From contig NZ_JABBPE010000004.1 of assembly GCF_012927455.1 (NCBI RefSeq), positions 92,218-156,217 of the forward strand: 64,000 nt of DNA, in the 5' to 3' direction. The DNA is from Polaromonas sp. (GTDB lineage: Bacteria; Pseudomonadota; Gammaproteobacteria; Burkholderiales; Burkholderiaceae_C). The notes under the pieces are model-generated. The model ran no database searches. It was not told where the DNA came from and worked only from the letters and a program-made list of their open reading frames with translations. The translations under genes were made by a program, and so were the position numbers. This document shows positions 1 to 64,000 of the stretch, in pieces. Each line of letters starts with the position of its first letter. Position 1 is the first letter of the stretch.

Positions 1-894
1 GAGGCTGCAGCCCAACAACCACGAGCACAAGCAGCTATTGAATTAATAGCACCGGAGATCCCTCCAACACCCGAGGCAGACGCGGCGCCGCTGGCTGGCG
101 AGCCCACCGTGCCGGCCGGGGACAGCCTGCCCGCCCCAAGCACGGACCTAGCTGACGGCCCCGCCGACCCGGCAGGCAGCGTACCGCCCTTAGCGCCCGC
201 CGCCAGTGCCACAGCAGCGCCACCGGCTGGTCCCAGCCAGACGCCGGTCACGGCGATGGCGCTGCCCGCCAGCGCCCGACTGAGCTATGCAATGAACGGC
301 AGCGCCAAGGGGCTGAATTACCGCGCCGATGCCGAGCTGGACTGGAACAATGCCGGCAGCAGCTACGACGCGCGCATGACGGTCAGCGCGCTGTTTTTGG
401 GTTCGCGCAGCCTGACCAGTCGCGGTCAGATAGGCGACCAGGGTCTGGAGCCGCAGCGCTTTTCCGACAAGGCCAGGAGCGAGGTGGCCGCGCATTTCGA
501 GCCAGACAAAAACCTGATCAGCTTTAGTGCCAACACGCCCAGCGTGCCGTGGATCAAAGGCGCGCAAGACCGCGTCAGCGTTTTCCTGCAACTCGGCGGC
601 ATGCTGAAAGGCAACCCGGCGGGCTTTCCGCCCGGCTCCAGCATTTCGATGTACACCGTGGGGCCGCGCGATGCAGACACCTGGACCTTTCTGGTGGAGG
701 CCGAGGAAACCCTGAAATTGCCGTTTGGCGCGCTGAACACCGTCAAGCTGTCGCGCCAGCCCCGGCGTGAGTTCGACCAGAAGGTGGAAATCTGGTATGC
801 GCCCGCCCTGGGCTACCTGCCGGTGCGCAGCAAAATTACCCAGCACAACGGGGATTTCGTCGATCAGCAACTCAGCGCTCTGAACAAATCCTGA
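1..894 (+). CDS. DUF3108 domain protein, 5' end outside the window
   Basis: The ORF track starts this gene at a GTG at 109, but the same frame is open back to base 1 with no stop. The gene therefore begins upstream and is truncated by the window edge. The visible product has a Pro/Ala-rich linker of about 95 residues, then a beta-rich domain (LSYAMNGSAKGLNYRA... to ...GYLPVRSKITQHNG) that matches the DUF3108 family of presumed periplasmic or envelope proteins in beta- and gammaproteobacteria. The function of the family is unknown to me. Bases 3-50 of the linker are a copy of the dispersed family A repeat, read in frame as AAAQQPRAQAAIELIA. I am confident in the family and the open frame, but not in any role. 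Confidence 0.8.
   Translation, partial: EAAAQQPRAQAAIELIAPEIPPTPEADAAPLAGEPTVPAGDSLPAPSTDLADGPADPAGSVPPLAPAASATAAPPAGPSQTPVTAMALPASARLSYAMNGSAKGLNYRADAELDWNNAGSSYDARMTVSALFLGSRSLTSRGQIGDQGLEPQRFSDKARSEVAAHFEPDKNLISFSANTPSVPWIKGAQDRVSVFLQLGGMLKGNPAGFPPGSSISMYTVGPRDADTWTFLVEAEETLKLPFGALNTVKLSRQPRREFDQKVEIWYAPALGYLPVRSKITQHNGDFVDQQLSALNKS
3..50 (+). repeat. Dispersed repeat family A, copy 1 (inside a coding region)
   Basis: The sequence runs ggctgcagcccaacaacc... and ends with the small palindrome gctattgaattaatagc. It matches the copies near 10.2, 11.8, 16.4, 33.1, 33.3, 63.45 and 63.7 kb. This copy lies in the open frame of the DUF3108 gene and adds about 16 residues to its linker. Confidence 0.75.
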
Positions 895-1062
895 ATACTG
901 TACTGAACACCGGCGCAAAAACTGGCGCGATGGCTGACGCGCTTAAGGCAAAAAACACGCCATTCCTGTGACTTTTTTCGCACACTTTCTGCAGATAGCG
1001 GCTTACCCTGTCCTCTTGAATTTTGCGTCATCGTTGCTATATGAACGGCAAGGATAAATATC

Positions 1063-1344
1063 ATGCAAATGCTTTACGACTCGGACTCTTTTGTGGTGGT
1101 GCAGATTCACGCGAACGCACCTGAAGAATCGGCGCCCGCCCCTGCCATCCCTGAACTGGCCCGCCACGGCTTTGAAATCGTGGACAAACGCTCCGGCAAA
1201 GAGGTGTATTTGGATGGTTCGTGGGCCGAAATGTTCCAGCAGCGCCTGAGCGCCTGGGCCAAGGACACGCCGACCCAGGAAGAAGTGGAAGAGATGCTTG
1301 AAGGCTACAGCGGCTTGGCGCACACGCCTATTTCCCTGCACTGA
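1063..1344 (+). CDS. DUF3567 family protein
   Basis: A 93-residue acidic cytoplasmic protein that begins MQMLYDSDSFVVVQI and contains GFEIVDKRSGKEVYLDG, the conserved core of DUF3567, a small family largely confined to Burkholderiales. The second half has a helical EEVEEMLEGY segment. An AAGGA ribosome binding site lies 9-14 bases before the ATG. The gene stands alone between the DUF3108 gene and the convergent SCO gene. It has no signal peptide and no membrane segment. Its function is unknown. The length is normal for the family. Confidence 0.8.
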   Translation: MQMLYDSDSFVVVQIHANAPEESAPAPAIPELARHGFEIVDKRSGKEVYLDGSWAEMFQQRLSAWAKDTPTQEEVEEMLEGYSGLAHTPISLH

Positions 1345-1457
1345 ACTGCGGTCGGCCGCATGCCTTTCCTCAAGGGCTGACGCCTTTTTTTCGAAGACGT
1401 GCGCGCCCAGCCTGCAGGTAGACCGGAAATGAGCCAATCGTGGACAGGTAGCCGATC

Positions 1458-2060
1458 TCAAGCCAGTTCAAATCGGATCATCCGCGCAATCGCCTTTCCC
1501 GAGGTAACCGCAGACGCATGAGCCCAACTACCCATCCGCTCGTTGCCGATTCGCAGCATGCCGGAGTGGTTAAAAATGTTTGCGTCTTCCTTAGGCGATT
1601 GCTGGACAAAACCAAGTCCACGCCGGACACGCTCGATATTTGCTTCCTTGCCGGTCAGGAAGGTCCACCCTTTGCCGACTTTTTGAGCATTCATGTAATT
1701 GCGCAATGCTTCGGGATCGTCATGCAGAGGCGTGAGGGAAATTGAATAGAAATGGATATCCTTCGCAAAATCACCCAAAAGACGTTGCGCTTCCAGGATG
1801 TTTTGCGTCACGGGCGAGCAGATGTCGGTGCAGGCGGTGTACATGAAGTTGATGACGACCTTCTGGTTTTTCAAAACGTCGTCGTAGAACGCCACCTCCT
1901 TGCCGGTGTGCGTCCGCAGCGCCACATTGGGAAAGTGATTTTGACGTATCTGTTCACGCGGGTCCTGCGCGGAAGAGGTCCGTGCAGCGGCCATTGCTCC
2001 GGCACCGGCCAGAGTGACGGCTGCGCCGACGAGCAGGCTTCTTTTTTCAAGATTCATCAT
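1458..2060 (-). CDS. SCO1/SenC family copper chaperone / thiol reductase
   Basis: A 200-residue protein with an N-terminal KRSLLVGAAVTLAGAG export signal followed by a thioredoxin fold. The metal-binding CxxxC is present in TACTDICSPV (about residue 77), and the distal His in NIFNHSG completes the usual SCO copper site. SCO proteins deliver copper to, or reduce, the CuA site of cytochrome oxidase or other copper enzymes in the periplasm. Here the gene lies 50 bp downstream of, and co-directional with, a multicopper oxidase. This suggests that it metallates or protects that enzyme rather than cytochrome oxidase. The ORF has tandem ATGs (MMNLEK), and either could be the start. Confidence 0.85.
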   Translation of the reverse strand: MMNLEKRSLLVGAAVTLAGAGAMAAARTSSAQDPREQIRQNHFPNVALRTHTGKEVAFYDDVLKNQKVVINFMYTACTDICSPVTQNILEAQRLLGDFAKDIHFYSISLTPLHDDPEALRNYMNAQKVGKGWTFLTGKEANIERVRRGLGFVQQSPKEDANIFNHSGMLRIGNERMGSWAHASAVTSGKAIARMIRFELA

Positions 2061-2110
2061 GGTATTTTCCGAATATTTTGAATGGTGATGAGGTACTTTG
2101 ATGCCACAAG

Positions 2111-3997
2111 TCAGGGGGTTGGATTCGTGTCACCCACGTCCTGAACTGCAAAAAGCAGCATCATGGCGTGATCCTCATGGACCACGTTGTGGCAATGCAT
2201 CGGATACACGCCACGGTAGTCGGAAACTTTGACCACATACTCGACTTGATCCCGTTCACCCAGCCACACCACGTCCTTGCGCGAATACTCCTGCGAAGTG
2301 GCGGTGATGGCAACGCCGTTGCGTTTGACAATTCGTCCTTCAACGAAATGGTTGTGGATCGGATGCGACCAGCCCCAGCCGGTTTTGAATATCCAGCGCT
2401 CGGTGGAGTTGCGCTTCATGGTAAAGCGCACTACATCACAGCTCAGCGGTTGGCCATTGACATTCCATTGACCGTTGCTTTTGTCGAAATCGAACGTGCG
2501 GGTGACTATTGCTGTTTCGAGCGGCGGAAGCGTGATCGGCGCAAAATCCAGGATTGCGGCAGGGTCACGACTCGCGTCCGCCGCTACCGCTCCGATACGG
2601 AACTCGACCAGCACATTGGCCGGATTGCCGGGCGAATTAAGGCTGGACTCCGGACCGTCGCCCTTGGTCTGTACCAGGCGGTTTTCGAGCCACAGCCGGG
2701 TTGCGCCCGGCGCTGCGCCGCCGGCTGCCGTGAGTTTGTTGAAATCAACGATGATGTCCGCGCGCTCGGCCACGGCCAGCTTGACGCTGGTCACCTGAAG
2801 AGGTTTGGGCATCAGATTACCGTCGTTCGTGATCCGCCAGTAGGGAATCGACTGCGCAAGATTGTCCGGATTGGTCAGGAAAAGCTGGTAAAAGCGCGAC
2901 GGCCCCATGTCCAGCAGGCGCAGGCGATACCTGCGTTTGGAGACATTGAAGAATGGCTGCACCTTGCCGTTGACCAGGTACTTGTCGCCCAGATGGCCTG
3001 TGGTGTCGAAGATGTCAAACGCAGCCTGACCAGTGGTGGGGTCGATCGCCAGGTCGGTAAAGATCATCGGAATATCGAACTGCGGAAAGCTCGGCAAGCG
3101 AAAGCCGGTCGTCTCGTCGCCCGTGTCATATTCGTTGAACAGGATATGAAACCCTGCCAGGCCTTTGTAGACGTTTTCTGCGGTATGGCCTTCGCGGTGG
3201 TCGTGATACCACAGCGTTCCCAGCGTTTCACGCACATCTCCGTCGGGCGTTCCCGTGTTGGTAAAGCCCGCACGCTTCATGTTGTAGTAGTAGTCATAGT
3301 ACTGGCCGGGAAAGTAGAACCGACCCTGCGTCAGCGGGTTTTCCGCCGTTGCACCCAGGCCCGGATCACACGGCCCGCCATCACTGTCCGGCGCGGAGTG
3401 GAAATTGTGCGTGTGCGTCGAAATCTGGTTTTTGCCGAAGCCGCCGCTAGCTGCCCCGGTTGGCAGGTTGTTGAAACGGCGCACCAGAACCGCTGTATTG
3501 GCGCCCGCCTGATACCGGCTCACGATGGTTGGCATCGGCGTCATCGGCTTGTCCGTACTCAGGTCGGAGCCACCGAGATTGGCGCCCCAGAAATTCACTT
3601 GCGGCTGCAAATTCGGATGGATCGACACCGCTGGAACTGCGCCGAAACGCTGGGCAAAAAATTGTTGTGGCGGATTCAGGCTACGGAACTGGTGCGACTC
3701 GCCACGGCCTTCGTAGGGAATGCCAGTAGCCGGGTTTACAGCGCGGTTCGGTGCCTCGGTGGGTTGCTGGGCAAAGGCCGGATCGGTCAACGGTCGCTGC
3801 GGCAGCAACGGCGTGACCGGCATTGCCTCCAGGAACGGTGTTGTTGCCGGGCTGCCGTTCCATGGCAACCCATTCCGCGTCCAGGCCCCAGCGACACCGG
3901 CAAAGGCGGCAGACGTCGCTGCTACACCCACCTGTAGGGCAATACGGCGTCCGGGACTATTCAGAGCTTCTACAGGTGAAAGAAACTTGTTGTTCAT
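2111..3997 (-). CDS. Periplasmic multicopper oxidase (Tat-exported)
   Basis: A 628-residue protein with a twin-arginine signal (GRRIALQVGVAATSAAFAG). All four copper motifs are visible: HTHNFH near residue 195, WYHDHREGH near 263, HPIHNHF near 545 and YPMHCHNVVHEDHAMM near 595. The last contains the type 1 Cys and the axial Met. The sequence belongs to the bacterial bilirubin-oxidase/CueO-like superfamily, which couples one-electron oxidation of a metal or phenolic substrate to reduction of O2 to water. The substrate cannot be read from the sequence. The SCO gene directly downstream supports a copper-loaded enzyme. The start is an ATG with no strong Shine-Dalgarno. Confidence 0.88.
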   Translation of the reverse strand: MNNKFLSPVEALNSPGRRIALQVGVAATSAAFAGVAGAWTRNGLPWNGSPATTPFLEAMPVTPLLPQRPLTDPAFAQQPTEAPNRAVNPATGIPYEGRGESHQFRSLNPPQQFFAQRFGAVPAVSIHPNLQPQVNFWGANLGGSDLSTDKPMTPMPTIVSRYQAGANTAVLVRRFNNLPTGAASGGFGKNQISTHTHNFHSAPDSDGGPCDPGLGATAENPLTQGRFYFPGQYYDYYYNMKRAGFTNTGTPDGDVRETLGTLWYHDHREGHTAENVYKGLAGFHILFNEYDTGDETTGFRLPSFPQFDIPMIFTDLAIDPTTGQAAFDIFDTTGHLGDKYLVNGKVQPFFNVSKRRYRLRLLDMGPSRFYQLFLTNPDNLAQSIPYWRITNDGNLMPKPLQVTSVKLAVAERADIIVDFNKLTAAGGAAPGATRLWLENRLVQTKGDGPESSLNSPGNPANVLVEFRIGAVAADASRDPAAILDFAPITLPPLETAIVTRTFDFDKSNGQWNVNGQPLSCDVVRFTMKRNSTERWIFKTGWGWSHPIHNHFVEGRIVKRNGVAITATSQEYSRKDVVWLGERDQVEYVVKVSDYRGVYPMHCHNVVHEDHAMMLLFAVQDVGDTNPTP

Positions 3998-4159
3998 TTT
4001 TGGCTTGCCTTTTCATTTCATTTCAGTTGGTACGCGGTACGCAGTGAAAATTGAACTTTCACTGTTTCGATTTCAATTGAAAGCGAACGTGAGCGGTACC
4101 AGAAATGCACCAAGTTTTTTGGCGGAATATTCCTTATCGCACGGCAGTTTTTTCTCACA

Positions 4160-4447
4160 ATGCGCGCGCAGCACCTTTTGATTGATGCAAGAACCGTTTC
4201 AGATGCAGTTGCGGGTCGAACCGGCCTGCCTGCGCAGGGTGATCCGCGGCTGCTCGGGCAGGTGCTCGACAACTTGCCGGGCAATGGCTGGGAGTTCAGC
4301 GCCGGGCGGGCTTGCACCCGCATCGCTTTCGGCCGGCAAGCGGGCCGCGCAGGTGAGCCGGTTTACTTTGTGCGCGACAGCGGCGCCGGGTTTGACCTGG
4401 CCCAAAAACTGTTCGCGGCCTTTCAGCGCCTGCATAGGGAAAAATGA
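4160..4447 (+). pseudogene. Remnant of a sensor histidine kinase (HATPase fragment)
   Basis: The short frame encodes [20 protein letters not shown], the N-box of a GHKL ATPase in which the usual LL(G)NA(W)KF is altered, then [11 protein letters not shown] (G1 box) and [11 protein letters not shown]. In intact kinases of this type the next residues are the glycine-rich G2 box and the end of the ATPase domain. Here the frame stops straight after the F-box-like segment. No sensory, dimerisation or phospho-acceptor His region precedes it. I read it as a truncated pseudogene, with its 3' neighbour intact on the other strand. It could instead be a small expressed protein, but catalysis is unlikely. 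Confidence 0.7.
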
Positions 4448-4499
4448 AGGCGCATCAATAACCGCCTGAGCCGTGGCGTTTTGAAACCGCAGCTTTTAT

Positions 4500-5630
4500 T
4501 TACCGCTTTTCCAGGTAAAGCCAGCGGTACATCGGCTCTGCCAGCAGCAGCACCGCCGCCAGCCGCGTGACATGAAACGCCGTCACCACTGGCACCCCAA
4601 GCTGCAGCACCTTGGCGGTGATGGCCATCTCGGCAATGCCCCCCGGCGAAGTCCCCAACAACAGCGTCGCCCAGTGCAACTGGGTGACCTTTGCCAGCAG
4701 CCAGGCCAGGCCGGCGCACAACACAATCATGGCGACCGTGGCCAGCGCCACCGAAGCCAGCCAGCGCGGCGCCATATGCACAAAGCCACGGGTAAAGCGC
4801 ACCCCCAGGCTGATGCCAATCAGCAGTTGCGCGGCATTGCTCAGGCCTTGCGGCAGCGCTGACAGCGTGATGCCGCTGGCCGTCAGCAGCAAGGCAACGG
4901 TGAGCGCGCCAATAAACCACGGGTTGGTACGCTTGAGCTTGAGCATCAGCCAGCACCCGCCGCCCGTCAGCACGGCCAGCAGCGCCAGCCCAGGCGCGCT
5001 CACTTCGCGCGCCCCCGGCAGCGTGCTGTCCAGGCCGTGCAACCCCGCCCACTGAAAACCGAAGGGAATGATCAGCGTGACCAGCAGCACGCGCAGGCTG
5101 TGCGCCGAGGCCACCAGATCGGTCTGCGCGCCGTGGCGCTCACCCATCAGCGTCATTTCCGAAGCGGCCCCTATGGGCGCTGCAAAGTAGGTGGTGGTGC
5201 GCGACAAGTCCAACACATGAAATTTCGCGCGCCACGCTGAAGGCGCCACCCCGACCGAGCCGGGCCGGTGGTGCAGCCAATAAAGCCACTCGCCGAAAAC
5301 CAGCCCAAGTGCCAGCGCCCAGACAATATTGAGCGCAATCGCCCACCACAGGCCGGCCACCAGCGCGACGACTTGCGGCGTGAAATACAGGCCGAGCGCG
5401 CAGCCGATGATCCATTGGCCGGCATTGCGCAGCGGTATCCAGCTGGCGGTCGGGCCGCCCAGCATGGACGCTGCGGCCGTCAGCACCAGCGGACCGATCA
5501 TCCAGGGCAGCGGAGTCCCCAGCATCACGCACAAGCGGGCTGCAGCCCAGGCCAGCAGCAGCGTGCCGATAACCCGGGCGATGGGCGCTTTTGAAAGCAG
5601 GGAAAATCGTGTGGCGGTTTTAAAAGGCAT
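4500..5630 (-). CDS. AbrB family membrane protein (putative transporter/regulator)
   Basis: A polytopic protein of about 376 residues with roughly ten hydrophobic segments arranged as two similar halves (GTPLPWMIGPLVLTAAASML and TNPWFIGALTVALLLTASG). This duplication is typical of the AbrB/PF05145 family, once labelled ammonia monooxygenase-like. GTSPGGIAEMAITAKVLQLG, the conserved motif of the second half, is present. Family members are inner membrane proteins of poorly defined function. The ORF track starts at a TTG at 5705. The ATG at 5630 (MPFKTATRF) fits the family better, although neither has a clear ribosome binding site. Confidence 0.8.
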   Translation of the reverse strand: MPFKTATRFSLLSKAPIARVIGTLLLAWAAARLCVMLGTPLPWMIGPLVLTAAASMLGGPTASWIPLRNAGQWIIGCALGLYFTPQVVALVAGLWWAIALNIVWALALGLVFGEWLYWLHHRPGSVGVAPSAWRAKFHVLDLSRTTTYFAAPIGAASEMTLMGERHGAQTDLVASAHSLRVLLVTLIIPFGFQWAGLHGLDSTLPGAREVSAPGLALLAVLTGGGCWLMLKLKRTNPWFIGALTVALLLTASGITLSALPQGLSNAAQLLIGISLGVRFTRGFVHMAPRWLASVALATVAMIVLCAGLAWLLAKVTQLHWATLLLGTSPGGIAEMAITAKVLQLGVPVVTAFHVTRLAAVLLLAEPMYRWLYLEKR

Positions 5631-5766
5631 GAAACTTAGTGGAAAACCGGCGGACAGGTAGGACAACAGAGCAATCTGACTGGATTTGGGGTAGAACCGC
5701 CGCAAAACCGGGGTTAAACCGGGCTTACACCGGGTTGATACGCACGCAAAGCATTAGTATCCACCG

Positions 5767-6690
5767 ATGTCTTACATCCATCCAAAATTGAAATTACTTG
5801 CTTCCTCACCACGCACCACGTGTTTTGCGCTTTGCGCCGCTGCGCTGCTGCTGGCTGGCGGCTGCGCCGGCCGCCCCGAGGCGCCCATCCTCCAGTTGTC
5901 TAGCGGCAGCGCCGCCGCGGCCATCAGTAGCCGGCTCAATGCCGTGCTGCCTGCCGATGTGCTGCTGCTGGGTGAGCAGCACGATGCGAAGGAACACCAG
6001 CAGATCGAGCAGCAAGTGATTGCCGATCTGGCGGGGCGCGGCCTGCTGGCAGCGGTGGCGCTGGAGATGGCCGATACCAGACTGAGCACAGCCGCGCTCA
6101 AACCCAGCGCGACCGAGCAGCAGACCCGCGATGCGCTGAAATGGAACGACAAGGGCTGGAAGTGGGAGGCTTATGGACCGGCGGTGATGACGGCGGTGCG
6201 CGCCGGCGTGCCGGTGCTGGGCGCCAATTTGCCGCGCACCGAGCTGCAAGCCAGCATGGCCGACAGCACGCTGGACGTTTTATTGCCGGGACCGGCGCTG
6301 AAAACGCAGCAGCAAAGCATCCGCATCGGCCACTGCAACATGCTGCCGGAAAGCCAGATCGCGCCCATGACGCGCATTCAGATTGCCAAGGACGTGACCA
6401 TGGCCAACACGCTGAGCCAGGCGGCCCTTCCCGGCAAGGTGGTGGTGCTGCTGACGGGCAGTGGCCATGCCGACCGCCTGCTGGGCGTGCCGCTGCATCT
6501 GCGGGCCGACCTGACAACCAAGTCGGTTTTGCTGCGCGCCGTGAATGCCCACGGCGACGGGCCGAAGGCGGCTTTTGACAGCATCTGGCCGACGCCGGCC
6601 GTGCCCGAGGTTGACTACTGCGCCGGGCTCAAGGATCAACTGGCGCCGGCCGTCAAACCCAAGCCCGCCGGCGCCATGACCCCAAATTAA
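5767..6690 (+). CDS. ChaN-like lipoprotein (haem-binding family)
   Basis: A 307-residue protein with a lipoprotein signal ending in the lipobox LAGGC at about residue 33. The mature part carries the ChaN/DUF399 hallmarks: VLLLGEQHDAKEHQ near residue 63, ALEMAD, a WNDKGWKWEAYGP block, and VVVLLTGSGHADR near the end. ChaN of Campylobacter binds haem at the outer membrane, and a role in iron acquisition is inferred for the family. No iron-uptake genes sit beside it. It converges with the aminotransferase gene, with a short GGCCG/CGGCC inverted repeat between them. The start is an ATG, with divergent AbrB upstream. Confidence 0.82.
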   Translation: MSYIHPKLKLLASSPRTTCFALCAAALLLAGGCAGRPEAPILQLSSGSAAAAISSRLNAVLPADVLLLGEQHDAKEHQQIEQQVIADLAGRGLLAAVALEMADTRLSTAALKPSATEQQTRDALKWNDKGWKWEAYGPAVMTAVRAGVPVLGANLPRTELQASMADSTLDVLLPGPALKTQQQSIRIGHCNMLPESQIAPMTRIQIAKDVTMANTLSQAALPGKVVVLLTGSGHADRLLGVPLHLRADLTTKSVLLRAVNAHGDGPKAAFDSIWPTPAVPEVDYCAGLKDQLAPAVKPKPAGAMTPN

Positions 6691-6741
6691 GCCAAAACCT
6701 GCCGGAGTGAGTCGTCTTGGGCGGGGCCGTGCGGCCGGCGC

Positions 6742-8082
6742 TCAGGCGTTCTTGCGAATGGAAGCGGCCACCACCTCGACAATGCGCTCGATGTGCTCTT
6801 TCTCAATGATGTAGGGCGGGCAGATCACGATGTTTTCACCGGCCGGTCGCACCAGCACGCCGTGGTGGTAGCAGTCCATGAAAATGTCATAGGCGCGCTT
6901 GCCCGGTGCGCCGCTAATTGATGACAGCTCGACCGCGCCCGCCAGCCCGAGGCTGCGAATGCCGATCACGTTGGGCAGGCCCTTGAAGCCGCTGTGCACG
7001 GCGTCGCCCAACAACTTTCCCATCTCGCCGGCGCGTTCAAAAAGTTTGTCCTGCTTGAACAAAGTGAGCGTGGCGATGGCCGCCGCGCACGCCACCGGGT
7101 GGCCCGAGTAGGTGTAGCCATGAAAGAACTCCACCGCATAGTCGGGGCTGTTGGCATTGGCATTCATCATGGTGTCGTAAATGCGGTCCGAGCAGATCAC
7201 GCCGCCCAGCGGAATCACGCCGTTGGTCACGCATTTGGCAAAATTCAGCATGTCCGGCACCACGCCGTAATAGTCGGCGCCGAAGTTGCAGCCCAGCCGG
7301 CCAAAGCCGGTGATGACCTCGTCAAAAATCAGCAGGATGCCGTGCTTGTCGCAGATCTCCCGCAAGCGCTTCAGGTAGCCCTTGGGCGGCAGGTACCAGC
7401 CGGCACTGCCAGCCACCGGCTCGACAATAACGGCCGCCACATTGCTGGCGTCGTGCAGCGGCAGGATGCGGTTTTCCAGCTCCAGCAAAATGTCTTCCTG
7501 CCACACCGGCTCTGCACCATTGATATAGGCATGGTTGACTGGGTCATGGATGAAGCGCATGTGGTCAACGCGCGGCAGCATGGCCGAACCATAGACCTTG
7601 CGGTTGGCCGGAATGCCGCCCACGCTCATGCCGCCAAAGCCGACGCCGTGGTAGCCCTTCTCGCGGCCAATGAATACATTGCGGTGCCCCTCGCCGCGAG
7701 CGCGGTGGTAGGCCAGCGCTACTTTCAGCGAGGTATCAGCCGCCTCTGAGCCGGAATTGCAAAACAGCACCTTGTTCAGGTCGCCCGGCGCCATGGCGGC
7801 AATCATTTCGGCGGCCTTGAACGCCTGGTCGTTGCTGGCCTGAAACGCCGTCGCATAGTCCAGCGTGTCGAGCTGCTTCTTGATGGCTTCATTGATGGGC
7901 TTGCGGTTGTGCCCGGCACCCACGCACCACAGACTTGAAATGCCGTCCAGCACCTGACGACCGTCGTGCGTCGTGAAGTGCATGCCGTCGGCAGCCACGA
8001 AAATACGCGGATCTTTCTTGAAGCTGCGATTGGGGGTAAAGGGCAACCAGTGGTGATCCATGTTGAAGTCTTGATAGGCCAT
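6742..8082 (-). CDS. Class III PLP-dependent omega-aminotransferase (beta-alanine-pyruvate type)
   Basis: 446 residues starting at MAYQDFNMDHHWLPFTPNR. The ORF track extends the frame to 8760, but that stretch is antisense to purU, so I take the ATG at 8082. Class III aminotransferase signatures are clear: FCNSGSEAADTS (cofactor phosphate), ILLIFDEVITGFGRLG and NFAKCVTNGVIPLGG, whose Lys should form the PLP aldimine. LPFTPNR near the start resembles omega-amino acid:pyruvate aminotransferases, which deaminate beta-alanine or related omega-amines. The gene diverges from purU with a gap of about 160 bp. The exact substrate is not determinable. Confidence 0.85.
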   Translation of the reverse strand: MAYQDFNMDHHWLPFTPNRSFKKDPRIFVAADGMHFTTHDGRQVLDGISSLWCVGAGHNRKPINEAIKKQLDTLDYATAFQASNDQAFKAAEMIAAMAPGDLNKVLFCNSGSEAADTSLKVALAYHRARGEGHRNVFIGREKGYHGVGFGGMSVGGIPANRKVYGSAMLPRVDHMRFIHDPVNHAYINGAEPVWQEDILLELENRILPLHDASNVAAVIVEPVAGSAGWYLPPKGYLKRLREICDKHGILLIFDEVITGFGRLGCNFGADYYGVVPDMLNFAKCVTNGVIPLGGVICSDRIYDTMMNANANSPDYAVEFFHGYTYSGHPVACAAAIATLTLFKQDKLFERAGEMGKLLGDAVHSGFKGLPNVIGIRSLGLAGAVELSSISGAPGKRAYDIFMDCYHHGVLVRPAGENIVICPPYIIEKEHIERIVEVVAASIRKNA

Positions 8083-8244
8083 GTCGGTCTCCTGCGTCAG
8101 TTGGTGTTGAAGATGCTCGAATGCGAGGCAGACCTGCATTCTGGCACTCTTGCGGCTGGCATACGGCTGGCATACGGCTGGCAACTCGCCGCTGACCGGC
8201 CCAGAAGCGCGTTGGCGAACGCCACCTGCGACAATCCATCCCCT

Positions 8245-9093
8245 ATGAATCACGCTTATATCCTGACCCTGTCCTGCCCCGACCGCAGGGGTATTGTTCA
8301 TGCCGTGTCCGGTTTCCTGTTCGAAAACGGCGGCAATATTGAAGAGGCCGCGCAATTCAACGACCATGACACGGGCCTGTTTTTCATGCGCGTGCAGTTT
8401 GCCTGCGAGCAGTTGGCGCACGAGCAACTGTCCGCCCGGCTGGCGGTCTTTGCCGAGCCTTTCCAGATGGAGTGGAAGCTGCACGACAGCGCGCAGCCGA
8501 TGCGCACCGTCATTCTGGTCAGCAAGGAAGGCCATTGCCTGAACGACCTGCTGTTTCGTGTCAAGTCGGGCCTGCTGCCGCTGGACATCCGCGCCATCGT
8601 CTCCAACCACCGCGAGTTCTACCAGCTCGCGGCCAGCTACAACATCGCTTTTCACCACCTTCCGGTGACGGCGGCGGGCAAAGCGCAGGTCGAGGCCAGG
8701 CAGCTGGAGATCATCGAGTCCGAAGGCGCCGAGCTGGTGGTGCTGGCGCGTTATATGCAAATCCTCTCACCCGCGCTGTGCGGCAAGCTGGCGGGCCGGG
8801 CCATCAACATCCACCACTCGTTTCTGCCCAGCTTCAAGGGCGCCAAGCCTTACTACCAGGCGCATGACCGCGGCGTCAAGCTGATAGGCGCCACCGCCCA
8901 CTATGTGACGGCCAATCTCGATGAAGGCCCGATCATCGAGCAGGATGTGGCGCGCGCCGACCACAGCAAGACGGTGGAAGACCTGACCGCCATGGGCCGC
9001 GACACCGAGAGCCAGGTGCTGGCGCGGGCGGTAAAATGGCACAGTGAACACCGGGTTCTCCTCAATGGTCACAAAACTGTTATTTTTAAGTAA
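8245..9093 (+). CDS. purU: Formyltetrahydrofolate deformylase
   Basis: 282 residues starting at the ATG of MNHAYILTLSCPDRRGIVHAVSG. The ORF-track start at 7966 is an artefact of an open frame over the neighbouring promoter. An N-terminal ACT domain (about 1-80) is followed by the formyl-transferase fold, with NIHHSFLPSFKGAKPYYQA and GATAHYVTANLDEGPIIEQD, which carry the catalytic Asn/His/Asp set of the PurU/PurN/Fmt group. The enzyme hydrolyses 10-formyl-THF to formate and THF, feeding PurT and balancing one-carbon pools. The gene ends only one base before a GC-rich repeat of family B. Confidence 0.93.
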   Translation: MNHAYILTLSCPDRRGIVHAVSGFLFENGGNIEEAAQFNDHDTGLFFMRVQFACEQLAHEQLSARLAVFAEPFQMEWKLHDSAQPMRTVILVSKEGHCLNDLLFRVKSGLLPLDIRAIVSNHREFYQLAASYNIAFHHLPVTAAGKAQVEARQLEIIESEGAELVVLARYMQILSPALCGKLAGRAINIHHSFLPSFKGAKPYYQAHDRGVKLIGATAHYVTANLDEGPIIEQDVARADHSKTVEDLTAMGRDTESQVLARAVKWHSEHRVLLNGHKTVIFK

Positions 9094-9200
9094 CCCCCAC
9101 GCTCCCCACTGCGTGTGGTTCGCTGCCCCCCGAGGGGGCCCTGCGCCTGCGGCCCGGCGAAGCCGGTTCCGCGGCCCCTGCTGGGGGGATGCGGGGGCGG
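9094..9200 (+). repeat. GC-rich dispersed repeat family B, copy 1
   Basis: The sequence contains cccccacgctccccactg, then ttcgctgccccccgaggggg, then ctgcgcctgcggcccg. The same order of blocks occurs at 21116-21205 and, inverted, at 31918-32012. It separates the purU stop from the LysR start. Confidence 0.7.
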
Positions 9201-9243
9201 GCTGGCGGCCGTTGGCCTGCTCCTTTGCGAGTCGCTACTAAAT

Positions 9244-10143
9244 ATGGCCAGCGCAGCGCGCATTCCCCCGATTCAGTGCCTGCTGACCTTTGAAGCGCTG
9301 GCGCGACTGCGCAGCGTGACCCAGTCGGCCGAAGAGCTTTGCGTGACGCCCAGCGCGGTCAGCCACCGCGTCAAGCAGCTCGAGCAAATCATCGGAACCA
9401 AGCTGTTTGGCCGGGCCGATTTTTCGCTGACCACTGAAGGCAGCGAGTACCTGGCGCATGTGCGCGAGGGCCTGGCCACACTGCAAAAATTTCCCGGCGC
9501 GGCCGGCCAAAGCGCCACCCCGGGCAAACGCAAGCTGCGGCTCGCCGTCACGCCCACTTTTGCGCGCTCCATTTTGATTCCACGGCTGCGCCAGTTTACC
9601 GACGCCTACCCCGAGATCGACCTGACGCTGCAGGTGTCGATTCCGCTGCTCGATGTGGTGGCCGAAGACGCCGACCTGATGGTGCGCTTCGGCGCCGGGC
9701 GTTATGCCGATGTCGAGCATGTCTGCCTGATGCAGGACGAAGTGGCGCCGCTGGCCTCGCCCACCTTCGTGCGCGAGCATGGGCCCTTCGAGGCGGCCGA
9801 GGACCTCGAGGGGGAAAGCCTGCTGCGCTCGCCGCTGGAGCCCTGGCGCACCTGGTTTACCGCCCACCAGCTCGACTGGCCTGAACCGCAGGACGGCTCT
9901 CAGTTCAATGACATCGGCCTGATGTGCGACGCCGCCGCCGCCGGCATGGGCATTGGCCTGGTCCGTCTGAAACTGGGCGCACCCTGGCTGGAAAACGGTT
10001 CGCTGGTCCGCCTAGGCAACAACGCCGTATTTGGCAGCAACACGGCCAGCCCGCACGCGCATTACCTGTGCTGGCGCACCGGCACCATGGACCGCTGGGA
10101 GTGCACCGCGTTTGCCGACTGGCTGCGCAAGAGCCTGGGCTAG
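9244..10143 (+). CDS. LysR-type transcriptional regulator (GcvA-like)
   Basis: 299 residues from the ATG at 9244 (MASAARIPPIQCLLTFEALARL). The track start at 9115 would translate the family B repeat, so I reject it. The N-terminal winged helix-turn-helix is plain: SVTQSAEELCVTPSAVSHRVKQLEQ. It is followed by a LysR substrate-binding domain beginning KLRLAVTPTFARS. The AVSHRVKQLE helix and overall layout are closest to the GcvA branch. The target is unknown. The gene follows purU in the same direction after a repeat, so it may regulate one-carbon or glycine metabolism, but that is only neighbourhood inference. Confidence 0.85.
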   Translation: MASAARIPPIQCLLTFEALARLRSVTQSAEELCVTPSAVSHRVKQLEQIIGTKLFGRADFSLTTEGSEYLAHVREGLATLQKFPGAAGQSATPGKRKLRLAVTPTFARSILIPRLRQFTDAYPEIDLTLQVSIPLLDVVAEDADLMVRFGAGRYADVEHVCLMQDEVAPLASPTFVREHGPFEAAEDLEGESLLRSPLEPWRTWFTAHQLDWPEPQDGSQFNDIGLMCDAAAAGMGIGLVRLKLGAPWLENGSLVRLGNNAVFGSNTASPHAHYLCWRTGTMDRWECTAFADWLRKSLG

Positions 10144-10178
10144 CGCCAGCTGCTGCACTTCAATTATTTGGTAAAACT

Positions 10179-10226
10179 GGCTGTAGCCCAATAACCACGG
10201 GCGCAAGAAGCTATATTATTAATAGC
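10179..10226 (+). repeat. Dispersed repeat family A, copy 2
   Basis: ggctgtagcccaataaccac, gggcgcaag and the terminal palindrome agctatattattaatagc. It lies in the 118-bp gap between the convergent LysR and response-regulator genes, where it may also act as a bidirectional hairpin. Confidence 0.78.
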
Positions 10227-10261
10227 AAACCAGGCGCTGACCGGCGTGATTCCGGCAACGG

Positions 10262-10705
10262 CTATTTGCCCTGGACAGCGTGATTGCGGGCGATGGCCTC
10301 ATTCTGGGCCAGCTGGACGTCGGCATTCTGGTGAAAAGCGGTCTGCTTGATGCAGTAGGCAAACAGCTCGTCAAGCTCGCTGGACTTATCAAAGACCTCA
10401 TCGGCTCCCAGCTCAATCGCCCGCCTGCGGATTTCCGGCGTAGCGTAGTTGGTCAGAACCACCACGTGCTGATACGGCTCCCGTTTTCGGCAGCCAGCCA
10501 GCACGCCCAAGCCCGTACCCTCCTTCAAGAATAGGTCGACGATGGCCAAATGCCACTGGCCGTCGTTTTGCGCCAGCCAGCGACTGGCTTCGGCCTGGGT
10601 CGCGCCATGACTGCAGACTTCTACATCGGCTATCTCGCGCAGCGATTCGATCAGGTTCTCCAGAACAATCTGGTTGTCTTCGGCGAGGTAAGTGATGAGT
10701 GCCAT
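10262..10705 (-). CDS. Stand-alone response regulator receiver protein
   Basis: A 147-residue single receiver domain. The acidic pocket is LAEDNQ (residues 7-12), the phospho-acceptor Asp is in LAIVDLFLKEGTG (about residue 56), the conserved Thr region is VVVLTNYA, and the Lys is in EVFDKSSE (about residue 107). The C-terminal 30 residues (FHQNADVQLAQNEAIARNHAVQGK) carry no recognisable output domain. No histidine kinase is adjacent, so it must act through protein contact or as a phosphate relay with a partner encoded elsewhere. The start is the ATG MALITYLAEDN. Confidence 0.85.
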   Translation of the reverse strand: MALITYLAEDNQIVLENLIESLREIADVEVCSHGATQAEASRWLAQNDGQWHLAIVDLFLKEGTGLGVLAGCRKREPYQHVVVLTNYATPEIRRRAIELGADEVFDKSSELDELFAYCIKQTAFHQNADVQLAQNEAIARNHAVQGK

Positions 10706-10942
10706 GGTGGTATTGGGGTTGCTGCGCTGGCCGGCGACAACGCATCATTAACCCGGCTGCTTTCCTCAAACTACCTTAGGCTCAAGCAAAACAAAAACTG
10801 CCGTCCATTGGCTCGCATGGAAGTAGGACAAGCCTTGCTTCGCCCGCCTTCGCGTGTGCAAAGGCGCCGCCAATAAAGCTGCGATCCTGGTACGGGCGCT
10901 TTGCCACGGCTTCGACAAGCCGCCGGTTACGCGGGACCAGGC

Positions 10943-11791
10943 CTAAAAATGCTCGTGCGGCGCCAGATAGCGCCACTGGCCTATCGGCAAATGGCCCAGG
11001 TTGACGCGGCCAATGCGCACCCGCTTCAAGCCGGTCACAAACAGCCCGACCTGCTCGCACATGCGGCGAATCTGGCGCTTTTTGCCTTGCTTGAGGACAA
11101 ACCGCAGTTGCTCGGGGTTTTGCCAATCGACTTGCGCGGGCTTGAGCGCCTCGCCATCCAGACTCAGGCCGTCGCGCAGCAGCGCCAGCTGTGCGCGCGG
11201 AAACACCGCCTGCACGTTGACGGTTTCAGCACCGTAACTGACGCGCACCAGATACTCTTTTTCCATGTCCGAATCTTCGCCGATCAGCTGGCGCGCCACC
11301 CGGCCGTCCTGCGTCAGCACCAGCAGGCCAATCGAGTCGATATCGAGCCGGCCGGCCGGTGCCAGGCCGCGCAGCTGCTCATGGCCCCAGCGCATACGGC
11401 TGTTGCATTCGCTCCAGCGATTTTGCGGCTGCACCAGCACCACGGCCGGCTCATGGCCGTCTTCGGCCTGACCGCTGACATAGCCGACCGGCTTGTTGAT
11501 CAGGATGGTGACCTGCTGGCGCTGCTGCTGCTCAGCCTCGCGCGCCACCTCGATGCGCGCATCGAGCGCGACCGGCTGGCCCATCACGGCGGGCACGCCG
11601 TTGACGCGGACCCAGCCGCGCGCAATCCAGTCATCGCCTTCGCGGCGCGAGCAAAGGCCCAAATCGGCCATGCGCTTGTTCAGCCGCACGGTCACGGGCA
11701 CGCTGCCTGGCGCTGGCGCCGGGGCTTTAGGGATGCGTACCGCTGTGCCCGCAGATTGCGGCGTTGTCTTGGGTTTTGATGAATCTTGCAT
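10943..11791 (-). CDS. 23S rRNA pseudouridine synthase, RluF/RsuA family
   Basis: 282 residues. After a Pro-rich N-terminal extension of about 38 residues there is an S4 RNA-binding domain (RLNKRMADLGLCSRREGDDWI), then the synthase domain with INKPVGYVSGQ and the catalytic Asp motif PAGRLDIDSIGLLVLT. The C-terminal block KQGKKRQIRRMCEQVGLFVTGLKRVRIG is typical of RsuA/RluB/RluE/RluF. The layout fits RluF best (U2604 of 23S rRNA in E. coli), but the position cannot be fixed by motif alone. The start codon lies three bases from a family A repeat. Confidence 0.87.
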   Translation of the reverse strand: MQDSSKPKTTPQSAGTAVRIPKAPAPAPGSVPVTVRLNKRMADLGLCSRREGDDWIARGWVRVNGVPAVMGQPVALDARIEVAREAEQQQRQQVTILINKPVGYVSGQAEDGHEPAVVLVQPQNRWSECNSRMRWGHEQLRGLAPAGRLDIDSIGLLVLTQDGRVARQLIGEDSDMEKEYLVRVSYGAETVNVQAVFPRAQLALLRDGLSLDGEALKPAQVDWQNPEQLRFVLKQGKKRQIRRMCEQVGLFVTGLKRVRIGRVNLGHLPIGQWRYLAPHEHF

Positions 11792-11793
11792 TT

Positions 11794-11838
11794 GCTATTT
11801 ATTTTATAGCTGACTGCGCCCGTAAATAATGGGCTACA
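11794..11838 (-). repeat. Dispersed repeat family A, copy 3 (reverse orientation)
   Basis: Read on the minus strand it gives ctgtagcccattatttacgggcgcagtcagctataaaataaatagc, matching the other copies block by block. It occupies the immediate 5' flank of the pseudouridine synthase gene, where it would be part of the leader or promoter. Confidence 0.75.
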
Positions 11839-12309
11839 GGCATATTTGGTATGTAATTTTGGGCAGTTTGCGTTTCAACATGGCAGCTGGCGGCGAGCGA
11901 CCGCCGTTTCCGTGTTTCCGTGTTTCCAGGTTTCCGTGCGTCGGTGTTTGCACCGCGCCGCGCCTGCCTGCAGCTGTTGTCGCCGATGGCCTCGCACAAA
12001 CGCGGTCCGTGCTGCTGAAGCTATCGGGTCCAAATCTTCCTGAGTCTTGATTTTGCGCCCCTTGGCATTTTGAGCCCAACCGCCCCGGTCGAGTGCCGGT
12101 TTTGGGCCGGTCAAAAAAAATACGTATCGTTTTGGGACAGTTCGTCGCCTAAGCGGTTTGCCGAGTTGGTTTAGCCCGGTGTTTTCCCTTAAAGCCGGAC
12201 TATTTCAGACTTAGGACTATTGTTTTTTTTTGGGCGATTGCGCTTAATGACATACCAAATTTTTTTGGATCATTCTTAGACATTTGACTTTTACAAAGGG
12301 GAGCAAACC
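11839..12309. other. Intergenic stretch of about 470 bp, no supported gene
   Basis: Between the divergent pseudouridine synthase and sugar dehydrogenase genes I see no credible coding frame. The track ORFs here are short and compositionally poor. At about 11907-11943 there is a short imperfect tandem array of gtttccgt units. The last 100 bp are AT-rich (runs of T, caaatttttttgg) and probably hold the promoter of the dehydrogenase. Confidence 0.6.
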
Positions 12310-13587
12310 ATGAAAGCAGGCAGACCACTGCTGGCGCTTGTCGCCGCAGGACTGGCTTTGGGCGCCGCCGCCCAATCCGGCAAAGACAACATCGCCAATC
12401 TCAAGCAGATGAAGGTGTCGGGTACCGATCTGAACATTCCGTCAATTCCGCAAGAGGGCAAAAACGCCGACGCGATTCGATCCAACCTGAAGCGCATCAA
12501 GCTGCCGCCAGGCTTCAAGATTGACCTGTATGCGGTGGTTCCCGACGCACGCCACATGGCGGTCGCCCCATCGACCAACATGCTGTTTGTAGGCACGCGC
12601 AAAACCACGGTGTGGGCCGTGACCGATCGCAATGGCGCTGGCGCGGCCACTGAAGTCAAGGCGTTTGCCCCTTCGCTGAACTTCAAGGTGCCTAACGGCG
12701 TGTGCTGGACCAAGGACGGCTTTCTGGTGGTGGCCGAGCACAACCGCATTCTCAACTTTCCGGCCGCCGAGTTTTTCTATGAAGGCCCGGATGTTGCGGT
12801 AATTGAAGTGGTGGCGCAAGGCAACCTGATTCCGGTCGAAGAAGAGTCGTACAACCACGGCGCGCGCGTGTGCCGGGTTGGCGACGACGGCAAGCTGTAT
12901 GTCAGCCTAGGCCAACCCCACAATGTGCCGCCCGCCGGCAAGGTCGACTTGTACAGCAAGCTGGGCATAGGCGGCGTTTTGCGCATGGACCCGTTTGACG
13001 GCTCCAAGCGCGAAGTGTTCGCGCGCGGCATCCGCAACTCGGTCGGCATGGACTTCAACCCCAAGGACAAAACCCTGTGGTTTACCGACAACCAGACCGA
13101 TGGCCTGGGCGATACGGTGCCTCCTGGCGAACTCAACCGTGTGACGGCCGTCGGTCAGCACTTTGGATACCCCTACTGGAACGGCAAGTTCAAGGTGGCG
13201 GGCAGCGCAGCGGCAGCCGATCTGAAGGACATGAAAGAGCCGCCCAACACGGTGCCACCCCAGCTTGAGTTCCCGGCGCACCAGGCGCAACTGGGCATGA
13301 CCTTCTACAGCGGCAAGCAGTTCCCGGCCAAATACCAGGGCGGCATGTTCATTGCCGCGCACGGCTCCTGGAACAGCACCAAGGCGACCGGCGCGTTGAT
13401 CAACTTCGTTCCTGTCAACGCCGACGGTTCGGCCGGCAAGGCCGAGATATTCGCCGAAGGCTGGCTGGACAGCGAGACTGGTACCTACCGCGGCCGCCCG
13501 GTCGACGTGGCGCCCATGAAGGACGGCTCGATACTGATCTCCGACGACTACGCCGGCGCGATTTACCGCGTCACCTACAGCAACTGA
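12310..13587 (+). CDS. PQQ-dependent sugar (sorbosone-type) dehydrogenase
   Basis: 425 residues with a cleavable Sec signal (LLALVAAGLALGAAAQS) and a beta-propeller of the glucose/sorbosone dehydrogenase family. Typical blocks are LPPGFKIDLYAVVPDARHMAVAP, VAEHNRILNF, ARGIRNSVGMDFNPKDKTLWFTDNQTDGLGD, PPGELNRV and MFIAAHGSWN. These supply PQQ/Ca ligands in the family. The enzyme should oxidise an aldose or similar substrate in the periplasm. The cytochrome c gene 95 bp downstream is the plausible electron acceptor. A GGGG-containing ribosome binding site (aaaggggagc) precedes the ATG. The true substrate is unknown. Confidence 0.85.
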   Translation: MKAGRPLLALVAAGLALGAAAQSGKDNIANLKQMKVSGTDLNIPSIPQEGKNADAIRSNLKRIKLPPGFKIDLYAVVPDARHMAVAPSTNMLFVGTRKTTVWAVTDRNGAGAATEVKAFAPSLNFKVPNGVCWTKDGFLVVAEHNRILNFPAAEFFYEGPDVAVIEVVAQGNLIPVEEESYNHGARVCRVGDDGKLYVSLGQPHNVPPAGKVDLYSKLGIGGVLRMDPFDGSKREVFARGIRNSVGMDFNPKDKTLWFTDNQTDGLGDTVPPGELNRVTAVGQHFGYPYWNGKFKVAGSAAAADLKDMKEPPNTVPPQLEFPAHQAQLGMTFYSGKQFPAKYQGGMFIAAHGSWNSTKATGALINFVPVNADGSAGKAEIFAEGWLDSETGTYRGRPVDVAPMKDGSILISDDYAGAIYRVTYSN

Positions 13588-13682
13588 TGTCCCCGCGCCC
13601 CGGTCGGTTCGCCGGCTCGGGGCGTCAATGACCATCACGGGGACTTGAACAGTCCCCGTTCGTATTTGGAGGCAAGAAAATC

Positions 13683-14000
13683 ATGCGACGACTCCTGACA
13701 ATTTTGTGTTTGATGGCAATCGCCGGCGCCGCCACGGCCGCCGACGTCAATGCGGGCAAGACCAAGTCTGCGGTCTGCGCCGTCTGCCACGGCGTGCAGG
13801 GACTGTCGACCCTGCCCAATGCACCCAACCTGGCCGGCCAGCCGCAGATTTATCTGGCCGAGCAGCTCAAGAATTACCGCAGCGGCAAGCGCACGCATGA
13901 GGTCATGAGCGTAATCGCCAAGCCCTTGAGCGATCAGGAAATCGAAGATTTGTCGGCGTGGTACGCCTCGCTACAAATTGTGCTGCGGGAAAGCAAATAG
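13683..14000 (+). CDS. Small periplasmic cytochrome c
   Basis: 105 residues: a Sec signal (LLTILCLMAIAGAATA), one haem-binding CAVCH at about residue 36, and a distal Met supplied by HEVMSVIAKPLS. The arrangement GVQGLSTLPNAPNLAGQPQIYL resembles the c553/c4-type class I cytochromes. It follows the PQQ-type dehydrogenase in the same direction with an AGGAGGC-like ribosome binding site (tttggaggcaag) and likely carries its electrons to the respiratory chain. It could also feed the nitrite reductase encoded 220 bp further on. Confidence 0.87.
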   Translation: MRRLLTILCLMAIAGAATAADVNAGKTKSAVCAVCHGVQGLSTLPNAPNLAGQPQIYLAEQLKNYRSGKRTHEVMSVIAKPLSDQEIEDLSAWYASLQIVLRESK

Positions 14001-14111
14001 CTGGCAGGCGACTCTCATTCGTTAACATCTCGACACCCGCCCAGCTTGCGCTGAGTCAAGGATATAAGTATGGTCAAGCTTCATGCGGCGGCTGGCCTGG
14101 ACTGAAAAGTG

Positions 14112-14127
14112 TTTGAAAATTTTCAAA
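14112..14127. promoter_or_regulatory. FNR/DNR-like palindrome upstream of the nitrite reductase
   Basis: TTTGAAAATTTTCAAA is a perfect 16-bp palindrome. Its core TTGAA-N4-TTCAA differs from the FNR consensus TTGAT-N4-ATCAA at one position per half. It lies about 100 bp before the nitrite reductase ATG. A start site 41 bp downstream of its centre (about 14161) would give normal class II geometry. A second, weaker match (TTGCGCTGAGTCAA) sits at 14046-14059. Confidence 0.5.
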
Positions 14128-14221
14128 TGCAGACCTGTCTACACACCCTAAAACCGGGTGAAGCCATCTAGCGATTTTTTGCCAGGGCAGGCGTGCCTGC
14201 ATTAAAACCCAAGGGCTCGTC

Positions 14222-15865
14222 ATGCGACTGCTATTCGCGAACTTTCACGGAAGGCGCGTGACTCGCGCCACTTGCCTGATCGTTTCAAGTGCGCTCGCAC
14301 TGTTGACCTTGGGGTGCCAGGGCCGCACCCCAGGCGAAGTGGCGGCGCCGCAGCCACCGGCATCGGCACCGGTCGCTGCCGTCGCCGCTGCCGATCCTTA
14401 CGACACGGCCAAAATGGATTTCAAGACGCCGCCGGCCGTGCTTTCTAACGAGCGCCACACCGGGCCTTTTTCCGCCGGCAGCGCGCTGAATATGGAGCCG
14501 GCGCTCAAAGCCCTCGACCCGTCGCCGGTCAAGGAAATTCGCCTGGACACGACGCACAAGATCATCGAAATTGCGCCCGGCGTGAAGTTCAGTGCCTGGA
14601 CCTTTGGCGACCAGGTGCCCGGGCCGGTGGTTCGCGCGCGGGTCGGCGACCGCATCAAGTTCACAATGACCAACCGCTCGGACGAGCCGGTCCCGGGCGT
14701 GAACGTGACGGCCGCGCCGATGATGCATTCGATGGACTTTCATTCGGCCATGGTCTCTCCGCAAGACAAATACCGCTCGATTGCACCGGGCCAGACAATT
14801 TCGTTTGAATTCACGCTCAATTACCCGGGCGTCTTCATGTACCACTGCGGCACGCCGATGGTGCTTGAGCACTTGGCCTCGGGCATGTACGGCATGATGA
14901 TCGTCGAGCCGCGCGGCGGCTACCCGACCAAGGTGGACCGCGAGTATGCGGTGCTGCAAAGCGAGTTCTACACCAAGCTCGACCCGCAAAAACGCATGGT
15001 CGATGGCCAGCCGCTACATGTGCTGGACGGCGACCGGGTGCGCGCCAAGTCGCCGACCTACACCGTGTTCAACGGCCGCTACAACGCCATGGTCGACAAG
15101 CCTTTGCCGGCCAAGCCCGGAGAGCGGGTGCGCCTGTTCGTGATGAATGTCGGGCCGTCCAACACGTCGAGCTTTCATGTGGTCGGCACGATCTTCGACC
15201 GCGTCTGGATGGATGGCAATCCGGACAACCAGTTTCGCGGCATGCAGACGGTGCTGCTCGGTTCGTCAAGTGGCGCGATTGTGGAATTCATCATTCCCGA
15301 GGCGGGCAACTATGTGATGGTCGACCACCACTTTGCCAATGCGTCGCAGGGCGCAATCGGCCTGATTGCGGCGGGCGGCACGCCAGAGGGCGGAGGCGCC
15401 GATGCGGGCATGGAACACCACAACATTCCGGCCACGGCGGCGCCGAGCGAGCCGAATGCCCAGAAAGGCAAGCTGGCGTTTGAGTCGAAGTGTCTGGCCT
15501 GCCACTCGATTGGCGGCGGCGACAAGATGGGCCCCGACCTGTACGGCGTGACCAAGCGCTACGACGACGCCTGGCTCACGCGCTGGCTCAAATCGCCTGA
15601 GGAGATGATGAAGACCGACCCCAGGGCCAAGGCATCGCTTGAAAAATGGAAGGTTCCCATGCCCAACCAGGGCTTGAGCGATGAAGAGATCAAGCAGTAC
15701 ATCGCTTACTTCAAATGGGCCGACCTGAACCTGAAGCCGCAAGGCAAGGCGCAGCCCCAGCCGGCCGCCCCAGGCGCTGCGCTGCCGCCCTCGCAAACAA
15801 AATCGGCCGCGCCGATGCCTGCGGTGCCGGCCGTGGCCGCATCCGCTGCCGCTAAAAAGCCGTGA
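14222..15865 (+). CDS. nirK: Copper nitrite reductase with fused C-terminal cytochrome c
   Basis: 547 residues. A lipoprotein-like signal (LALLTLGC) is followed by two cupredoxin domains. Copper-ligand motifs are visible: HSMDFH (first type 1 His, catalytic Asp and type 2 His), MYHCGTPMVLEHLASGM (type 2 His, type 1 Cys, His, Met) and MVDHHFANAS (third type 2 His region). After a linker at about residues 385-405 comes a cytochrome c domain with CLACH and a distal Met in KVPMPNQ. This three-domain layout is known from Ralstonia pickettii NirK, where the haem domain delivers electrons internally for nitrite reduction to NO. The sequence resembles the AniA branch (SFHVVGTIFDRVW). No nor genes are in the window. 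Confidence 0.88.
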   Translation: MRLLFANFHGRRVTRATCLIVSSALALLTLGCQGRTPGEVAAPQPPASAPVAAVAAADPYDTAKMDFKTPPAVLSNERHTGPFSAGSALNMEPALKALDPSPVKEIRLDTTHKIIEIAPGVKFSAWTFGDQVPGPVVRARVGDRIKFTMTNRSDEPVPGVNVTAAPMMHSMDFHSAMVSPQDKYRSIAPGQTISFEFTLNYPGVFMYHCGTPMVLEHLASGMYGMMIVEPRGGYPTKVDREYAVLQSEFYTKLDPQKRMVDGQPLHVLDGDRVRAKSPTYTVFNGRYNAMVDKPLPAKPGERVRLFVMNVGPSNTSSFHVVGTIFDRVWMDGNPDNQFRGMQTVLLGSSSGAIVEFIIPEAGNYVMVDHHFANASQGAIGLIAAGGTPEGGGADAGMEHHNIPATAAPSEPNAQKGKLAFESKCLACHSIGGGDKMGPDLYGVTKRYDDAWLTRWLKSPEEMMKTDPRAKASLEKWKVPMPNQGLSDEEIKQYIAYFKWADLNLKPQGKAQPQPAAPGAALPPSQTKSAAPMPAVPAVAASAAAKKP

Positions 15866-16272
15866 AGCCAGGCCGGTCGTTTTTGCCGGCCTTGCGCGCT
15901 GCCTGGATGTTTGCCAGGGTCCTAGGTGCGGCCGGCGCAGCGCTTGCGCCCATGGCAAGCCATGCCTGCGGTGCCTGTGTCGAAGACAACGTTGCCGCAA
16001 CGTACGACCACCAGGTGCTCGCGCGCGCCAAGGCGGTTGGCAGCGTGGTGGTGTTTTGCCAGGTCAGCGCTCAATTTGATGCGCTGCAACTGGTGAAATC
16101 GGCACGGCGCGTTGCGGGTGTAATCGCGCAGAGCGTGCGAACCTCGAATCAACCGCCAGCGCTGTCATTTGCCTTCGATCCGGCGCGCCAATCGCCGCAG
16201 GCCGCTGTCGATGCGATTGGGCGCAGCCTGCCGGCCAATACGCGCGTGTCGATCGTGCGGGTAATGAAATAA
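15862..16272 (+). CDS. Small secreted Cys-motif protein co-transcribed with nirK
   Basis: 136 residues. The ATGA overlap with the nirK stop makes translational coupling likely. A Sec signal (AAWMFARVLGAAGAALAPMASHA) precedes CGACVEDNVAATYDHQV at about residue 37. The rest (VVVFCQVSAQFDALQLVKSARRVAG ... NTRVSIVRVMK) alternates strands and helices in a way that resembles a small ferredoxin-like, HMA-type fold. I do not recognise the family. The Cys-x-x-Cys close to the mature N-terminus, the periplasmic location and the coupling to a copper enzyme make a copper-handling accessory role a reasonable guess, but no more. Confidence 0.6.
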   Translation: MKPGRSFLPALRAAWMFARVLGAAGAALAPMASHACGACVEDNVAATYDHQVLARAKAVGSVVVFCQVSAQFDALQLVKSARRVAGVIAQSVRTSNQPPALSFAFDPARQSPQAAVDAIGRSLPANTRVSIVRVMK

Positions 16273-16394
16273 AAACGCCCCGCAGTACGGTCAGGGATGC
16301 GTCGGCATCAGCCGGTGTGGCGCGAACGCGCTGTGCAGGAAGCACGGGGTTTGGGAGGACCGTGTTCGGACAAAGGCGGGCCAGTATTTTAGAA

Positions 16395-16442
16395 AGCTAT
16401 TGATTTGATAGCTGCTAACGCCCGTCCATCATGCGCTAGAGC
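16395..16442 (-). repeat. Dispersed repeat family A, copy 4, overlapping the crp/fnr stop codon
   Basis: Read on the minus strand it is agctctagcgcatgatggac, gggcgttagcagctatcaaa and tcaatagc. Its ctctag start supplies the TAG stop of the regulator gene, so the last residues and stop of that gene lie within or against the repeat. Confidence 0.75.
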
Positions 16443-17170
16443 TGCTTTTTATCATTAAACATGCTGGAACGCAGCGCCACGATGTCAAGCACGCGCAGCC
16501 CGCCGTATTCAACGCGAATAATGCCTTGCGCCTGCAGCGTGGTTAGCGCTTCGTTGACGCGTTGACGTGACAGACCGACCAGATAGGCCAACTCCTGCTG
16601 CGTGATGCGCAGCACTTCGCCCACGCCCGGATAGAGCACCGGGTTGAACAGCGCGGCCAGGCTGCGCGCCACCCGCAGATCGGGGTTATTCATGCGGTCA
16701 ATCTCACGCGCCGCGATGAACTGCCCGAGCCGCTCGTTGAGCTGGTTCATGACAAAACGATTAAAGCTGATCGAGTGGTCCAGCAGCCAGTGAAAGCTGT
16801 CGACCGGCAAGCCGGCCACCACGCTTTTGCGCAGCGCCTGGATGTTGTAGCGGTAGGGCTCGCGCTTGAGCGCCGTGCCTTCGCCAAACCAGCCTCCGGG
16901 CGGCACACCGGTGAAGGTCATGGTCAGGCCCTGGGCGTTGTCGGCACTCATCTTGAGCAGCCCCTCGACCACGCCAAACCAGTAAGTCACCGGTTTGCCG
17001 ACGCGGCACACATAGTCGCCCGTCGACGCGTCGCCGACCTGTAGCGCCGCCACCGCACGCGCCCGCTCATCACCTTGCAGCAACCGCAGCCAGGGAATGC
17101 CTTGCAGTTCATCCGGCGTGGGCGTTCTGCGGCGCTGGTGCAGGGGCAGGTCAGAGGAAAGGGATTTCAT
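16436..17170 (-). CDS. Crp/Fnr family transcriptional regulator
   Basis: 244 residues from the ATG of MKSLSSDLPLHQRRR. The track extends to 18046, but that part is antisense to the ligase gene. A cyclic-nucleotide-binding-like sensor domain (DYVCRVGKPVTYWFGVVEGLLKMS ... GGWFGEG) is followed by the long dimer helix and a C-terminal helix-turn-helix, ITQQELAYLVGLSRQRVNEALTTLQAQGII. There are no FNR-type N-terminal Cys clusters, so it is not an Fe-S oxygen sensor of the classical kind. It diverges from the acyl-CoA synthetase/ABC transporter operon with a palindrome in the gap, so it is the best candidate regulator of that operon. Confidence 0.85.
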   Translation of the reverse strand: MKSLSSDLPLHQRRRTPTPDELQGIPWLRLLQGDERARAVAALQVGDASTGDYVCRVGKPVTYWFGVVEGLLKMSADNAQGLTMTFTGVPPGGWFGEGTALKREPYRYNIQALRKSVVAGLPVDSFHWLLDHSISFNRFVMNQLNERLGQFIAAREIDRMNNPDLRVARSLAALFNPVLYPGVGEVLRITQQELAYLVGLSRQRVNEALTTLQAQGIIRVEYGGLRVLDIVALRSSMFNDKKQL

Positions 17171-17231
17171 GGGCGTGCTTTGTCCGACAAGGGCATCCTC
17201 CGGGCACACCCGCTTAGGACTTACCCGCAAA

Positions 17232-17249
17232 TTGTCGTCGCAACGACAA
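17232..17249. promoter_or_regulatory. Candidate operator between the Crp/Fnr gene and the ligase operon
   Basis: TTGTCGTCGCAACGACAA is an inverted repeat with perfect 7-bp arms around a 4-bp spacer, placed about 62 bp before the regulator start and 91 bp before the ligase start. It is a plausible binding site for the Crp/Fnr protein encoded next to it, although the TTG...CAA spacing is wider than in a classical FNR box. Confidence 0.4.
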
Positions 17250-17339
17250 GCGAACGTCAAACACAAGCCTACTATGCGTTTTATACCAGCCGTTTTTCTT
17301 GACAGAAGGGCTGCACCAAACTGTAAACAAGGAACCGCA

Positions 17340-19286
17340 ATGCAGACTACGTTCCCGCAATTGCTGCTCAAACATGCCGCTGAACGCCCCGCCGACGCCG
17401 CCATGCGCGAAAAGGAATATGGCATCTGGCAAGCCCACAGCTGGGCCGGCATGGCGACGCTGGTTGAACACATTGCCTGCGGCCTGCACCAGGCCGGCCT
17501 GCAGCGCGGTGAACACATGGCGGTCATTGGCGCCAACCGGCCCCGCCTGTACGCCACCATGCTGGCGGCGCAGTCGCTAGGCGCCATCCCGATTCCGCTG
17601 TACCAGGATGCCGTCGGCGCCGAATGCGTGTTCCCCATCAACAACGCCGACGTCCGATTTGCCTTTGCCGAAGACCAGGAGCAGGTCGACAAGCTGCTGG
17701 AGATTCGCGACCGCTGCCCTAACCTGAGCCACATCATTTTTGACGACCCGCGCGGTTTGCGCAAATACGACGAGCCCGGCCTGGTGTCGCTCGATCTGCT
17801 GATTGAAGCCGGCCAGGCTTTGGCCAAAAGCCAGCCCGCACTGTTCAAGGCCGAAGTCGACAAAACCAGCCCCGACTGCGTGGCCGCGATGTTTTTTACT
17901 TCGGGCACCACCGGCAATCCCAAAGGCGTGGTGCACACGCACGCCAGCCTGCTGGACCGCGCGCAGGCGGGCGCCGAATTTGACAAGCTGACTGCCCATG
18001 AAGAAGTGCTGGCATATCTGCCGCCCGCCTGGATCGGCCAGAACATTTTCAGCTACGCCCAGTGGCTGGCTTGCGGTTACGTGGTGAACTGCCCCGAAAA
18101 CGCCAGTACGGTGACGATTGACCTCAAGGAGGTCGGGCCGACTTATTACTTTGCGCCACCACGGGTGTTCGAGGGTCTGCTCACCAACGTAACCATTCGC
18201 ATGGAAGACGCCGGGCGCATCAAGCGCGGCATGTACCACTACTTCATGGACCTGGCCCGCCGCGTGGGTCCGGCCCGCATGGATGGCAAGGCCGTAGGCC
18301 TGGCGCAGACCCTGCTGTATGGCCTGGGCAACCTGCTGGTGTACGGGCCGCTGCGCAACAATCTGGGCTTTTCCCGGGTGCGCGTGGCCTATACCGCCGG
18401 CGAGGCGATTGGCCCGGACCTCTTCATTTTTTACCGCTCCATCGGCATCAACCTTAAGCAGCTCTACGGCTCGACCGAAACCGCCGTGTTTGTCTGCCTG
18501 CAGCCCGACCATGAGGCGCGCGCCGACACGGTGGGCGTGCCGATCAAGGGCGTGCAGATCAAGGTGGCTGACAACGGCGAAATCATGGTCAAGTCGGCCG
18601 GCCTGCTCAAGGAATACTACAAAAACCCGACGGCAACCGCTGAAGTACTGACGGCCGACGGCTGGTACCACACCAGCGATGCCGGCTTCATCGACGCGCA
18701 TGGCCACCTGAAAATAATTGACCGGGTCAAGGACGTCGGCCGCATCAAGGGCGGCGCTAATGATGGCGCGATGTTTGCGCCCAAGTACGTCGAGAACAAA
18801 CTGAAGTTTTTCCCCTACATCAAGGAAGTCGTGGCTTATGGCGACGGCCGCGAAAAAGCCTGCGTCTTTGTCAATATTGATTTTGATGCGGTGGGCAACT
18901 GGGCCGAGCGACGCAACCTGCCCTACGCGGGCTACACCGATCTTGCGCAAAAACCCGAGGTCTACCAGCTCATCAAGGAATGCGTGGAAAAGGTCAATTC
19001 CGACCTCAGCGCAGACAGCTTGCTGGCGGGATCGCAAGTCAGCCGCTTTCTGGTGCTGCACAAAGAGCTTGATGCCGATGATGGCGAGCTGACCCGTACC
19101 AACAAGGTGCGTCGCGGCTTTATAGCCGAAAAATACCAGCCGCTGATTGACGCCCTGTACGGCAACAAAACCGAGCAGTTCATAGAAACCGTCGTCAAGT
19201 TTGAAGACGGCCGCAGTGGCAGCGTCAGCGCCACGCTGAAGATTGGCGATACCCAGACGTTTACCCCTGTGAAGGCCGCAGCATGA
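17340..19286 (+). CDS. AMP-dependent acyl-CoA synthetase (long-chain-like, catabolic cluster)
   Basis: 648 residues from the ATG of MQTTFPQLLLKHAAERP, which is preceded by aaggaacc. The track start at 17097 lies antisense to the regulator. ANL-superfamily motifs are intact: FFTSGTTGNPKGVVHTHAS (P-loop), LYGSTETAVF (A5), and YHTSDAGFID with IIDRVKDVGRIKGG (hinge region). It activates a carboxylic acid to its CoA thioester. Its fusion by a 4-bp overlap to a Liv-type importer suggests import-coupled activation of an aromatic or long-chain acid. A TTGACA-N17-TGTAAA promoter-like pair lies at 17299-17327, but it is very close to the start. The substrate is unknown. Confidence 0.85.
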   Translation: MQTTFPQLLLKHAAERPADAAMREKEYGIWQAHSWAGMATLVEHIACGLHQAGLQRGEHMAVIGANRPRLYATMLAAQSLGAIPIPLYQDAVGAECVFPINNADVRFAFAEDQEQVDKLLEIRDRCPNLSHIIFDDPRGLRKYDEPGLVSLDLLIEAGQALAKSQPALFKAEVDKTSPDCVAAMFFTSGTTGNPKGVVHTHASLLDRAQAGAEFDKLTAHEEVLAYLPPAWIGQNIFSYAQWLACGYVVNCPENASTVTIDLKEVGPTYYFAPPRVFEGLLTNVTIRMEDAGRIKRGMYHYFMDLARRVGPARMDGKAVGLAQTLLYGLGNLLVYGPLRNNLGFSRVRVAYTAGEAIGPDLFIFYRSIGINLKQLYGSTETAVFVCLQPDHEARADTVGVPIKGVQIKVADNGEIMVKSAGLLKEYYKNPTATAEVLTADGWYHTSDAGFIDAHGHLKIIDRVKDVGRIKGGANDGAMFAPKYVENKLKFFPYIKEVVAYGDGREKACVFVNIDFDAVGNWAERRNLPYAGYTDLAQKPEVYQLIKECVEKVNSDLSADSLLAGSQVSRFLVLHKELDADDGELTRTNKVRRGFIAEKYQPLIDALYGNKTEQFIETVVKFEDGRSGSVSATLKIGDTQTFTPVKAAA

Positions 19287-20173
19287 GCACCGTAAACATG
19301 AATGCTGACCTGGGCGCAGTTCGCGCGGCGACCGAACGCAGCGCAGGCCCAGCGTCGGCAACCAGCGCAGTACAGCAAGTGACGAGCGTGGCAGCCAAGA
19401 AGATTGGCGACGTCATTCTTGACGTGCAGAACATCAGCCTGAGCTTTGGCGGCGTCAAGGCCTTGCACGACATTTCGTTCAACGTCAAAGAGCACGAAAT
19501 CCGCGCCATCATCGGGCCCAACGGCGCCGGCAAAAGCTCCATGCTCAACTGCATCAACGGCGTTTATTCGCCGCAGCAGGGCTCAATCGCCTTTCGCGGC
19601 CAGACCTTCAAGCACATGAACAGCCACCAGGTGGCGGTGATGGGCGTGGCCCGCACCTTCCAGAACCTGGCGTTATTCAAGGGCATGAGCGTGCTCGACA
19701 ACATCATGTCGGGCCGCAACCTGAAGATCAAAAGCAACCTGCTGCTGCAGGCCTTGCGCATTGGCCCGGCAGAAAAAGAAGAAATCAGGCACCGCGAGGC
19801 AGTGGAAAAGATCATCGACTTCCTGGAAATCCAGGCCTTCCGCAAAACACCGGTGGGGCAGCTGCCCTACGGTTTGCAAAAACGTGTGGACCTGGGCCGC
19901 GCCCTGGCTATGGAGCCGCAGGTGCTACTGCTGGACGAACCCATGGCTGGCATGAACGTCGAGGAAAAGCAGGACATGTGCCGCTTCGTGCTCGACGTCA
20001 ACGACGAATTCGGCACCACGGTCGTGCTGATCGAGCATGACATGGGCGTCGTCATGGATATTTCTGACCGCGTGGTGGTGCTCGACTACGGCAAAAAAAT
20101 TGGCGACGGCACGCCCGGCGAGGTTCGCAACAACCCCGACGTGATCAGCGCCTATCTCGGCACCTCGCACTGA
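19283..20173 (+). CDS. livG: Branched-chain-type ABC transporter ATP-binding protein LivG
   Basis: 296 residues, with ATGA overlap to the ligase stop. An unusual N-terminal extension of about 45 residues precedes the ATPase, which starts near ILDVQNISLSFGG. Walker A is GPNGAGKSS, the signature region is LPYGLQKRVDLGRAL (degenerate, as is common in LivG), and Walker B is VLLLDEPMAG, followed by the H-loop LIEHDMGVVMDIS. It is one of two ATPases of the importer; LivF is encoded four genes later. Importers of this family carry branched-chain amino acids or, in catabolic clusters like this, aromatic acids. Confidence 0.9.
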   Translation: MSTVNMNADLGAVRAATERSAGPASATSAVQQVTSVAAKKIGDVILDVQNISLSFGGVKALHDISFNVKEHEIRAIIGPNGAGKSSMLNCINGVYSPQQGSIAFRGQTFKHMNSHQVAVMGVARTFQNLALFKGMSVLDNIMSGRNLKIKSNLLLQALRIGPAEKEEIRHREAVEKIIDFLEIQAFRKTPVGQLPYGLQKRVDLGRALAMEPQVLLLDEPMAGMNVEEKQDMCRFVLDVNDEFGTTVVLIEHDMGVVMDISDRVVVLDYGKKIGDGTPGEVRNNPDVISAYLGTSH

Positions 20174-20185
20174 AGAAAGATCAAG

Positions 20186-21115
20186 ATGGCTTTTTTTCTG
20201 GAAACACTGCTGGGCGGCCTGATGGCCGGCATGCTGTATTCATTGGTGGCGCTCGGCTTTGTGCTGATCTTCAAGGCCTCCGGCGTTTTCAACTTTGCCC
20301 AAGGCGCCATGGTGCTGTTTGCGGCACTGGCGATGGCGCGCTTTTCTGAATGGATTCCGCAGTGGACCGGCATTCAAAGCCTGCTGTTTGCCAACGTCAT
20401 CGCTTTTGTCATGGCGGGCGGCGTGATGTTCGTGGTGGCCTGGCTGATCGAGCGCCTGGTGCTGCGCCACCTGGTCAATCAGGAAGGCGCGACGCTGCTG
20501 ATGGCCACCCTGGGCATTGCCTATTTCATGGAAGGCCTGGGCCAGACGATTTTCGGCGGCAGCATCTACAAGATCGACATCGGCATGCCGAAAGATCCCA
20601 TCTTCGCGCTGGACTCGGTTTTTCCGGGCGGTATCCTGATCAACAAGGAAGACCTGTACGCCGCACTGATCGCTGCGGTGCTAGTGGCGCTGCTAAGCGT
20701 GTTCTTCCAGAAAACGGCGACCGGCCGGGCGCTGCGCGCGGTTGCCGACGATCACCAGGCGGCGCAGTCCATCGGCATTCCGCTGAACCGTATCTGGGTC
20801 ATCGTCTGGTGCGTCGCCGGAGTCGTAGCGCTGGTAGCGGGCATGATCTGGGGCAGCAAGCTGGGCGTGCAGTTTTCGCTTGCAACCATCGCCTTGCGGG
20901 CGCTTCCCGTAGTGATTCTGGGCGGCTTGACTTCGGTACCCGGCGCCATCATTGGCGGCCTGATCATTGGCGTGGGCGAGAAGCTGTCCGAGGTCTACCT
21001 CGGCCCGTTTGTCGGCGGTGGTATCGAGATCTGGTTCGCCTACGTGCTGGCCCTGGGCTTCCTGCTGATTCGGCCTCAGGGTCTGTTCGGCGAAAAAATC
21101 ATTGACAGGGTATGA
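20186..21115 (+). CDS. livH: Branched-chain-type ABC transporter permease LivH
   Basis: 309 residues with about eight hydrophobic segments. The LivH N-terminus is typical (GLMAGMLYSLVALGFVLIFKASGVFNFAQGAM). The permease loop ATGRALRAVADDHQAAQSIGI, which contacts the ATPase, is present, and the C-terminus has the GGLTSVPGAIIGGLIIGVGEK block. It lies 12 bp after livG. A GC-rich family B repeat follows the stop and separates it from livM without a terminator-like T run. Confidence 0.9.
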   Translation: MAFFLETLLGGLMAGMLYSLVALGFVLIFKASGVFNFAQGAMVLFAALAMARFSEWIPQWTGIQSLLFANVIAFVMAGGVMFVVAWLIERLVLRHLVNQEGATLLMATLGIAYFMEGLGQTIFGGSIYKIDIGMPKDPIFALDSVFPGGILINKEDLYAALIAAVLVALLSVFFQKTATGRALRAVADDHQAAQSIGIPLNRIWVIVWCVAGVVALVAGMIWGSKLGVQFSLATIALRALPVVILGGLTSVPGAIIGGLIIGVGEKLSEVYLGPFVGGGIEIWFAYVLALGFLLIRPQGLFGEKIIDRV

Positions 21116-21205
21116 AAGCCCCCACGCTCGTCACTTCGTGTACTTCGCTGCCCCCCGGGGGGGGCCGCTGCGCCTGCGGCCCCTGCTGAACGGAGCACGG
21201 CCGGG
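21116..21205 (+). repeat. GC-rich dispersed repeat family B, copy 2
   Basis: The blocks gcccccacgctcgtcacttc, ttcgctgccccccggggggg and gctgcgcctgcggcccctgc follow the order seen at 9094-9200. It sits inside the transporter operon between livH and livM. The C/G run could form a strong hairpin and so give differential expression across the operon. Confidence 0.7.
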
Positions 21206-21247
21206 CTCAAAACTTCTTTCATCGCAATCTAACGGCAGCGCACTAAT

Positions 21248-22324
21248 ATGTTCTACAGAGAAAACGGTCAATTCAAAACCAGCTACCGCGCGGACCAGCA
21301 GATCTTTCCGATCGCGCAGGACCGCATCGCCATCTTCCTGATTCTGGCGGTCGCCTTCGTGGCCGTGCCCATGCTGGCCAGCGACTATCTGTTTCGCGCC
21401 ATCCTGATTCCGTTTGTCATCATGTCGCTGGCCGCGCTTGGCGTGAACATTCTGGTCGGCTACTGCGGCCAGATCTCGCTGGGTTCGGGCGCCTTCATGG
21501 CAGTCGGTGCTTACGGCGCCTACAACTTCTTTGTGCGCATCCCAGGCATGCCGCTGATCCCGGCGCTGATTCTGGGTGGCCTGTGCGCCACCCTGTTCGG
21601 CATCCTTTTTGGCCTGCCCAGCCTGCGTGTCAAGGGCCTGTACCTGGCGGTGGCCACGTTGGCCGCACAATTCTTCAGTGACTGGATGTTCCTGCGCATC
21701 AAGTGGTTCACGCTGGACTCACCGTCGGGCTCGGTGTCGGTGAACAACCTGCAGGTGTTCGGCCTGCCCATAGAAAGCGCGGTCAGCAAATATCTGCTGT
21801 GTCTGGGCGTGCTGGTGGTCATCGCTGTGCTGGCCAAAAACCTGGTGCGCGGCGCCATCGGCCGCGAGTGGATGGCGATTCGTGATATGGACGTGGCCGC
21901 CGCGGTGATCGGCATTCGGCCGATGTACGCCAAGCTTAGCGCGTTCGCGGTCAGCTCCTTCATCATCGGCGTGGCGGGCGCACTCTGGGCCTTTGTCTAC
22001 CTCGGCGCCTGGGAACCAGCAGCGTTCTCGGTGGATCAGTCGTTTCGCCTGCTGTTCATGGTCATCATCGGCGGCCTGGGCTCCATCATGGGCGGCTTTT
22101 TCGGTGCGGCTTTCATCGTGATACTGCCTATCGCCCTCAACCAGTTCTTGCCGGTGTTTCTCGGCCTGTTTGGCATAGAAATTTCCACCGCCGGTATCGC
22201 CCATGCGGAGCTGATGATTTTCGGCGGCCTGATCGTCTGGTTCCTGATTGTGGAACCACATGGCTTGGCCAAGCTCTGGTCCACGGGCAAGCAAAAGTTG
22301 CGGCTGTGGCCTTTCCCGCATTGA
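21248..22324 (+). CDS. livM: Branched-chain-type ABC transporter permease LivM
   Basis: 358 residues. About 35 polar residues precede the first membrane segment (IAIFLILAVAFVAVPMLAS). Family blocks include LAALGVNILVGYCGQISLGSGAFMAVGAYGAY, the ATPase-contact loop GREWMAIRDMDVAAAVIGI, and GGLGSIMGGFFGAAFIVILP. It pairs with LivH to form the membrane channel. An upstream gap of 130 bp contains the family B repeat. No strong ribosome binding site is visible. Confidence 0.9.
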   Translation: MFYRENGQFKTSYRADQQIFPIAQDRIAIFLILAVAFVAVPMLASDYLFRAILIPFVIMSLAALGVNILVGYCGQISLGSGAFMAVGAYGAYNFFVRIPGMPLIPALILGGLCATLFGILFGLPSLRVKGLYLAVATLAAQFFSDWMFLRIKWFTLDSPSGSVSVNNLQVFGLPIESAVSKYLLCLGVLVVIAVLAKNLVRGAIGREWMAIRDMDVAAAVIGIRPMYAKLSAFAVSSFIIGVAGALWAFVYLGAWEPAAFSVDQSFRLLFMVIIGGLGSIMGGFFGAAFIVILPIALNQFLPVFLGLFGIEISTAGIAHAELMIFGGLIVWFLIVEPHGLAKLWSTGKQKLRLWPFPH

Positions 22325-22442
22325 ATCTCTCAGGGCTGAGGATCACGCCCGGGCATCAATATGTTTTCGCAGGTCGACGCGTTAACCAGCGTGTCAGTTT
22401 TTTTAGGTGTTTTGCTTTTCTATTTTTTTTTAGGAGACGACA

Positions 22443-23774
22443 ATGAAGATACGCAATTTGATTCTGGCAGTGGCCGCCCTGGCCGCTGGCGCCTCGTCGA
22501 TGGTGACGACCAGCGCATTCGCCCAAGCCAAGGAGCAGTTCTTCCCGCTGCTGTCCTACCGCACCGGCCCCTACGCGCCCAATGGTGTGCCATGGGCAAA
22601 CGGCAAGCAGGACTACATCAAGATGGTCAATGCCCGTGATGGCGGCATCAACGGCGTGAAGCTGACCTACGAGGAATGCGAAACCGGTTACGCCACCGAC
22701 CGCGGCGTGGAATGCTACGAGCGCCTCAAGGGCCGCCCGGGGGTTGCGATTTTTGATCCGCAGGCCACCGGCATTACCTTCGCCCTGACCGAAAAAGTTG
22801 TGGCCGACAAGATTCCGCTGATCACGCTGGGCTATGGCCTTTCCGTTGCACAGGATGGCCAGGCCTTCAAATGGAACTTCCCGCTGATGGGAAGCTACTG
22901 GACCGGTGCCGACATCCTGATCCAGCACCTGGGCAAAAAGGAAGGCGGCCTGGACAAGCTCAAAGGCAAGAAAATCGCGCTGGTCTACCATGACTCACCC
23001 TTCGGCAAGGAACCCATTCCGCTGCTGCAAGAGCGCGCAAAAATGCACGGTTTCGAACTGCAGATGCTGCCCGTGACCGCACCTGGCGTCGAACAGAAAG
23101 CCACCTGGCTGCAGATTCGCCAGGCTCGCCCCGACTACGTACTGTTGTGGGGTTGGGGCGTGATGAACTCCACGGCGCTCAAGGAAGCGCAGGCCACCGG
23201 CTATCCACGCGACAAGATGTACGGTGTCTGGTGGGCCGGTGCCGAGCCCGACGTCAAAGACGTGGGTGAAGGCGCCAAGGGCTACAACGCACTGGCGCTC
23301 AATACCTCGGGCCAGCAGCCCAAAGTGATTCAGGACATCTTGGAGCTGGTGCATGACAAGGGCCAGGGAACCGGACCGAAAGATGAAGTCGGCCAGGTGC
23401 TTTACACCCGCGGCGTGATCATCCAGATGCTGAGCATCGAGGCCGTGCGCCGTGCGCAGGAACGCTTCGGCAAAGGCAAGGTCATGACCGGTGAGCAGGT
23501 TCGATGGGGCCTGGAGAACCTTGCATTGGATCAAAAACGGCTGGATGCCCTTGGCTTTTCGGGCATCATGCGTCCGCTGTCCACTTCCTGCTCAGACCAC
23601 ATGGGTTCAACCTGGGCGCGCATTCAAGCCTGGGACGGCAGTAAATGGAATTTCAGCTCCGACTTCATGCAGGCTGACGAACAGATTCTCAAGCCCATGA
23701 TCAAGGCCGGCGCCGACAAGTACCTGGCCGACAAGAAGATGACTCGCCGTACTGCGGCAGATTGCCAATCCTGA
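22443..23774 (+). CDS. Periplasmic substrate-binding protein of the Liv-type ABC importer
   Basis: 443 residues with a Sec signal cleaved near SAFAQA and a type I periplasmic binding fold (PLLSYRTGPYAPNGVPWANGKQDYIKM ... GVNGVKL-type turn ... GDXXXG-like loops). It is longer than LivK/LivJ (about 370 residues) and belongs to the group found in aromatic-acid catabolic clusters. An AGGAG ribosome binding site lies 8 bp before the ATG, much stronger than those of its neighbours, as expected for the most abundant component. The bound ligand is unknown, but an aromatic or cyclic carboxylate is likely from context. Confidence 0.85.
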   Translation: MKIRNLILAVAALAAGASSMVTTSAFAQAKEQFFPLLSYRTGPYAPNGVPWANGKQDYIKMVNARDGGINGVKLTYEECETGYATDRGVECYERLKGRPGVAIFDPQATGITFALTEKVVADKIPLITLGYGLSVAQDGQAFKWNFPLMGSYWTGADILIQHLGKKEGGLDKLKGKKIALVYHDSPFGKEPIPLLQERAKMHGFELQMLPVTAPGVEQKATWLQIRQARPDYVLLWGWGVMNSTALKEAQATGYPRDKMYGVWWAGAEPDVKDVGEGAKGYNALALNTSGQQPKVIQDILELVHDKGQGTGPKDEVGQVLYTRGVIIQMLSIEAVRRAQERFGKGKVMTGEQVRWGLENLALDQKRLDALGFSGIMRPLSTSCSDHMGSTWARIQAWDGSKWNFSSDFMQADEQILKPMIKAGADKYLADKKMTRRTAADCQS

Positions 23775-23935
23775 GCAGCGGCGCGAATCAGCCGAGCCAG
23801 GCTTGCCGGCACTGACCGCGCCCTTTTCACTTGTCTTCATCCCCTCCCGCCTGGCGGGGGGATAGCGGCACCAAGAAGCCGCCAAATGAAAGAGCAGCCG
23901 CGCTGGTCTTTCATTTGACCACCCTGGAAAAATCT

Positions 23936-24745
23936 ATGGAAACAAAAAACATCGTTCTCAACGTCAACGGCATCGAGGTCATCTACAACCATGTGATCCT
24001 CGTGCTCAAGGGCGTTTCGCTGCAGGTTCCTGAGGGCCGCATCGTCGCCATTCTGGGCGGCAACGGTGCCGGCAAGACGACCACGCTGCGCGCCATCTCC
24101 AACCTGCTGCAAGGTGAACGTGGCGAAGTCACCAAAGGCTCGATCGAACTGCGCGGTGAGCGCATCGAAAATCTGTCGCCGGCCGACCTGGTGCAGCGCG
24201 GCGTGGTGCAGGTCATGGAAGGCCGGCACTGCTTTGCCCATTTGACGATTGAAGAAAACTTGGCTGTAGGCGGCTACACGCGCAAAAGTAAAAGCGAAGT
24301 TGCCGCCAACCTGGAAAAGGTCTACAACTACTTTCCGCGCCTGAAAACCCGGCGCACCTCGCAAGCGGCGTACACCTCGGGAGGCGAGCAGCAGATGTGC
24401 GCGATTGGCCGCGCGCTGATGGCCAACCCGAGCATGGTGCTGCTCGATGAGCCCTCAATGGGCCTGGCGCCGCAGATTGTTGAAGAGGTCTTCAACATCG
24501 TCAAAGATCTCAACGAGAAGGAGAAAGTCACCTTCCTGATCGCCGAACAGAACACCAATATGGCGCTGAAATACGCCGACTACGGCTACATCATGGAAAG
24601 CGGCCGCGTGGTGATGGATGGCGCCGCCAGCGACCTGGCCAACAACGAGGATGTGAAAGAGTTTTACCTCGGCGTGGGCGGCGGCGAACGCAAGAGCTTC
24701 AAGGATGTGAAAAGCTACAAGCGCCGCAAGCGCTGGCTGGCTTGA
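23936..24745 (+). CDS. livF: Branched-chain-type ABC transporter ATP-binding protein LivF
   Basis: 269 residues from the ATG of METKNIVLNVNGIEV. The track start at 23831 would read through an intergenic hairpin (cccctcccgcctggcggggg, 23842-23861), so I reject it. Walker A is GGNGAGKTTT, the signature is TSGGEQQMCAIGRAL, Walker B is MVLLDEPSMGLAP, and the H-loop region is FLIAEQNTNMALKYADYGYIMESG. The last 25 residues (ERKSFKDVKSYKRRKRWLA) are a basic tail typical of this subgroup. It completes the importer. Confidence 0.9.
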   Translation: METKNIVLNVNGIEVIYNHVILVLKGVSLQVPEGRIVAILGGNGAGKTTTLRAISNLLQGERGEVTKGSIELRGERIENLSPADLVQRGVVQVMEGRHCFAHLTIEENLAVGGYTRKSKSEVAANLEKVYNYFPRLKTRRTSQAAYTSGGEQQMCAIGRALMANPSMVLLDEPSMGLAPQIVEEVFNIVKDLNEKEKVTFLIAEQNTNMALKYADYGYIMESGRVVMDGAASDLANNEDVKEFYLGVGGGERKSFKDVKSYKRRKRWLA

Positions 24746-24765
24746 TTAGGCTGGAGGACACCGTC

Positions 24766-26025
24766 ATGACTAAATTTTTTGATCCGCTGGAAACCCGTTC
24801 GCACGCTGAGCGCGAAGCCGACCTGATGGCCGCCCTGCCCCGGCAAGTCAGCCACGCACAAACGCGCAGCCCGGCTTTTGCCACCATCCTGCACGGTGTG
24901 GACGGCGCCGCCATCAACTCGCGCGCGGCCCTGGCGCGCCTGCCGGTGACGCGCAAACATGAACTGCTGGAGCGCCAGCAAGCGGCCCGCCAGGCCAGTG
25001 CTGCTGGGGATGTATTTGGCGGCTTCAGCGCGCTGCGTTTTGGCGCCCATATGCCGCGAGTGTTTGCCAGCCCCGGCACCATTTATGAGCCCGAAGGCAC
25101 GCGTAAGGACTATTGGCGCATGGCACGCGCCATGCATGCGGCGGGCTTTCGTCCCGGCCAGCTGATTCACAACAGCTTCAGCTACCACTTCGTTCCCGCC
25201 GGCTCCATGATGGAAACCGGTGCGCACGCCCTGGGTTGCACGGTGTTTCCCGGTGGCACCGGGCAGACCGAGCAGCAGGTGCAGGCCATGGCAGAGCTCA
25301 GGCCCGCAGGCTACATCGGCACGCCGAGCTTTTTGAAAATCATCGTGGAAAAAGCCGCCGAGATGCAGGTCGCCCTGCCCAGCGTGACGCGCGCACTGGT
25401 CTCCGGCGAAGCCTTTCCGCCCAGCCTGCGCGACTGGCTGGGCGAGCGCGGCATTGCCGGCTACCAATGCTATGCATCGGCCGATCTGGGCCTGATTGCC
25501 TACGAGACCGAAGCGCGCGAAGGGCTGGTGCTTGACGAAGGCGTGATTGTGGAAATTGTCCGTCCCGGCACCGGCGACCCGGTGGCCGAGGGAGAAGTCG
25601 GCGAACTGGTGGTAACCACGCTGAACCCCGACTACCCGCTGATTCGTTTTGGCACCGGCGATCTGTCGGCGCTGTTGCCGGGCCACTGCCCAAGCGGGCG
25701 CACCAACGCGCGCATCAAGGGCTGGATGGGACGGGCCGACCAGACCGTGAAGATTCGCGGCATGTTTGTGCATCCGGGCCAGGTGGCGGATATCGCCCGC
25801 CGCTTCCCCGAAGTGATCAAGGCCAGGCTGATCGTCAGTGGCGAGATGGCCAATGACAGCATGACTTTTCAGGTCGAAGCGGCCTCCAGCGATAGCGGGC
25901 TGGACCAACGCATAGGCGCGGCCATTCGCGATGTGACCAAGCTGCGCGGCACCGTCGAGCTGCTGGCACCGGGCAGTCTGCCCAACGATGGCAAGGTGAT
26001 TGAGGACGCGCGCAGCTACAAATAG
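24766..26025 (+). CDS. Phenylacetate-CoA-ligase-like AMP-binding enzyme
   Basis: 419 residues from the ATG of MTKFFDPLETRSHAERE, with ctggagga as ribosome binding site. The fold is of the PaaK branch of the ANL superfamily. It shows FSYHFVPAGSMMETGAHALGC, LVSGEAFPPSLRDWL, YASADLGLIAYE (A5-like motif) and LIRFGTGDLSALLPG with the GWMGRADQTVKIRGMFVHPGQV hinge. It should form an aryl-CoA thioester at the expense of ATP to AMP. It is the last gene of the ligase/Liv operon, giving the operon two different acid-activating enzymes. The substrate is unassigned. Confidence 0.82.
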   Translation: MTKFFDPLETRSHAEREADLMAALPRQVSHAQTRSPAFATILHGVDGAAINSRAALARLPVTRKHELLERQQAARQASAAGDVFGGFSALRFGAHMPRVFASPGTIYEPEGTRKDYWRMARAMHAAGFRPGQLIHNSFSYHFVPAGSMMETGAHALGCTVFPGGTGQTEQQVQAMAELRPAGYIGTPSFLKIIVEKAAEMQVALPSVTRALVSGEAFPPSLRDWLGERGIAGYQCYASADLGLIAYETEAREGLVLDEGVIVEIVRPGTGDPVAEGEVGELVVTTLNPDYPLIRFGTGDLSALLPGHCPSGRTNARIKGWMGRADQTVKIRGMFVHPGQVADIARRFPEVIKARLIVSGEMANDSMTFQVEAASSDSGLDQRIGAAIRDVTKLRGTVELLAPGSLPNDGKVIEDARSYK

Positions 26026-26044
26026 ACGGCGCCGCTACCTGTGA

Positions 26045-26302
26045 TTTTTTCACGGCTTCGACCTGACCACGAAGATTCAGGAGTTTGAAATCTCTCGCGG
26101 CGGCCTGCTGCCCAACCTGCTGGCGTTTAACGTCGGCGTGGAGATCGGCCAGTTGCTGGCGCTCTTTGCCAACCTGATTTTGCTGGGGTACTGGCGCCGT
26201 ACCGGCAGCTTCCTCCGCCACGCCTACACCGCCAACGTCGCATTGATGTGCGCCGGATTTCTGCTGATGGGCTACCAGTTCACTGGCTCTTTCATTTCCT
26301 GA
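26045..26302 (+). pseudogene. C-terminal remnant of a HupE/UreJ-type membrane protein
   Basis: An open frame of 85 codons with no start (not in the ORF track) reads FFHGFDLTTKIQEFEISRGG, then LAFNVGVEIGQLLALFANLI, and ends LLMGYQFTGSFIS. FNVGVEIGQL is the hallmark of the HupE/UreJ nickel/cobalt permease family (family knowledge). The N-terminal two thirds are missing and the frame begins right after the stop of the ligase gene. I interpret this as a gene truncated at its 5' end by the arrival of the catabolic operon or by deletion. Confidence 0.7.
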
Positions 26303-26322
26303 TCATCTGAAAGATCTCTTTC

Positions 26323-26965
26323 ATGTACAACACTGATTTACCAAGCCGCGCAGAACTGCCTAGTTCCCGGCAACTGATCCGCTCGACTCTGTTTGCAGCA
26401 GTCGCGGCGAGTACCCTGTTGACGACGACGGTTCTGCCGGCCGAGTATGGGATTGATCCCACGGACATCGGAAGCCTGCTGGGCCTGAAGAAAATGGGCG
26501 AGATCAAGACCTCGCTTGCCAATGAGGCGGCACAGCAGACTCAAAACGTCCCGGCGCCTGTTGCTGCTGGGCCTGCCGCCGGGGCGCAGGCCAACAAGGC
26601 CTCAGTCGCCGCGAAAGCGTCAGACACAGCCCCCGTAGGAAAGGTGGACGAGATTTCCGTCTTTCTCAGGCCGGGTCAGAGCGCCGAGATCAAGCTTGAT
26701 ATGCGCAAGGGCGCCAAAGTGGCCTATCCCCGGGGCCGTGAGGGGAATTCGGTAAATTTCTATACCCATGGCGATCCAGTCGCCCCCACCGGCGGGTTTC
26801 TACCACGGCCACGGCAAAGGTCGCGGGGCAGACGGCGACAAGGGTGTTCTGGAAGCGGCCTTTGATGGCAGACACGGCTGGTTCTGGCGCAATCGTTCGA
26901 ACCAGGACGTGAGCATCACCCTCAGTACCCAAGGTGAATACAAGGCGATAAAACGCGTGCTGTAA
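26323..26965 (+). pseudogene. Transmembrane anchor protein, frameshifted
   Basis: The frame from MYNTDLPSRAELPSSRQLIRS through one membrane segment (LFAAVAASTLLTTTVL), an Ala/Pro linker and VDEISVFLRPGQSAEIKLDMRKG matches a small anchor protein usually encoded next to HupE/UreJ-type permeases. At about 26796 (ggcgggtttc) the frame shifts by one base. The conserved end, GFYHGHGKGRGADGDKGVLE ... HGWFWRNRSNQDVSITLS, continues in the track ORF 26768-26965. One extra G or T in the ggg-ttt run would explain it. It is either a pseudogene or a sequencing error, and the decayed HupE gene upstream favours a real pseudogene. Confidence 0.72.
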
Positions 26966-27028
26966 GATGCGCCGGGAACCGTCACCTTGGCCTGCATGGC
27001 TGCCGGGCGACGGTCTTTTTCGGTCTTT

Positions 27029-28351
27029 TCAGGAAGGCCAGCGCTGGTGTTCGTCATCGATGACGAAGGCATGCGAATGTTGCCGGTCCGCCAGCGCTGC
27101 GTCAGGTTCGCCAGCCAGGTGTGAATGCCCTTTTGCGAGGTTGTCGTGTCGGTGCAGAATTTCAACCGGGTCTTCTGCGGGCCATAGACGCATCGATAGC
27201 AGCACGGCCGCGCTGGCGAGGACGCCGAGCGTAACGAAACTGACGGCCAGCCCAAACTTAGCGCCCAGCCAGCCCGCCAAGGGGTAGGTGATCAGCCAGC
27301 AGGCGTGAGACAGGGCGAACTGAGCGGCAAAGAGCGCCGGGCGGTCAGTCTCGCCGGAAGAGCGGCGCAAAAGTCGTCCCGAAGGAGTTTGTGCCAGCGA
27401 ATAGCCCAAGCCGAGCACAAACCACAACGGCAACAGCCAGGCATAGCGAGAGGCCAGCGCGAATCCTGCGAGCAAGCCCAGCGCAATCACGCCGGCCCCC
27501 ACCAGCATGACGCGCCGTTCCGGCAAGCGCTCAAGCAGCCTTGGCAAGGCCAGGGCCACCAGCATGGAGCCGGCACCGAAACTGGCCAGGGCGATGGCCG
27601 TTGCGGCCTGTGTCAGGCCAAAACCAGCCTGGACCAGCACCACGGTGTTGACGATCACCATCGCGCTGCCCGAGGCAATCGCCAGGTTGAGAGCAAGCAA
27701 GCCGCGCAGACGCGGTGTGGCAAGGTAGATTCGCACGCCGCGTGTGGTTCTCTCATAAATACTGCGCTTGGGAGGGGCTTTTGCCTGCGGCAAGACGGCT
27801 GAAACGACTAGCGCTGCGGAGGCCAGGAAGCCCAATACCGTGCCGCCGAAGAGGCTGTGGTAGCTGACCACAGTCAACAGCAAGGCGGCCAGCATCGGGC
27901 TGACCAGGCTTTCGACGTCGTAGGCCAGCCGCGACAGCGACAAGGCCTGGGTGTAAGCCTTCTCTTCGGGCAAAACGTCCGGGATCGTCGCCTGGAAGGT
28001 AGGGGTGAACGCGGCGGAAGCCGACTGCAGGACAAAGATCAAGACATAGATTTCCCATATCTGCGTCACAAACGGCAGGATAAACGCTACACCGGCTCGT
28101 ACCAGATCAAGCGCCACCAGCACCGCGCGGCGCGGCAGGCGCTCTGCCAAGGCCGACGCGATGGGCGCAACCCCGATGTAGGCCAGCATTTTTATGGCCA
28201 GTGCGGTTCCCAACACGGCCCCGGCGTTGGCGCCCGCCAGATCAAAAGCTAGCAAGCCCAATGCGACAGTGGCCAGGCCGGTGCCGAGAAGCGCGATAAC
28301 CTGTGCGAGGAACAGATGCCTGTAAGTTCTGTTGGCGAGGACCTCAAGCAC
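27029..28351 (-). CDS. MFS exporter with His-rich tail, probable metal efflux
   Basis: 440 residues with about 11-12 membrane segments (for example HLFLAQVIALLGTGLATVAL and MLAYIGVAPIASALAERLPRR, the latter holding the MFS loop 2-3 motif). The C-terminal cytoplasmic tail HRHDNLAKGHSHLAGEPD ... DRQHSHAFVIDDEH is rich in His and acidic residues, as in NreB-like nickel exporters. It diverges from a CsoR/RcnR repressor gene whose operator lies in the gap of about 110 bp. Together with the HupE and anchor remnants this suggests a nickel/cobalt homeostasis locus. The metal is inferred, not shown. Confidence 0.78.
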   Translation of the reverse strand: MLEVLANRTYRHLFLAQVIALLGTGLATVALGLLAFDLAGANAGAVLGTALAIKMLAYIGVAPIASALAERLPRRAVLVALDLVRAGVAFILPFVTQIWEIYVLIFVLQSASAAFTPTFQATIPDVLPEEKAYTQALSLSRLAYDVESLVSPMLAALLLTVVSYHSLFGGTVLGFLASAALVVSAVLPQAKAPPKRSIYERTTRGVRIYLATPRLRGLLALNLAIASGSAMVIVNTVVLVQAGFGLTQAATAIALASFGAGSMLVALALPRLLERLPERRVMLVGAGVIALGLLAGFALASRYAWLLPLWFVLGLGYSLAQTPSGRLLRRSSGETDRPALFAAQFALSHACWLITYPLAGWLGAKFGLAVSFVTLGVLASAAVLLSMRLWPAEDPVEILHRHDNLAKGHSHLAGEPDAALADRQHSHAFVIDDEHQRWPS

Positions 28352-28437
28352 GGCTCATCTCGCCGAAAAAGTTTGCGAATACCATGATGACTACCTGTAT
28401 CTGGCCCGTCTTTTGACGCAATTCCTTGACTGTAATC

Positions 28438-28456
28438 TATCCTGGGGGGTAGGATA
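28438..28456. promoter_or_regulatory. CsoR/RcnR-type operator (G-tract with inverted repeats)
   Basis: TATCCTGGGGGGTAGGATA is a run of six G flanked by a perfect TATCCT/AGGATA inverted repeat. This is the classic operator form of CsoR/RcnR/FrmR regulators. It ends 4 bp before the repressor ATG and overlaps a possible -10 region (TTGACT at 28426-28431, then TAGGAT 18 bp on), so binding would repress the gene itself and perhaps the divergent exporter. Confidence 0.7.
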
Positions 28457-28460
28457 TTGC

Positions 28461-28739
28461 ATGCCCGAAAAACATCTTCATACAGCGCATCCCGACGTGC
28501 TTAAACGCCTGAAGCGCGCGACCGGGCATTTGCAAAATGTCATTGCCATGATTGAGGGCGAGCGAGCTTGCATTGAGGTTGCCCAGCAACTTCACGCCGT
28601 TGAACGTGCCATCTGTGCGGCAAAGAAGTTGGTCATTCACGACCACCTTGATCACTGCCTCGAAGAGGTCGTCGGGGCAGGGCCGGCTGCCATGCGTTCT
28701 TCGATTGCGGAGTTCAAGGACATCACCAAGTATTTGTAA
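28461..28739 (+). CDS. CsoR/RcnR family metal-sensing repressor
   Basis: 92 residues from the ATG of MPEKHLHTAHPDVLKRLKRATGH. The track start at 28332 would overlap the exporter promoter, so I reject it. The all-helical DUF156 fold is recognisable: RLKRATGHLQNVIAMIEG, then GERACIEVAQQLHAVERAI and KLVIHDHLDHCLEEV. The Cys in ERACIE and the His and Cys in HDHLDHCL give a Cys-His-Cys site as in CsoR and the nickel sensor InrS, whereas RcnR has His at the last position. An additional Cys (AICAAKK) is present. Metal binding should release the operator described just upstream. Confidence 0.85.
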   Translation: MPEKHLHTAHPDVLKRLKRATGHLQNVIAMIEGERACIEVAQQLHAVERAICAAKKLVIHDHLDHCLEEVVGAGPAAMRSSIAEFKDITKYL

Positions 28740-28842
28740 ATGAATACGGGGGCACTGCATCGAACTTGCAGAGAAATCGATTGAAGTCTGGGTGATCCCG
28801 CAGGGTGCAAGCTCATCCGCCCGTGTTCTCAACACTTTAGTT

Positions 28843-28858
28843 GGGCGCCTCGGCGCCC
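28843..28858 (+). terminator. Possible terminator hairpin after the repressor gene
   Basis: GGGCGC-CTCG-GCGCCC is a perfect GC-rich hairpin 104 bp after the repressor stop. It lacks a run of T, so intrinsic termination is uncertain. Confidence 0.3.
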
Positions 28859-28988
28859 TTGCCGGACGGCATTTTTCAGGCCCTGACAAAGGCGGACACG
28901 GCCAGCGCCGGGTTTAACCTGCTTGAAGCGCCGCCAGGGGCAAAATATCGTTTCTTCCCAACTGCGCCCCCAACCACCGGAGACCACT

Positions 28989-30005
28989 ATGACGCATTCA
29001 TTTAAACAAACTCGGCGTTCTACCCTTATTTACTGCGCCTTATCAGCTATTTTTTTAATAGCAATTCCCGCCGCAGCGCAAAGCAGTTGGCCAACCAAAC
29101 CAGTCAAGATCGTGGTGCCTTTTGCACCAGGCGGTACCACCGACATCCTGGCCCGTGCCATGGCACCTGAACTGTCCAAGGCCTTCGGCCAGCAATTCGT
29201 GGTTGAAAACCGTGCCGGAGCGGGCGGCAACATCGGCGCCGACCTGGTGGCCAAGTCGTCCCCCGATGGTTACACCCTGTTGATGGGTACGGTCGGCACG
29301 CATGGCATCAACAAGTCACTTTTCAGCAAGATGGCCTTTGACCCGCAAAAAGATTTTGCGCCCATCACGCTGGTAGCTGGCGTGCCCAACGTGATGATCG
29401 TCAACACGGAAAAAGCGCGTGCGGCGGGCATCAATAATGTGGCCGATTTCATCCGTGTGGCCAAGGCCAATCCGGGCAAGTTCAACATGGCCTCCAGCGG
29501 CAACGGCACGTCCATCCATCTGGCTGGCGAGTTGTTCAAAACCATGAGCGGCACCTTCATGACGCACTTCCCCTACACCGGCTCCGGTCCGGCCCTGATG
29601 TCGCTGGTGGGTGGCGACATGGATGTGATGTTCGACAACCTGCCCTCATCGATGCAGCTGATCAAATCCGGAAAGCTCAAGGCACTGGCCGTGACCAGTT
29701 CGAAGCGTTCGGCCGCGCTGCCCGAGGTTGCGACGGTAGAAGAGGCGGGCGGTCCGGCACTCAAGGGCTTTGAAGCGAGCTCCTGGTTTGGCCTGCTGGC
29801 GCCCGCCGGCACGCCGCCCGACATCGTCAACCGCATCCAGCAGGAAGCGGCCAAGGCGCTGAACACCCCGGCCATCAAGGAAAAGCTGCTGGCCCAGGGC
29901 GCCGTTCCCAGTGGCAACACGCCCCAGCAGTTCACAGACTTCATTGACGCCGAGCACAAGAAGTGGGCGAGGGTGGTGAAAGCGTCCGGCGCCAAAGTAG
30001 ATTGA
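28989..30005 (+). CDS. Bug/TctC family periplasmic solute-binding protein
   Basis: 338 residues from the ATG of [15 protein letters not shown], with accaccggagacc upstream. The track start at 28923 lacks a signal peptide. The export signal ends in AIPAAAQS. The mature protein shows the family blocks [39 protein letters not shown] and GVPNVMIVN. Bug proteins bind carboxylates with high affinity and are hugely expanded in Burkholderiales, often without a cognate TctAB transporter, as here. Part of the signal-peptide code (29034-29062) resembles the end of the family A repeat. The ligand is unknown; the nearby aromatic cluster is suggestive. Confidence 0.88.
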
Positions 30006-30044
30006 GCGTGAAGGAATCGCGCCCAGCGAACCCGTAGCCGCCCA

Positions 30045-30073
30045 GAAAAAAGCCCCGTCACCGGGGCCTTTTC
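30045..30073 (+). terminator. Intrinsic terminator after the Bug protein gene
   Basis: GCCCCGtcacCGGGGC-type hairpin with an upstream A run (agaaaaaagc) and a downstream TTTT, about 45 bp after the stop. The A and T runs make it usable in both directions, which suits the convergent DUF1840 gene. Confidence 0.75.
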
Positions 30074-30120
30074 AATTAGCAGACAAGTTTGCGGGCAAAA
30101 AGTGCCCATTTAAAGCCGCT

Positions 30121-30417
30121 TCAGACCCCCCAGACCACCTCGTGGCTCGACTTGTGGTTGCGCCGCAGCATGTCGATAAAAGGCAAGGCACGCTGATGCA
30201 AACCCAGGCCATCACCTGGCACGTGGCCAGCCTCTTCGTCGCCTGACTGCTCCAAGGCAATGGCCGCCTCCAGCGCCGCGATAGCTGCTGGCATCTGCTC
30301 GGGCAAGATGATCCCCTTGGGGCCAGCGTCCTTGCCGATGATCTCCAGAATACGGCGGCCGTTGGCCTCCAGCATGATTACGTCACCGGCATCTTTGGAT
30401 TTGAATTTGTACAGCAT
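30121..30417 (-). CDS. DUF1840 family protein
   Basis: 98 residues starting MLYKFKSKDAGDVIMLEANGRRILEIIGK, with GPKGIILPEQMPAAIAALEAAI. This is the conserved pattern of DUF1840, a small cytoplasmic family found in beta- and gammaproteobacteria. An acidic stretch (LEQSGDEEAGH) joins it to a short helical C-terminus. A strong Shine-Dalgarno (aaggagc on its own strand) precedes the ATG. It converges with the Bug gene and diverges from the aminobenzoyl-CoA cluster. The function is unknown. Confidence 0.82.
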   Translation of the reverse strand: MLYKFKSKDAGDVIMLEANGRRILEIIGKDAGPKGIILPEQMPAAIAALEAAIALEQSGDEEAGHVPGDGLGLHQRALPFIDMLRRNHKSSHEVVWGV

Positions 30418-30593
30418 GGAAAGCTCCTTGGTTTAACCCTCTTCATCATTATGGGCAGCTTTTACAGGCGTGTATGTAGGCCTGTGTCATCTTTTTCCAG
30501 GACCGCCGAAGCCCTTCACACTCTGGACGTTTCCTCCGTCATTTTTTTTGTTTCAACCCCATGCAGCCGATTGAGGTCTAGGCAGAAATCCGC

Positions 30594-30622
30594 TTGACGA
30601 AAATAGTTTAAGCCTAAACAAT
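30594..30622 (+). promoter_or_regulatory. Promoter with MarR-type operator for the aminobenzoyl-CoA cluster
   Basis: A -35 hexamer TTGACG (30594-30599) and a weak -10 AACAAT (30617-30622) are 17 bp apart. Between them lies ATAGTTTAAGCCTAAACAAT (30604-30623 overall), an 8-4-8 inverted repeat with 7 of 8 positions matching. This is the size and style of MarR-family operators. The MarR gene two positions downstream is the likely ligand-responsive repressor. Confidence 0.6.
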
Positions 30623-30654
30623 TAAAACCAGATCAATTCAAAAGGCGCGCTTTC

Positions 30655-33153
30655 ATGCACATCCTTTGTCTGGGCGGTGGCCCCGCAGGCCTGTATTTCG
30701 CCCTGCTGATGAAATTGCAGAACCCGGCAAACCAGGTGACGGTGGTCGAGCGCAACCGCCCGTTTGACACCTTTGGCTGGGGTGTGGTGCTGTCCGACCA
30801 GACGCTGGTCAACCTGCAGAAGGCAGACCCGCTGAGCGCCCGGCTGATTGGCGACGCCTTCAATCATTGGGACGACATCGAGGTGTTTTTCAAAGGCCGC
30901 GCCGTTCGCTCCGGCGGCCACGGTTTTTGCGGCATAGGCCGCAAGCGGCTGCTCAACATCCTGCAGGAGCGCTGCCTGGGCCTGGGTGTTGACCTGGTAT
31001 TTGAAACCGACGCGCAGGACGACCAGGCAATTGCTGCGCAATACAGCGCCGACCTGGTGATAGCCAGCGACGGCCTTAACAGCCGCATTCGCAGCCGCTA
31101 CGCCGCTACTTACCAGCCCGACGTTGAGCTGCGCGCCTGCCGCTTTGTCTGGCTGGGCACCCACCAAACCTTTGACGCCTTCACCTTTGCCTTCGAGCAG
31201 ACCGAGCACGGCTGGTTTGCCGCCCATGCCTACAAGTTTGACGACGACACCTCGACCTTCATCGTCGAGACGCCAGACGCGGTGTGGAAGGCGCACGGCC
31301 TGGACCAGATGAGCCAGCAAGACGGCATTGCCTTTTGCGAGCGGCTGTTTGCCAATTACCTGGACGGCCACGCGCTGATGAACAACGCCGCGCATGTGCG
31401 CGGCTCGGCAATCTGGATCCGCTTTCCGCGTGTCGTCTGCCAGCGCTGGGTGCACCACGAAATATTGCCCCCAAAGGCCTTCGGCCTGGCCCCCCAAGGG
31501 GGCGCGCCTGGCTTGGGGCGGCCCGGCGCCGAGGCCATCGCCGGCAGGCGCGTGCCGATTGTGCTGATGGGCGACGCGGCGCATACCGCGCATTTCTCAA
31601 TTGGCAGCGGCACCAAGCTGGCGCTGGAAGACGCGATTGAGTTGACGCGCTGTTTTGCGCAGCACGCAAATGCCGACGAAGCGCTGCAGGCCTATGAAGC
31701 ACTACGCGCTGTGGAGGTGCTGAAGATCCAGAACGCGGCGCGCAACTCGACCGAATGGTTTGAGAACGTGGACCGCTACAGCGGACTGCAAGCCGAGCAG
31801 TTTTTCTACTCGCTGCTGACGCGTTCGCAGCGCATCAGCCACGAAAATCTGCGCGTGCGCGATGCCGCCTGGCTGCAAGGCTACGAGCAGTGGCTGGCGC
31901 ACCAAACTGCCCCGGCACATTCGGGTCGCGCCGCGAAGGGCATCCCCCCGCAAGCGACGGCTCCCTCTGAGGGCAGCGCAATATGCGAAGCGACAAGCGT
32001 GGGGGCCACCTGCCCGCCCATGCTGCTGCCGCTGACGGTGCGCGGCATCACGTTGAAAAACCGCATCGTCGTCTCACCCATGGCCATGTACAGCGCGGTC
32101 GACGGCGTGGCCCAGGACTTTCATTTGGTGCACTTGGGGGCGCGCGCCCTGGGCGGCGCGGCGCTGGTGTTTGTTGAAATGACCGCGCCTTCGCCCCATG
32201 GCCGCATTACCCCGGGCTGCACCGGCCTGTGGAACGACGTGCAGATGCTGGCCTTCAAACGCATCGCCGATTTTGTTCACGCCTCGGGCGCGGGCGCCAA
32301 AATCGGCCTGCAGCTGGGCCACAGCGGCCCCAAAGGCTCGACGCAGCTGGGCTGGGAAGCGCCCGATGAACCGCTGACCGAGGGCAACTGGCCGCTGCTG
32401 GCCGCCAGCGCCGTCGCCTACGGCCCGACCAGCCAGCGGCCGCACGCCATGACGCCGGAGGACATGGCGCTGCTGAAGAGTCAGTTTGTGCAGGCGACCC
32501 GGCGCGGCGTTGAAGCTGGTTTTGACTGGCTGGAGCTGCAATGCGCGCACGGCTACCTGCTGTCGAGCTTCATCACCCCGCTGACCAATCAGCGCAACGA
32601 CGAGTATGGCGGCAGCCTGGAAAACCGCTGCCGCTACCCGTTGGAGGTGTTCCGCGCGATGCGGGCCGTCTGGCCCGCGCTGCTGCCCATGAGCGTGCGC
32701 ATTTCTGCCCACGACTGGGCGCCCGGCGGCAACACCGACGACGACGCGGTGCAAATCGCCCGGCTGTTCAAGACCGAAGGCTGCGATTTCATCGATGTCT
32801 CCTCGGGCCAGACCACGCGCGCCGCCAAGCCGGTGTATGGCCGCATGTACCAGACGCCGTTCGCCGATCGCATCCGCAACGAAGTCGGCATACAGACGAT
32901 TGCCGTCGGCGCCATTTCGGAGGTCGACCATGTCAACAGCATCATTGCCGCTGGCCGCGCCGACCTGTGCGCGCTGGCCCGCCCACACCTGGCCGACCCG
33001 GCCTGGACGCTGCACGAAGCGGCCAAGCTGCAAAGCCAGCAGGTCAGCTGGCCCTTGCCTTACCTGAGCGGCCGGGACCAGCTGTACCGCGAGATTTACA
33101 AGCAAAAAGAGGCTCTAGCCCAAGAAGGGCGGGCGCAGCCTGCTATTAAATAA
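30655..33153 (+). CDS. 2-Aminobenzoyl-CoA monooxygenase/reductase (FMO-OYE fusion)
   Basis: 832 residues. The N-terminal half is a flavoprotein hydroxylase ([20 protein letters not shown] site; [25 protein letters not shown]). The C-terminal half from about residue 457 is an Old Yellow Enzyme ([41 protein letters not shown]). This fusion is known from Azoarcus evansii, where it hydroxylates and reduces 2-aminobenzoyl-CoA to 2-amino-5-oxocyclohex-1-enecarboxyl-CoA. Databases also name relatives bifunctional salicylyl-CoA 5-hydroxylase/oxidoreductase. Dispersed repeats lie in frame at about residues 271-297 and 422-453, and copy 5 of family A forms the last 14 codons and stop. By memory the family is about 780 residues, so the excess matches the insertions. 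Confidence 0.85.
31467..31545 (+). repeat. GC-rich repeat in frame within the FMO domain
   Basis: tgcccccaaaggccttcggc, ctggccccccaagggggcgc and cttggggcggcccggcgccg form nested C/G palindromes of a style common between genes in Comamonadaceae. Translated, it is [20 protein letters not shown], low-complexity and unlike the flanking fold. It lies just before the strand that carries the [11 protein letters not shown] flavin motif. Confidence 0.65.
31918..32012 (-). repeat. GC-rich dispersed repeat family B, copy in the interdomain linker
   Basis: The reverse complement reads gcccccacgcttgtcgcttc, gcatattgcgctgccctcag and agggagccgtcgcttgcggg. This parallels copy 2 at 21116-21205 (gcccccacgctcgtcacttc...). 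It encodes [20 protein letters not shown] and CEATSVGA between the FMO and OYE domains. Confidence 0.68.
33111..33153 (+). repeat. Dispersed repeat family A, copy 5, forming the 3' end of the monooxygenase gene
   Basis: ggctctagcccaagaagggc, gggcgcagcctgctattaaa and taa. It is read as [14 protein letters not shown]-stop, the same reading phase as copy 1 in the DUF3108 gene (EAAAQQPRAQAAIELIA). Confidence 0.7.
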
Positions 33154-33163
33154 GGAGTTCGCA

Positions 33164-33235
33164 GATCGGGTAAGCCGACATCGGCGTGTTGTGACGGTAG
33201 CTCTCGGTTTGCGCTGCGCCAAGCCGACCTACAAC
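33164..33235 (-). repeat. Repeat of the gtaggtcgg type (family C), copy 1
   Basis: On the minus strand it begins gttgtaggtcggcttggcgc and contains cgccgatgtcggcttacccg. Such gtaggtcgg-ttagc hairpin elements are common between proteobacterial genes. A related one lies after fliC (61333-61370). Confidence 0.5.
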
Positions 33236-33254
33236 ACAAATACAGGCCAAAAGT

Positions 33255-33302
33255 GGCTCTAGCCCAATAACCACGGGCGCAAGCAGCTATTAATTACATA
33301 GC
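33255..33302 (+). repeat. Dispersed repeat family A, copy 6
   Basis: ggctctagcccaataaccac, gggcgcaagcagctattaat and tacatagc, ending 13 bp before the MarR start codon. It lies within 100 bp of copy 5, in the same orientation. Confidence 0.78.
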
Positions 33303-33315
33303 AAAAGGAAAAGCA

Positions 33316-33792
33316 ATGGACATGGAAGCACGCGGCCGCAGCGAACACCCTGAAGCCCTGCGGCTCTGGCTGCGGCTGCTAACCTGCACCCAACTGGTCG
33401 AAAAGCAGGTGCGCAGCCAGCTGCGCGAGCAGTTTGACACCACGCTGCCGCGCTTTGACCTGATGGCGCAGCTCGAACGCAAGCCCGAAGGCCTGAAGAT
33501 GAACGAGCTGTCGCGCCGCATGATGGTGACGGGCGGCAACATTACCGGCATCACCGACCAGCTGGTGAACGAAGGCCTGGTTGAGCGCGTGGAAGTAACC
33601 GGTGACCGCCGCGTCTGTCGCGTGCGCCTGACGCCGCTCGGGCGCTCGCAATTTGACGCGATGGCCAGGCAGCACGAAGGCTGGATCGTCGCCGCCTTTG
33701 ACGGCCTGGCCCCGCCTGAAGTCGAAGCCCTGCACCGGCTGCTGGGCAAGGTCAAACAGCATTTCAACGACACCCCACTGGAAACCGCATGA
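33316..33792 (+). CDS. MarR family regulator of the aminobenzoyl-CoA cluster
   Basis: 158 residues with a winged helix-turn-helix: [47 protein letters not shown]. This includes the DNA-recognition helix and the conserved D-R wing. MarR proteins in aerobic aryl-CoA pathways usually release DNA on binding the CoA thioester (family knowledge from benzoate/ferulate systems). The gene lies inside the pathway, overlapping the hydratase start by 4 bp, so it would be autoregulated if the operator at 30604 controls the whole unit. An aaaaggaaaagc ribosome binding site is placed just after a family A repeat. Confidence 0.86.
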
Positions 33793-34655
33793 AGCCCACC
33801 ATGACGCATTCCCTAGGCCAAAGCAATCCAATGCGCGCGCAGTTTGATGCACTTGCGAGCTACCAGGCCAGGCATTTCGCCTACGCTTTTGACGCCGGCG
33901 TCGCCACGCTGACGTTGAACCGTCCGGAGCGCAAGAATCCGCTGACTTTCGAGTCCTACGCCGAACTGCGCGCGCTGTTTCGCGCGCTGAACTACGCCAC
34001 CGACGTCAAGGTGGTGGTGCTGACGGGTGCCGGCGGCAATTTTTGCTCGGGCGGCGATGTGCATGAAATCATCGGTCCACTGACGAAAATGAGCATGCCC
34101 GAACTGCTGGACTTCACCCGCATGACGGGCGATCTGGTGAAGGCCATGCGCCTGTGTCCGCAGCCCATCGTGGCGGCGATTGACGGCATTTGCGCGGGGG
34201 CAGGGGCCATGCTGGCGCTCGCGGCCGACCTGCGGTTGGGCACTGCACGCACCAAAACCGCCTTCCTGTTCACCCGCGTGGGCCTGGCGGGCGCCGACAT
34301 GGGCGCCTGCGCGCTGCTGCCGCGCCTGATCGGCCAGGGCCGCGCGTCGGAGCTGCTGTTCACCGGCCGCACCATGAGCGCCGAGGAAGGCCTGCAATGG
34401 GGCTTTTTCAATGCGTTGCATGATCCCGACGCGCTGCTGAGTGCGACGCAGCAATTGGCGCTGCAGCTTGCCAGCGGACCGACCTTTGCCCACGGCATGA
34501 CCAAGACCATGCTGCACCAGGAATGGGCCATGACGCTGGAGCAGGCGATAGAGGCCGAAGCGCAGGCGCAAGCCATTTGCATGCAGACGCAGGACTTCCA
34601 GCGGGCCTACCAGGCGTTTGCGGCCAAAGAAAAACCCGTGTTCCAGGGCGATTAG
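33789..34655 (+). CDS. Enoyl-CoA hydratase/isomerase family enzyme
   Basis: 288 residues in the crotonase fold: [39 protein letters not shown] (oxyanion-hole loop), and [23 protein letters not shown]. The start ATG overlaps the MarR stop. A second in-frame ATG lies four codons on. The usual first catalytic Glu position (after [14 protein letters not shown]...) is followed by [19 protein letters not shown], in which the second Glu found in classical hydratases is replaced. The reaction may therefore be hydrolysis or isomerisation of a cyclic CoA ester rather than hydration. It fits the ring-opening or beta-oxidation steps after the monooxygenase/reductase. Confidence 0.82.
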
Positions 34656-34685
34656 GCGCACCAGCTTATCAAAACTTTTTTCAGT

Positions 34686-35867
34686 ATGAAATCACCAACC
34701 GGCCACCTCACCCTGCCATTTTTTGATGCAGTTCACCGCGAGCTCGGGCTGCGGCTGGCCGAGTGGATTCCACGGCAACACGTCGACGAAAGCGATGACC
34801 GCCAGGCCTGCAGGACGTGGGTCAGTCTGCTGGGCGAGCACGGCTGGCTGCGCTACTGCGTGCCGGCCGGCCCCGACGGCGCCTTGGGCGGCGCACTGGC
34901 CAGGCTCGACTCTCGCGCGCTGGTTGTTTTGCGCGAAACGCTGGCCTTCCACTCGCCCTTGGCTGATTTTGCATTGGCCATGCAGGGACTGGGCAGCGGC
35001 GCCATCACGTTGGCGGGTACGCCAGCGCAGCAAGCGGCATACCTGCCAGGAGTCGCCAGCGGAGAAAAAATCGCGGCCTTCGCGCTGAGCGAGGCCGATG
35101 CCGGCTCCGACGTCGGCGCCATGACGACCAGCGCAGTTCAGCAGGCAGGTGGCTGGACCCTCAACGGCAGCAAGGCCTGGATCAGCAACGGCGGCATCGC
35201 TGATTTTTATGTCACCTTTGCCAAAACCGATCCGGTTGCGGGCACGCGCGGCATCAGCGCCTTCATCGTCGACGCGGATACTGCGGGACTCGACAGCAGC
35301 GAGCACATCGTCGTGATGTCGCCGCACCCGCTCGCCACGCTGAAATTTGCCCACTGCCAGCTGCCTGAGAGCGCGCAGCTGGGCACGCTGCATGGCGGCT
35401 TCAAGCTGGCGATGCAAACGCTGGATATTTTCCGCGCCTCGGTAGCGGGCGCCGCGCTGGGCATGGCGCGCCGCGCCCTCGCGGAGGCCGTACAGCATGC
35501 CAAGCAACGCAAGCTGTTCGGCCAGCGGCTGGCGGACTTCCAGCTGACGCAGGCCAGACTCGGCGAAATGGCGGCGCTGGTCGATGCGGCCGCGCTGCTG
35601 ACCTACCGCGCCGCCTGGCTGCGCGACGAAGGCGAACGACTGGGCAGCGCCACGCGCACCACGCTTGAGTCGGCCATGGCAAAAATGACCGCCACTGAAA
35701 ACGCCCAGCGTGTCATCGACATGGCGCTGCAGCTGCACGGCGGCCTGGGCGTGAAGGTCGGCAGCAAGGTGGAAAGCCTGTACCGCGACATCCGTTCGCT
35801 GCGCATCTATGAAGGCGCCACCGAGGTACAGCAACTCATCATCGGAAAGGCGGTACTGCACTCATGA
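34686..35867 (+). CDS. Acyl-CoA dehydrogenase
   Basis: 393 residues with the full family set: [15 protein letters not shown] (flavin/substrate motif), [36 protein letters not shown] and, near the end, [34 protein letters not shown]. The Glu of YEG is in the position of the catalytic base in most short-chain enzymes. It would introduce an alpha-beta double bond in the ring-derived acyl-CoA or its open-chain product. Electrons go to ETF, which is not encoded here. It overlaps the ligase start by 4 bp. Confidence 0.87.
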
Positions 35868-37546
35868 CTGCTTCCTCTTTAACCTCCTCTTTCACTCCCA
35901 CTATTACTTCCCCCACGCTGGACTCCCCCACAGCAGCGTCTGCGCAGACCGACCGTTTCGTGCACGATCGCCTGCCCACACCGGCGCAGTGGCCCAAGCT
36001 GGTCTACCCGCTGCCTGAATTGCGGATTGCAGCCCAGGCCAATCTGGTGGACAGTCTGTTCAGCCAGGCTGCACGTAACGGGCACGCGAATCGGCCGCTG
36101 CTGCGCTCGGACCAGATCACGCTGAGCTATGCCGAGGCACTAGACCGCGTCAACCGGATTGCCCAGGTATTGATCGAGGACTTCAAGCTGGTGCCGGGCA
36201 ACCGGGTCTTGCTGCGTGGCGGCAACTCCATTGGCATGGCACTGGCCTGGCTGGGTGTGGTGCAGGCCGGGCTGGTGGCGGTGGCGACCATGCCGCTGTT
36301 GCGCGCCAAAGAACTGGGCGACATCATCGAAAAGGCCCAGCCGGTGCTGGCGCTGTGCGACGCCGGGCTGCTGGACGAATTGCACACCGCCCAAGCGCAG
36401 AGCGCCACGCTGCGCACCGTCATCCCCTTCAACCTGATGAACGAGCCTGGCTCACTGGCCGTGCTTGCAGCGCAAAAAGATGGCCACTTCCGGCCCTGTC
36501 CAACCTCCAGCGATGACATCGCGATGATGGCCTTCACGTCAGGAACCACCGGCAAACCCAAGGCGGCCGTACATACGCACCGCGACGTGCTCGTCGCCTG
36601 CGAGGCCTGGCCGCGTCATGTGTTGAAGGCAACGCCTGAAGACATCGTCATCGGCTCGCCGCCGCTGGCCTTTACCTTCGGCCTGGGCGGTCTGCTGGTG
36701 TTTCCGATGTGGGCCGGCGCGTCGGTTTACTACCCCTCGACTGCCTACACACCCGAGGCCATGGTCCAGCTGATCAAGCAGGCGGGTGCGACGATCTGCT
36801 ACACCGCCCCGACGCTTTACCGTCAGATGGCGCCCTTTGCCAGGCAGCATTGCCTCCCCGCCCTGCGGCTCTGTATCAGTGCCGGCGAGGGCTTGCCGGA
36901 TGCCACGCGCCAGCTTTGGAAAGACGCCACTGGCATCGAAATAATCGACGGCATCGGCGCCACCGAAATGTTTCATATCTTCATCTCATCAAAGGGGGAG
37001 GACGTGCGGCGCGGCGCGATTGGCCGGGTGGTGCCCGGCTACAGCGCCCGCGTGGTCGACGAAGACGGCGTTGAAGTGCCGCGCGGCACCCTGGGCAAGC
37101 TGGCGGTGATAGGCCCGACCGGCTGTCGCTACCTCGACGATGCACGCCAGGGCAACTACGTCAAGGACGGCTGGAACTACCCGGGCGATGCGTTCGTGCA
37201 GGATGCCGATGGCTATTTTTTCTACCAGGCCAGAGCCGATGACATGATCATCACCGCAGGCTACAACGTGGCGGGGCCGGAGGTTGAAGACGCCCTGCTC
37301 AACCATCCCGCCGTGGCCGAGTGCGCGGTGATCGGCCTGCCCGATGCTGAGCGTGGCATGCTCGTCAAGGCCTTTGTAGTGCTCAAGCCCGATCAGCCAG
37401 CAGGCGACCACTTGGTCAAGGCCTTGCAAGACCATGTCAAGGCCACACTCGCGCCATTCAAGTATCCACGCCAGATCGAGTTTGTCGCTACGCTCCCCCG
37501 CACCGAGACCGGAAAACTGCAACGCTTCAAACTACGCCAGCCATGA
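35864..37546 (+). CDS. abmG: 2-Aminobenzoate/benzoate-CoA ligase
   Basis: 560 residues. After a Ser/Thr-rich N-terminus come the aryl-CoA ligase motifs MAFTSGTTGKPKAAVHTHRD (P-loop), SPPLAFTFGLGGLLVFPM (aryl pocket of benzoate-type ligases), IDGIGATEMFHIFIS (A5) and the C-terminal PRTETGKLQRF, whose Lys is needed for adenylation. The presence of the FMO-OYE fusion gene in the same cluster makes 2-aminobenzoate the most likely substrate, by analogy with A. evansii. Salicylate or benzoate cannot be excluded by sequence. Four-base overlaps on both sides (atga) imply coupled translation. Confidence 0.8.
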   Translation: MTASSLTSSFTPTITSPTLDSPTAASAQTDRFVHDRLPTPAQWPKLVYPLPELRIAAQANLVDSLFSQAARNGHANRPLLRSDQITLSYAEALDRVNRIAQVLIEDFKLVPGNRVLLRGGNSIGMALAWLGVVQAGLVAVATMPLLRAKELGDIIEKAQPVLALCDAGLLDELHTAQAQSATLRTVIPFNLMNEPGSLAVLAAQKDGHFRPCPTSSDDIAMMAFTSGTTGKPKAAVHTHRDVLVACEAWPRHVLKATPEDIVIGSPPLAFTFGLGGLLVFPMWAGASVYYPSTAYTPEAMVQLIKQAGATICYTAPTLYRQMAPFARQHCLPALRLCISAGEGLPDATRQLWKDATGIEIIDGIGATEMFHIFISSKGEDVRRGAIGRVVPGYSARVVDEDGVEVPRGTLGKLAVIGPTGCRYLDDARQGNYVKDGWNYPGDAFVQDADGYFFYQARADDMIITAGYNVAGPEVEDALLNHPAVAECAVIGLPDAERGMLVKAFVVLKPDQPAGDHLVKALQDHVKATLAPFKYPRQIEFVATLPRTETGKLQRFKLRQP

Positions 37547-37983
37547 AATTCACAACCGTAAAAAAAGTCCGTTTTCACCATTGCGATCCGGCAGGCATCG
37601 TTTTTTATCCGCAGTTTTATTATTTGCTGCACGAGGTACAGGAAGATTTTCTGGCCCACATCGGATTTGCTGAACACACCATGATTGAAGGCGGTGCTGG
37701 CGTGCCCATTGTCGACATGAAAACCGAATTTCTGGGCATGTGCCGCTATGGCGACGAACTCACGATGACGCTGGAGCTGACCCGCATCGGCAACACAAGC
37801 CTGGGCATGCACTATGAAATTTACGGCAGCCCCCAGGCAACGGGGGAAGCCGGCACCATCAAGTTAAGAGCCGATGGCGTGGTGGTTTATGCCCAGTTTC
37901 CGCGCGGCAAAGCCGTGCCCTTTCCTGAAGATTTGCGCAAGGCCCTGCAGCCCTACCTTCAGAGCTTTGCTGAAAGAGCGTGA
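37543..37983 (+). CDS. 4HBT-type acyl-CoA thioesterase
   Basis: 146 residues with the hotdog fold signature FHHCDPAGIVFYPQFYYLLHEVQEDFL, in which the Asp of CDPAG is the catalytic residue of 4-hydroxybenzoyl-CoA thioesterases. The end (GTIKLRADGVVVYAQFP) completes the fold. In aryl-CoA pathways such enzymes act as safety valves that free CoA from dead-end thioesters (inference from other benzoyl-CoA systems). It overlaps the ligase stop by 4 bp and shares one base of the tgatg junction with RidA. Confidence 0.88.
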   Translation: MKFTTVKKVRFHHCDPAGIVFYPQFYYLLHEVQEDFLAHIGFAEHTMIEGGAGVPIVDMKTEFLGMCRYGDELTMTLELTRIGNTSLGMHYEIYGSPQATGEAGTIKLRADGVVVYAQFPRGKAVPFPEDLRKALQPYLQSFAERA

Positions 37984-38375
37984 TGCAAAGAATTCAACCA
38001 CCCGACTGGGCCGAACCCAGAGGCTACGCCAACGGCGTGCTGGCGCGCGGCAGCCTGCTATTCGTCAGTGGTCAGATAGGCTGGAACGCGCAGCAGCAGT
38101 TTGAAAGTGACGACTTCGTGGCGCAGACGCGCCAGACCCTGCAAAACATCGCCGCAGTGCTCAAGGCCGGTGGTGCCGGGCCCGAACACATGGTGCGCAT
38201 GACCTGGTACGTGGTGGACCGGGTGGAATATCTCGCCAGGCTCAAGGAGCTGGGCGGCGTCTACCGTGAAGTTATGGGCAAGAACTTCCCCGCGATGACC
38301 TGCGTGCAGGTCGCGGGTTTGGTGGAAGCGCGCGCGCAGGTCGAAATTGAAGTCACGGCGGTGCTGCCCGACTAG
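37983..38375 (+). CDS. RidA/YjgF-YER057c family protein, candidate enamine deaminase
   Basis: 130 residues from the ATG of the tgatg junction (a GTG three bases earlier is also possible). The RidA fold is clear: PPDWAEPRGYANGVLARGSLLFVSGQIGW, QTRQTLQNIAAVLKAGGA and YVVDRVEYLARLKELGGVY. The last part, MTCVQVAGLVEARAQVEIEVTAVL, contains the usual RidA C-terminus, with Glu at the active site (VEIE). The usual Arg before the last strand appears as R in VEARAQVE. RidA enzymes hydrolyse enamines/imines to ketones and ammonia. The product of the FMO-OYE enzyme is a cyclic enamine, so this protein is a good candidate for the deamination step. It is the last gene of the operon. Confidence 0.8.
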   Translation: MQRIQPPDWAEPRGYANGVLARGSLLFVSGQIGWNAQQQFESDDFVAQTRQTLQNIAAVLKAGGAGPEHMVRMTWYVVDRVEYLARLKELGGVYREVMGKNFPAMTCVQVAGLVEARAQVEIEVTAVLPD

Positions 38376-38388
38376 CGCGGGGGGCAGC

Positions 38389-38413
38389 GGCTGCTCACCA
38401 AGCAGCTTTTTTT
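38389..38413 (+). terminator. Intrinsic terminator of the aminobenzoyl-CoA operon
   Basis: GCTGCTcaccaAGCAGC hairpin followed by TTTTTTT, 14 bp after the RidA stop and directly before the convergent chemoreceptor gene end. Confidence 0.8.
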
Positions 38414-38421
38414 GCGTTGCA

Positions 38422-40134
38422 TTAAAACACTTCCCACTCGCCGGCCTTGGCAAGCTGGGGAGCTGCCGCCTGCCGGCGCTGCGGCGCGGCAATCGCCTGC
38501 CTGACTTGTGGCGGCTGCATCGGCGCCATACGGTGATTTGAGGCGGACCTGCGCCGGGGCCCGGCCACCAGACGGGGTTGCCCTTTGTCGTGTTTGAATA
38601 CGTTCACCCCCTCGACCAGCCCGCTGGCTTGCTCTTGCAGTGAGGCTGCTGCCGCGGCAGCCTCTTCAACCAGCGCGGCGTTTTGCTGCGTCACCTGGTC
38701 CATTTGCGTGATGGCCTGGTTGATCTGCTCGATGCCCGAAGTCTGCTCTTGGCTGGCCACGGTGATCTCGGCCATGATGTCGGTGACGCGTTTGACGCTG
38801 CCGACGATTTCGTCCATGGTCTTGCCGGCCTCTAGCACTTGCTTGCTGCCTTCTTCAACCTTGTCAACGGAGTCGCCTATCAGGGTCTTGATCTCTTTGG
38901 CGGCTGCAGCGCTTCGCTGGGCGAGGTTTCTGACTTCGGCGGCGACCACGGCAAAGCCGCGTCCCTGCTCGCCGGCTCTGGCTGCTTCAACGGCAGCGTT
39001 GAGCGCCAGGATGTTGGTTTGAAAGGCGATACCGTCGATCACGCCGATGATGTCGACGATCTTTTTGGACGAGCTGTTGATGGCGCTCATGGTGTCGACT
39101 ACTTGGGACACGACGCGACCGCCTTTGACCGCTACGTTTGACGCGGACTCGGCGAGCTGGTTGGCCTGGCGGGCGTTGTCGGCGTTTTGCTTGACAGTAC
39201 TCGTCAACTCTTCCATCGACGCGGCGGTTTCTTCAAGCGAGCTGGCCTGCTGCTCGGTGCGGGACGACAGGTCCATGTTGCCGGCGGCGATCTGGCTGGA
39301 GGCTGTGGCCACACTCATGGCGCGCTCAGCCACGTCGTCGACCAGTGAGTGCAGGTTCAGCCCTGCCTGGTTAACGGCGCGCAACAACATGCCTATTTCG
39401 TCTACCCGATTCAACCTGATGTTGCGGCCTGGTTGGCCGCTGGCGACCTTCTGGGCTTGTTCCAGAATGGCTGCCAGCGGCGAAGCCAGCTGCACCTCCA
39501 GCATCACTGCTCCGAGCACGGCACCTGCAAGCAGGCCTGCTGCCACAGCCACCAGAGATACGCCAGCCACCCCGACCGTCACGGCGGCAGCCAACGGTAT
39601 CGCAACCATCAGCGCTGCGGCAAGCCGCACGCGCCAACGTGCGGGCATCACCTGAAACGTCGAGGTCCAAGCCATCCAACCCGTGCGGACAATAACCCCT
39701 TTGCGAAACGCGAGGCCACGCGCGCTTCCTTCGCGAAATCGCCGATACAAGTCCTCGGCTGCGCGCACTTCCTGCAACTCGGGCTTGGTACGTACCGACA
39801 AGTAGCCTGTCACCACGCCACCACGCTGAATAGACGTTGCGTTCGCGCGTACCCAATAGTGGTCCCCGTTCTGCCGCCGATTTTTAATCAGTGCCGTCCA
39901 TGATTGACCGGCTTTCAAGGTGGCCCACATATCGGCGAAAGCCTGAGTGGGCATGTCCGGATGGCGGATCGCGTTGTGCAGCTGGCCCATGATTTCTTCA
40001 CGGCTGAAGCCGCTGACTTCTACGAACGCCGAGTTGGCATAGGTGATATGGCTTTGGGTATCGGTCGTGGACATCAGCGTCACGTCGTCCGGAAACTGAT
40101 ACTCGCGCTGCGTCACGGGTTGGTTGTTTCTCAT
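38422..40134 (-). CDS. Chemoreceptor 1: Aer-type PAS methyl-accepting protein
   Basis: 570 residues. An N-terminal PAS domain (about 10-125; [50 protein letters not shown]) is of the Aer/redox type, which binds FAD in E. coli Aer. It is followed by a hydrophobic hairpin (about 170-210), a HAMP-like region and the receptor signalling domain with [20 protein letters not shown] at the tip. The signalling part is nearly identical in DNA to chemoreceptors 3, 5, 6 and 7. The protein ends AGEWEVF, a CheR/CheB-docking pentapeptide of the xWxxF type. It probably mediates energy or oxygen taxis. It is the last gene of the chemotaxis run. Confidence 0.88.
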
Positions 40135-40392
40135 GCCAAACCTCCTCCCTTTTTAATAGGTTGATAGTGAATTTTTGAAGGACGACGCTGAAGGTCGCCA
40201 TTAAACTCGCGAACGCCTTCATCGGGCCTAATGGTTTGACATAAAACAGATCAGCTAAGGCGACAACTTGCTACTGGGCTGTTTTTTTTCAGAACCACAT
40301 GGCAGACAACGGCCCACTCAAGAAGAACTCAAAAGCGAGGGGCAGAACTATTCGCAACCCGCCATCGCCCATGAAATTTGTCAAACTACGAT

Positions 40393-42114
40393 TTAAAACT
40401 CTTCCCACTCGCCAGCTCCGGCAGGCACTGCGGCCGCCAGCCGCCGGGACGGCAAAGCGCCAGCCACGCGATTGCGCTGCGCTGCGGCAATGGCCTGTTT
40501 GGCCCGTGGCGGCTGCACAGGTGCCGTACGCTGATGGGGGATGGCCACCGTCCGCTGCGGCGCGGCCACAGAGTTGAGTTGCGTCTGACCGAGCTTGAAC
40601 ACGCTGACGACTTGCGACAAGCCGCTGGCTTGCTCTTGCAGTGAGGCTGATGCCGCAGCGGCCTCTTCAACCAGCGCGGCGTTTTGCTGCGTCACCTGGT
40701 CCATTTGCGTCACGGCCTGGTTGATCTGCTCGATGCCTGAGGTCTGCTGCTGGCTGGCCACGGTGATCTCGGCCATGATGTCGGTGACGCGTTTGACGCT
40801 GCCAACGATTTCGTCCATGGTCTTGCCTGCCTCAGCTACCTGCTTGCTGCCTTCTTCAACCTTGTCAACGGAGTCGCCTATCAGGGTCTTGATCTCTTTG
40901 GCGGCTGCAGCACTTCGCTGGGCGAGGTTTCTTACTTCGGCAGCGACCACGGCAAAGCCGCGTCCCTGCTCGCCGGCTCTGGCTGCTTCAACGGCAGCGT
41001 TCAAGGCCAGGATGTTGGTTTGAAAGGCGATACCGTCGATCACGCCGATGATGTCGACGATCTTTTTGGACGAGCTGTTGATGGCGCTCATGGTGTCAAC
41101 CACTTGCGACACGACGCGACCGCCTTTGACCGCTACGTTTGAGGCGGATTCGGCCAGTTGATTGGCCTGGCGGGCGTTGTCGGCGTTTTGCTTGACGGTA
41201 CTCGTCAACTCTTCCATCGACGCGGCGGTTTCTTCAAGCGAGCTGGCCTGCTGCTCGGTGCGCGACGACAAGTCCATGTTGCCGGCGGCGATCTGGCTGG
41301 AGGCTGCTGCAATGGTGTTGGTGCCGATACGGACCTGGCCGACGATGCCGACGAGGCTGTCGTTCATGTCTTTCAATGCTTGCAGCAGTTTTCCCGTTTC
41401 GTCTTTTGTCGTCACTTTGATAAGACTGGTCAAATCGCCAGCGGCGACGGTCTGGGCTACCTTCACCGCAGCATCTATCGGGCCGGTAATACTGCGGATT
41501 ATTGCTGTGGCAAGTAGGCTGACGCAAAGGACGGAAGCCAGCAGGACACCAATGATCAGCTGTTTCAAACGGGCAGCGTCTGCCTGTGCAAAAGATGCTG
41601 TATCGGTGGAGTTTTTTTCGATGAGATCGGATAACGCTGCCATTTCCTTTTCAACAGCGACGAATGTTTCCATGAACTTTGTCAAGCCGGCTTCACTTTT
41701 TTCGGGGCTGTCAAAGGCCAGCGCCACACCAGCCTGACTGGCTTTTAAATACGCGTCAACCAACGGGCGTACTTTGACTATTGCCAGCGCAATATTTGCC
41801 GTGAGCGGTAGTTCTTCATTAGCTTTGAGTGCATCCTGAAAAAATTTGAGGTGCTCCGCCAGTCCCTGCTCAATTGACTTTCGCTGATCGGCCTGTTTTA
41901 GGGTAGCCGCCAATGTCGCCGCCAGAATGTCGGCGCGCAATGCATCGTGCATCATGTCAGCCTCCATATGATTGCGCAGTGCTGCAGTCGCTGTGGAATT
42001 TTTCTGCAAAGCTCCTGCCATTTTGTATTCGCTCCAGAGGCTTGACGCGCCAATAGTCAGCAAAAATAGAATGGAGATCAGTGCAAACACAACCAGGCGT
42101 AACTTAATGCTCAT
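40393..42114 (-). CDS. Chemoreceptor 2: four-helix-bundle methyl-accepting protein
   Basis: 573 residues: TM1 ([18 protein letters not shown]), a periplasmic helical sensor of about 160 residues in the Tar/4HB style, TM2 ([21 protein letters not shown]), HAMP ([20 protein letters not shown]) and the signalling domain. The DNA of the signalling part matches the consensus of the other receptors but with more silent changes than receptors 1, 3, 5, 6 and 7. It ends AGEWEEF. A 258-bp gap separates it from receptor 1, in which I see no clear sigma-28 promoter. The ligand is unknown. Confidence 0.88.
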
Positions 42115-42230
42115 GATCTACTCCAGACGTTGGTGATTAAATGCACTAACTCATCCCGCACAGTCTTAATAGATGCGGGACTGAAAAACCATGGCGCTAA
42201 CAGCAGCCAACGAAACAATTTGAGGAAAAT

Positions 42231-43958
42231 CTAGTACTCGGCTTCGGCAAGTTCACCAACAACGGAAAATTTTTGGCGCGGCGGCCCCTCAATGGCCTGC
42301 TTGGCACGCGGCGGCTGTTTGGGCGCTATGAGCGGCCTGAGTGTGCCGGTGTGCGGGGGCGCGACCACCCGATGACCCTGCTCGCTGTCCAGCCTGAACA
42401 CACTGACCACCTGCGACAGTCCGCTGGCCTGCTCCTGCAGCGAAGCCGCAGTTGCGGCAGCCTCTTCAACCAGCGCGGCGTTTTGCTGCGTCACCTGGTC
42501 CATTTGCGTGATGGCCTGGTTGATCTGCTCGATGCCCGAGGTCTGCTCCTGGCTGGCCACGCTGATCTCGGCCATGATGTCGGTGACGCGTTTGACGCTG
42601 ATCACGATCTCGTCCATGGTCTTGCCGGCCTCTAACACTTGCTTGCTGCCTTCTTCAACCTTGTCAACGGAGTCGCCTATCAGGGTCTTGATCTCTTTGG
42701 CGGCTGCAGCGCTTCGCTGGGCGAGGTTTCTGACTTCGGCGGCGACCACGGCAAAGCCGCGTCCCTGCTCGCCGGCTCTGGCTGCTTCAACGGCAGCGTT
42801 GAGCGCCAGGATGTTGGTTTGAAAGGCGATACCGTCGATCACGCCGATGATGTCGACGATCTTTTTGGACGAGCTGTTGATGGCGCTCATGGTGTCGACT
42901 ACTTGGGACACGACGCGACCGCCTTTGACCGCTACGTTTGACGCGGACTCGGCGAGCTGGTTGGCCTGGCGGGCGTTGTCGGCGTTTTGCTTGACAGTAC
43001 TCGTCAACTCTTCCATCGACGCGGCGGTTTCTTCAAGCGAGCTGGCCTGCTGCTCGGTGCGCGACGACAGGTCCATGTTGCCGGCGGCGATCTGGCTGGA
43101 GGCTGTGGCTATGGTGTCGGTGCCCTGGCGGACTTTGCCCACAATGGTGGCAAGTTTGGACTGCATGTTTTTCAGTGCGAAGAGTAAGCTGGCGTCATCG
43201 CCTGGACGAGTCCTGACATCAACACTCAGGTCACCAGCCGCAATAGACCAGAGAACTCGCGCGGCGTAAGCAGGTTCACCGCCCAATTGACGCTGCAACA
43301 AGCGAGCTACCCCCACGCCCAAAGCAATACTGACCGCGATGCCGCCCAAGGCCATGGCCACCATCAACAGGCGCGACGCTTCGTATGTGCCGATCGCTTT
43401 TTCCATGCTCGTCTTAGCCCGCTGGTCACTGCGCACCACCATGTGCTTGAGAACCTCTTCGAGTGCACGGGAATCCTTCAACAACTGCGCGCTGTCCTCA
43501 GCCACTCGGCTGTCAAACTGCGTACTGTCCAAGGACTGCCTGGAAACCAGCGCCACAAAATCAGTCAGGCGCTGTTTCAGCGGTGGAATCAGCCCCTCAT
43601 ACTGCCGATACAGCTTGTTGCCTTCGGTGTCCTCATCAAACAGGAACTTGACCTCAGCCATACGGGTTTCGAGATCAGTCACGGCGGACTTTATCCCCAC
43701 CGCGTCGTATTTTCGCTCCCCTAGCGTGGAGGCCGAAAGCAGGCTCATTTGAGCCCGGCTGGCGTAAAGCAGATGGATGTTGGCCTCCTGGATGACCTTC
43801 AATGCCCGCATTTCGTGGCTGTAAAGACTTTCGGTTGAAGCACTAATACGCCCCATGTAAAAGATTCCAAGCCCACCTACCGCAGCACCCACCGCCGCAA
43901 CGAGCAAGAAACTAAGCACTAGCTTGACGGAGACACGAAGCTGATAGAACCACTGCAT
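42231..43958 (-). CDS. Chemoreceptor 3: methyl-accepting protein without docking pentapeptide
   Basis: 575 residues: TM1 ([24 protein letters not shown]), a 4HB-like sensor, TM2 ([22 protein letters not shown]), HAMP ([23 protein letters not shown]) and a consensus signalling domain. It is the only receptor here whose C-terminus lacks the xWxxF motif: it ends VGELAEAEY. The tail still has the common [14 protein letters not shown] block, so the last residues may have been lost or changed. Without the pentapeptide, CheR/CheB would have to modify it with help from neighbouring receptors in the array. Confidence 0.88.
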
Positions 43959-44163
43959 TATTTTTTTCCTTTGAGATTCTGTTGATATCGAATCGTACTG
44001 GCAGGGATGACGGCTGATCAGACTTGAATATTTAGCACTTGGTGATCAGCGCAACTCCGAATCCTCATGACCGGGGCGGCGAGCGTACAGCTATGAAGCG
44101 GGATGCCGACATCCTGGCAAAGCAAGCTGACAAGCCTGCATGAACGAACGTCGGGTCATCAAA

Positions 44164-45936
44164 CTAAAACTCTTCCCACTCGCCGGAAGGCGTGGCGGCC
44201 GCCAGCTGCCTGGACGGCATAGGCAAGCTGCCCCGCTTGGGTTTGGTTACGGTGATGGCCGGGTTGGCCGCCGGCGGCCGCCGGTGCGTGGGCTGCTGAT
44301 GGCTCGCTACCGTGCGCCGGGACGGGATCGCGTCAATTTGCTGGCCGCCCTCGAGCCGGAATAAGCTGACCACCTGGCTCAAGCCGCTGGCCTGCTCTTG
44401 CAGCGACTGCGCCGCTGCCGCCGCCTCTACGACCAGCGCCGCGTTTTGCTGCGTCACCTGGTCCATCTGCGTGATCGCCTGGTTGATCTGCTCGATGCCC
44501 GAGGTCTGCTCCTGGCTCGCTGCCGTGATCTCGGCCATGATGTCGGTCACGCGCTTGACGCTGTCGACGATCTCGTCCATCGTCTTGCCCGCTTCAAGCA
44601 CCTGCTTGCTGCCTTCTTCGACCTTGTCGACCGAGTCGCCGATCAAGGTCTTGATCTCTTTGGCCGCCGCCGCCGAGCGCTGGGCCAGGTTTCGGACCTC
44701 GGCTGCCACCACCGCAAAGCCCCTGCCTTGCTCGCCGGCCCGCGCCGCTTCGACCGCCGCATTCAAGGCCAGGATATTGGTCTGAAAGGCGATGCCGTCG
44801 ATCACGCCGATGATGTCAACGATCTTTCTGGATGAGGTGTTGATCACGCCCATGGTCTGCACCACCTGGGCAACGACTTGGCCGCCCTTGACGGCTACGC
44901 CGGAGGCCGAGACCGCCAACTGGTTGGCCTGGCAGGCGTTGTCGGCGTTTTGCTTGACGGTGCTCGTCAGCTCTTCCATCGAGGCGGCGGTTTCTTCCAG
45001 CGAGCTGGCCTGCTGCTCGGTGCGGGACGACAGGTCCAGGTTGCCCGCGGCAATCTCGCTGGACGCCGTGGCCACCGCATCCACATTGGCGCTGATATCG
45101 GAGACCACCGCCAACAGGTTGGCGCTCATCTGATTCAAGGCGAGCAGCAGGGGTTTGGCCTCGTCAGTGGGATGTATCTCGAACTTGACGAGATCACCCC
45201 CGGCAATGGCTCGCGCCACTTTGGCGGCATTGTCCAAAGGACGGAAAACCGTGCGGACAAGGAAGTAGCCAAAGCCAGCCCAGGCCAGCGAAGAAGCCAC
45301 GACACCAGCCGCAATAACATCAGGCACCCAATCGGCCTGGCTCGATGACATGGCCAGCAGACTGACTTCGCGCCAGGCCAGCCCCCCCAGCACCAGTGTC
45401 AGCGTGGCAGCCAGGGCCGTTGCCCCGAGAACCCGTTGAGAGATCGGAATTCGGCGCACGCCCGCCATGGGTGCAGCCCACAGCGGCTTGACCACTTCAC
45501 CCCGGTGAATGCTTAACCCGGCTGCATGGCCCTCCCTGAACTTGCGATAAAGCTGCGCAGCCTCGACCACCTGCGAGGGTTCAGGTCTGTTGCGCACTGA
45601 CATGTAACCCTGGGTCACGCCGTTCTGGCGTATCGGGGCGACGTTGGCCTGTACCCAGTAAAAGTCGCCATTCTTGCGCCGGTTCTTGACCAGACCGGTC
45701 CATGGCAGGTCGCTGGCCAGCGTTTTCCACATGTCGGCAAAGGCTTCTGCCGGCATGTCGGGATGCCGAAGAATGTTGTGCGCCTTGCCTGTCAGTTCGT
45801 GCAGGTCGAAGCCGCTGACCTCGACAAAGATCGGGTTTGCATAGGTGATGCGTCCCTTGAGGTCGGTGCGAGATACCAGCGCCTTGTCGTGAGGGATTTT
45901 GTATTCGTTGTTCGTGACAGGTAGGTTGACACGCAT
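44164..45936 (-). CDS. Chemoreceptor 4: Aer-type PAS protein with diverged DNA
   Basis: 590 residues. It has a PAS domain like that of receptor 1 ([50 protein letters not shown]), a hydrophobic stretch (about 175-245), a HAMP-like segment and the signalling domain. The protein sequence of the signalling domain is nearly the same as in the others, but silent positions differ widely (for example gccgccgccgagcgctggg against gctgcagcgcttcgctggg). This copy has therefore escaped the homogenisation. Its 3' end, including the tail, matches receptor 5. It ends SGEWEEF. Likely redox or energy sensing. Confidence 0.88.
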
Positions 45937-46026
45937 GGTGGGTATCTCCGTTTAAAGACGGCTGAAAAATGACAGGGATGTTGACTCACTCGCCAGCGTC
46001 GCTGGGCAGCGATCCTCACCCCCGGC

Positions 46027-47745
46027 TCAAAACGCTTCCCAATCACCTGCGCTTGTGGGCGTGGCGGCCGCCAGCTGCCTGGACGGCATAGGCAAGCTGC
46101 CCCGCTTGGGTTTGGTTACGGCGATGGCTGGGTTGGCCGCCGGCGGCTGCAGGTGCGCGGGCTGCTGATGGCTCGCTGCCGTGCGCCGGGACGGGATCGC
46201 GTCAATTTGCTGGCTGCCTTCGAGCCGGAATACGCTGACCACCTGGCTCAAGCCGCTGGCCTGCTCTTGCAGCGACTGCGCCGCTGCGGCGGCTTCTTCG
46301 ACTAGCGCCGCGTTTTGCTGCGTCACCTGGTCCATTTGCGTGATGGCCTGGTTGATCTGCTCGATGCCCGAAGTCTGCTCCTGGCTGGCCACGCTGATCT
46401 CGGCCATGATGTCGGTGACGCGTTTGACGCTTCCGACGATTTCGTCCATGGTCTTGCCTGCCTCTAACACTTGCTTGCTGCCTTCTTCAACCTTGTCAAC
46501 GGAGTCGCCTATCAGGGTCTTGATCTCTTTGGCGGCTGCAGCGCTTCGCTGGGCGAGGTTTCTGACTTCGGCGGCGACCACGGCAAAGCCGCGTCCCTGC
46601 TCGCCGGCTCTGGCTGCTTCAACGGCAGCGTTGAGCGCCAGGATGTTGGTTTGAAAGGCGATACCGTCGATCACGCCGATGATGTCGACGATCTTTTTGG
46701 ACGAGCTGTTGATGGCGCTCATGGTGTCGACTACTTGGGACACGACGCGACCGCCTTTGACCGCTACGTTTGACGCGGACTCGGCGAGCTGGTTGGCCTG
46801 GCGGGCGTTGTCGGCGTTTTGCTTGACAGTACTCGTCAACTCTTCCATCGACGCGGCGGTTTCTTCAAGCGAGCTGGCCTGCTGCTCGGTGCGCGACGAC
46901 AGGTCCATGTTGCCGGCGGCGATCTGGCTGGACGCAGTGGCTATGGTGTCGGTGCCCTGGCGGACCTCGGATATGGCGTCCACCAGCTTGTCGCGCATGG
47001 TGTTCAGTGCACCCATCATGGCGCTCACTTCATCATTGCCGTGGTCGGTCGCTGCGGCATCAAGATGGAGCTCGGCCAATTCGTTGGCCCTTTTTGTTGC
47101 CATATTCAAGCGTTTCGACATGCTGCGCACCATCAAAATGGTAAAAGTTAAAGCCCCTGCAATCACTAAAACACAACTAACCAGCATCCAGGTTGCGACA
47201 GTTTGCAAGTCGGCGTTACGCTGCTCGGACCCGGCTTCGGCTTCCTTGCTCAAAAGGTTGATTAGCTTTCCAATCGCAGCGACCGTTGAACGCCCTGCAG
47301 GAGTGAGATCCCTGTCGCGCAGTATGGCGGCTTCTTCTATCTCGCCGCCGATCAGCTTATCAACCCAACGCACACGAGCGGTAGCGTATTTTTTATAGTT
47401 TTCATTAACATCACGCATAGCCGCACGACTCGAATCGGACAGCGGAAGACTAGAAAATGTTTGAACGTGCTTATCAAAATCAGCATAGTTTTTGCTGTCG
47501 CTTTGTACGAGTTTTTGTCGCTCATCTGAATCCGCAATACTTCGATATTGAGCCGTTCCCAAGCGCAAAGCCCACAGCGAGCTGTTGGCATCCGCAAGAG
47601 CAGCGGTGGCCAACGTCTCGCTTTTGTAAGTACGTTCATTGGCATCACGGGTTGTACTTGATTGCCACAGTGCAACGCCGCAGACACTGACCAGGCTGGT
47701 AATCAGGCCGCCGACCAGCCATTGAAGTTTTGAAGTTATTTTCAT
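46027..47745 (-). CDS. Chemoreceptor 5: methyl-accepting protein, mosaic
   Basis: 572 residues: TM1 ([18 protein letters not shown]), a 4HB-like periplasmic sensor, TM2 ([20 protein letters not shown]), HAMP and the signalling domain. The gene is visibly mosaic. From the stop to about 46290 its DNA matches receptor 4. From about 46276 to 46945 it follows the common type of receptors 1, 3, 6 and 7. The sensor part is AT-richer and unique. It ends AGDWEAF. It lies 90 bp before receptor 4. The ligand is unknown. Confidence 0.88.
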
Positions 47746-47875
47746 TATGTGTATTCTGGATTCACGTATTGGCTGGCTTCATGACACGGCCCGTAAAGCC
47801 AACGCCATCTTGCGGCGCGGCATCAGCGTGCCCAACCAAATTCGTCAGCTTGTTGTAGATTGCATGAGCGCCTTT

Positions 47876-49612
47876 TTAGAACTCTTCCCACTCGCCTGCC
47901 CCAAGAGGCACTGCGGCTGCAGCAAGCCGCCTGGATGGCAAAACGCTTGCGCCCTGCTGGCGCTGCGGTGCTGCAATAGCGTGTTTGGCTGGTGGAGGCT
48001 GCCGGAGCGCCGAGCGCGCCTGGGCGGCTGCTGCGCGCCGGGCTGGGGCCACTGAGTTGCTCTGCTCTTGATCAAGGTTGAACGAACTCACGACTTGCGA
48101 CAAGCCGCTGGCTTGCTCTTGCAGTGAGGCTGCTGCCGCGGCAGCCTCTTCAACCAGCGCGGCGTTTTGCTGCGTCACCTGGTCCATTTGCGTGATGGCC
48201 TGGTTGATCTGCTCGATGCCTGAGGTCTGCTGCTGGCTGGCCACGCTGATCTCGGCCATGATGTCGGTGACGCGTTTGACGCTGCCAACGATCTCGTCCA
48301 TGGTCTCGCCTGCCTCTAACACTTGCTTGCTGCCTTCTTCAACCTTGTCAACGGAGTCGCCTATCAGGGTCTTGATCTCTTTGGCTGCTGCAGCGCTTCG
48401 CTGGGCGAGGTTTCTGACTTCGGCGGCGACCACGGCAAAGCCGCGTCCCTGCTCGCCGGCTCTGGCTGCTTCAACGGCAGCGTTGAGCGCCAGGATGTTG
48501 GTTTGAAAGGCGATACCGTCGATCACGCCGATGATGTCGACGATCTTTTTGGACGAGCTGTTGATGGCGCTCATGGTGTCGACTACTTGGGACACGACGC
48601 GACCGCCTTTGACCGCTACGTTTGACGCGGACTCGGCGAGCTGGTTGGCCTGGCGGGCGTTGTCGGCGTTTTGCTTGACAGTACTCGTCAACTCTTCCAT
48701 CGACGCGGCGGTTTCTTCAAGCGAGCTGGCCTGCTGCTCGGTGCGCGACGACAGGTCCATGTTGCCGGCGGCGATCTGGCTGGAGGCTGTGGCTATGGTC
48801 TCGGTGCCCTGGCGGACTTCTCCGACGATCTTGACCAGGCTGGCGTTCATGTCTTTTAGCGCTTGCAGCAGCTGGCCGGTTTCGTCCTTGGAGTTGACTT
48901 CGATATGGCTGGTCAGATCACCGGCGGCAACGGTCTGCGCAACTTTGACCGCGGCATTGATCGGGATCGTGATGGATCGGGTGATGAGCCATGCGATAAA
49001 CGTGCCCAGCAGCACCGCCAGGCCGGTCAGCGCCAGCATGAGCAGCAGCGTCGAGTTGTACATCTCTTCGACCGCGGCCACCTCCAGCTTGTTGACGGCC
49101 CTCTGCATTTCGATGTTCTCGTCCAGTGTAGCGAGCCATTTCGTCGTCGCAGGGCCTGCCTCCTTCAGCAGCAGCTCGATAGCCTCGACGTCCTTGTTGG
49201 CCTTGGCCAGCGCGATTACCTTGTCGTTGAGCGGCCGCGCGGCGAGCCGGGCATCCTTCATCTTGATGCGGATGGCCTTTCCCTCCTCGCTCGTTGCGGT
49301 CTTTTCCAGGGCTTCGAGGGCGGTGTTGTACTTGTTGCGGGCGTCCTCAATCTTCTTCATTTCAAACGCAATGGCCGCCTCGTCGCTGAGCAACACCATA
49401 GTGCGGATCACGCGCGACACCACGTGCACGGCCTCAATCATGTCCTCCACCAGAATCATCTTGGCGACATCGACATTGACAATCTCGTCAAGCGACCGTT
49501 TCGTCTGACTAATGCCGTTGATGCCAATTCCTGCCACGCCTGTCAGCAAAAGCAGCACGATAGCGAAGCCGGAGCCCAGGCGAGTGCCAATCTTTAAGTT
49601 TTTTATATTCAT
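47876..49612 (-). CDS. Chemoreceptor 6: four-helix-bundle methyl-accepting protein
   Basis: 578 residues: [31 protein letters not shown] (TM1 of the common 4HB_MCP type), a periplasmic helical sensor rich in Lys/Glu, TM2 ([22 protein letters not shown]), HAMP ([26 protein letters not shown], very like that of receptor 2) and the consensus signalling domain. It ends AGEWEEF. It follows cheW by 50 bp in the transcription direction and so is the first of the six receptors downstream of cheW. Confidence 0.9.
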
Positions 49613-49662
49613 ATTTAATCCTTGCAGGTTCGATCAATGCGATGAGATTGATGCTTCATTGA

Positions 49663-50193
49663 CTAGGGGGTTCCAACCGCCAGTTTTTCAATCAGGCCCA
49701 TCTCGCTGCTGGACATCAGCTTGTCCAGATCGACCAGTATCAGCATGCGCTCGTCCAGCGTTCCCAGACCAATCAGGTAGGCCGTGTCCAACACCGAGCC
49801 CATCTCGGGCGCCGGCTTGATCTGCTCGGGCGTCAAGGTGATCACGTCCGATACGCTGTCAACCACCATGCCCATGACTCGGCTGGCCAGGTTGAGTATG
49901 ATCACCACGGTGAACTGGTCGTAAGTCGGCGTTCCCAGGTTGAACTTGATGCGCATGTCAATGATGGGCACGATGATGCCGCGCAGATTGACCACGCCTT
50001 TGATGTGCTCGGGCGCATTGGCGATACGCGTGACGGTGTCGTAGCCGCGCAGCTCCTGCACCTTCTGGATATCAATGCCGTATTCTTCCTGGCCCAGCGT
50101 GAAGGCCAGAACTTCCATGGCCGCGGTGGCGGATGCCGCCGAAGATACGTCTACTGGGGCGGCGGAGTTGGAATGGTTTGATGCGGTGTGCAT
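49663..50193 (-). CDS. cheW: CheW chemotaxis coupling protein
   Basis: 176 residues with a Ser/Ala-rich N-terminal extension of about 25 residues. The CheW fold follows: [50 protein letters not shown] and [23 protein letters not shown]. It links receptors to CheA in the cytoplasmic arrays. It is placed between two receptor genes, 20 bp after chemoreceptor 7. Confidence 0.93.
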
Positions 50194-50213
50194 GATTTTT
50201 AAATGGCTTGTAT

Positions 50214-51932
50214 TTAGAACGTTTCCCAGTCGCCATCGGCGGTGGCCAATGCGGGTGCGGGGGCTGACTTGCGATGCGGCGCGGCGATGGCGTGTTTGGC
50301 GCGGGGTGGCTGCTGGTGTGCAGGCGCGCGCCTGGCAGCTGCCGTGCGCTGAGGTGCTGGCGCATGATCAAGCCGACTGTCATCGAGCTTGAACACACTG
50401 ACGACTTGCGACAAGCCGCTAGCCTGCTCTTGCAGCGACTGCGCCGCTGCGGCGGCTTCTTCGACTAGCGCGGCGTTTTGCTGCGTCACCTGGTCCATTT
50501 GCGTGATGGCCTGGTTGATCTGCTCGATGCCCGAAGTCTGCTCCTGGCTGGCCACGCTGATCTCGGCCATGATGTCGGTGACGCGTTTGACGCTTCCGAC
50601 GATTTCGTCCATGGTCTTGCCTGCCTCTAACACTTGCTTGCTGCCTTCTTCAACCTTGTCAACGGAGTCGCCTATCAGGGTCTTGATCTCTTTGGCGGCT
50701 GCAGCGCTTCGCTGGGCGAGGTTTCTGACTTCGGCGGCGACCACGGCAAAGCCGCGTCCCTGCTCGCCGGCTCTGGCTGCTTCAACGGCAGCGTTGAGCG
50801 CCAGGATGTTGGTTTGAAAGGCGATACCGTCGATCACGCCGATGATGTCGACGATCTTTTTGGACGAGCTGTTGATGGCGCTCATGGTGTCGACTACTTG
50901 GGACACGACGCGACCGCCTTTGACCGCTACGTTTGACGCGGACTCGGCGAGCTGGTTGGCCTGGCGGGCGTTGTCGGCGTTTTGCTTGACAGTACTCGTC
51001 AACTCTTCCATCGACGCGGCGGTTTCTTCAAGCGAGCTGGCCTGCTGCTCGGTGCGCGACGACAGGTCCATGTTGCCGGCGGCGATCTGGCTGGAGGCTG
51101 CGGCAATGGTGTTGGTGCCGATACGGACCTGGCCGACGACTTTGGCCAGGCTATCGCGCATCGTTTTCATTGCGAACAGCAAGCTGGATTGATCGTTGAC
51201 TTTGGTATTGACCGTTACCGCAAGGTCACCTGACGCAATTTGTCGGGCGATGTCGGTGGCCTCTTCTGGCTCACCGCCGATTGACCTCTCAATGCCGCGA
51301 ATGACAAGCAGAACTATCGCGCTTAAAGCAATGCCAATGCCGCAAAGCAGTAGAGCGGATCTCCACAGATTTTGAATAAAGGCATCGCGCAAGTCGTCCA
51401 GATAGAGCCCCGTGATGAAGGTCCAATCCCAAGGCTTGAAGGTTAGAACATAAGCGCCCTTGGGAAACACCTGCTTTTGATCTGCATTGCCGGGCTTTGT
51501 CCATACATATTCGATCCAGCCTTCTCCCACACCTTTTGCGATGCTCGCAACATTCTTATATAAATATTGACCGTTCGGATCCTTAAAATCAGCGACATCT
51601 TTGCCCACAATTTCCGGCTTCATAGGGTGCATGAGCATGGTCGGCTGAGAATTGATAACGGTGTAATAACCATCCTTCCCATAGCGCATGGCTTTAAGCC
51701 TAGCCAGCGCCTGTTTTTGCGCCTCCGCCAGCGGCAATGCACCTGACGAAGCCAGATCGGCATATTCCTTGACCGTTGACATCCCCACGTCAGTCGCAAA
51801 CTTCAAGGCGATCTGGCGTTCTTCAAAACGCAGGAACTTGGCCTGAAAAATTGCAACCGTGGTGATGCCCAATAGGCAAAACCAGCTAACAACGAGCGGC
51901 AGATAGAGTTTGGTGCGAAATGTTAGTTTCAT
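50214..51932 (-). CDS. Chemoreceptor 7: single-Cache methyl-accepting protein
   Basis: 572 residues: TM1 ([21 protein letters not shown]), a periplasmic single-Cache domain ([63 protein letters not shown]), TM2 ([19 protein letters not shown]), HAMP and the common signalling domain. Single-Cache receptors of this form often bind small organic acids (family knowledge). It ends DGDWETF, the closest match in the set to the E. coli NWETF. It lies between cheA (44 bp) and cheW, the usual place of the primary receptor in betaproteobacterial che operons. Confidence 0.9.
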
Positions 51933-51976
51933 ATCAAGGTCACGAATCAGTAGGCAGACAAGTACGGAAAGGGCTT

Positions 51977-54022
51977 TCAGGAAGGTCTGGGCAGTGTTGA
52001 TTTTTCGCGGCCCGTCCGCTGCATCGCTGCCACGTCGATAATCAGCGCGACATTGCCATCACCCAGAATCGTCGCGGCAGAAATACCGGGTACTTTGCGG
52101 TAGTTGGTTTCAATGTTTTTGACGACGACCTGATGCTGTCCAACCAATTGGTCAACCAGCAATGCAAACCGTGCGCCTTCAGCTTGCACGATCACCGCGA
52201 TGCCTTTTGTCGGATCGAGCACGGCATCGGCGACTTCGAAGAACTTGTGCAACTCGACCAGCACCAGGTATTCGCCCCGCACATGCATGACCTGCTCATC
52301 GCTGGTGATGGAATGAATGTCTTTGGCTAGCGGCTGCAATGATTCGATGACGTAATTTAAAGGCAAGATGTAGACCTCCTGGCCCACCTTGACCGACATG
52401 CCATTCAGAATAGCCAGCGTCAGCGGCAAAACGATTTTGATGGAGGTGCCCTTGCCCAGCACCGAGGCGACTTCAACATGGCCGCCCATTGCATGAATAT
52501 TGCGCTTCACCACGTCCATGCCCACGCCGCGGCCTGAGACATCGGTCACGATCTCTGCTGTTGAAAAGCCCGGCGCAAAAATTAATTGCCACACCTCTTC
52601 ATCGGACATGGCCTCGCTCACCGCCATGCCTTGCTGAACCGCTTTGGCCAGAATTTTTTCGCGCGGCAGTCCTACGCCATCGTCTTTGACCTCGATCACG
52701 ATGTTGCCGCCCTGGTGCCGGGCTGAAAGCGTCAGGCGTCCTACCGGGTCTTTGCCCGCTGCAATGCGTTGCGCTGGCAGTTCAACCCCGTGGTCAAGAC
52801 TGTTGCGTACCAAGTGCGTGATTGGATCAATGATGCGTTCGATCAGCCCCTTGTCCAGCTCGGTCTCCTTGCCGACGGTTACCAGCTCAACCTGTTTGCC
52901 CAGCTTGGCCGACAGGTCGCGTATCAGGCGCGGGAAACGGCTGAAAACATAGTCCATCGGCATCATGCGGATCGACATCACCGATTCCTGCAAGTCTCTG
53001 GCATTGCGTTCCAAGTGCCCCATGCCGCTCAGCAGGCGCTCGTGCAGCACCGGATCTAGCTTTGACGCGGTTTGCGTCAGCATCGACTGGGTAATTACGA
53101 GTTCGCCGACGAGATTGATGATCTGGTCGACCTTTTCAACATCCACCCGGATGGAGTTTGACTCTTTGCCGCTGGTGGGCGCCGCCACTGCAGCCGCCGC
53201 GGCAGTCGTAGACGGTGCGGCGGGAACTGAAGGGGCGGCGGGTGCAGGCAGCGCCACCGGGACGGCCACAATCACCATGCCCGGCGTGGCCTCAGGGGCG
53301 CTGACCGCAGTGGCCGATTCGTTGGTGATCTCAATTTGATCAGCCTCGATAACAAAGCAGCACACAGCAACAATGTCATCGGCATCACAGTTGGTTTCCA
53401 CCCACAGCGTCAGGCTGTCATCGGTCTGGCTTTGCGCCGTGACATGGCCCAGGTTTTCCAGCTCTTCACTGAGCAGCTTGCGGTCGTTTGCCGAGACCTT
53501 GGTAAAGCGCACTTTCAGCAAGGGCGTAGCTGGCGCGTTGGTCACAGATGTCGATGCAGCCAAGGTCGTGGCTTGCGGCGTCACGACCAGCGCTTGAACG
53601 GCCGCCTGGTTCCCTGCCGCAGCCACAACACCAGCGCTCGACTCCAGCGCGAGCTGCCGCAACACGGCGCAGATTCGTGCGACTCCATCAGGCTCAGGCT
53701 CTCCGCCTTCCCGGTAAGCCCCCATTTGCGCTTGCAAAACGTCTTTGGTTTCCAAAAAGGCATCCATCATTTTGGTGGTCAGTTTCAAATCGCCATGGCG
53801 CGCGCGATCCAGCAGGTTTTCAAGCAAATGCGTAGTCTCGGTCAACGCCAGAAAGCCAAAGGTGGCGGCACCGCCCTTGATCGAATGCGCGGCGCGAAAA
53901 ATTGCATGAAGATGCTCGCTGTCTGGCGCCTGAAGATCAAGGCCCAACAGCAGCTGCTCCATTTCGGCCAGCAACTCATCGGCTTCTTCAAAAAAGGTTT
54001 GATAAAACTGGGTTATGTCCAT
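51977..54022 (-). CDS. cheA: CheA chemotaxis histidine kinase
   Basis: 681 residues. An HPt domain has the phospho-His in [19 protein letters not shown] (about residue 48). A P2-like middle region with Ala/Pro linkers follows, then the dimerisation helices ([24 protein letters not shown]), the ATPase ([15 protein letters not shown]-box, DDGVGLP G1, [13 protein letters not shown]2) and a C-terminal CheW-like domain ([16 protein letters not shown]). All catalytic boxes are intact. It phosphorylates CheY and CheB, neither of which is encoded in the window. Confidence 0.94.
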
Positions 54023-54103
54023 CGTGGGTTCATCTTGGGTCTGTCTAAGCGCCGCGCTGGGGCAGTGTCTGGTCGCGGCTGATCAGTTATCAATAAAACT
54101 TTA

Positions 54104-55042
54104 TCAACTCTTGCGTGGGCCAGTGCTGGGCAGGTTCGCCGCGGCCTGGCCGGCAGTTGCCGGCGCCGCAGTTCCCGCCTTGAGGCTGACGCTGGCTGCA
54201 ACGGCCGCGTTGGCTTTCTCTATGTCCATCTGGGCGCGCTGATTGAGCACCACAATGCTGATGCGGCGGTTGATGGGTGCATAGGGGTCGTCCTGGTTCA
54301 GGTTCATGCTGGACGCAACGCCCATGACGCGCAGTACCTTGACTTCCTGAAGCCCGCCCACAATCAACTCACGGCGCGAGGCGTTGGCCCTGTCAGCCGA
54401 CAGTTCCCAGTTGCTATACGACTTGTCGCCCTGCGCGTATTTGGTTGCATCGGTATGGCCAGACAAAGTGATTTTGTTGGGCTGCGCGTTGATGACCGGA
54501 CCGATCTCGCGCAGGATGGTGCGCATGTAGGACACCACCACCGCGCTGGACCTGTCAAACATGGGCCGATTACTGCTGTCCACAATCTGGATGCGCAAGC
54601 CTTCGGGCGTGATGTCTATCAGCAACTGTGGGCGAAACTGCTTGAGCACCGGGCTGGCTTCGATCATCTGGTCGAGCTGCTTTTTCATGTCGGCCAGGCG
54701 CGCCACATCCTCGGCCTCCGCTTCAGCGTCGACAGTGACTTCGCCTTCGGGCCGCTTCACCTCATCATTGGTCTTCGTGGGCTCGCCACCACCTGGAATA
54801 ACGCTGGGGCTGTTGTTGATGGCGGGCCCGCCCTTGAGGGCCTCGCTGAGCGGCATCTTGAAATGCTCGGCAATACCCGTCAGCTGCTTGGGAGAGGAGG
54901 ACGACAACAGCCACATGACAAGAAAAAACGCAAACATCGCCGTCATGAAGTCGGCGTAGGCAATCTTCCAACCTCCACCGTGGTGGCCTGCCGCCATCAC
55001 GGGGCGTTTGATGATAACAACGCGGCGGGATGCTTCACTCAT
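54104..55042 (-). CDS. motB: MotB flagellar stator protein
   Basis: 312 residues: a short basic cytoplasmic N-terminus, one membrane segment with the proton-carrying Asp (KIAYADFMTAMFAFFLVMWLL), the plug/linker region with a long acidic stretch (DAEAEAEDVARLADM), and an OmpA-like peptidoglycan-binding domain (ITLSGHTDATKY, NWELSADRANASRR). It anchors the MotAB proton channel to the cell wall. It is 24 bp after motA. Confidence 0.94.
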   Translation of the reverse strand: MSEASRRVVIIKRPVMAAGHHGGGWKIAYADFMTAMFAFFLVMWLLSSSSPKQLTGIAEHFKMPLSEALKGGPAINNSPSVIPGGGEPTKTNDEVKRPEGEVTVDAEAEAEDVARLADMKKQLDQMIEASPVLKQFRPQLLIDITPEGLRIQIVDSSNRPMFDRSSAVVVSYMRTILREIGPVINAQPNKITLSGHTDATKYAQGDKSYSNWELSADRANASRRELIVGGLQEVKVLRVMGVASSMNLNQDDPYAPINRRISIVVLNQRAQMDIEKANAAVAASVSLKAGTAAPATAGQAAANLPSTGPRKS

Positions 55043-55066
55043 GACAATTCAGGCGCGGCTGTTCAT

Positions 55067-55930
55067 TTAGCGGTTTTTGACTTCGCGGACGTGCAGGTCC
55101 AGCTCGGTGAACGAAGGCCGCTCGGTCGAGCGCAAGACTTTTCGGCCGAACTCCACCGCCAGTTGCGGCGCGTAGCCGTTCAGGCTGGCCAATAGCGTCA
55201 CCCTGACGCACTGATAGACCTTCAATGATTCAGACACCTTGTGCTCGATCAGCGATGCCAGCGGCGAGACAAAGCCGTAAGCCAGCAAGACGCCGAGAAA
55301 AGTTCCCACCATTGCATGGGCAATCAGCGTGCCCATGACCGCCGGAGGCAAGTCAGCCGAAGCCAGTGCATGCACCACACCCAGCACCGCCGCCACAATG
55401 CCAAGCGCCGGCAGCGCGTCGCCAACTTTGGCAAGGCTGTGCGCAGGCGCTTCGGCCTCGTGCTTGTAGGTTTCCATCTCCTGCTCCATCAGCTGGTCGA
55501 TCTCAAACGGGTCCGTATTGCCGCTGACGATCAGGCGCAGGTAGTCGGTTAGAAACTCCATGACGGGCAGATCCGCTAAAAGCACCGGGTACAGCGAAAA
55601 AACCGGACTATTCTGCGGATCGTCCACATCCGATTCAAGCGCCAGCATGCCGTCTTTGCGCCCTTTGGCAAGGAGCACGTACAGCAAGGCCAGCAGCTCC
55701 ATATAGAGCGCCTTGTCGCGTTTTTTTGAGCTTTTAAGCAGCTTGGGCAAGGCCTTCAACGTGGCGCTGATGGCATGGCGATCGTTGCCGACGATAAACG
55801 CCCCTAGCGCAGAACCGGCAATCATCAGCAGTTCAACCGGCTGGTACAAGGCGCCAAAATTCCCGCCTATCAGCGCATAGCCGCCAAATACGGAGCCCAG
55901 CACGACCAGATAACCAACTATGACCAGCAC
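55067..55930 (-). CDS. motA: MotA flagellar stator protein
   Basis: 287 residues with four hydrophobic segments: MLVIVGYLVVLGSVFGGYAL, LYQPVELLMIAGSALGAFIVG, and the pair LGIVAAVLGVVHALA and GTLIAHAMVGTFLGVLLAYGFVSPLA. The cytoplasmic loop between segments 2 and 3 carries the charged residues that meet FliG. It forms the proton-driven stator with MotB. It lies 58 bp after flhC, an E. coli-like flhDC-motAB order. Confidence 0.94.
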   Translation of the reverse strand: MLVIVGYLVVLGSVFGGYALIGGNFGALYQPVELLMIAGSALGAFIVGNDRHAISATLKALPKLLKSSKKRDKALYMELLALLYVLLAKGRKDGMLALESDVDDPQNSPVFSLYPVLLADLPVMEFLTDYLRLIVSGNTDPFEIDQLMEQEMETYKHEAEAPAHSLAKVGDALPALGIVAAVLGVVHALASADLPPAVMGTLIAHAMVGTFLGVLLAYGFVSPLASLIEHKVSESLKVYQCVRVTLLASLNGYAPQLAVEFGRKVLRSTERPSFTELDLHVREVKNR

Positions 55931-55988
55931 AATGCACTCGCTCTTTAAAACAATTTGAAGAAGAAACGCCGCGCTGTTCTACATCTGG

Positions 55989-56633
55989 TCAGACGCGCGA
56001 CCCATTCATCACATCGGCCAGCCACTGCGATGACGACATCGCCGGGCGCCCGCCTTTAGGGACGCTCGACACCGCCAACGCATCGACAACCACATCCGCA
56101 TCTGCTTTGATCTTGCGTAGCTTGCCGGCGCGCGACGGCGGGCGGCACAACACACAGACGTAGTTGCTTTGCGGGTCGTGCGCATGCGCGACAAACTGCC
56201 CGGTGCAGCGGGTGCAAGTGCTCAGTTGCAGCATGTCGCTGTCAAAAAAGCGAACCAGCGTCCAGGCCCGTGTGAAATCGAGCACCACCTCGCTGCCTTG
56301 ACGCTCGACCTGCTCCCGGTAAAGGCGGTAGCTTTTTATGACCGCGTCAATCCGCGTGCAGCCGCCGTGCGTCACCATGAAACGGTAGATGTTGTAGAAC
56401 ATCGACGAGTGAATGTTGGACATCCACGTCATGAACCAGTCGGTGGAAAACGGCAGCAAGCCCTTGGGTGGCGAGACGCCCCGGATTTCCTTGTAAAGCT
56501 TGATCAGCCGATCACGGCTCAAGCTGGTTTCGGCTTCCAGAAACTGCAGCCGGGCACCCAACTTGATCAGGTCTATGGCCAGGTGAATTTCGCGCGCTTC
56601 ACGCAGGACGCTTTTACCGGCCATGATGGGCAA
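55989..56633 (-). CDS. flhC: FlhC flagellar master regulator subunit
   Basis: 214 residues: REIHLAIDLIKLGARLQFLEAETSLSRDRLIKLYKEIRG at the N-terminus, FSTDWFMTWMSNIHSSMFYNIYRF in the middle, and a Cys4 zinc site (STCTRCTGQF ... NYVCVLCRPP). FlhD4C2 activates class II flagellar promoters with sigma-70. It is slightly longer than E. coli FlhC (192). The start MPIMAGKS has a second Met at position 4. Confidence 0.94.
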   Translation of the reverse strand: MPIMAGKSVLREAREIHLAIDLIKLGARLQFLEAETSLSRDRLIKLYKEIRGVSPPKGLLPFSTDWFMTWMSNIHSSMFYNIYRFMVTHGGCTRIDAVIKSYRLYREQVERQGSEVVLDFTRAWTLVRFFDSDMLQLSTCTRCTGQFVAHAHDPQSNYVCVLCRPPSRAGKLRKIKADADVVVDALAVSSVPKGGRPAMSSSQWLADVMNGSRV

Positions 56634-56681
56634 CCCTGCGAGCCAAGTTATCCGCGTCAGTGCCGCCTGGGGTGCTTGGCT

Positions 56682-56999
56682 TCATGCCGCCACCTCGATT
56701 TGCTGGCCGGACAGAAGAATGGCGGTGTGGGCTTGCTGCAGCGCCAGGTTTTTGCTGTCGTGCGTCAGGGCCGACAAAATTGGGTGGTCGTCAAAGCGGA
56801 AGCGGCACAGCAGCAAGCTGGAGTTGGACAGCTTGACGATCTGCGACAGCGACAGGTTGCCAAGCAAATCGGCCAGTTCGCGGCTCATGCCCAAGCGGAA
56901 CATGGCGGTTGCGACGTCTTCGCGAACCAGTCGCTGGGCCAGCAGCAGGTAAGCCAGATTCAAGTCACCGATTTCGTTGGTAGTAGCAGTTTCATTCAT
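56682..56999 (-). CDS. flhD: FlhD flagellar master regulator subunit
   Basis: 105 residues. [63 protein letters not shown] is the conserved FlhD core. It is 48 bp before flhC, forming the flhDC pair at the head of the mot/che run. The 226-bp gap upstream holds an A/T-rich promoter region with a perfect palindrome. Confidence 0.94.
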
Positions 57000-57147
57000 T
57001 ATGTGCTCACAGTTCTCTCAACATTTGCGCCTGGGCGGCGCAGCCAAAACAGCCATTTGTCTTTGCAACCAGCCGGGACTCAGTCCTACGCGCTCCTAAG
57101 CTGATGGACTTATTTTGAACACAAATTCACTTTTTTTTACACAGTCT

Positions 57148-57161
57148 TGATAAATTTATCA
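57148..57161. promoter_or_regulatory. A/T-rich palindrome upstream of flhDC
   Basis: TGATAAATTTATCA is a perfect 14-bp palindrome about 150 bp before the flhD start, in an A/T-rich block. flhDC is a typical target of many regulators, so an operator is plausible, but nothing identifies the protein. Confidence 0.35.
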
Positions 57162-57225
57162 TTTATTTACAACTAAGCCACAGATTCGCAGATTTGATTG
57201 GACAAATGACAACACTTGATTCAGA

Positions 57226-57537
57226 TCAAATTTCCGCGCGCATCTCGCAGGCCGGCCCGCCTTCCAGCTGGTACAGCCAGGCCAGCACTTCGGCGACGGC
57301 GACATACAGTTGCGCGGGAATCTGGGCGTCCAGGTTGACATTCATGAGCAGCTTCACCAGGTCGGGCGAGGCGTGCACATACAAACCACTTTCACGGGCG
57401 CGCCGAACAATCGAGTCAGCCACCGCGCCGTAACCCTTGGCCACGACAATCGGCGCCCTGTCCTTGGCCGCGTAGGAAATCGCAACGGCGCTGGGCCTGT
57501 CGGGCGGCGATCCGTCGGGCAGGGTGGGGTCAGCCAT
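57226..57537 (-). CDS. FlhB C-terminal-like export switch protein
   Basis: 103 residues corresponding to only the cytoplasmic C-terminal domain of FlhB (SAVAISYAAKDRAPIVVAKGYGAVADSIVRRARESGLYVHASPDLVKLLMNVNL). The NPTH autocleavage motif and the membrane part are missing: the expected NPTH site is replaced by PSAVAIS. Stand-alone proteins of this type (FlhX/FhlB-like) accompany FliK-like genes in many flagellated bacteria and can partly substitute for the cleaved FlhB domain. It overlaps the fliK gene by 8 bp. Confidence 0.82.
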   Translation of the reverse strand: MADPTLPDGSPPDRPSAVAISYAAKDRAPIVVAKGYGAVADSIVRRARESGLYVHASPDLVKLLMNVNLDAQIPAQLYVAVAEVLAWLYQLEGGPACEMRAEI

Positions 57538-58660
57538 TGTGGGTAGCCTCGTCTTTCGTGCCTGCCGGCACGGCCGGCTCCGGCGCCAGCGCCCCTACCC
57601 AGACGCCCTTCAGTTGCAGCCCCAAAGCGGCAAAGCGCGCCGGCAGTTCATGGCGTTCGTTGCCCAGCAAGGCCACCGTGCCGTTTTCGCTGGCGGACAG
57701 CTGCAACTGCAGCGTGTTGCCGACCAGGCTCAAACGCACTTCAACGTCCTTCAACTCGGGCAGGCGCAGGGCCAGGCGCGTGCTCCAACTGCGCTGCGGC
57801 GCTTCGCCAGCGGCACGATCATCGGGCTCTTGCTGAATCTCCCAGTCCATAGGCGTGCCCGGCCAGGCTTCGCCGCCCCAGCGAAACACCGGCTGCGCCA
57901 GCAGTTCGAGTTGCTGGCGCACCAGTGCCACGGCATCGGCATGCACGCCCGCAGGAACCAGTGCGCTGCTGCGCGCCGCGTCCACGGCGCTGGCGCCAAG
58001 CGTTTTCAGGCTGCGTTCTTGCCCGTCCGGATCCTGCAGCGACGCCGCCTCGCTTTCTGGCGTCTCGGCCGGGCTGCTTTCCAACGAATTTCCCAACGCG
58101 GCTTCCAGGGCGCTTTCCAGCGAATTTTTCGGCATGCCTTCCGGCAGCGCGACCTCACTACCGACTGCGGCGGCTGCAACGGCGGCACCCGCTGCAAGCG
58201 CTATGGGAAGGCCGGCCTGCGGTTCTTGCATCAGCTGCGCCAGCGTGCGCGTGCCGGCGGCAAATTGCTGCAGATGCGATTCGTAAAACAGGCCGGAGTT
58301 GTCCACGGTATGCGCCAGGGTCGCCGCCAGCAGCGGGGCCATCGGCGGCTGGCGCAGCGGCCACAGCGCCTGGGCGCCCAAGATTTTTGAAGTGGGGCTG
58401 GCGGGCAGATCCAGAATCACACTGAGCGCGCGAGCCGCCGGACTCAGCGTGACGGCCTCGCTGGCAGTTGCCACAGTTGCAGGTGGGGAAGTGCGGCCAC
58501 GCGCAGCCCCGGCAAACAGTCCGACATCGAGTTGCTGCTGAAGCGCGGCGCGCGAGGGCATACGAATGTCGTTGCCGATCGGCTCCGCATGGGTGACGGC
58601 CCCCGGCCCGGCGATGGCGGGCTGCGCCTTGAGCGGCAGCACCGGGACCAGGCCGCTCAT
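57530..58660 (-). CDS. fliK: FliK-type flagellar hook-length control protein
   Basis: 376 residues, Ala- and Pro-rich and low in complexity for the first two thirds, then a C-terminal Flg_hook domain (KDVEVRLSLVGNTLQLQLSASENGTVALLGNERHELPARFAALGLQL) typical of FliK. This domain would signal the export specificity switch to FlhB. The short FlhB-like protein encoded next, with an 8-bp overlap, may be its partner. The start ATG overlaps the fliT stop (atga). Because no hook genes are near, this may be a second, FliK-like paralogue rather than the main ruler. Confidence 0.78.
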   Translation of the reverse strand: MSGLVPVLPLKAQPAIAGPGAVTHAEPIGNDIRMPSRAALQQQLDVGLFAGAARGRTSPPATVATASEAVTLSPAARALSVILDLPASPTSKILGAQALWPLRQPPMAPLLAATLAHTVDNSGLFYESHLQQFAAGTRTLAQLMQEPQAGLPIALAAGAAVAAAAVGSEVALPEGMPKNSLESALEAALGNSLESSPAETPESEAASLQDPDGQERSLKTLGASAVDAARSSALVPAGVHADAVALVRQQLELLAQPVFRWGGEAWPGTPMDWEIQQEPDDRAAGEAPQRSWSTRLALRLPELKDVEVRLSLVGNTLQLQLSASENGTVALLGNERHELPARFAALGLQLKGVWVGALAPEPAVPAGTKDEATHNG

Positions 58661-59001
58661 GACAGCAAATCAGTGCCCTGGCTGTAAGCCGACTGAAGGC
58701 TTTGCTGCTGCTCCATACTCCGGAGCATTGCCCCCAACTGCGACAGCTGCGGCATGACAATGCTCGAAATTTCGGCGTGGTTGGAATTGATGCGGCCCAG
58801 CAAGCGGTACTTGCGCTCCGCCTGCGCCTCATCCAGCGCCATCAGCGGCTCAATCACCCGCAGCCTATCGACCGTGGCGCTGTATTGCGCTTCCAGCGCC
58901 GGCAGCGCGCCCCACTGACCCGCGCGCGCGAGCTCCAGCATGCGCTCGGTCAGCGGAGAAATCTGCTCGTAGCAGTGCATGACTTCACTTTGAGAACACA
59001 T
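58657..59001 (-). CDS. fliT: FliT-like flagellar export chaperone
   Basis: 114 residues from the ATG of MCSQSEVMHCYEQISPLTERML. A ggag Shine-Dalgarno lies 8 bp upstream, which favours this start over the track start at 59040. It is all helical (LARAGQWGALPALEAQYSATVDRLR; SMEQQQSLQSAYS). FliT binds FliD and, in enterics, FlhC. The sequence itself is weakly conserved, so the call leans on its position directly after fliS. The spacing to fliS is one base. Confidence 0.75.
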   Translation of the reverse strand: MCSQSEVMHCYEQISPLTERMLELARAGQWGALPALEAQYSATVDRLRVIEPLMALDEAQAERKYRLLGRINSNHAEISSIVMPQLSQLGAMLRSMEQQQSLQSAYSQGTDLLS

Positions 59002-59002
59002 A

Positions 59003-59479
59003 TCAGGCTCCAATGGAAAAACGGGCGGTCGAAGTAACAACTGACGCTTCTGGCGCCAATCGGGTTTTATTGGGATCGATCTCGCGCCACGCCGAGCTGA
59101 TGTTGTCTAACAGCCTGTCTGCCTCGTCAAGCAGCGCCGGATCATTGCGCAGGTTGGCATATATCAGGCGCTGGGCGATGTAGTCGTACAGCGCTGAAAG
59201 ATTAGCGATGAGTTCAGCGCCCTCTTGACCACCCGCCCCCGCGTCCAGGCTGGCTTTCAATCCGTTGTCCACGATATTGATAGCCTTGGAAATCGCTTGG
59301 CCCTTGGCCGCGATTTCTTTGTTTTCCATATGGTGACGCGCCATGGTGATGGCGGTTTTAGCGCCATCAAACAGCATAGTGATGAGCTGGTGCGGCGATG
59401 CGCTCATGGCGCCGCTTTCCTGGCCCATTTTTGTGTAGGCACTGGCGCCGGGATTGTAGGAGTGAGCGGGTGTGTACAT
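59003..59479 (-). CDS. fliS: FliS flagellin export chaperone
   Basis: 158 residues: SAYTKMGQESGAMSASPHQLITMLFDGAKTAITMARHHMENKEI, then ISKAINIVDNGLKASLD and LSALYDYIAQRLIYANLRND. This is the conserved four-helix FliS core that binds the C-terminal helix of flagellin. The C-terminal extension of about 20 residues is variable. It lies 11 bp after fliD. Confidence 0.93.
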   Translation of the reverse strand: MYTPAHSYNPGASAYTKMGQESGAMSASPHQLITMLFDGAKTAITMARHHMENKEIAAKGQAISKAINIVDNGLKASLDAGAGGQEGAELIANLSALYDYIAQRLIYANLRNDPALLDEADRLLDNISSAWREIDPNKTRLAPEASVVTSTARFSIGA

Positions 59480-59490
59480 TAAATTTTTGC

Positions 59491-60870
59491 TTATTTTTTG
59501 CTTGCGTTCATGGAATTGAATTGCGCTGTCAGATAGCTACTGGTCGAATTCATACTAGACATCATGATGTCCAATTGTGTGAACTGGGCTTTGTAGCGCG
59601 CCACCGTGGCATCGATTCGCGTGCTCATCGCCTCGTATTGCTTGTCTAGCCGTTTGAGAGAGCCCGTCAAACCGTCAGCCGCCGCCGTCAAAGCACCGCC
59701 GGTTGCGGTAAAACCCAGCGCCAGCACAGACAACTGCTTCCCATAACCCGCCGTGTCGGTTGCCGTGCCGGCAAACAGTTTGGCCACCCCGTCCATGTTG
59801 CTATTGAGAGCTGCGTCCAGCTTGGTGGAGTCAACCGCCAGTGTGCCGTCTTTTTGAAACGACACGCCGATATTCGACAGCATCGTGAAATCGCCTGTCG
59901 TACCGCTTTGGGGCGAGGTCAGCGCTGTACGGAGTTGAACCTGGAGGTTGCGCAGCGTTGAATCACCTGTCAAGGCAGATCCTTTTTGGGCGTCTGCGTT
60001 GTAGTTTGTCAGCGTCTTTCCGGTACTCAGCAAACTGTTGTAGCTGGCAACAAAGGCATTGATGGCAGATGCCACGCTGGACGTATCACGCGCTACCGTC
60101 AGCGTGCTGTCACCGGGCTTGACCAGGGTGAGCGTTACGCCCTGCAGGGACTCGGACACGGTATTGGTCGCGCTGGTGATGGGCAGGCCATTCACGGTAA
60201 GTGTGGCATTTTTTGCGGGAGCCGTTTCCGTCATGGTTACCGGGTCAGTGGTGTTGTGATTCATCAGGGTTTTCAAGGCGGCATCGCCCGTCACCGTGAT
60301 TTTCATGCTCGACGCCTCACCCGTTTTACTCGACACCAAAACCAGCCTAAATGGTTTAGCACCGCCATCATTCACGATGCTCGCCGTAACACCCACATCC
60401 TTGGTAGCGTTGATGGCATCGCGAATGCCTTCCAGGGTACTGTTAGCGCCAATGGTGACGTCAATGGCGCCACCACTGCCAATCTGAAAATTAACGGTGC
60501 CGCTACCGACGGCTGCGGTCGCGCTGGTCTGCCCAGAAGTCGCCAGCGACTGCGCTTGCGCAAGCTGGGTCACATTGATCGCGTAGCTGCCCGCCACCGC
60601 CGTGGTTTCAGCGCTGGCGGTCAGGACCGTTGTAAAACTCGATGCGGCTTTTACGCCCTGAAAAAGGCCCAGGCTGGACAACTTGGCAGACGCTGACTGG
60701 AGCGCGCCTAGCGAATTTTGCAGCGTGCCATAGGCCGACAGCTTGGTGGTGTAGCTCGCCGCTTTGGCGTCCAGCGCCCGCAGAGGCAGCTTTTCCGCAG
60801 TGGTCAGCTGTGCCAGCAAGCTGCTCAGTTCGAGGTTGGACCCCACCCCCAGACTTGAAATTGACGCCAT
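59491..60870 (-). CDS. fliD: FliD flagellar filament cap protein
   Basis: 459 residues: the conserved N-terminus ISSLGVGSNLELSSLLAQLTTAEKLPL (coiled-coil D0/D1), a Ser/Thr-rich variable middle, and the C-terminal coiled coil (SLKRLDKQYEAMSTRIDATVARYKAQFTQLDIMMSSMNSTSSYLTAQF). It caps the filament and promotes flagellin insertion. It lies 22 bp after flaG in the flaG-fliD-fliS-fliT order, typical of beta- and gammaproteobacteria. Confidence 0.94.
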   Translation of the reverse strand: MASISSLGVGSNLELSSLLAQLTTAEKLPLRALDAKAASYTTKLSAYGTLQNSLGALQSASAKLSSLGLFQGVKAASSFTTVLTASAETTAVAGSYAINVTQLAQAQSLATSGQTSATAAVGSGTVNFQIGSGGAIDVTIGANSTLEGIRDAINATKDVGVTASIVNDGGAKPFRLVLVSSKTGEASSMKITVTGDAALKTLMNHNTTDPVTMTETAPAKNATLTVNGLPITSATNTVSESLQGVTLTLVKPGDSTLTVARDTSSVASAINAFVASYNSLLSTGKTLTNYNADAQKGSALTGDSTLRNLQVQLRTALTSPQSGTTGDFTMLSNIGVSFQKDGTLAVDSTKLDAALNSNMDGVAKLFAGTATDTAGYGKQLSVLALGFTATGGALTAAADGLTGSLKRLDKQYEAMSTRIDATVARYKAQFTQLDIMMSSMNSTSSYLTAQFNSMNASKK

Positions 60871-60892
60871 GATGCTTCCTAATTCGTTCTTG

Positions 60893-61261
60893 TCAGACCT
60901 TTTGGCTCACCAAAAGACCCTGCAATTTGTCCAGCGCTTTGGAGAAGCGCACCACCTCTTCCGTAGGCATCTGTCGTATCACCTCGCCGCTCTCCACGTC
61001 CACCACCTTGGTGACCATGGTGTGGGCCTCCTTGTCAAACTCGAACTGCACGCCTATGGAGGCCAGCTTCAGGCTTTGGTTGATCTCAGCCAGCGCGGAA
61101 TTCAGCTGGGTGCTAGTGGCCTCGGCCGATTGCTTCTCGCGCACCGGTTCGGGAGCCGGCGCTGGTCGCGCCACGGGCAGCGCGGCCGGCAGGTCCGCGG
61201 CGGCCCGGCGCAGCGCGCTGGCCGGGTTGGCCGAAAAGGCACTGACTGAAGAAACTGTCAT
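60893..61261 (-). CDS. flaG: FlaG flagellar protein
   Basis: 122 residues: a low-complexity Ala/Pro N-terminus, then INQSLKLASIGVQFEFDKEAHTMVTKVVDVESGEVIRQMPTEEVVRFSKALDKLQGLLV, the FlaG core. FlaG influences filament length in several bacteria, and its exact action is unclear. It is placed 119 bp downstream of fliC in the direction of transcription and may be partly co-transcribed with it. Confidence 0.9.
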   Translation of the reverse strand: MTVSSVSAFSANPASALRRAAADLPAALPVARPAPAPEPVREKQSAEATSTQLNSALAEINQSLKLASIGVQFEFDKEAHTMVTKVVDVESGEVIRQMPTEEVVRFSKALDKLQGLLVSQKV

Positions 61262-61332
61262 GGCACTGTCTCCTGAGAACTCGCTAGGGAGTCCCCCCTG
61301 TGTGGTCCAAGCGGGACTGCTTAACGCTCTTC

Positions 61333-61370
61333 GTAGGTCGGGTTAGCCTAAAGGGCATCACCCGACCTAT
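61333..61370. repeat. Family C inverted repeat after fliC
   Basis: TAGGTCGGGT ... ACCCGACCTA: perfect 10-bp arms around 16 bp, in the 119-bp fliC-flaG gap. It has no T run, but the hairpin could attenuate transcription between flagellin and the downstream chaperone genes. Confidence 0.55.
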
Positions 61371-61380
61371 TCGTTTTCGC

Positions 61381-63048
61381 TTAACGCAGCAGCGACAACA
61401 CGCCTTGCGTCGACTGGTTGGCCTGGGCCAAGACAGAGGTACCAGCCTGTTGCAGGATGTTCGCGCGCGTCATGTTCGACACCTCAGTCGCGTAGTCTGC
61501 GTCTTCAATGCGTGAGCGTGAAGAAGTCAGGTTGGTAATGGTGGTGCCAAGGTTGGAGATCACCGAGTCAAAACGGTTTTGCACCGCACCGAGTGCGCCG
61601 CGCAGTTTGTCCACTTTTGACAGGGCTGCGTCCAGAGCTTTCAGTGGATCAGCAGTTGCCGTGGCATTGCTGACAGCCTTCGTGGTGAGCTTGCCTGCGT
61701 TGGCGTAAATCGTTTCAGCGAATGCGTTCGTGACGCTGCCATTGCTGTTTGCGAAAAGTGTCTCAGCAGTATTGGCCGTCAACTTGCCGTTGAGATCAAT
61801 ATTTGCGGTTGCTCCACCAGTAGTCATTGTCACTGCACCAGTGGTGACGGCAACCGAGTAGTTATCAGCTGTGCTAGCACTAGAGCCGTCTTGATCAACG
61901 GTGTATGCAAGTCCATTGACCTTTGACTGCAGTGCAGCATCCGTGATCTTGTCGTTGGTGACGTTAAACGCATTGCTAGCAGCAGCTGTATAGAGCGTTC
62001 CGGTAGCGCCGCCAATTCTGATGGTGTCAGCGACCTGCATACCTTTTGCTGCGTCTGTCAGGTCCGCGAGCGTGGCAAGCGTTGAAGCAGAGCCGGTCTT
62101 AGTCAAATTCTTGGTGGCATCAAGGTAAAGTAAAGAGCCGTCGTTCGCATCGGTAATTGCACCGGCGCTGTCAATTTTTACGTCTTGGCTTTTTGAGCCA
62201 ATCGTCACAGTTGCTGTAATGCTTCCGCCAGCAGCTGGTTTCAGCGATGCAATCGAGTTGGCGTTCGAACGACCAGTCTCGTCAAAGCTGAAGTTGCTAT
62301 TTGCCGTGCTTTTTGTGTAAGTAATGGAAGCGGCAGTCGCAACAACCTTGCCACCGTTGGCAATGCCGGCAAACACATCGCTGCCTTTTGCCGCATCAGC
62401 AGCGCCATAGCTACGGGTATAGGTTTGTGTGCCATTGGCGCTGACTCCACCAGATTTTCCGAAGCCGCTTACGGCCAAATCGGTAGCACTTGCGGCTGTG
62501 TTTTTCGTACCTGTGCCGTCCACGTTAAAGCCGGTCAAACCCAGCGTTTTGGCACTGATTTCTTGCAGATCAATATCGATCTTCTCGCCGTCATTGGCAC
62601 CAACTTGCACAGTCAGCTTGCCGGCCGATGAGGAAAGAACCTTGACGCCGTTGAAGTCGGTCTGCTGCGAAGTACGGTCGATTTCTTGCAGACGCTGGGT
62701 AATTTCAGCCTGGATTGAAGACTTGTCAGCATCGGAATTGCTGCCGTTGGCCGATTGCACGGCCAGTTCACGAATGCGCTGCAGGTTGGTGTTGACTTCG
62801 CCCAATGCGCCTTCAGTGGTTTGCGCAAGCGAGATGCCGTCGTTGGCGTTGCGCGAAGCTTGCGTCAGGCCCTTGATGTTGGCGGTGAAGCGGTTGGCAA
62901 TCGCCTGGCCGGCAGCGTCGTCCTTGGCGCTGTTGATGCGCATGCCGGAAGACAGGCGCTGGATCGCGGTATTCAGCGCGCCCTGCGATTTGTTCAAGTT
63001 GTTCTGCGTGAGCAACGAGAGCGAGTTGGTGTTGATGACTTGGCCCAT
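61381..63048 (-). CDS. fliC: Flagellin
   Basis: 555 residues. D0/D1 ends are textbook: MGQVINTNSLSLLTQNNLNKSQ, LSSGMRINSAKDDAAGQAIANRF and LAQTTEGALGEVNTNLQRIRELAVQ at the N-terminus, and RGALGAVQNRFDSVISNLGTTITN, RIEDADYATEVSNMTRANILQQ and ANQSTQGVLSLLR at the C-terminus. The variable D2/D3 part (about 175-440) is Ser/Thr/Ala/Gly-rich and has a lower GC content than neighbouring genes, as is usual for surface-exposed flagellin. Secreted through the flagellar export gate with FliS. A sigma-28 promoter is visible upstream. Confidence 0.96.
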   Translation of the reverse strand: MGQVINTNSLSLLTQNNLNKSQGALNTAIQRLSSGMRINSAKDDAAGQAIANRFTANIKGLTQASRNANDGISLAQTTEGALGEVNTNLQRIRELAVQSANGSNSDADKSSIQAEITQRLQEIDRTSQQTDFNGVKVLSSSAGKLTVQVGANDGEKIDIDLQEISAKTLGLTGFNVDGTGTKNTAASATDLAVSGFGKSGGVSANGTQTYTRSYGAADAAKGSDVFAGIANGGKVVATAASITYTKSTANSNFSFDETGRSNANSIASLKPAAGGSITATVTIGSKSQDVKIDSAGAITDANDGSLLYLDATKNLTKTGSASTLATLADLTDAAKGMQVADTIRIGGATGTLYTAAASNAFNVTNDKITDAALQSKVNGLAYTVDQDGSSASTADNYSVAVTTGAVTMTTGGATANIDLNGKLTANTAETLFANSNGSVTNAFAETIYANAGKLTTKAVSNATATADPLKALDAALSKVDKLRGALGAVQNRFDSVISNLGTTITNLTSSRSRIEDADYATEVSNMTRANILQQAGTSVLAQANQSTQGVLSLLR

Positions 63049-63145
63049 GGTATGGCTCCTGTGTACTAAGGTTGAAGGACTCGGCTAACTTGCCGTCACG
63101 CTGGCCTTGTCTGTTGGAACAGTCTGCAAGCCACCGTTATTTAAG

Positions 63146-63173
63146 TTATCGGCCGGATGTATCAAAACCTTTA
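63146..63173 (-). promoter_or_regulatory. Sigma-28 (FliA) promoter of fliC
   Basis: On the minus strand: TAAAGGTTT, 11 bp, then GCCGATAA. The -10 element is a perfect match to the FliA consensus and the -35 (TAAAGTTT) has one inserted base. The element ends about 98 bp before the fliC ATG. Confidence 0.82.
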
Positions 63174-63449
63174 GGGTTGTAAGCAGATATTTTTCACTTT
63201 TCGAAGTTCATCTGTTTACTTCAGTTGTTTCATCGACTTCTTTGACTTCGTAGCTTTGCTTTTTTGCCGCCCGGCGAAGACAAGGCCGGCGGAAATCAGG
63301 CTGCGCTCCCGGAGCATTTTTTACAATTTCCAGCATAGCAAGCTAAGCGCTGCTCACATGCCGACAACTGACGGCAAAAATGGGGGCTTTTCTTGCGGTC
63401 CCGGTTGCGGGGTTGCGACTTGGACAGACTCGCTCCAGGAAAAAATAGT

Positions 63450-63496
63450 GCTGCAGCCCAATAGACATGGGCGCAAGCAGCTATTGATAACGTAGC
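63450..63496 (+). repeat. Dispersed repeat family A, copy 7
   Basis: gctgcagcccaatagacatg, ggcgcaagcagctattgata and acgtagc. This is one of the best-conserved copies in its middle block (gggcgcaagcagctatt). Confidence 0.75.
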
Positions 63497-63697
63497 AGAT
63501 AGCGCCATATCAACCGGCAGCGCCAGCCCATGTCTCGTTTCGGTCAGGACCGCAAGCGTGGTAACAGACGGCGCGCAACCATGGCGCTCACTGACGTGAA
63601 AGCGAACTTTTTTTTGAGCACGGGCGGGATGTCAGCCAGCGTTCCTAAGTTCACGCAGGCCCTGAAAATTTGGCGCGTTTAGGGTTCGATGGAATAC

Positions 63698-63745
63698 GGC
63701 TGCAGGCCAATGACTGCGCACGCTGACAGCTATTGAATTAATAGC
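63698..63745 (+). repeat. Dispersed repeat family A, copy 8 (degenerate)
   Basis: ggctgcaggccaatgactgc, gcacgctgacagctattgaa and ttaatagc. The ends are conserved, including the palindrome identical to copy 1, and the centre has diverged. Confidence 0.65.
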
Positions 63746-63913
63746 GTATTGGGTTTGCAGGGCTGGGCTGGGCTGGCCGGGGTAGTCCAGCTTTGGCTGG
63801 TTGGGCACCCATTTCGCTGCAGTGCAAAACCCCGAACCCTCCGGGGGCGAGTCATAGCTCGGCGAATTTGGGCTCTGACTCCAAAAACCCGGATCCAGAC
63901 TGCGGGTCGCTTT

Positions 63914-63958
63914 TGGGTGTTCGCATAACTTCGCTTTGCGAAGTTATGCGAACACCCA
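63914..63958. repeat. Perfect 21-bp inverted repeat with 3-nt loop
   Basis: Arms beginning tgggtgttcgcataacttcg and ending in its exact complement around TTT. No open frame depends on it. It could be a very strong hairpin/terminator or the end of a mobile element lying to the right of the window. Confidence 0.85.
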
Positions 63959-63977
63959 TCACGAGAACTTTGCTTAC

Positions 63978-63999
63978 TTTCTTTGGCGAAGCAAAGAAA
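63978..63999. repeat. Short inverted repeat at the window edge
   Basis: TTTCTTTG-gcgaag-CAAAGAAA. The ctttctttggcgaagcaaag motif is one I associate with widespread repeats in Burkholderiales and other GC-rich genomes. The element may continue beyond the window. Confidence 0.5.
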
Positions 64000-64000
64000 A

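Follow-up and report, generated by a model that had tools for sequence, protein, structure and literature searches.

The window, a 64,000-nucleotide stretch of a Polaromonas genome, carries on its plus strand an unbroken open reading frame of 832 codons (30655..33153), and the encoded 832-aa protein matched the family model NF006101 at 1344 bits against a cut-off of 1078, with protein residues 1-823 lying on profile positions 1-765 of 768. The protein is about 58 residues longer than this profile. Pfam domains FAD_binding_3 and Oxidored_FMN were also found, and the product is, as judged from these matches, a bifunctional salicylyl-CoA 5-hydroxylase/oxidoreductase-type enzyme with an N-terminal flavin monooxygenase and a C-terminal old-yellow-enzyme domain (FMO-OYE). 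Adjacent genes encode enoyl-CoA hydratase, acyl-CoA dehydrogenase-like and benzoate-CoA-ligase-like proteins. The best relatives of the protein are Polaromonas proteins, and its alignment with 109 relatives (110 sequences in all, several of the relatives being from metagenome assemblies) showed its conserved motifs to be unbroken. Further along the window, at 38474-50697, seven stretches of about 300 nt, mostly 77-98% alike and spaced 1.8-2.3 kb apart, resemble a tandem array of paralogous genes.

The repeats in and around this gene were studied with iterative DNA profiles run on 1.264 Mb, consisting of the window and 60 further stretches and amounting to 28% of the 4.47 Mb, 22-contig genome to which the window belongs; ORFs were called by a home-made codon-usage gene caller. 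Two families were followed, family A (about 50-60 bp, AT-richer) and family B (about 84 bp, with a 71% GC core and three hairpins). The first profiles counted 227 A and 62 B copies in this sample, and profiles built from intergenic copies only, at a threshold of at least 20 bits, counted 208 and 62, respectively. Within the window, B copies that were intergenic by the gene caller lie on the minus strand at 21118..21163 (39.4 bits) and 9093..9140 (36.9 bits), and A copies at 10179..10226 (plus strand, 47.5 bits) and 11794..11841 (minus strand, 47.1 bits). Reversed DNA and codon-shuffled genes gave zero matches of 15 bits or more, and shuffling of synonymous codons with the protein kept gave top scores of 23.3 (B) and 22.7 (A) bits; together with the intergenic-only profiles, these three controls ruled out an artefact of composition. 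In family B, which has three helices, every one of the eight pairs of helix 1 and one pair of helix 3 showed compensatory changes, and 76.5% of stem cells paired versus at most 45% in slid controls. RNAalifold gave weak structure support for family A. An Rfam search of the elements returned no credible match, and a plasmid search found B-like matches only in two Comamonadaceae plasmids and no match for family A.

The first insert in the FMO-OYE gene, at site S1 (31461..31536, minus strand, hence inverse to the gene), lies in frame in the FAD domain and adds 24 residues (269-292) about 14 residues upstream of the GDAAHT flavin motif. The S1 segment measures 2-7 aa in 102 of the 110 aligned proteins versus 30 in that of the window, and the DNA of empty and filled sites was consistent with the gap in the protein alignment. 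By its own profile, the palindrome at 31467-31545 was a single copy in the 1.264 Mb sample. Its minus strand, however, matched positions 1-35 of the B profile, the first half only, at 13.6 bits, a score that none of 500 dinucleotide shuffles reached (best shuffle 9.0 bits). The S1 palindrome is therefore taken, from this modest match over half the element, to be a strongly diverged B variant, and two families rather than three are counted. A third repeat family in the gene was thus rejected; the preliminary description had listed the palindrome apart from families A and B.

The second insert, at site S2 (31926..32012, plus strand, the strand of the gene; residues ~421-450), is an in-frame, BRE-like B element at the junction of the FMO and OYE domains. 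Its profile core (31938-32006) scored 47 bits, or 40.8 bits with the intergenic-only profile, the stretch 31918-32012 had 52 matches in its own genome, and the stem arms GTCGC/GCGAC were preserved. S2 is mostly 4-13 aa long in relatives versus 37 in the window, an insert of about 30 aa. In an AlphaFold model built with 46 sequences, the domains on either side were predicted better than the inserts, with pLDDT below 50 at residues 271-291 of the S1 insert and at residues 421-450, the latter between two well-predicted domains. Both peptides therefore look like disordered loops in the model, and the S2 insert would probably occupy the inter-domain linker.

The presence of two inserts in one gene could suggest that the gene is decaying, the inserts being tolerated because the enzyme is unneeded. 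This is highly improbable given that all 832 codons are open, the motifs are intact, codon scores on both sides of the S2 insert are normal (0.42 and 0.30) and the neighbouring aromatic-CoA genes are intact; moreover, elements of the same kind sit in PurL, MoeA and DapE, genes not expected to be dispensable. The enzyme has probably retained its activity despite the inserts.

The third element, of family A, makes up the final 14 codons together with the TAA stop (33111..33153, plus strand) and scored 35 bits with the intergenic-only profile and 38 bits with the first profile; a second A copy (33255..33302, plus strand, 53.6 bits) lies between the host gene and the next gene. L036, L039, L042, L122, L048 and other relatives, many of them Polaromonas, also have an A element that lies at the stop codon or spans it, with weak matches reaching Acidovorax. 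In L039 the element supplies the stop codon, while in the window that triplet is altered and translation continues to the next TAA. Since the element spans the stop in relatives and gives the stop in L039, an independent fresh insertion was ruled out, and the 3' copy is, on this comparison of gene ends, an ancestral element absorbed as C-terminus and stop. A-derived segments were additionally found after residue 338 in L097 and L125. The preliminary description, which held that three repeats had been retained in frame in this one gene, thus stands for the two inner elements, which are true in-frame insertions bounded by gaps against the aligned orthologues, have further copies in the genome and, in the structure model that it had asked for, form low-confidence loops; it was also right that the A element provides the last codons and stop, but that element is not a third insertion of the same sort.

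Copies inside genes were frequent and not peculiar to the FMO-OYE gene, with 23 of the 62 B and 38 of the 208 A copies lying within ORFs (intergenic-only profiles, 1.264 Mb sample), and family scans identified many of the element-bearing ORFs as conserved genes, such as those for MoeA, PurL, GlnD, ComEC, NadE and DapE. Every B copy tested against relatives added length, namely those in the FMO-OYE gene, MoeA, PurL, a regulator-like gene and a G100 gene (G100 being a close relative, the pairwise test against which drew on 29 reciprocal best hits between sampled stretches and yielded two gap tests). DprA, for which a wrong ORF had been compared, was left out of the tally. The B insert in MoeA was absent from all 13 relatives. 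Added length was likewise seen for A copies in MoeA, PurL and DapE, and only some Polaromonas have the A-derived peptide of DapE, which drifts among its carriers. Other A matches brought little or no added length relative to homologues, as in LigA (L149:1894-1937), PurK (L189:1001-1046), benzoate-CoA ligase (L158:11266-11308), NadE and DadA. These five genes ruled out that all genic A matches are insertions, so that some of the A count does not reflect simple insertion. The A-matching segment of LigA scored 30.5 bits here versus 4.3 in a same-genus relative, with no gap; one guess is that length-neutral matches arose by insertion followed by a compensating deletion.

Some genes held several copies. 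A ComEC-like gene (L180:13580-16360) carries four, three of family B and one of family A, all in frame, and GlnD (L148:14490-17342) carries three tandem B copies, also all in frame. The tandem B units within genes were multiples of 3 in six of six cases (81, 84 and 102 bp), and intergenic units measured 82, 83, 84 and 84 bp. The numbers are small, and a selection filter would account for them with no need of a length preference; the earlier suggestion that the elements themselves prefer frame-neutral lengths is not demonstrated by these units.

The two inner sites of the FMO-OYE gene were also found occupied in other genera, with B-profile matches at S1 and S2 in both orientations, many of them with E below 1e-6. 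Independent occupation of S1 was seen in the Polaromonas MAG L038, whose B variant has the opposite orientation, and in several Hydrogenophaga; S2 carries elements of either orientation in several Polaromonas and Hydrogenophaga and in other relatives. On a quick tree, with gains and losses pooled, parsimony required a minimum of 5 changes at S1 and 11 at S2, or 13 when orientation was considered. The B element at S2 of L032 has flank and stem arms in common with the window copy, and its nearest kin, L040 and L041, are empty, a pattern for which recent turnover, precise loss or transfer are alternatives. At B-element sites in other species a third, unrelated repeat kind was observed (peptides like PPLPRGEGWGEG or PPEGEGLGERG), in PurL of L300 and L311 (after query residue 614) and at S2 of L064.

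The genic B copies of this genome sample, 23 of 23 in 17 genes, used only two of the six reading frames, giving by inspection peptides of the type APTL..LPPEGA.. or ..APSGGS....SVGA; in an automatic count the window copy falls into a third frame, owing to an indel close to its 5' end. Among 19 full-length intergenic B copies, every one of the six frames was open in 12-18 (63-95%), so that by openness two frames would account for about 0.38 of chances and 17 of 17 genes would have p ~1e-7, a figure of post hoc arithmetic. As read off the consensus, the used frames encode bland Gly/Pro/Ala/Ser peptides and the unused ones basic or Cys-rich/hydrophobic peptides. Other genera use other B frames at S2, as does the S1 palindrome of the window, and the bias therefore concerns only the typical B copies in this sample of the genome.

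Recurrence at S1 and S2, the PurL site with two unrelated repeat kinds and the use of two frames could all be attributed to insertion machinery that favours certain target sequences, site recurrence and frame bias then owing nothing to selection. We consider this unlikely. At S1 the independent insertions have different orientations, and their starts are spread over a few codons rather than fixed at one nucleotide, no common target motif or duplication was seen, and the unrelated repeats at one PurL site fit loop tolerance better; the basic or Cys/hydrophobic peptides of the unused consensus frames likewise speak against target preference. Less probable still is that the elements are kept because they are useful, whether as an mRNA hairpin that stabilises the transcript or causes a pause between domains, or as a flexible linker. 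That the same two sites are occupied repeatedly in several genera, that the stems are constrained and that S2 lies between two well-predicted domains would agree with such a use, but most relatives, even very close ones (L032 versus L040/L041), are empty at both sites, one site is filled by differing variants, orientations and frames, and the A-derived peptide of DapE drifts freely among relatives.

As candidate movers of the elements, two genes for REP-associated tyrosine transposases, the enzymes of REP/RAYT systems (REPtrons), were found in the sampled genome, at L201:1168-1875 (minus strand, 80.2 bits) and L202:549-1391 (plus strand, 80.0 bits), both with the model NF047646 (REP_Tyr_transpos) and a cut-off of 80. 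It is possible that these REP-type transposases move the elements, although neither has strong A or B copies on its flanks, with a weak A match (9 bits) beside L201 and none at L202. No clear target-site duplication of the kind that marks a classical MITE was found when S1 was compared with empty sites, the relatives compared being strongly diverged, and no mobility signal of the elements was found. The elements are presumably mobile.

Repeated insertion of BRE/REP-like elements, with selection as the filter, very probably explains the pattern in the gene and in the genome. The short, non-autonomous palindromic repeats of families A and B would have spread through the genome with the help of a mover that acts in trans. 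A copy arriving in a gene would be lost if it breaks the frame, adds a stop or disturbs folding; survivors would keep the frame, bring no stop, lie in a surface loop or linker that tolerates them and code for a bland peptide. In the FMO-OYE gene two B copies would have survived, the diverged one in an FAD-domain loop and the other in the linker that joins the two flavin domains, both looping out as disordered segments while the enzyme keeps working, and an older 3' A copy would have been taken over as C-terminus and stop codon. Selection probably acts as the filter of genic copies, and the view that insertion had been repeated with survival of functional alleles, put forward for this gene alone, is now supported well beyond it by the genic copies elsewhere and by the recurrence across relatives.

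Short repeats are usually treated as intergenic, and here tens of them lie in frame in conserved enzymes of a free-living bacterium. As close relatives differ in their presence or absence, matched filled and empty alleles provide a natural experiment, which informs on which loops tolerate insertion, on selection upon the peptide and on how a repeat becomes protein sequence. Caution is also warranted in that gene models and structure predictions in this family contain repeat-derived loops. The broader proposition is evenly balanced: in free-living Comamonadaceae, BRE-like repeats may constitute an ongoing source of in-frame insertions above the Rickettsia scale, with enzyme loops being hit again across genera and, in this genome, only two-frame peptides surviving.

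The precedents of RPE, WPE, intragenic REPs and BRE mean that the kind of event is already known. Rickettsia palindromic elements (RPE; Ogata et al. 2000, 2002) occur both in intergenic regions and in frame in conserved protein genes (PMC2229807, PMC10969869), and an RPE-bearing guanylate kinase is made and active (PMC2229807). A and B resemble RPE in being short, palindromic and present both between genes and in frame inside conserved ones; as for RPE, in-frame insertion with insert-free orthologues was found in the FMO-OYE gene, MoeA, PurL and DapE, and self-complementarity with conserved stems was found for B, a likeness of functional class and not of homology. RPE, however, measure about 105-150 bp and belong to an obligate intracellular alphaproteobacterium, whereas A and B are unrelated families of 50-90 bp in a betaproteobacterium, with about 200 genic matches per genome (extrapolated from 28%, part of the A matches not being simple insertions) versus tens in R. 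conorii. Wolbachia (WPE) and enterobacterial RU-1/ERIC, RU-2 and RU-3 are small mobile repeats likewise fused in frame to genes (PMC2229807), but in unrelated hosts. Intragenic REPs (Di Nocera et al. 2013) lie in ORFs of many free-living bacteria, often in DNA-repair genes; their termini often provide a stop codon, and recB was struck at about one site in two Xanthomonas species (PMC3733652). They share with A and B the habit of palindromic repeats in ORFs of a free-living bacterium, but the GTAG/CGTC REPs are tagged and 20-40 bp long, while B exceeds them in size, forms three hairpins and showed no tag of this type; the study makes no mention of Polaromonas (PMC3733652). BRE (Hot et al. 2011) are elements of about 90 bp (75-91 bp) and about 69% GC that are single or tandem and dispersed, with most copies in Polaromonas sp. 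JS666 (29) and some wholly inside coding sequences (PMC3110155). B, with its tandem unit of 81-84 bp (102 in one variant), 71% GC core, dispersed distribution and partial location in ORFs, is probably BRE, a likening by size, GC content and tandem habit that compares descriptions rather than sequences. The analysis of BRE did not extend to reading frame, orthologues or insertion sites (PMC3110155). New here are the proof from orthologues, the scale seen in a single genome sample, the recurrence at the same sites in different genera and the bias in frame.
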